DNA of 20,458 nucleotides, from IMG/VR virus record IMGVR_UViG_3300006638_000029, positions 1-20,458 of that record; one strand, 5' to 3'. The translations under genes were made by a program, and so were the position numbers. Source of the stretch: a virus. Shown here piece by piece: positions 1-20,458 of the stretch (its first letter is position 1; the number at the start of each line of letters is the position of its first letter). Below the pieces are notes generated by a model that saw only the letters and a program-made list of their open reading frames with translations, made no database searches and was not told where the DNA came from.

Positions 1-2051
1 CCGTTCGTGCCGGTCGTCTCGGTATGGACGATCGCGACGATGATATCGTCTGGCTGCGAGGTCGTCAGCGAGACATTGCCCGCCGCGGTACCGGAGAAAT
101 TCGCGTTGGCTTGCCCGTCGATATAGGGGCCAAGCGGCGTGCCGTCGCCAGCGAGATCAAACGCGCGCTGGAGATTTTGCGTCCAGGCCGGCAGCGTCGG
201 CACGTTCAAGACCGCGCCAAACACCTCGCCATCGTGCGAAATCAGAACGTCGAAATTCAGCGGCGCCAGATTGTATTCGTACGTGTCTTGCGCCCGCACG
301 GTAAGGACGGCGGGCGCAACCGCGGACGGGAACGTATATCCAACATATTGCTTGCCGTTTGCCCCGGCCTGCCAGCGCGTGCCGGAATTATTGTCGAAGG
401 CGTTGGCCGCCACGTAGCTCGAATTGTGCGACGACTCGATGGCCGTGCCGCCGCCGGCATCGGTCAGATCGACGCCGTTGGCGCCGCGGAATTCAAGCTC
501 CTGGATTTCGACGTAGTCGGCGCTACCAAACGCCCCGGTCGACATCTTGTCGAGGCACCGCACGGCCCAGGTTTCGGCCGCGCCGGCAACCAGCGCCGGC
601 TTGGTGAAGGTGCGGGTTTGAAGATTACTCCAGCCGGTTTCGTTGATGGCGCCGATTGTCGTGCGCCAGGCGACGCCATCGTCCGAGCATTCGAGCCAGA
701 ACCGCTTGGGGACCTGCGTCAGATACGAGGTATCGGCCTTGAGCGCGAATTCGACGATGTTCTGGCGGATCGGGAAACAATAGCCGACCCAGACGCCGGA
801 CGAGCCGACCGTGGCCCAGCGATTGCCCTCGGTGCGATTGAAAGCGTTCGCCGCGGCATCAGAGCCGCTATGGCCGCTTTCGAGCGCGGTGCCGCCCGCG
901 CATAGATCGGCGCCGCCTGGGGCGGCGCGCATATAGACTTCGCCGATGGACGTGTAGGAATCGCCTTGGTTGGCCTCGACATAGACGCGCCAATAGAAAT
1001 GAGCGCCGGGCGGGATGGGCACGCGCGAATTGACCGCGAGCGCGGCGCTATCGGAAAGGTCGACCCGCAGATTGCCGGCGATCGGCAGCGCATTCGCCGC
1101 CGCCATACGATGCCAGCTTAGCGTCGATGGCGGCGTGCCGGCCGTCCAGGATACGCCATTCGGCGACGTGTAGAGGGTATTCGCGCCGATGAGGATCCAA
1201 AGACCTGCATCGGACCAGCAGGCTTGATCAAAGCGCGTGCCGCCAAGGCCGCTGGAAACTTGCGTGTAATTGACGCCATCGGTGGAGCGCGCGGTGACGC
1301 CGGTATTGCCACCGACCACCATCAGCATGTCCAGCCCGGACGAATAGGCGATGGCCTGCCAATCGTAGGCCGAGCCGGTCAGGTCCTTTTGCGACCACGC
1401 CGCCGATGTCGGATCGCTGCAATAGGCGTAGTCGTTATTGCCGCCGGCGTTGCCAGCGATCATGCAGAATTTTTGAATGGCGCCGCCGGCCCAGACGATG
1501 AAGCGCCAGTTCTTACTATTGGTCGGCCCGGTGCGCTGGCTCCAAGTGACCGCGTCCGGCGACGTGTAGACCGCGTTGTTGTCGCCCACCGCGACCAGCA
1601 GGCCCAAATCGGACGACCAACAGACCGAATTCAGCGCAACGCCGGTCACCGGGAGCGTGTGCGCGGTCCAATTGATGCCGTCCGGCGATGTCAGAACGCG
1701 CGTGCTGGTGATCGGCCCGGCCGAGGTGACGATGACGAACAGGGCGAGGGTGCCGGCCCAACAGATGCCGTTCATCGTCCAGGAGTTGGGGTTCGGGACG
1801 GCGGTCCCGGTCCAGCTATGGCCGTTGTCGGTCGAACGCGCGACCGCATTGTTATTATTGTCGCCGCCGCTGGCGATGGCGACGAACATTCCGAGCGTGG
1901 GCGAATAGGCCAAGCCCGACCAGCTTGCCCCGCTGCCGTTGGAGAAAGTCGGAAGATTTACGGTCGCCCAGCTTGCCGCGTCGTTGGCCGACCAGGCGCC
2001 GCGCGGATTATCAGCGCCGCCCCAGGCGACCGCTACGAGCGGGGTCGCCAT
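1..2051 (-). CDS. Large tail adhesin: Asp-box propeller plus two discoidin-like domains (3' end outside window)
   Basis: An ATG at 2051, one base after the stop of the upstream gene, opens a frame that reads without a stop for 683 codons to the left edge, so the C-terminus is missing. Residues 1-320 hold about seven repeats spaced 40-49 residues apart, each ending in an Asp-box-like motif: STDNGHSW (D75), SPDGINW (D124), SPDAVTW (D166), a degenerate one near 213, STDGVNY (D258) and SPNGVSW (N298). This is the pattern of a sialidase/BNR-type beta-propeller. Residues about 366-500 and 512-625 look like two F5/8 type C (discoidin-like) modules, each with a GGTA(L/I)ES segment, an AFN or AFD site, an R-W pair and an S-DG or SHDG turn. 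A further beta-rich domain starts near 640. Its place at the end of the tail operon suggests a receptor-binding or tail-fibre protein. No catalytic sialidase residues could be identified, so binding rather than cleavage is the safer inference. Confidence 0.8.
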   Translation of the reverse strand, partial: MATPLVAVAWGGADNPRGAWSANDAASWATVNLPTFSNGSGASWSGLAYSPTLGMFVAIASGGDNNNNAVARSTDNGHSWTGTAVPNPNSWTMNGICWAGTLALFVIVTSAGPITSTRVLTSPDGINWTAHTLPVTGVALNSVCWSSDLGLLVAVGDNNAVYTSPDAVTWSQRTGPTNSKNWRFIVWAGGAIQKFCMIAGNAGGNNDYAYCSDPTSAAWSQKDLTGSAYDWQAIAYSSGLDMLMVVGGNTGVTARSTDGVNYTQVSSGLGGTRFDQACWSDAGLWILIGANTLYTSPNGVSWTAGTPPSTLSWHRMAAANALPIAGNLRVDLSDSAALAVNSRVPIPPGAHFYWRVYVEANQGDSYTSIGEVYMRAAPGGADLCAGGTALESGHSGSDAAANAFNRTEGNRWATVGSSGVWVGYCFPIRQNIVEFALKADTSYLTQVPKRFWLECSDDGVAWRTTIGAINETGWSNLQTRTFTKPALVAGAAETWAVRCLDKMSTGAFGSADYVEIQELEFRGANGVDLTDAGGGTAIESSHNSSYVAANAFDNNSGTRWQAGANGKQYVGYTFPSAVAPAVLTVRAQDTYEYNLAPLNFDVLISHDGEVFGAVLNVPTLPAWTQNLQRAFDLAGDGTPLGPYIDGQANANFSGTAAGNVSLTTSQPDDIIVAIVHTETTGTN

Positions 2052-2052
2052 T

Positions 2053-2823
2053 TTACAGCGTCCCTTTCACGCCTGCGAAAAGCACGCTCAGATCGAGCGC
2101 GGTATCATCAAGCGCCACGGGGCGCATAACGCGCAGCGTATTGCCGGCGTTGAACTGGATTGCCTGGTCGAAAGCGAACGTCCCGGCTGTGCTGCTCGCA
2201 GCGAAATCAAGCGTGCCGATCTGGGTCGCGTCCTGATAGATCGCGCAAGACAGGGCGGCGGTAGGCGCGATGGCAAGCCCAACGGACGAGTCGTTCAAGC
2301 CCGCCGGCAAATAAAACGGCGTGCGGGCCGAAGTGCGGAACGCGAACATCGCGGCGCCGTCGGCAATGCCGAAGCCGGGCGCGCCTGGGAAAAAGAACCC
2401 GATGTCGTAACCGCTCGGGAACGGCATAACGAGCTGATAGAAGGGACCTTGGGCGTCAGCGCCGAACACGAAGCTGCCGCCCGAGGTGAAATCGTGCAGC
2501 ACCAAGTAGAGGCCGTCATTCGCGACCAGGAAATCGTAGAGCCGGTAATTGTGGTTGGGCGCAAACACACCGGTAAAGCGGAAGGCGGCTTGCGGCAGGA
2601 TCAAGGGACCGAACACGGTGTGATCGGCCATCGTGATCATCATCCGGTTGCCGTCAACGCTGATCGATTCGATCTCGTTGGGCAGGACCGGATTTTGTTC
2701 GACCGCCTCCAGCCGCTGTTCGACGTCGTAGAAATTCTGGTCGACTTCCCCAGGTTGGAGATCGCGACCAAGGCCGGCGCCCCATTGGGCATTGTCGTCG
2801 GTGCGGTATTTCAGGGAGACCAT
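2053..2823 (-). CDS. Phage tail-tip associated protein of unknown function
   Basis: 256 residues, starting at ATG 2823 and stopping one base before the adhesin ATG, so the two are probably translationally coupled. The N-terminus (residues 1-45) is polar, with VDQNFYDVEQRLEAVEQ forming a short amphipathic helix that could trimerise or dock, as in many tail-fibre attachment regions. The rest is rich in Gly, Phe, Ala and Thr and looks beta-structured. The last 80 residues (near FAFDQAIQFNAG) resemble a small jelly-roll or lectin-like module, but no specific family was recognised. Position between the hub-side genes and the adhesin makes a fibre or adapter role plausible. The function is inferred from context only. 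Confidence 0.75.
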   Translation of the reverse strand: MVSLKYRTDDNAQWGAGLGRDLQPGEVDQNFYDVEQRLEAVEQNPVLPNEIESISVDGNRMMITMADHTVFGPLILPQAAFRFTGVFAPNHNYRLYDFLVANDGLYLVLHDFTSGGSFVFGADAQGPFYQLVMPFPSGYDIGFFFPGAPGFGIADGAAMFAFRTSARTPFYLPAGLNDSSVGLAIAPTAALSCAIYQDATQIGTLDFAASSTAGTFAFDQAIQFNAGNTLRVMRPVALDDTALDLSVLFAGVKGTL

Positions 2824-2832
2824 TCACATCCT

Positions 2833-3681
2833 CTAGGGCAGGCGTTCGGCGGTGACCTCAAGGGTGTCGAGATCGATTGCGAAATGACTGATGCAAGCCG
2901 GCATCGAGGACTCAGGGACATTCGGGCTTTGGGTGGTGCCAGCGCCAATCGGCACGCCGGTCCATGTCGGATTGCATTGATCGTCCGACGAGAAATCGCG
3001 CTTGCCCTTCCAGGTGCCGACGCCAAGCGCCCATCGGTAGGTGGTGCTGCTTGATGCGCCGGCCGTCGCGATCTCGAACGTCAGCGGCCGAGCCGGGCTG
3101 AGTAGTTTTTTGATCTTGCTGAGATTGAAGAAGACGATTGCATGCGCTGTGGAAAAATAAGTTGAAATCGTCTGACTTTCGGTGTGCGAGGCGGTGATCT
3201 CCCAGATGATCCAATAGATCTGGTCGGCGGAGATGCCATAGCCCTCGACCCAGCCGTCGATTGCCTGTTGCAGCACGTCCTGATCGGGCACGCCGTCATG
3301 GTAGGGGACACGCACCCCGCCGAGCGGCGAGCCGCCGCCATAGGCCCAACCATTCCAGATCGCCTCGTCGACGACAGTCGCCTGATAGGTCTGACTTTCC
3401 GAATGCTGGCCGGACCAGGGCGGTCGGCTCCACATATATTCGCGCGCCAGCATGGCGGACGAAAACGGATTGACGATAGGCGTGCCATCCGGCGCGCCGA
3501 TGCGCGTCAACAAGTTGAACGTGGTGCCGAATGGCAGTCCGCTCAATGCAGGCGTGTCGCCGAATTGGTTGCCGCCAACATAGTCGATTGAAAGAACCAG
3601 CGTCGCGATGCGCGCCCCGGCCCAGCCGACCCCGATAATCTTCTCGTGCGGATCGAGGCGCCATGGGGGATCAAGCGCCAT
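2833..3681 (-). CDS. Hypothetical virion protein, tail-tip region
   Basis: 282 residues from ATG 3681. This start overlaps the end of the upstream gene by 11 bases and is preceded by a purine-rich AAGAACAAGAG stretch. An upstream in-frame GTG at 3726 would add a basic 15-residue leader that looks like read-through of the other gene's frame, so it was not chosen. The protein has no signal peptide or membrane helix. It is rich in Trp, Tyr, Ser and Thr (for example a WNGWAYGGG segment near the middle and repeated ESQT motifs), as in secreted or structural beta proteins. No family was recognised. It lies in the tight tail-tip gene run and is probably a minor structural or fibre-associated component. 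Confidence 0.75.
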   Translation of the reverse strand: MALDPPWRLDPHEKIIGVGWAGARIATLVLSIDYVGGNQFGDTPALSGLPFGTTFNLLTRIGAPDGTPIVNPFSSAMLAREYMWSRPPWSGQHSESQTYQATVVDEAIWNGWAYGGGSPLGGVRVPYHDGVPDQDVLQQAIDGWVEGYGISADQIYWIIWEITASHTESQTISTYFSTAHAIVFFNLSKIKKLLSPARPLTFEIATAGASSSTTYRWALGVGTWKGKRDFSSDDQCNPTWTGVPIGAGTTQSPNVPESSMPACISHFAIDLDTLEVTAERLP

Positions 3682-4012
3682 TGCTCTTGTTCTTGTAGCT
3701 GAATGTCGTCTCTTGGCCGTTGGCACCTGATGTCTTGAGCTTGTTGATCAGCTCGACATCGACATATTGCGTGTCGTCGTCCGGATTGGTGATCCGCTTG
3801 ACGTGTGTGTCGCGGCTCAATTCACGATGCTTGTTTTCGACGTAGGACGTGACCGTGCTGCTGTGGCTCGAATTGAATGTCTTGGTCGATCCGGCTTGCC
3901 CGCACTGAACCAGAACATTGTCGACCGGCGTCTCGCTGGAATTGAAAATCCGCTGTGGCGGCGTCACGTCCTTTGACTGAAACGGGCGAACGATGCGCTC
4001 AAGACTGGTCAT
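3671..4012 (-). CDS. Small hypothetical tail-region protein
   Basis: 113 residues, very polar and Ser/Thr/Asn-rich, with many charged residues and no hydrophobic helix. The ATG at 4012 overlaps the preceding stop by four bases, and its own stop overlaps the next start, so it sits inside the translationally coupled late operon. Its sequence (PFQSKDVTPPQRIF near the start, DDDTQYVDVELINKLK near the end) matched no family known to me. A small tail-tip or assembly factor is the most that context allows. GC is somewhat lower than in the head genes, as in the neighbouring tail-tip genes. Confidence 0.7.
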   Translation of the reverse strand: MTSLERIVRPFQSKDVTPPQRIFNSSETPVDNVLVQCGQAGSTKTFNSSHSSTVTSYVENKHRELSRDTHVKRITNPDDDTQYVDVELINKLKTSGANGQETTFSYKNKSNGA

Positions 4013-5943
4013 GACGACGCAGCCTCAAGATTGATCATCTTCGGCACCTTCAATTCCGACACAGCGATGTTGTATGCCGTCTCGAATGACATGCCAGCGA
4101 CGGGTTTTAATTCGAGGTCGTACCAGACCGAATTACCTTTCAGAATTTCGGTCGTGGTTTGCGATTGCAACGCCGCGATGCGGTTTTGATCGTTTACGTT
4201 GCGCGGCTGCGCGTTGTTGACTTCCACATCGATCGGGAACGAGGCGCGGATTGCGTCCGCTTGCGCGTCGGCCGAGCCGTGAACTTGCTCGCGCACCGTC
4301 GCTTGGCGCTTCGACAGCGGGAACACCAGCCCGTCATCATTGGGCGCGTCGATCGGCGGCGCGTAGCGCACATCGCTCGCCGGCAAGGCGATCTCGCGGT
4401 TGAAATAGGCCTGATAGCCGGCCGCCATATAGCCGGGTTCCGCGTAAGTCGGCTCGCCGGGCTGATCTTCAATCGCCCCGCCATAGCCGATGGCACAACC
4501 GATAGTCACCGATCCGATAGCAAGGCCAGTCGAGCCATCGACGCCGAAATTGTAGTCGATGATCTTGCCAAGAGCTTGCCCACCCGGCAGGTGGTCGTCG
4601 AACACTCGCGCGTTCTTGCGACAAGACAGCGCGACGGCGCGCTCAAAGGTACAGTCGAATGTGATCTCGACGGCACGCGAACGGATCAACAAATTCGCGC
4701 GGGCAAGCGCAATCAGATATTCGAGGCTCCACAGACCGCGATCTGTGGGGAGATACGAGCGCCGGCCAAGGGAGCTGATGGGCGGCGGGCCGCCGGCTAC
4801 ACTTGAGCCAACATCCTGTGAGTCCAGCGTGATCGCCAGAACATCGGCATCCTCGGCCAGCGTGACGATGTCCTGCACGTCGGTCGAAAGCGTAAACCGC
4901 GCGTGCTCTTTGCGCGGCCGATTGGCCTCGTATTTCAGCGTCATGCTCGCCTGGACCTGCCAGAGCGGCACATAAAGGCCGGTACTTTCCTGCGTCGCGG
5001 GGATATTGATCGGATCGCTGTCCGGACCACCTTCGTCGAGGACGCCGGTCTGGAATTTCCGCATCAGGTCCGTGTAAAGGTACGGGCCGCGCATGATCGG
5101 CACCGAGCTTGAAATACTGACCGACATCGTGTCGCCGGTGGCGTGCTTTTTCTCCTGGTTTTGCCAATTGACGGTGCAATTGACCGTATCGACGTTATCG
5201 ACATCGTTGAGATCGCGAGCCGAGGCGGCAACAACCGTCCACCCGCCGCTGAGGCTCGCGCCCGGCTTCGGCCACCCCGAAATCAGCGATTGCCCGGTGT
5301 AGGTCGCAACGTTAAGGCCGAATTGCAACGTGCCCGATGAGCTTTGCGTCCAATTGATCGCAGCGTCGACGGAAACGCTCCGCAGCGGCGGCTCGCCGAG
5401 ATTAATCTTAACCGAGTCGTAGGGTACGTCGCCCGGCTGAAAATCCTCGATGCCATCCTCTCCGACCAGGACATCAGAAATATCGACCTCGTGGGTGACG
5501 CGATCAATCGACCAGAGCGCCGAACGTGCCTCAAGAACGGTGTCAGGATCATCGAGCGATTGGGGATTGATCCAGATCGGATCGTAATAGGGCCGCACCT
5601 TCAACGATTCCGCCTTCGCCGCTTTGCGCGAGACGAAATTGGCCGGGCGCGCCGTGAACACCAGCGTCACCAATTCCTGATTGAGGTCGGTCGGAACGGC
5701 GACCAACCGACCGTAAAACAGCGGGACGAGATCGACGCCATTCTGCCAAGACAGCCAAGCCCAGACGCGGCGCGACGGCGCCAACAGGCCTATGCGCGGA
5801 TTCTTGATATCGATGGACAGGCTCGCAAACTCGCCCTCGGCATGCTCGACCCGAAACGAAAACACCTCCTCATCTTCGATCCTGTGCTCGGGCCCGAACG
5901 CAGTTTCGGCGTCGGTCCAGGCAAAGTAGAACGGTCCCGGCAT
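4009..5943 (-). CDS. Putative tail hub / baseplate-like protein
   Basis: 644 residues from ATG 5943, overlapping the upstream stop in a TGATG arrangement. The N-terminal 115 residues read as a beta-barrel-like hub domain: FSFRVEHAEGEFASLSIDI, then NPRIGLLAPSRRVWAWLSW, then LFYGRLVAVP. This is the layout of the first domain of tail hub proteins of the gp27/gpD type, a short beta domain ending in an xFxGxV-like strand. A long Ser/Thr/Gly-rich beta region follows (about 160-500). The C-terminal 140 residues are more helical, ending with SFETAYNIAVSELKVPK. It lies two genes downstream of the tape measure, where siphoviruses encode hub and tip proteins. The hub assignment is inferred from the N-terminal pattern and position; an alternative is a large minor tail protein of an unnamed alphaproteobacterial family. 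Confidence 0.65.
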   Translation of the reverse strand: MPGPFYFAWTDAETAFGPEHRIEDEEVFSFRVEHAEGEFASLSIDIKNPRIGLLAPSRRVWAWLSWQNGVDLVPLFYGRLVAVPTDLNQELVTLVFTARPANFVSRKAAKAESLKVRPYYDPIWINPQSLDDPDTVLEARSALWSIDRVTHEVDISDVLVGEDGIEDFQPGDVPYDSVKINLGEPPLRSVSVDAAINWTQSSSGTLQFGLNVATYTGQSLISGWPKPGASLSGGWTVVAASARDLNDVDNVDTVNCTVNWQNQEKKHATGDTMSVSISSSVPIMRGPYLYTDLMRKFQTGVLDEGGPDSDPINIPATQESTGLYVPLWQVQASMTLKYEANRPRKEHARFTLSTDVQDIVTLAEDADVLAITLDSQDVGSSVAGGPPPISSLGRRSYLPTDRGLWSLEYLIALARANLLIRSRAVEITFDCTFERAVALSCRKNARVFDDHLPGGQALGKIIDYNFGVDGSTGLAIGSVTIGCAIGYGGAIEDQPGEPTYAEPGYMAAGYQAYFNREIALPASDVRYAPPIDAPNDDGLVFPLSKRQATVREQVHGSADAQADAIRASFPIDVEVNNAQPRNVNDQNRIAALQSQTTTEILKGNSVWYDLELKPVAGMSFETAYNIAVSELKVPKMINLEAASS

Positions 5944-6368
5944 CAGACTTCTTCCAGCTGCAACTGCCAGCTCACGGCTCCGCCATATTCATCGCGCGTC
6001 ACCGAGAAGCCGGTCACCCGCATGGTGAGGATCGGGCGGTAGACCGTGAAGTCGCCGTCGACACGTTCGGAATCCGCTACGGCGAGCCGCGCCGGCGAGC
6101 CGCCGGCAGTGACAAAGCTAAGCTCAACCACGCACTCCACCGTGATGATCTGCCCAGGCCACACCCCGTCGACCGCAGGCGGCTGCTGGTCCTGGCAAGA
6201 GATCGTGCTCTTGTACTTTCGGAACGGTGCGTCACTCAGATCAGCCAGCGCGCCGTTGACGGTGCGCCGCAGCTGCACCGAAGCCTCGATCGGCTCGAGC
6301 GTCTGCGTCAGGCCGCGAGCCGAGTACGGCGGGACCCCGACACCGGTAAGGGTGAGCAATGTGCTCAT
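5943..6368 (-). CDS. Minor tail protein, immediately downstream of the tape measure
   Basis: 141 residues, ATG at 6368, with one base between it and the tape-measure stop. Visible elements are YSARGLTQTLEPI near residue 15, RRTVNGALADLSD near 35 and a region centred on DGVWPGQIITVECVVEL near 68. The C-terminus is beta-rich and ends in WQLQLEEV. The sequence resembles small beta proteins that follow the tape measure in many alphaproteobacterial siphophages. By position it corresponds to the lambda M or distal-tail slot, but I do not recognise a sequence match to gpM or Dit. Two Cys residues (near 58 and 79) could be structural. Role in the tail tip is inferred from order and size. Confidence 0.7.
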   Translation of the reverse strand: MSTLLTLTGVGVPPYSARGLTQTLEPIEASVQLRRTVNGALADLSDAPFRKYKSTISCQDQQPPAVDGVWPGQIITVECVVELSFVTAGGSPARLAVADSERVDGDFTVYRPILTMRVTGFSVTRDEYGGAVSWQLQLEEV

Positions 6369-6369
6369 C

Positions 6370-9132
6370 TCAACGACCGCTGCCGTAGTAGCCGGGTCGC
6401 CGGCCGGCGCTGCGGATCTGCTTTCCTACCGCGACCTGCATCAGCTTTCGTGCGACGTCTTCGGGCGCGAGCAGCCCCGCGAAGCTGTCGGCGCCGATGG
6501 TCAGATTGATCGGTCGCAGCGAGGCGGTTGACGCTGGCTGCGGCACCAGACCGCCGTCGGCAAAACTCAGCGGCTGAGGCATCAGCACTTGCAGTGAACG
6601 GACAAGACCGCCCTCGGCAAACCGTTGGAACGCGCCGGGATCGAGCCGCATGCGGTTGAGCGCACTGAACAGCGACAGACCGTATTTGCGTACTGCGGCA
6701 GCGCGGATCACAAACTCGCCGTTGGAGAGCCAGGCCGGGACGGAGTCGCTGGTGGCCGAGCCCTGGCCGAACACTGGGCCGCCACGAGCAAAACCTCCGG
6801 CGCCGGCCGCAGCCTGCTGCTCGGTGCCGAACGCCTGTTGTGCCGCCGAGGCAATGGCGTTCCAGACGCCGAGCGCAAACTCCTTCAATCGAGTCAGGAG
6901 CCCGATCAACTGGTCGACGCCGGCGCTCCACTGCGAGCTAATGCTGCTCCAGGCGCCGCTAACGCCATCGGTGACGGCCTGCCATGCCGCTTGCGCGCTT
7001 GATTTGAGCGTCTCCCAAAGCAGGCCGATGGCGTCGACCCCGGCCTGCCAGAGGGCCAGAACCTGGACCCAGAACGCCGCTGCGCCCGCCATTATCTGAT
7101 CGAGGGCGGAGCGGGCCGCGGTTGCGACCACGTTCCACAGGGCGGTAAGCGCCACAGCACCGCTTTGCCATACCGACTGCATGGCCATCCAGGCTGCTGC
7201 CGCACCGGCGACAATGCCAAGAAAGGTGGTCTGTGCCGCTGCCAGAATGCCGTTCCACAGCGTGCCGCCGGCTTGCAGAAGCGCTTGGAATTGACCGCCG
7301 ATGGCTGCTCCGAGGCCGGCGACGAATCCCAGGATTGCAACGAGGGCCGCGCGGGCGCGCTCGGCGAAAGCCGACCAGTCGACGGCCTGTACCAGCCGCA
7401 CGGCCAGAAACCCGATCGCTGCGCCGATGGCGGCAATGGCGATCGGCACCGCGCCGAAGGTAGCGATCAGGCTAACGACCGCGACGCGGATGATGCCGAA
7501 GACGCCACCAAGCGCTTGCATCGCGATGAGCAGAACATTGCCCGCGCCGGCCAGGATCGCGAACGTACCACGCAGCGCGCCAAACGCGCCGCCAGCGAGC
7601 CGCAGCACTCCGGCAAGAAGCGTGAAGGCACCCACCATCTTGGCGAGCAGCAGAACGACGCCGATGTCGGCGGCCGTCAGCTTGGTGCCGAAGATACCGT
7701 TGATGGTCTCGGCCACGGTCTGCAGGATAACGACGAAGGCCTGAAATGCCGGAACGATGACGGTCTGGGTGACGTTAGCGATGGCCACGCCGAGATCGAC
7801 GATAAGTTGGCGGGCGGTCAGGATCCAGCCGGTCGTGATTGCTTCGGTGTCTCCAGTCAATGCGCGCACCAGGTCGAGCAGCACCGGACGCACTTTGGCC
7901 GCGATGTCGCCCGCCCACAGGATCAGGTCGGTGCGGTTGCGGGCAATGGCCGCGGTGAACAGTTCGGCCGCATCGATAATTGCGGGCGCAAACAGGAGGC
8001 CGATAGAGTTCTTGGTCGCGCCAATACTGCGGCGCATGAGTGCCAGGGCATCGTTCATGTCCTTGGCGACCTTGAACTCGGTATTGGACATGATCAGGCC
8101 GAGGCCCTCAGCCCGTTTGCCGATGTCCTCGATCGCCTTGCGGCCGCCGCTGAGAAGTTCGACCAGCTGGGGGCCGAGGCGCCGGCCGAAGATCTCGACC
8201 ACGCGGGCCGAGCGTTCGGCCGGGTTCGACAGCGCGCCGATCTCGTCGGCAAACCCCTTCAGCCGTTCGATGGCGTCACGGTTGCTGGGGCCGAGACTTT
8301 TAAGAGCCTTGTCGACGTCGATGATGGACTGCCCACCGCGCTGGCCGCTCGGCCCGAACAGCTCCATCTCGCGCCGGAGCTTCTCAAAATCGTCGGCAGC
8401 CTGCCGGCCGGCAAAACCACCACTGAGCATGGCCGTGCGCAAATCCTCCAAACGCTGTTGATTGCCAAAGAAGTTCTGCGACTGCTCCTGCACCTTTTCG
8501 TTGATGGCCGACAGCGCCAGAACCAGTTTTTCTTCACTGCCGCCCATTTGCTCGGCCGCGATGGTGAGCTTCTGGTATTCCTGCGGCGAGGTGCCGGCCG
8601 CGATCGAGGCTTCCTTGATCTGGGACGCGGCATTGGCGGCAGAGGTGGCGATGGCAAAAAAGGCCGCCGGCACCGCGGTCAACGCGGCGGCGGACTTGAG
8701 CACCGTCGAGCCCATGGACTGCAGCACGCCCGTCACACCGTCGCCAAACTCGCGCACCTTGCCGAATGCCCCGGAAAACGCCGTGCCGACGCCCTGCAAA
8801 GCGAGGCCAACCCGTGCACCGACATTGACGGCAGCGACCAGCCGCTGCTGGGTCGTCTGGACCGCGCCGCCGAACTGGGCAAAGCCCGCTCCGCTCTGTG
8901 CCGCGGCCCCGCCAGCGCCGGTCATGCGCTGCCGCAGTTCGTCGACGGTGGCACCAGCGCGCTTGGTCGACGCTTCGAGTGCGCTGACCGGGCCGCTGAG
9001 ATTGACCTTCTCACCGGCCCTTTGCAGCTGCGCGAAGGCGTCCTCGCCGGCCTTGCCGAGATCGGCGAGCGCGCGCTTGATCTGGTCACCACCCTCAAGC
9101 GCGATGCGCTGGGAGATGGTCGGGCGGGCCAT
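6370..9132 (-). CDS. Tail tape measure protein
   Basis: 920 residues from ATG 9132, the longest complete gene in the window. Tape measure proteins fill the tail tube, set its length and are ejected at infection. The N-terminal 200 residues are Ala/Gln/Glu-rich and helical (for example GGDQIKRALADLGKAGEDAF), followed by further long helical stretches. Residues about 485-585 form several hydrophobic segments, usual for the membrane-active part of the family. Near residues 780-825 is the characteristic motif FARGGPV...GSATSDSVPAWLSNGEFV...AAAVRKYG, found near the C-terminus of many siphovirus tape measures. It follows the tail chaperones and a DUF6441-like gene and precedes the tip genes, exactly where a tape measure belongs. 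Using the usual rule of about 0.15 nm per residue, the tail would be near 135-140 nm (inference). Confidence 0.93.
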   Translation of the reverse strand: MARPTISQRIALEGGDQIKRALADLGKAGEDAFAQLQRAGEKVNLSGPVSALEASTKRAGATVDELRQRMTGAGGAAAQSGAGFAQFGGAVQTTQQRLVAAVNVGARVGLALQGVGTAFSGAFGKVREFGDGVTGVLQSMGSTVLKSAAALTAVPAAFFAIATSAANAASQIKEASIAAGTSPQEYQKLTIAAEQMGGSEEKLVLALSAINEKVQEQSQNFFGNQQRLEDLRTAMLSGGFAGRQAADDFEKLRREMELFGPSGQRGGQSIIDVDKALKSLGPSNRDAIERLKGFADEIGALSNPAERSARVVEIFGRRLGPQLVELLSGGRKAIEDIGKRAEGLGLIMSNTEFKVAKDMNDALALMRRSIGATKNSIGLLFAPAIIDAAELFTAAIARNRTDLILWAGDIAAKVRPVLLDLVRALTGDTEAITTGWILTARQLIVDLGVAIANVTQTVIVPAFQAFVVILQTVAETINGIFGTKLTAADIGVVLLLAKMVGAFTLLAGVLRLAGGAFGALRGTFAILAGAGNVLLIAMQALGGVFGIIRVAVVSLIATFGAVPIAIAAIGAAIGFLAVRLVQAVDWSAFAERARAALVAILGFVAGLGAAIGGQFQALLQAGGTLWNGILAAAQTTFLGIVAGAAAAWMAMQSVWQSGAVALTALWNVVATAARSALDQIMAGAAAFWVQVLALWQAGVDAIGLLWETLKSSAQAAWQAVTDGVSGAWSSISSQWSAGVDQLIGLLTRLKEFALGVWNAIASAAQQAFGTEQQAAAGAGGFARGGPVFGQGSATSDSVPAWLSNGEFVIRAAAVRKYGLSLFSALNRMRLDPGAFQRFAEGGLVRSLQVLMPQPLSFADGGLVPQPASTASLRPINLTIGADSFAGLLAPEDVARKLMQVAVGKQIRSAGRRPGYYGSGR

Positions 9133-9133
9133 G

Positions 9134-9784
9134 TCAGTCGTCCCTGAAGTGCTTCAGATAGAGCTCGGGCAGCCTCGCCGCCGCGCGCTCGATGGCGTCG
9201 ATGATGGCAAAACGCTTCGTAATATTGGCTGCGTCGATGCCAACATAGAGCGGCACGAGCTGCACGGTGCCCCTGCCGCCGGGATTGCGGCCACGGCGCA
9301 GCAGGCTCAGTGAAATGCTCTTGCCGGCGCGCGCGTTTGTCATGCGCACAGGGGCGCCGAGCATCAGCGGCTTGCCTGGCCGACGGATGGTATAGAGCGG
9401 CGAGCCAACCAACTCGCGGAACTTCGATGGCGGAATGCGTTTGCCGCCTGATCCGAACGGTGCGTTCGGCAGCGGCAGCCAGAGCAGCGGCTTGCCGTGG
9501 ATGATGGCGCCCTGCTCGAACACCTGCGCATAGGGCACCTTGTGGTAGATCAGCGCCGCCGCGCGCATGCTGTCGCGGCCGCGCGGGTAGACCTTGGCTT
9601 GCAACGCGTTCTGCCATTTGCGGCTGAAGCCAGCGGAGGCGATGCTGGCGCGGCCCCCCGCCTTAGCGAGATCCGCCGCCTCACGCACTGCAGCAGTCGC
9701 TGCCCGCGCCATCGGCTTCTCGCCTTCGGTCAGCGCGCGGAAGAACGCGCCGGCGACCGCCGACAGTGTCAGGCGCACCGACAT
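9134..9784 (-). CDS. DUF6441-like minor tail protein
   Basis: 216 residues from ATG 9784 (MSVRLTLSAVAGAFFRAL), four bases after the stop of the tail-chaperone frame. An upstream in-frame reading from 9856 lies within that other gene and was rejected. Recognisable elements are a helical N-terminus (MARAATAAVREAADLAKAGG), then WQNALQAKVYPRG, then AALIYHKVPYAQVFEQGA followed by IIHGKPLLWLPLP. This order (helix, W-R-YP, A-Y-K-P-FE-GA, K-LWLP-P) is what I remember of DUF6441 phage proteins in Alphaproteobacteria, though no search was possible. Lying between the chaperones and the tape measure, it may act in tail completion or tip assembly. The stop is one base from the tape-measure ATG, indicating coupling. 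Confidence 0.75.
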   Translation of the reverse strand: MSVRLTLSAVAGAFFRALTEGEKPMARAATAAVREAADLAKAGGRASIASAGFSRKWQNALQAKVYPRGRDSMRAAALIYHKVPYAQVFEQGAIIHGKPLLWLPLPNAPFGSGGKRIPPSKFRELVGSPLYTIRRPGKPLMLGAPVRMTNARAGKSISLSLLRRGRNPGGRGTVQLVPLYVGIDAANITKRFAIIDAIERAAARLPELYLKHFRDD

Positions 9785-9788
9785 CGCT

Positions 9789-9938
9789 TTAGTCCCTCTG
9801 CAGGCGCTCGATCTGGCGCTTGAGGACGCGGGGTTCGCCGCGGGCGGCGAGCGCATCGAGCGCCAGCTGCTCAGCCGCCTCGCGTTTCCTTCTCCGTTCC
9901 GCGAAATACAGCGAGCCCGCGATCTCGCGCGGCGTCAT
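9789..9938 (-). CDS. Second tail assembly chaperone frame (T-like), start uncertain, probably expressed by -1 frameshift
   Basis: The coordinates give the minimal reading from ATG 9938 (49 residues, MTPREIAGSLYFAERRR...). The frame stays open far upstream, to a stop at 10131-10133, and reads as credible protein for about 27 residues before this ATG: RFGAGFEIAEAIDALIAANY, then PRAEVWA just before the ATG. The joined VWAMTPREIA segment resembles the FW-MTP-E core of alphaproteobacterial tail assembly chaperones, the group that includes the small chaperone of gene transfer agents, so the true protein begins before 9938. No ATG, GTG or TTG exists in frame there, and the only near-cognate is a CTG overlapping the G stop as CTGA. 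The likely explanation is a -1 frameshift from the upstream gene, as in lambda G/GT. The C-terminus is a charged helix. Confidence 0.6.
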   Translation of the reverse strand: MTPREIAGSLYFAERRRKREAAEQLALDALAARGEPRVLKRQIERLQRD

Positions 9939-9973
9939 CGCCCAGACCTCGGCGCGTGGATAATTGGCGGCGA

Positions 9974-10396
9974 TCAGCGCGTCGATGGCTTCGGCGATTT
10001 CGAAGCCGGCACCGAAACGGATGGAGCGGCGTCGAGCAGATGCCCGACCGCCGTCAGCTTCTCGACGAAAGGGCCGAGGCCCACCGGCAGTGTGAGGCGC
10101 AGGATCGCGGTAAGAAGATCGGCCTGGGCGTCAATCGAAAGCTTGCTTGCCACCGCTTCTGCCTTCTCATCGCCGGGATAGCCGCAGCCGGCCGAAATGA
10201 TGGACGCGACCGCGTCGCCGCCCATCGCCATCAGTTGCGAGGCCTCAACGTCCTGCCCGGTCATCAACATGCGTAACTCGGGAAAGCGGCCGAGCAGGTG
10301 CGCCACACCCTTTGCCGAGATGCCGTGCACGGTTACGGACGCGCCTTGCACATCGACGGTCTCGATCTTGGGCGCGATGTCGATCAGTCCGACCAT
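9974..10396 (-). CDS. Pre-tape-measure tail assembly chaperone (lambda G-like)
   Basis: 140 residues from ATG 10396, with a good ribosome site (AAAAGGA, five bases before the start). A reading ten residues longer starts from a weaker site and was not chosen. The protein begins MVGLIDIAPKIETVDVQG, then has VSAKG-type and RFPELRMLM motifs near residues 25-45, GYPGDEKAEAVASKL near 78 and DAQADLLTAILRLTLP near 95. These are features of alphaproteobacterial pre-tape-measure proteins that coat the tape measure during tail assembly. The tail ends in a flexible Ser/Pro/Lys-rich stretch (SVSVPASKSPKPSTR). A second open frame in the -1 phase overlaps its last part. It lies downstream of the tail tube gene but is separated from it by an inserted plus-strand gene. 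Confidence 0.82.
   Translation of the reverse strand: MVGLIDIAPKIETVDVQGASVTVHGISAKGVAHLLGRFPELRMLMTGQDVEASQLMAMGGDAVASIISAGCGYPGDEKAEAVASKLSIDAQADLLTAILRLTLPVGLGPFVEKLTAVGHLLDAAPSVSVPASKSPKPSTR
10067..10073 (-). promoter_or_regulatory. Candidate -1 ribosomal frameshift heptamer CCCTTTC
   Basis: On the minus strand the heptamer lies in the X XXY YYZ register of the G-like gene (C CCT TTC, Gly-Pro-Phe-Val context), where both tRNAs could re-pair after slipping one base back. It falls inside the window in which the -1 frame is open (from 10130 down to the stop at 9789-9791) and before the zero-frame stop at 9974-9976. It is the only strict XXXYYYZ heptamer I found in that overlap. Slippage here would insert about 16 Arg/Ala-rich residues before the chaperone-like sequence, so a site nearer to 10025 by another mechanism is also possible. 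Confidence 0.4.
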
Positions 10397-10476
10397 AAAG
10401 ATCCTTTTGAGGCTAGAGTGGAACAACGATGGTGAGGGCTACGGTGTTAAATTGAACTAACCAAGTGAGGCTATGT

Positions 10477-11004
10477 ATGTGGGTTTTCGCTTATGGATCA
10501 TTGATGAATGACGGGTGGGAGAAGCCGCACAAATGCGCGCGCCGTGTCCATGCCACTTTATTTGGATTCAGCCGGGCGTTCGACAAGGCATCTATTGAAA
10601 GCCGCGGGACTAAGAACAATCCAGCTCCGACACTCCGGATCGTATCTTCGAATGGATCCTGTCGAGGCATTGCATTTGAATTTTCGGAAAATAGGCGGCC
10701 AGAGGTCCTCAAGGAGCTGCGTGAACGCGAGGGTCAAACGTTTCCCTTGAGGGACCAATTGGTGACCCTAGAGGACGAACAGAAAGTGATTGCTCTTGTT
10801 CCCATGTATGAAGGGCGGAATCTTATACGAGAGAACACCCTCTCCAAGATTGCCGCGATGGCGATCAAGGCGCGTGGCACTAGAGGTTCCGGCGTAGAGT
10901 ATGTACGAGATATAGCTCACCACCTGCGCGCTTCAGGAATTGACGATCCTGTAGTTCAGGATCTCTGGGAAGAACTCCAGAGACAGTTGCTAATCGAGCA
11001 ATAG
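10477..11004 (+). CDS. ChaC-like gamma-glutamylcyclotransferase, inserted moron gene
   Basis: 175 residues on the opposite strand to all surrounding phage genes. ATG 10477 is favoured because GTGAGG (10465-10470) lies six bases before it and the protein then begins MWVFAYGSLM, the family's N-terminal YGSL substrate-binding loop (residues 6-9). Other family marks are GSCRGIAFEF (from residue 60), matching the GSC-G-AF strand of ChaC proteins, and LREREG, whose first Glu (E83) aligns with the catalytic Glu of the REKGGY motif in ChaC. ChaC enzymes cleave gamma-glutamyl peptides, classically glutathione, to 5-oxoproline and the remaining dipeptide, in the cytoplasm. GC is about 52 percent by hand count against low 60s in flanking genes, which indicates separate acquisition. 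A weak extended -10-like TGTTAAATT at 10446-10454 might serve as its promoter, but no -35 box is clear. Probably expressed independently of the late operon, perhaps in the lysogen. Confidence 0.82.
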   Translation: MWVFAYGSLMNDGWEKPHKCARRVHATLFGFSRAFDKASIESRGTKNNPAPTLRIVSSNGSCRGIAFEFSENRRPEVLKELREREGQTFPLRDQLVTLEDEQKVIALVPMYEGRNLIRENTLSKIAAMAIKARGTRGSGVEYVRDIAHHLRASGIDDPVVQDLWEELQRQLLIEQ

Positions 11005-11032
11005 CTGCACGGATTAGGCGCAAAAGTCTCGT

Positions 11033-11557
11033 TCAGGGGCCCACTGCCTGCTCACGCACCGTCCAGTTGCCGAACTTCCCCAGATCATTGGCAAGCGCCT
11101 CGCCCTCGACTTCGATGTTGCCCCACTCGTCCGAGATCGGATTGAGTGACTTGCCGGGCTTGAACACGACCCGGAACAGATCGATGTCCATCTGCGAGCC
11201 GATCTCGTTGGTGCCCTCGTACTTGAGCTCGCCCTCGAAGATGTTGCGCGAGAAGATATCGATCACCTTGTTGCCATCGGTGTCGGTGCTGATGTCGCCA
11301 AGCAGCATCATGGCGAGGTTGTCGGCGGTCCACTCGTCCATAACCATGGTCACAGTCATCTTCTTCTCAGTGACCACTTCCATGTCCTTCTTCTTGACGC
11401 CCTCCCGGGAGGAGAAGTGCTCGAGCGTCGTGATGTTCGGCGCGGTTTCGAGCGAGCTGACGTTGCCGACGTCGCGGAACGTCGTTTCGCCGACGGCCTT
11501 GAAGCTGATCTTGCCTTTGCCGACGTAGTAGTTATCGGTCGAGGGGGAAACGGGCAT
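11033..11557 (-). CDS. Major tail tube protein
   Basis: 174 residues from ATG 11557, preceded by GGAGG six bases upstream, the strongest ribosome site in the tail region, as expected for an abundant subunit. The sequence begins MPVSPSTDNYYVGKGKISF and continues FRDVGNVSSLETAPNITTLEHF, a pattern typical of siphovirus tail tube proteins: an N-terminal strand, then a D-GN--S-E segment, then a long charged beta hairpin (SSREGVKKKDMEVVTEKK near residue 50). A polar central loop (GDISTDTDGNKVID) and a FRVVFKPGKSLNPIS strand follow. It corresponds in order to lambda V. Subunits stack as hexameric rings around the tape measure. The stop lies 28 bases from the end of the convergent ChaC-like gene. Confidence 0.88.
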   Translation of the reverse strand: MPVSPSTDNYYVGKGKISFKAVGETTFRDVGNVSSLETAPNITTLEHFSSREGVKKKDMEVVTEKKMTVTMVMDEWTADNLAMMLLGDISTDTDGNKVIDIFSRNIFEGELKYEGTNEIGSQMDIDLFRVVFKPGKSLNPISDEWGNIEVEGEALANDLGKFGNWTVREQAVGP

Positions 11558-11580
11558 TGCGTGCCTCCATCAGGATGGGA

Positions 11581-12024
11581 TTAGAGCTGCTCGGGGCGCA
11601 GCACGTAGGCGAAGGTGAACTGAACGCCCATGGAGCCTTCCATGGAGCGACCATGGCCGAGATGGGTCGAGCAGCCGGCATAGCGAACACGGCCGTTGGC
11701 ACCGGTGAGCGCAATTAATTGCGAGTCCGTGAGCACGGCCTTGACCAGCTTGGCACGCAGCGCATTGAGCGCGGAACCGATGCTCTCGGGCGAGGCGCTC
11801 AGCAGGACCAGCACCTCGGGCGTCATCGCCACGAGGTTGGGCGCACGCCCTGGATGGTCCTGGCGTTCGGCGGCTTCATCGGCCGACTCGTCGGCGTCGA
11901 ACACTACGATGGCAGGCCGCGACCGCTCGCTGATCTCGTCCTGGTTGCGCACAGCCATGGCAACGCCCGGGACGCTGGCCGCCACCTGGAGAAGCCGCGC
12001 CAGGATATCCTCGCGCTTGTCCAT
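11581..12024 (-). CDS. Tail terminator / tail completion protein (lambda U/Z-like position)
   Basis: 147 residues from ATG 12024, which overlaps the previous stop as TGATG; a TTG three bases upstream is possible but less likely. The N-terminal helix (MDKREDILARLLQVAASVPG) followed by a strand with RPAIVVFDADE, then MTPEVLVLLSASPESIGSALNALRAKLVKAVL, is the alpha-beta layout of siphovirus tail terminator proteins, which cap the tube and join it to the head. The C-terminus (GVQFTFAYVLRPEQL) ends in an edge strand, also typical. It sits between the head-joining gene and the tail tube gene, the usual place. Whether it is closer to lambda gpU or gpZ cannot be told by eye. Confidence 0.8.
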   Translation of the reverse strand: MDKREDILARLLQVAASVPGVAMAVRNQDEISERSRPAIVVFDADESADEAAERQDHPGRAPNLVAMTPEVLVLLSASPESIGSALNALRAKLVKAVLTDSQLIALTGANGRVRYAGCSTHLGHGRSMEGSMGVQFTFAYVLRPEQL

Positions 12025-12344
12025 CAAGATCCCTGCATCAGGATAAGGCGGAGCTCATCGCCGTTGTCGAGGAAGCTCTTGATGCGCCAGGTCGCGCCGT
12101 TGAATGCGACCTCGGCATCGACGAGATCGCCAAAGGCAATGCCGAGGCCGACGAGCGCGCTGCGGCGCACGTCAACCGCCGGGCGAATGGTCTGCACACC
12201 GATCACGCCGGCTTCGTCGACGGTGACGCCCTTGGTGTTGTCGATCACGACAACGTCGTAGCTCGACGAACCGATCGTGAGCACGGACGACTGCCCGAAC
12301 GTGCTGTAGACCGGCCCGAACACCAGCGCATCGAAGTCGATCAT
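12024..12344 (-). CDS. Head-tail joining protein (FII-like)
   Basis: 106 residues from ATG 12344, eight bases after the major capsid stop. It begins MIDFDALVFGPVYSTFGQSS and contains a beta-rich core with TKGVTVDEAGVIGVQTIRPA and a C-terminal ATWRIKSFLDNGDELRLILMQ. This pattern of an acidic N-terminus, strands, then W-I-----D-G---L-L is what is seen in gpFII-type joining proteins, which bind the portal-gpW complex and form the surface for tail attachment. The position directly downstream of the major capsid gene and upstream of the terminator gene agrees with the lambda E-FII-Z-U-V order. Identification rests on size, order and this loose pattern. Confidence 0.78.
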   Translation of the reverse strand: MIDFDALVFGPVYSTFGQSSVLTIGSSSYDVVVIDNTKGVTVDEAGVIGVQTIRPAVDVRRSALVGLGIAFGDLVDAEVAFNGATWRIKSFLDNGDELRLILMQGS

Positions 12345-12352
12345 TGCGCCGC

Positions 12353-13375
12353 TTAGTTGCTGGTCAGAATTTTGACCGCGAGGCGCGGCCGCTTGTTGAC
12401 GGGCAGCGGAGATGCCTCGGTCTTCACATCGATGGCGCTGCCGTCCGGCCGCGCAATCTGCCGGGCGTAGATCGGCAACCCCATGGTGTTGACGGTCTCG
12501 ATCAGGTTCGCCGGCGCGCCGTAAGTGACGAATGTATCCATGGTGCCGAGCGGGAAAGCGATGCCCTCGTTCGCCGGGATCAGCGTCTCGGTCGCTCCGG
12601 TCGAAAGCGTCACCGTCGCATAGTATTCCTCGAACACGATGCCGGAGAACGGGAACCGACGGCGGGTGTCTTCGCGCAGCGGCTGGGCGCCGGTCGAGGA
12701 GAAATATTTGTAGGCATCTTCCACCTTGGAATGGCCGATCAACTTGTCGAAGAAACCGGGGCTCACCAGCGCGAGCACGCCGTTCATAGTCTCGCCCTTA
12801 AGCTCGGTCTCGAGGTCGCGCAGCACCTCCCGACACTTGGCCTGGATATTGGTGCCGGCGGTCCCGAGCACGAAGTCGACCGACTGCTGGGCGAGGCCAA
12901 ACTCGTCGAAATAGTCGTAGAGCTCGACGCCGGCGCCATCCTTGACGACGCCGCGCAGCGCATTGATTTCCATGTATTCCCGGGTCTGCGCGTGCTTGGC
13001 CCGCATGCGCGTGATCTTACGCTCCATGACCGTGGCGAGTGGGTCGGCCGCGTCGGCAACGCCGAAGCCTCGGACACCCTGAATATCCTGTGGCGTGATG
13101 ACGTCGTCGTGCGGAATCCAGGGCACGGTGAAGGAGCGGGTCGAGCGCGTGTCTCGGTTGGCGACCGTTGCCGGCCCGCCGAGCGGCACAGTCGGCAAGA
13201 GGTTCAGCACGCCTTCGGCCTGCTCGATAATGACGCTTCGCTGGGTGATGCCCTCGAAGCGAAACAGGCCCATCTCGCCCAGCCGCGTGTAGACGTTGGG
13301 CAGGATGTTGATGGCCGAGGTCATCTCGGCGAGCGAGTAGCCGCCCGCGTCGAAGGGATTGATCATGGATGCCAT
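12353..13375 (-). CDS. Major capsid protein, lambda gpE family
   Basis: 340 residues from ATG 13375, with AAGGA seven bases upstream. A second ATG nine bases in (13366) is also possible. Features of the gpE (HK97-fold) family are visible: an N-terminal arm with AEMTSAINILPNVYTRLGEMGLF, the segment RSVIIEQAEGVLNLLPTVP, a basic-acidic spine-helix region near residues 115-150 (MERKITRMRAKHAQTREYME), DYFDEFG near 175, and a C-terminal region with LPIYARQIARPDGSAID and a final strand ending KRPRLAVKIL. It forms the icosahedral shell. The preceding decoration gene and the upstream scaffold-protease gene are the expected partners. A stable stem-loop lies in the 80-base gap just upstream. Confidence 0.93.
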   Translation of the reverse strand: MASMINPFDAGGYSLAEMTSAINILPNVYTRLGEMGLFRFEGITQRSVIIEQAEGVLNLLPTVPLGGPATVANRDTRSTRSFTVPWIPHDDVITPQDIQGVRGFGVADAADPLATVMERKITRMRAKHAQTREYMEINALRGVVKDGAGVELYDYFDEFGLAQQSVDFVLGTAGTNIQAKCREVLRDLETELKGETMNGVLALVSPGFFDKLIGHSKVEDAYKYFSSTGAQPLREDTRRRFPFSGIVFEEYYATVTLSTGATETLIPANEGIAFPLGTMDTFVTYGAPANLIETVNTMGLPIYARQIARPDGSAIDVKTEASPLPVNKRPRLAVKILTSN

Positions 13376-13394
13376 GGGAGTTCCTTAAATGGTT

Positions 13395-13424
13395 CGGGCC
13401 CCGACGGTGATTCGTCGAAGCCCG
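13395..13424 (-). other. mRNA stem-loop between decoration and capsid genes
   Basis: In the 80-base gap between the decoration-gene stop and the capsid start, CGGGC (13395-13399) pairs with GCCCG (13420-13424), and inside it CGACG (13402-13406) pairs with CGTCG (13413-13417) around a six-base loop, with a two-base internal bulge on each side. There is no T-run after it in the direction of transcription (the next bases are AACCATTTAAGGAA), so it is unlikely to be a strong terminator. A role in mRNA processing or stability, or in setting the D to E ratio, is possible. Base pairing is seen directly; function is inferred. Confidence 0.4.
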
Positions 13425-13455
13425 GTGTGGCGTATGGGGTTGATGGACGGCCGGA

Positions 13456-13845
13456 TCAGGCGGTGACGCGCGGAACGATCCCGGCACTGGCAAGCTGAAC
13501 GTTTTTTGCCGCCGCTTTGTCTCCGTCGTCGATCGAATCATCAAAGACGAGGGCCGCCTTGGACACGATCGCGGGGCCGCGCGCGACCACAAGGCCGGTC
13601 TTGTCGGCGTTGGTTGCGTCCACCGCCTCGATCAGCACTGCGACGGCGACCTCCGCGCCTTCATCGCCGGTGACTTCGGCGGCCGGCGAAAGCCGGTATT
13701 TGCCGGAGGCGGTGATTTGGCCCAGCACCGAACCAAGCGCGTAGTTCGCGCCTGATTTGAGCGTCACGGTCTCGCGGCAATAGTTTGCGTTGAGTTCAAA
13801 CTTAAGCAGGTCGCCGAGCGTCGGCGACATCGTCAGCGTAGTCAT
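13456..13845 (-). CDS. Head decoration protein, lambda gpD-like
   Basis: 129 residues from ATG 13845, with AAGGAG about eight bases upstream. Matches to the decoration-protein family are the early MSPTLGDLLKFE segment, VTLKSGANYALGSVLGQITASGKY (the L--G--YA-G-VLG---ASGKY pattern) and the C-terminal helix-strand with D-G-DKAAAKNVQLASAGIVPR. Proteins of this family bind as trimers at the three-fold axes of the expanded capsid and stabilise it. The gene lies between the protease/scaffold gene and the major capsid gene, matching lambda C-Nu3-D-E order. Confidence 0.9.
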   Translation of the reverse strand: MTTLTMSPTLGDLLKFELNANYCRETVTLKSGANYALGSVLGQITASGKYRLSPAAEVTGDEGAEVAVAVLIEAVDATNADKTGLVVARGPAIVSKAALVFDDSIDDGDKAAAKNVQLASAGIVPRVTA

Positions 13846-13866
13846 ATCTTGTGCTCCTTCGAGTGA

Positions 13867-14307
13867 TCAGGCGCGCGCCGCCGCGGCGCGTTCCTTGGCA
13901 CGCCGCACGATCGGGCTGTCGCCCGCGACAGGTGTGGATGGGGCCGCTGCGATGACGCTTGTTGCCTCGGCGCGCGCGGCAAGCGCATCGAGTACGGAAC
14001 GGCGGAGCTCATTAGCCGAGATGCCCTTAGCCATGGCATCCGCAGCATCGACCGTGACGCCGAGCCGGGCGGCCTGAGCAGCAAGCGCAGCGATGTCGGC
14101 ATATTCCGCCCGCAGCTTGTCCGCCGTGCCGGGGTCGTTCACGGGTTCGGCCGCGGGCTCCGATTCCGGCGCCTGGATCGGCGCAGGCGCCTGAATGGGT
14201 GGACGGGCCGGTTCGCAAGGTGGCGCCAGCGGCGCTACCTCCAACGCGAGCGACCGTTGCGGCTCGCTTGCGTCGTGCTCAATCCGTTCGGTCTTGTTCG
14301 TCGCCAT
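13867..14307 (-). CDS. Nested in-frame capsid scaffold (lambda Nu3-like)
   Basis: An internal ATG at 14307, codon 297 of the protease gene and in the same frame, is preceded by GAAGAGGAG ending seven bases before the start, a better ribosome site than that of the protease itself. The product would be the 146-residue C-terminal part: a polar start (MATNKTERIEHDASEPQ), a Pro/Ala-rich linker and a helical end (ADKLRAEYADIAALAAQAAR and following). Hydrophilic, helical composition fits a scaffold protein. Lambda makes its scaffold Nu3 in this way from within gene C, so the arrangement is known in the family. The internal start here is read from sequence only. Confidence 0.65.
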   Translation of the reverse strand: MATNKTERIEHDASEPQRSLALEVAPLAPPCEPARPPIQAPAPIQAPESEPAAEPVNDPGTADKLRAEYADIAALAAQAARLGVTVDAADAMAKGISANELRRSVLDALAARAEATSVIAAAPSTPVAGDSPIVRRAKERAAAARA

Positions 14308-15195
14308 GGACGTGCTCCTCTTCGGTGTCGGGTTGATGATAATGCGCGCAGGCGATGCTTCCCGGTCAAACTCGGTTGCCATCTCGGCAATCGCCTGATC
14401 CAGCGTTCCCACGCGGTCGGCGAGGCCAACGCGGATCGCAAGCTCGCCGCGATAGACGGCAGCGTTCGTTCCACGCACGGCCTCGTTGGTCAGGCGGCGG
14501 TTGCTGGCCACGAGCCCGCACAGTTGCGCGTAGAGATGATCGACGTCGGCTTGGATCGTGGCGCGGGCACGCGCGGAGAGCGGCTCGTGGGCATTGCCAT
14601 CGATCTTGCTTTCGCCCGCGAACACGAATGTCCAAGCCAGGCCTGCTTTTGCATCGGCCCCGCTTTCGTCGACATGAACTGCGACCACGCCGACCGATCC
14701 GACCTCGCCAGTCCGCGTCACGTAGAGACGATCGGCGATGCTCGCGATGGCATAGGCCGCCGACAGCGCGCTTTCGTTTGCAGCCGCCCAGAGCGGCTTG
14801 CCGCTCGCAGATTTGATCGCGCCGATGCGCTCCACCAGATCAAACAGGCCGCCGACCTCGCCGCCTGGCGAGTCAACATCGAGAATGACGCCGCGCACCG
14901 AAGAGTCGTCCATGGCCGAGGCAATGGCATCACCGATCTCGCCGTAAGACAGCAGGCCACTCGCGGCATCGAGATAGCTCGAGCGGCTGACCAGCGTGCC
15001 GGTCACCGACACCACCGCAATTCTCTCTCCGGTGATCGAGGTCAGCAGCGCTGGATCCGTTGCCGTATTGACCGGTTCCAATGCGATCCCGGCGAGCCGC
15101 GGCGCCAGCACGCCAAGGATCACTTCAAGCTTCCCGCGCGCGATCATCAGCGGCGTCCCGAACACGCGGGATGCGACATGGGGCAGGTCAATCAT
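13867..15195 (-). CDS. S49-family head maturation protease with C-terminal scaffold domain (lambda gpC-like)
   Basis: 442 residues from ATG 15195 (MIDLPHVASRVFGTPL, the usual N-terminus of phage S49 proteases). A longer in-frame reading to 15297 runs into the portal gene and is basic and unconvincing. Catalytic features: DSPGG at residues 108-112 (oxyanion region), SALSAAYAIAS with the probable nucleophile Ser145, and GESKIDG with the probable general base Lys197. Together they form the Ser-Lys dyad of the SppA/S49 family. After about residue 290 comes a Pro/Ala/Glu-rich linker with a short repeat (APIQAPAPIQAPE), then a helical C-terminus, as in lambda gpC, whose C-terminal part is the scaffold. 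It processes portal and scaffold inside the procapsid. It lies 25 bases downstream of the portal gene. Confidence 0.9.
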   Translation of the reverse strand: MIDLPHVASRVFGTPLMIARGKLEVILGVLAPRLAGIALEPVNTATDPALLTSITGERIAVVSVTGTLVSRSSYLDAASGLLSYGEIGDAIASAMDDSSVRGVILDVDSPGGEVGGLFDLVERIGAIKSASGKPLWAAANESALSAAYAIASIADRLYVTRTGEVGSVGVVAVHVDESGADAKAGLAWTFVFAGESKIDGNAHEPLSARARATIQADVDHLYAQLCGLVASNRRLTNEAVRGTNAAVYRGELAIRVGLADRVGTLDQAIAEMATEFDREASPARIIINPTPKRSTSMATNKTERIEHDASEPQRSLALEVAPLAPPCEPARPPIQAPAPIQAPESEPAAEPVNDPGTADKLRAEYADIAALAAQAARLGVTVDAADAMAKGISANELRRSVLDALAARAEATSVIAAAPSTPVAGDSPIVRRAKERAAAARA

Positions 15196-15220
15196 TTGGG
15201 GATACCGTTGTCGTTTAAAT

Positions 15221-16690
15221 TCAAGCCGCAGTGGCGTCGGCCGTTGCACCGGGGTCGCTCGACGCTTGCGCCGCATTCGGGGGCGCGGCCGATCCAAAGG
15301 TCAGACCAAGCAATTCCTCCCGTGCCTTGTCAGCCGCAATCTCGGCGTCGACCTGCTCGGCGTCGTAGCCACGCTCGGCCAGCGCCTGCGTGCGGCTCTT
15401 GAGCCCGGCATCGATCTGTTCGATTTCGGCACGCGCATCCTTCAGAGGATCAACCCAATCCCACTTTGGCGGCAGCCAGCCGCAGGCCAGGTACTCACGA
15501 CGGCGTTGGTCGTAGTCCGGCAGATCAAGCGCGCCCGCGACCACCGCGGTGTCCATCCAGCGCGCCCAGACCTGGCGGCACAGCTGCCAGACGATTACGG
15601 CGTGCTGGTAGGCTTCGATGCGCCGGCGGAACTCCAGCAGCGCCAGGCGGGAGTTCGAGTAGTTTGCCTTGAGCATGTCGTTCGATAGATACGCATAAGG
15701 CACGCCAAGCGCGGCCGACACTTGCAGAAGCGTGCGGTACTGGAACGGCTCGTAAGTCTGCCCTGAATCCGCCGGTGCCGAGGTTTGCACCTCTTCGCCG
15801 GGCTCCAGCATGGTGATCTGGCCCGGCTGCAGGTCGAGCGTGCGCTCGTCGTTCTCGTCGCGACCCTCCGCCGCATCGAGCGGCTCGGCCGGCGCCGGCG
15901 TCGTGATAAAGAGCGCGTGCATCGCCGCGACCTTCTTCCGATCGAGCTCGGCATCGTCGTACTGGTCGAGCAGGAACAGCTTCACAATGCCGGCCGCGAA
16001 GCGCGAAATTCCACGCAGCTGACCGGCATCGACCGGGTCAATGACGTGCACAATCTCGGACGCCGGGATGCGCACGATGTCGCCGGCAAGGCCGGGGTCG
16101 GTCATGTCGCCTGGGTGTCGGCGCAGGAAATGGTAGGCTACGCGGCGCCCGATCGCATCGAATTCGATCCCCTGCCGGATGACGTTTCCGCCGGGCGAGA
16201 CTTCATTCCGGTTCAACGGCAGCATCTCCGAAGGCAGCATCTGCAGCTGCAGCGGGACCGTCAGCCCATCCTGCGGCCGGCGCGGCCGAAACCGGAAGAA
16301 CACCTCGCCGGCGATAAACACCTCGCGCGCGGCGCGGCGTTGCAACCCATAGAAATCCGTGAAGCCTTCGGCGTCGGCCTCGTCGGTCCAATCGAGCCAG
16401 AGTTTCTGCACCCTTGCCTTGAGTGCAGAATCCGCGATCAGCGACGACGGTTTGATACCGGCGCCGACCACGTTGCCGGCCCAGCTCTCGATGGCATTGG
16501 CGGCATAGCCGTTGTTGCGAACGAGCCAGCGGGCGCGGGCGGTAATATCGGGCCCTGCCGCCGCGATCAGCGTGTTGAGATGTGCCCGGCTCGGCTGGAA
16601 CCCTTTGAGCCGACGGTTCGCAAGCCCCGCTTCAAACCCACCGATGAACGCGCCGACGCGGCGTCGGAACTGCTTCATCGATGCAAGCAC
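15221..16690 (-). CDS. Portal protein, lambda gpB family
   Basis: 489 residues. The chosen GTG at 16690 lies four bases after the gpW stop, with AAAGGA about ten bases upstream; an ATG at 16678 is the alternative. Family features include RARWLVRNNGYAANAIESW near residue 53, AGNVVGAGIKPS near 71, a wing region with EVFFRFRPRRPQDG and MLPSEMLP, IPASEIVHVIDP followed by GQLRGISRF near 235, and the long clip/stem helix with ALGVPYAYLSNDML and NYSNSRLALLEFRRR near 345-375. The dodecameric portal occupies one capsid vertex, is the channel for DNA packaging and binds terminase and gpW. The C-terminus is a flexible Ala-rich tail (PGATADATAA). Confidence 0.93.
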   Translation of the reverse strand: MLASMKQFRRRVGAFIGGFEAGLANRRLKGFQPSRAHLNTLIAAAGPDITARARWLVRNNGYAANAIESWAGNVVGAGIKPSSLIADSALKARVQKLWLDWTDEADAEGFTDFYGLQRRAAREVFIAGEVFFRFRPRRPQDGLTVPLQLQMLPSEMLPLNRNEVSPGGNVIRQGIEFDAIGRRVAYHFLRRHPGDMTDPGLAGDIVRIPASEIVHVIDPVDAGQLRGISRFAAGIVKLFLLDQYDDAELDRKKVAAMHALFITTPAPAEPLDAAEGRDENDERTLDLQPGQITMLEPGEEVQTSAPADSGQTYEPFQYRTLLQVSAALGVPYAYLSNDMLKANYSNSRLALLEFRRRIEAYQHAVIVWQLCRQVWARWMDTAVVAGALDLPDYDQRRREYLACGWLPPKWDWVDPLKDARAEIEQIDAGLKSRTQALAERGYDAEQVDAEIAADKAREELLGLTFGSAAPPNAAQASSDPGATADATAA

Positions 16691-16694
16691 GAGG

Positions 16695-16907
16695 TCAGAG
16701 TCCTTTCGAAGCAGAAGTCAGGATCCGGCGGCGCCGACCCCCTTCACCGGCTGTGGCGATCCGACGTTCGAGATCGGTGATAGCGGCCGCCATCTCAGTG
16801 TCGGTGGCATAGGTAACGCGCCGGCCGTCGATCTCGACCGTGCGCACGCCGCGGAAACGCGCGGCGAGCAGCGCATCGCGCTGCGCGGTCATCTCTTCGA
16901 GGGTCAT
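16695..16907 (-). CDS. gpW-like head-tail joining protein
   Basis: 70 residues from ATG 16907, four bases from the terminase stop. The protein has an N-terminal helix (LEEMTAQRDALLAARFRG), a central beta hairpin (VRTVEIDGRRVTYAT) and a second helix (TEMAAAITDLERRIATA), followed by a basic tail. This helix-hairpin-helix layout and size are those of lambda gpW, which binds the portal after packaging so that gpFII and the tail can join. The order TerL-gpW-portal matches lambda A-W-B exactly. Confidence 0.9.
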   Translation of the reverse strand: MTLEEMTAQRDALLAARFRGVRTVEIDGRRVTYATDTEMAAAITDLERRIATAGEGGRRRRILTSASKGL

Positions 16908-16911
16908 GGGT

Positions 16912-18927
16912 TCAACTCATATAGCTCGACCGGAACACCCGGCGGCCATGGCGCTTCGGCCCGCGCCGGATCACGCCAGCAATGTTTTCAGCCGATGCTG
17001 CGGTCTCGACCGGCCGGACCACATCCTCTTCTGCCGAGACTCCGACCTGCTGCTCGAGGTTACGCCACATGGCCTCAGTCCACCGATCGGCGCCGGCGAT
17101 CCAGGCCGCGGCACGCGCATAGACACGGCAGTCGAGCGCCTCATTGCGTTCGCGCAACTTCTGCCATTCGAGCCGCTGAAACCCGCGCTTGGTCTTGATC
17201 GTCACCAACTGCTCGGCGACGAGCTGCTTGATCCATTCGGCATCGCTGCCGCGTGGTAAGTGCACATACCCCGCCGGGAACTTTGCACCCGCGGCGATTT
17301 CTTCGTCGGTCGGCGCCAACAGGCGAAGGTAGCGATAGGTTTCGCTCTTGAATGTTGCGACTGCAATCGTCCACAGGCGCGCGCCGCGGCGAAGTTTCTT
17401 GCCGCCTTCTGTAACGTCAACATGCGTCGGGCCCGCGACCGGCGCCGAACGGTTGAAGCCCTCAACGCCCTTGATCGGCGCGACCTGCGCGTGACCGGAC
17501 CGGCGCGCCCAGGCGTAGACCGCGGGCGATTCATAGCCGGTGTCGATTGCGAGCTTGGCAAGACCGAGCTCGGCGCCGTGAGCATGCGGCCAGGTTTGAT
17601 TCAACAATTGGCCGAGTGTGTTCCAGGTCTCGGCGTGCTCGGGTCCGCCTTCGACCACGATGTGATCGATCAGCCAGCTTTCTAGGCCTCTACCCCATGC
17701 CCAAACATCGACCTCGATGCGGTCCTTCTGCACGTCGGCGCCGGCGGTCAGAAACAGTCCGCCCCTCGGGACGGTGCCGATCTGCCAGGGTTCACGGCGC
17801 TCATAGAGCCGTTGCCAGTCCGGCGCCTCGCCGGTCTCAACCCACGTCAGGCCCAGCACGCCGTTCTTGAAGCTGCGCTTGGCCTCGTCGGTGGCCTGCG
17901 CCGCCTCCCACATCCGGGCGATATCGGCCCAGGAGAACCAGCCGACCGGCGAATAGAGTGCCGAGAGATGGAACCCGATCGTGCCAGAATCAGCGCCTTC
18001 CGCAGTGGCCCGCCACTCGCCGGCCTGGAGCATGGCGGTCTTGTGGTGCTCCTCAATCCGGCCATCGCAAGCCTCGCATATATAGTGTGTGGTCTCGGGC
18101 TTCCCCTTGTCCCAGCGCAACCGCTCGAACAAAAGCCACTGCATGTGCTCGCAATGCGGGCACGGCACGAAGTAACGGCGCTGGTCCGAGGCCTCGTACT
18201 CCCGCTCGATCCGCGAAATCCCCTGGATCGTCGGGGTCGACGCAAGGAACGCCTTGCTCCGCCACGAGAACGTGCGCGTGCGTGCTTCGGCCAGCGCAAC
18301 GGGATCGCCCTCCTCATCAGCCGAGGGCGGATAGGCATCGACCTCGTCGAGAAACAGGTAGCGCGCCGGCATCGAGCGCAATCCGACCGCGCTGTTGGCG
18401 CCGGTGATGATGAGCAACCCTGCCGGAAACTCCTTCGACAAAACCGTGTTGCCGGCGTCGCGGGCGCGGGAAGGTTTGACCCGCTCCCGCAATGCTGGGC
18501 TCTCCGCAATCAGCGGTTCGATGCGTTGCCGTGAAAACCGTTTGGCCAGCTCGACCGTCGGCTGTACCGCCAACATCGGTCCCGGGGCATGATGAATGAT
18601 GTAGCCAATCCAGTTATTGCCGGCCTCGGTGGCGCCGACCTGCGCCGCCTTCATGAACACGATCCGCCGCGCCGGATGCGAGGGCGACAGCGCATCCATG
18701 ATCGCGCGCATGTAAGGCGTGCGATCGGTGCGGTAGCGCCCAGGCTCCGCCGAAGCGCGCGGGCTCAAGTAGCGGTGAACATCCGCCCATTGCGAGACGG
18801 TGAGCAGCGGATCGGGCCTGAGCCCATCGCGCCAGCACTGCCACAACTCCTCACCGCCGTCGAAATCGGCCAGGTCATCTGAACTCTGACCGGACCTCGG
18901 TGAGTTCGGCGAGGTGAGCGCGGACAT
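16912..18927 (-). CDS. Terminase large subunit, GpA family
   Basis: 671 residues from ATG 18927, overlapping the small subunit gene by 53 bases. The ATPase is visible: a Walker A-like KAAQVGAT at 93-100 in the gpA variant form, Walker B YLFLDEVD at 190-197 (D194, E195) and the coupling motif STP at 230-232. A zinc-ribbon-like pair, CPHC at 256-259 and CEAC at 284-287, follows. The second half carries the RNase H-like nuclease with candidate acidic residues in TAGADVQKDRIEVDVWAW and LAIDTGYESPAVY. Lambda gpA-type terminases cut at cos and pump DNA into the procapsid, so cos-type packaging is expected. The C-terminus is basic (RRGPKRHGRRVFRSS), as needed for portal docking. Confidence 0.95.
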   Translation of the reverse strand: MSALTSPNSPRSGQSSDDLADFDGGEELWQCWRDGLRPDPLLTVSQWADVHRYLSPRASAEPGRYRTDRTPYMRAIMDALSPSHPARRIVFMKAAQVGATEAGNNWIGYIIHHAPGPMLAVQPTVELAKRFSRQRIEPLIAESPALRERVKPSRARDAGNTVLSKEFPAGLLIITGANSAVGLRSMPARYLFLDEVDAYPPSADEEGDPVALAEARTRTFSWRSKAFLASTPTIQGISRIEREYEASDQRRYFVPCPHCEHMQWLLFERLRWDKGKPETTHYICEACDGRIEEHHKTAMLQAGEWRATAEGADSGTIGFHLSALYSPVGWFSWADIARMWEAAQATDEAKRSFKNGVLGLTWVETGEAPDWQRLYERREPWQIGTVPRGGLFLTAGADVQKDRIEVDVWAWGRGLESWLIDHIVVEGGPEHAETWNTLGQLLNQTWPHAHGAELGLAKLAIDTGYESPAVYAWARRSGHAQVAPIKGVEGFNRSAPVAGPTHVDVTEGGKKLRRGARLWTIAVATFKSETYRYLRLLAPTDEEIAAGAKFPAGYVHLPRGSDAEWIKQLVAEQLVTIKTKRGFQRLEWQKLRERNEALDCRVYARAAAWIAGADRWTEAMWRNLEQQVGVSAEEDVVRPVETAASAENIAGVIRRGPKRHGRRVFRSSYMS

Positions 18928-19420
18928 GCATCTCCAGAATCTTTTGCATCGGATGCGCCTCCACGCCGAGCTCGGCTGCCATCAGTGCTGCGACCCGCGC
19001 TGGCCAGTTGACCCAGGTGTCGCGCTCCTCGCGCGCAAGCCGGAACACCAGCGCGGTGGCGCGGGCGCGATCGACGAGCTCGCCCTTCATGCGTTGCAGA
19101 CGTAGCCGCGCAAGATGCGCCTTGGCGATCTCGTGCGCGGTGCGCGCCTGCACGAAGGTGACATTGCCTCCTGCTGGGAGGCCTTGTTCTTTCAGCGTCT
19201 CGCGCACCGAGCCAACGGCCGCTTCTGCGACCGGCCGGAGTTTCTCCGCAACCGGCTTGCGACGACCCGGATCGCTCGAGCGCTCCCAGGACGCATTGGC
19301 CTTGGCTGCATCAACGGTGCCGTCTGGCTCCAATATCACGCGGCCTTGCTTGATCGCGCGCAGAACTGCGACGTGGCTTACCCCACGCTGCCGCGCATAG
19401 GCGCGGATTGATAATCCCAT
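18875..19420 (-). CDS. Terminase small subunit (Nu1-like)
   Basis: 181 residues from ATG 19420, the first gene of the leftward late operon. The N-terminus (LSIRAYARQRGVSHVAVLRAI) is a winged helix-turn-helix of the type used by lambda Nu1 to bind cos-side sites, followed by a KQGRVILEPDGTVD wing. The middle is helical and charged and includes TAHEIAKAHLARLRLQRMKGELVDR, a dimerisation-type helix also seen in phage terminase small subunits. The C-terminus (MQKILEMHVRAHLAELTEV) probably contacts the large subunit, whose gene begins inside this one. The ribosome site is weak. Confidence 0.87.
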   Translation of the reverse strand: MGLSIRAYARQRGVSHVAVLRAIKQGRVILEPDGTVDAAKANASWERSSDPGRRKPVAEKLRPVAEAAVGSVRETLKEQGLPAGGNVTFVQARTAHEIAKAHLARLRLQRMKGELVDRARATALVFRLAREERDTWVNWPARVAALMAAELGVEAHPMQKILEMHVRAHLAELTEVRSEFR

Positions 19421-19440
19421 GATTGTTCTCGCGCAAACAA

Positions 19441-19477
19441 AGCAATCAAATTGCTCGTAATCGACTTGGCTGTCGAT
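19441..19477. promoter_or_regulatory. Two adjacent inverted repeats in the divergent terS upstream region
   Basis: The 99-base region between the divergent terS and small plus-strand genes contains two perfect inverted repeats in a row: AGCAAT-caa-ATTGCT at 19441-19455 and ATCGAC-ttggct-GTCGAT at 19460-19477. A further partial copy of AATCGA follows near 19480. The position fits an operator for a repressor or activator of the late operon, or sites bound by the small terminase near cos. No convincing -10/-35 pair was assigned. The repeats are seen directly; their role is inferred. Confidence 0.4.
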
Positions 19478-19519
19478 GCAATCGAAGCATTCATGGCGTC
19501 ACCACCGCAGGAGACCGCC

Positions 19520-19741
19520 ATGCGCAACCGCCCCGACAACCGCACCGCCCTCGACGCCTTCATCGCCAACAAGGCCGAGATCGACACGATGCTTAATCGC
19601 CTCCAAGCGCTGAGCGACGAGCACTTTGGATACAGCCCCGACGACATCAACTGGGGCCACGTCGGCACCCTCACGCACTACGCCGAGCTGCTCAAGCGCA
19701 TCACCGACGCGGCCTTCAAGGAAGGCGAACACGCCGCATAG
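19520..19741 (+). CDS. Small conserved-looking hypothetical protein
   Basis: 73 residues on the plus strand. ATG 19520 is chosen because AGGAG lies six bases before it (19509-19513); longer readings from 19451 or 19493 lack such a site. The protein is acidic and mostly helical: an N-terminal MRNRPDNRTALDAFIANKAE, then IDTMLNRLQALSDEHFG, a loop with PDDINWGHVGTLTHY and a final helix AELLKRITDAAFKEGEHA. No domain is recognised. The well-defined helices and hydrophobic spacing argue that it is a true gene. It diverges from the packaging genes and precedes the DUF3489-type gene in the same direction, so the pair could be transcribed together. No role can be assigned. Confidence 0.7.
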   Translation: MRNRPDNRTALDAFIANKAEIDTMLNRLQALSDEHFGYSPDDINWGHVGTLTHYAELLKRITDAAFKEGEHAA

Positions 19742-19761
19742 CCGGCCGCGCTCTAAACCTC

Positions 19762-19788
19762 GCCCCGCGCGGTCACGGCCGCCGGGGC
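19762..19788 (+). other. GC-rich hairpin between two plus-strand genes
   Basis: Within the 110-base gap, GCCCCG (19762-19767) can pair with CGGGGC (19783-19788), extended inward by GCGG and CCGC with a small bulge. A run of T does not follow (TTGGGGCAG), so it is not a typical Rho-independent terminator. It could be an attenuator, a processing site or simply GC-rich spacer. The rest of the gap holds only the ribosome site of the next gene. Confidence 0.25.
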
Positions 19789-19851
19789 TTGGGGCAGTAG
19801 CAGGGCCGCGATGGTGTTGGCCCAAGCAAGCTACCCAAGGGAGTTCAGTCC

Positions 19852-20430
19852 ATGCCGCAACTTTCCGATTCTCAACTCGTCGTTCTGACCGCCGCTTGCC
19901 AGCGCCCTGACCGCTGCGTGTTTCCGGTCACCGCGAAACTCAAGGGCAATGCCGCTGGCAATGTGCTCAAGAGCCTGCTGAAGAAGAAACTCATCAAGGA
20001 GGTTCGCGCCAAGCGTGACGACACGGTTTGGCGTCACGACGAGAAGCGCGGGCGGATGACGCTCGTTGCCACCAAAGCCGCATTCGCCGCACTGGGCATT
20101 GACGAACGCGAGGAGGAACTGGAAGCGGAGCCTGATGAGGCTGCTACGCCATCAACCGAAGTTGAGGCTGAACCGAACCAACGCCCAAATGCATCCAAAA
20201 CAAAGAAGCCAAAGCCTCGCCGCAGCCGCGACGACAGCAAGCAGGCGCAACTCATCGTGATGCTGAAGCGGACCAAAGGCGCGAGCATCGAGGAGATCGT
20301 TGCCGCCTTCGGCTGGCAAGCCCACACCGTGCGCGGCGCCATTGCCGGTGCACTCAAGAAGAAACTCGGCCTGGATATCACCTCGGAGAAGGACGAGAAA
20401 CGCGGGCGAGTTTACAAAATCGCCGGTTAG
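19852..20430 (+). CDS. DUF3489-type protein with two winged-helix-like halves
   Basis: 192 residues from ATG 19852, with AAGGGAG about eight bases upstream. The C-terminal part (from about residue 130: SKQAQLIVMLKRTKGASIEE, then IVAAFGWQAHTVRGAIAGAL, then KKKLGLDITSEKDEKRGRVY) is the DUF3489 pattern, a likely winged-helix DNA-binding fold. The N-terminal half has a related layout: LLKKKL at 42-47 and DEKRGR at 63-68, echoed by ALKKKL at 167-172 and DEKRGR at 181-186. An acidic then basic, low-complexity linker (about 88-128) joins the halves. In Hyphomicrobiales such genes often sit beside DUF2924 and serine recombinase genes on mobile elements, and those might follow beyond the right edge; this is recollection, not seen here. 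A regulatory or recombination-accessory DNA-binding role is likely. Confidence 0.82.
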   Translation: MPQLSDSQLVVLTAACQRPDRCVFPVTAKLKGNAAGNVLKSLLKKKLIKEVRAKRDDTVWRHDEKRGRMTLVATKAAFAALGIDEREEELEAEPDEAATPSTEVEAEPNQRPNASKTKKPKPRRSRDDSKQAQLIVMLKRTKGASIEEIVAAFGWQAHTVRGAIAGALKKKLGLDITSEKDEKRGRVYKIAG

Positions 20431-20458
20431 GACGCTCCGAAAGACTGGCCGGTGGCAG

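Follow-up and report, generated by a model that had tools for sequence, protein, structure and literature searches.

A divergent ChaC-like gene at a variable cargo site in the tail operon of a probably temperate phage

We found that a ChaC-like gene lies backwards in the tail operon of a phage from an uncultured group, at a site that is empty or differently filled in related phages, and that its product, the nearest relative of which is encoded in a bacterial defence-island neighbourhood, falls in a divergent branch of the ChaC family. The best overall explanation, to which we give a probability of roughly 40%, is that the gene is expressed in the lysogen and encodes a predicted gamma-glutamyl cyclotransferase that would bring a benefit in competition with other phages. 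The window, by which we mean the whole stretch of DNA analyzed, is a linear viral contig of 20,458 bases with a minus-strand head-tail module (lambda-type terminase, portal, protease, decoration, major capsid protein E, attachment, terminator, tail tube, pre-tape-measure and tape measure genes). The features that bear on the argument are as follows.

9974..10396, minus strand: pre-tape-measure gene, one anchor of the cargo site (Pfam PF23789, 2.9e-15)
about 10433..11032, no strand assigned: accessory cassette of ~600 bp, absent or replaced in relatives (blastn against L004)
10467..10470, plus strand: GAGG, likely ribosome-binding site of the ChaC-like gene, 6 nt 5' of the ATG, read from the sequence
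10477..11004, plus strand: ChaC-like gene, 175 aa, likely ATG start, divergent branch of PF04752 (Pfam, AlphaFold2, Foldseek, tree)
11033..11557, minus strand: tail tube gene, the other anchor of the cargo site (PHROG 807, 2.2e-34; NCBIfam tail tube, 2.3e-29)

The sequence-only reading had placed the gene antisense between two tail genes, and this placement stands, with a plus-strand gene between minus-strand neighbours; the identification of the tail tube gene also held, but the gene then called a tail chaperone is a pre-tape-measure gene by its PF23789 match. The extents are corrected to a coding part of 10477-11004 and a foreign segment of about 10433-11032. In the list of open reading frames the plus-strand frame runs over 10465-11004 (+), and translation likely starts at ATG 10477 (MWVFAYGSL...), the residue equivalent to the one at which the closest bacterial relative begins. 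The odd base composition noted earlier was confirmed: GC is 51.8% in the ChaC-like frame versus a mean of 63.9% for 16 phage genes, GC3 is 53.7% versus a mean of 79.0% for the same set, and the codon-usage score lies 5.9 standard deviations below windows of phage genes. A scan restricted to the sigma-70-like type found no promoter or terminator around the gene, and no RNA families or tRNAs were found in the 20,458-base window. An assembly or frameshift artefact was rejected on two grounds: the frame of 525 bp is open, and IMGVR 3300025862_000029, another contig that may derive from the same sample as the window, is identical over the region.

Comparison with related phages supports the view that the gene sits at a cargo site. 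The anchors are conserved in five relatives, at 82–97% identity for the tail tube gene and 74–91% for the pre-tape-measure gene. In a blastn comparison with the relative L004, the alignment to the window stops at 11033 on one side and resumes at 10432 on the other, L004 having a different 1.64 kb in between; beyond the insert the identity is 93%. The cassette carries one gene only, and no repeats or mobile-element ends were found at its boundaries. The site is empty in the close relatives L006 and L007, which have about 60 bp and about 20 bp, respectively, between the tube and pre-tape-measure genes, and the more distant L019–L027 and L035 likewise leave little room there. Four filled sites were seen in total. 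In L004 the cargo is an antisense gene for a 495-aa UPF0149/SEC-C protein whose C-terminal part matches the PADLOC candidate PDC-S12 (8.8e-37), a match that covers only the widespread UPF0149/SEC-C part; in L005 it is an antisense RES and Xre gene pair (L005:5575-6492), a toxin-antitoxin pair by family; and in L008 it is an antisense 121-aa frame with no assigned function. GC3 of cargo in the relatives is likewise below that of phage genes (0.59–0.67), and most, but not all, cargo in the phage lineage is antisense. Given these occupied, empty and differently filled sites, the ChaC-like gene is very probably a moron-like accessory cassette at a variable site, and the moron character proposed earlier is well supported by the family search, the predicted fold, and the occupied versus empty sites.

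Relatives carry cargo at other junctions as well, in places with rearranged structural genes. An antisense SOUL haem-binding gene lies between the pre-tape-measure and DUF6441 genes of L005 (L005:7213-7842), and in L007 an antisense DUF1232 gene separates the major capsid gene from the head-tail attachment gene (L007:3767-4198). L008 has two copies of the terminator and tail tube genes, separated by a gene for a PAS/HisKA_2 histidine kinase, and its second terminator copy looks broken (L008:2426-5522). About 2.5 kb of unrelated genes replace the attachment, terminator and tube genes in L014 (L014:3495-6000), including genes for a His-rich protein and cytochrome b561 and a 241-aa antisense frame, and the end of the capsid gene looks cut.

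The phage clade is probably temperate. Larger relatives carry integrases and, in some cases, repressors: resolvase-type recombinases in frames of 484–509 aa, as in large serine integrases, occur in the records of L007, L008 and L009, tyrosine integrases occur in L021 and L024, and S24-type repressors occur in L008 and L009. The window fragment itself has no integrase or repressor, and for this phage a temperate lifestyle is inferred from its relatives. No relatives of the tail tube protein were found in bacterial genomes, either in the genome scan or in a sample of 385 Alphaproteobacteria.

The assignment to the ChaC family, first made by eye from motifs, is borne out by both profile and structure comparisons. 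Residues 1–167, the whole domain, match Pfam ChaC PF04752 with 79.9 bits (cut-off 21; E 3.1e-22), and the score of the protein for the AIG2-like family is below the Pfam cut-off. An AlphaFold2 model has a mean pLDDT of 93.4 and a pTM of 0.88, with other ChaCs in the model's alignment, as the input was an alignment of 40 ChaC proteins. With Foldseek, the top solved structures for this model are human ChaC2 and yeast Gcg1 (E 2.7e-14 to human ChaC2 6ky1), and against human ChaC2 (6ky0 and 6ky1) the Z score is 21.4 over 165 residues with an rmsd of about 2; GGCT and GGACT structures rank well below. Because the predicted fold equals that of ChaC2 and the Pfam match is so strong, the family match is not due to chance, and the condition under which the sequence-only reading would have been refuted, a missing ChaC/GGCT fold, does not apply.

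The active site retains its catalytic residues, but several positions of the pocket differ. The protein has in common with human ChaC2, yeast Gcg1 and bacterial ChaC the fold, the YGS loop and the catalytic glutamate: the YGSL motif is present (Y6 G7 S8 L9), and the catalytic Glu is E85 by alignment. Relative to ChaC2, whose active-site residues have described roles (PMC7022552), Tyr6, Gly7 and Ser8 are the same at identical positions, and Arg40, Glu74, Glu83 and Tyr144 correspond to Arg43, Glu76, Glu85 and Tyr142. Mutation of the catalytic Glu is reported to cause loss of activity in RipAY (PMC4959522). Conversely, His39 is changed to Ser42 and Tyr87 to Phe89, Tyr109 aligns with a Pro, three residues are inserted after YGSLM, and the PG[LR]V stretch, which is nearly invariant in 82 ordinary ChaCs, reads PAPT. 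Thus, the phage protein departs from ordinary ChaCs at positions that vary little or not at all among them (PG[LR]V, Tyr87, His39/Tyr). These changes, together with its divergence from the ordinary glutathione type, weaken the claim that it is an ordinary glutathione-cleaving ChaC without lowering the claim of a working cyclotransferase. From the retained residues and predicted fold, the product probably works as a gamma-glutamyl cyclotransferase, whereas the odds that glutathione is its main substrate fall a little below even. The suggestion of a glutathione-cleaving enzyme is therefore tentative: the catalytic Glu and YGS loop are kept, but pocket residues have changed and the branch is divergent.

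By sequence, the phage protein is not an ordinary bacterial ChaC, a finding that goes beyond the sequence-only reading. By far its best match among those listed in a scan of bacterial genomes is a protein of an Alcaligenaceae genome (L044; 41%, E 2e-38; next match, 2e-22), and other members of the branch may exist beyond the listed matches. The two proteins have in common the motif YGSLMxDGWEK and the other residue changes, although Arg43, kept in the phage protein, is replaced by Trp in the L044 protein. In a maximum-likelihood tree of 84 proteins they form a pair with support of 100/99 and a stem of 2.4 changes per column, separate from all 82 ordinary ChaCs; both are long branches, which makes the depth of the branch less certain than the pairing. 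The shared insert also backs the pairing. Recent capture of an ordinary host ChaC was rejected as to subfamily, as the 82 ordinary ChaCs group apart, and the L044 genome additionally encodes an ordinary ChaC of its own. No further branch members were found at E 1e-26 or 1e-27 besides L044 in samples of Proteobacteria, Alphaproteobacteria, and the family and order of L044, and none were found in plasmids, phages or viral contigs.

The genomic setting of the sister gene in L044 links this branch to defence genes. The gene starts 28 bp after a gene for an ATPase of 880 aa, which PADLOC matches to its candidate PDC-S06 (7.5e-123), and divergent genes of a BREX system (WYL, BrxA and BrxB) lie on the other side of the ATPase gene. 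Behind the sister gene, an 82-aa frame and genes for RadC and a DUF3560 protein may belong to the same island (L044:6559-9055). The ordinary ChaCs that we inspected adjoin metabolic or transport genes. We also considered PDC-S06 and ChaC as an obligate two-gene system. This is unsupported, since PDC-S06 homologues lack an adjoining ChaC on plasmids of Yersinia ruckeri (69.5%), Burkholderia, Methylomonas, Rhizobium and Pseudomonas, in a plasmid gene table that is incomplete and with frame-level inspection of the PDC-S06 neighbourhood for the Yersinia gap only. PADLOC has no model for the ChaC-like protein, and our literature searches found no report that ties ChaC to toxin-antitoxin systems or defence.

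Among viruses, the gene is rare. Queries with the phage protein, the L044 protein and an ordinary ChaC found no ChaC in 50,697 phage records. In viral contigs, the sole further carrier is the second contig of the same virus, identical over 10 kb, and patterns that fit ordinary ChaCs added nothing to it; these phage and viral scans rely on short peptide patterns, with which members can be missed. The superfamily fold does occur in phages. Arthrobacter cluster AL phages encode AIG2-like gamma-glutamylcyclotransferases (PMC5513430), but that gene is of the AIG2/GGACT type and lies beside an amidoligase gene outside the virion-gene region, whereas the gene described here is of the ChaC type. A protein of Cellulophaga phage phi14:2 (BFVD) is also of the AIG2/GGACT type and has the same superfamily fold, with distant structural similarity.

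The locus resembles two kinds of known system. Loci at which a prophage gene runs antisense to lytic genes are typical of morons, and such a gene can be served by a promoter of its own (PMC7067206). Like morons such as STMMW_20121 of ST64B, which is antisense to lytic genes (PMC7067206), the cassette has a foreign composition, is antisense to late genes, is present or absent between close relatives, and belongs to a probably temperate phage; expression in the lysogen from its own promoter is a feature of such morons that we infer for the cassette. P2 and P4 are known to carry exchangeable antiviral cargo between conserved phage genes (PMC9122126), and here too a small locus between two conserved genes holds exchangeable cargo, including a toxin-antitoxin pair and matches to defence candidates. 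The site described here differs from those of P2 and P4 in that it belongs to another phage group, an uncultured one, and falls within the tail operon, with four filled sites and cargo that is candidate rather than established defence.

These observations are consistent with a model in which the cassette, placed at a variable site in a phage that is of the lambda type and probably temperate, would be read from its own start during lysogeny, as expected for a gene antisense to the late tail operon. By analogy with ChaC2, the YGS loop would hold the gamma-glutamyl group and Glu85 would serve as acid/base in the release of 5-oxoproline. Since the pocket has a remodelled rim, either glutathione or a different gamma-glutamyl compound may be the substrate. 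The lysogen would then gain in competition with other phages, and the gene would form part of a mobile defence gene pool. A role in phage exclusion or defence, suggested by context, is plausible but somewhat less likely than not. The BREX/PDC-S06 neighbourhood of the sister gene and the RES-Xre pair at the same site in L005 favour this part of the earlier proposal, whereas the SOUL, DUF1232 and histidine kinase cargo is not obviously defensive, and the link to defence comes from one neighbour genome (L044). It is unlikely, though worth stating, that this rare branch, found in a BREX/PDC-S06 neighbourhood and at a prophage cargo site, represents a so far undescribed enzyme of anti-phage defence or exclusion whose substrate, be it a thiol, a modified protein or a signal, is a gamma-glutamyl compound other than or besides glutathione.

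Alternatively, the gene could be a moron with a metabolic or redox role: as a true cyclotransferase of glutathione or gamma-glutamyl peptides, its product would alter how the lysogen manages thiols, cysteine or nitrogen and would take no direct part in phage defence. The predicted ChaC fold and catalytic residues would suit such a role, as would the host-physiology-like cargo of the lineage (SOUL haem-binding, HisKA_2 kinase, DUF1232, cytochrome b561), and we regard it as possible but doubtful, given a divergent pocket and a nearest relative that lies among BREX and PDC-S06 genes and not in a metabolic operon. A captured bacterial gene with no selected phage function, tolerated because of its position between operon genes, would account for the restriction to a single virus, the absence of repeats at the insert boundaries and the unameliorated composition. 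This is quite improbable, as the frame is open, the catalytic residues are kept in two proteins that are only 41% identical, and the slot is repeatedly filled by intact genes in relatives. Least probable is that the enzyme adds a group to, or takes one off, a specific molecule of a toxin, a defence system or a phage, in the manner of an antitoxin or anti-defence protein whose substrate is not glutathione. The altered substrate rim with its retained catalytic Glu, the operon-like position behind PDC-S06 in L044, and the RES-Xre pair at the same phage site are compatible with this role, but the cassette is a single gene with no partner gene in the phage, and PDC-S06 relatives elsewhere lack a ChaC.

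One odd gene thus yields two leads: a cargo site in the tail operon of phages from an uncultured group, with occupants that are candidates for exclusion functions, and a divergent ChaC branch present in a phage as well as next to defence genes of a bacterium. If lysogens prove to be protected, thiol or gamma-glutamyl chemistry would be added to the means by which bacteria and prophages are known to stop phages. Elsewhere in the window, a 644-aa protein encoded behind the tape measure gene (4009-5943) and a 297-aa protein (2833-3726) have no Pfam or PHROG match and, judged by position, probably form part of the tail tip. A plus-strand gene at 19852-20430, upstream of the terminase genes, encodes a DUF3489 protein that belongs to PHROG 10315, a group of no known function.
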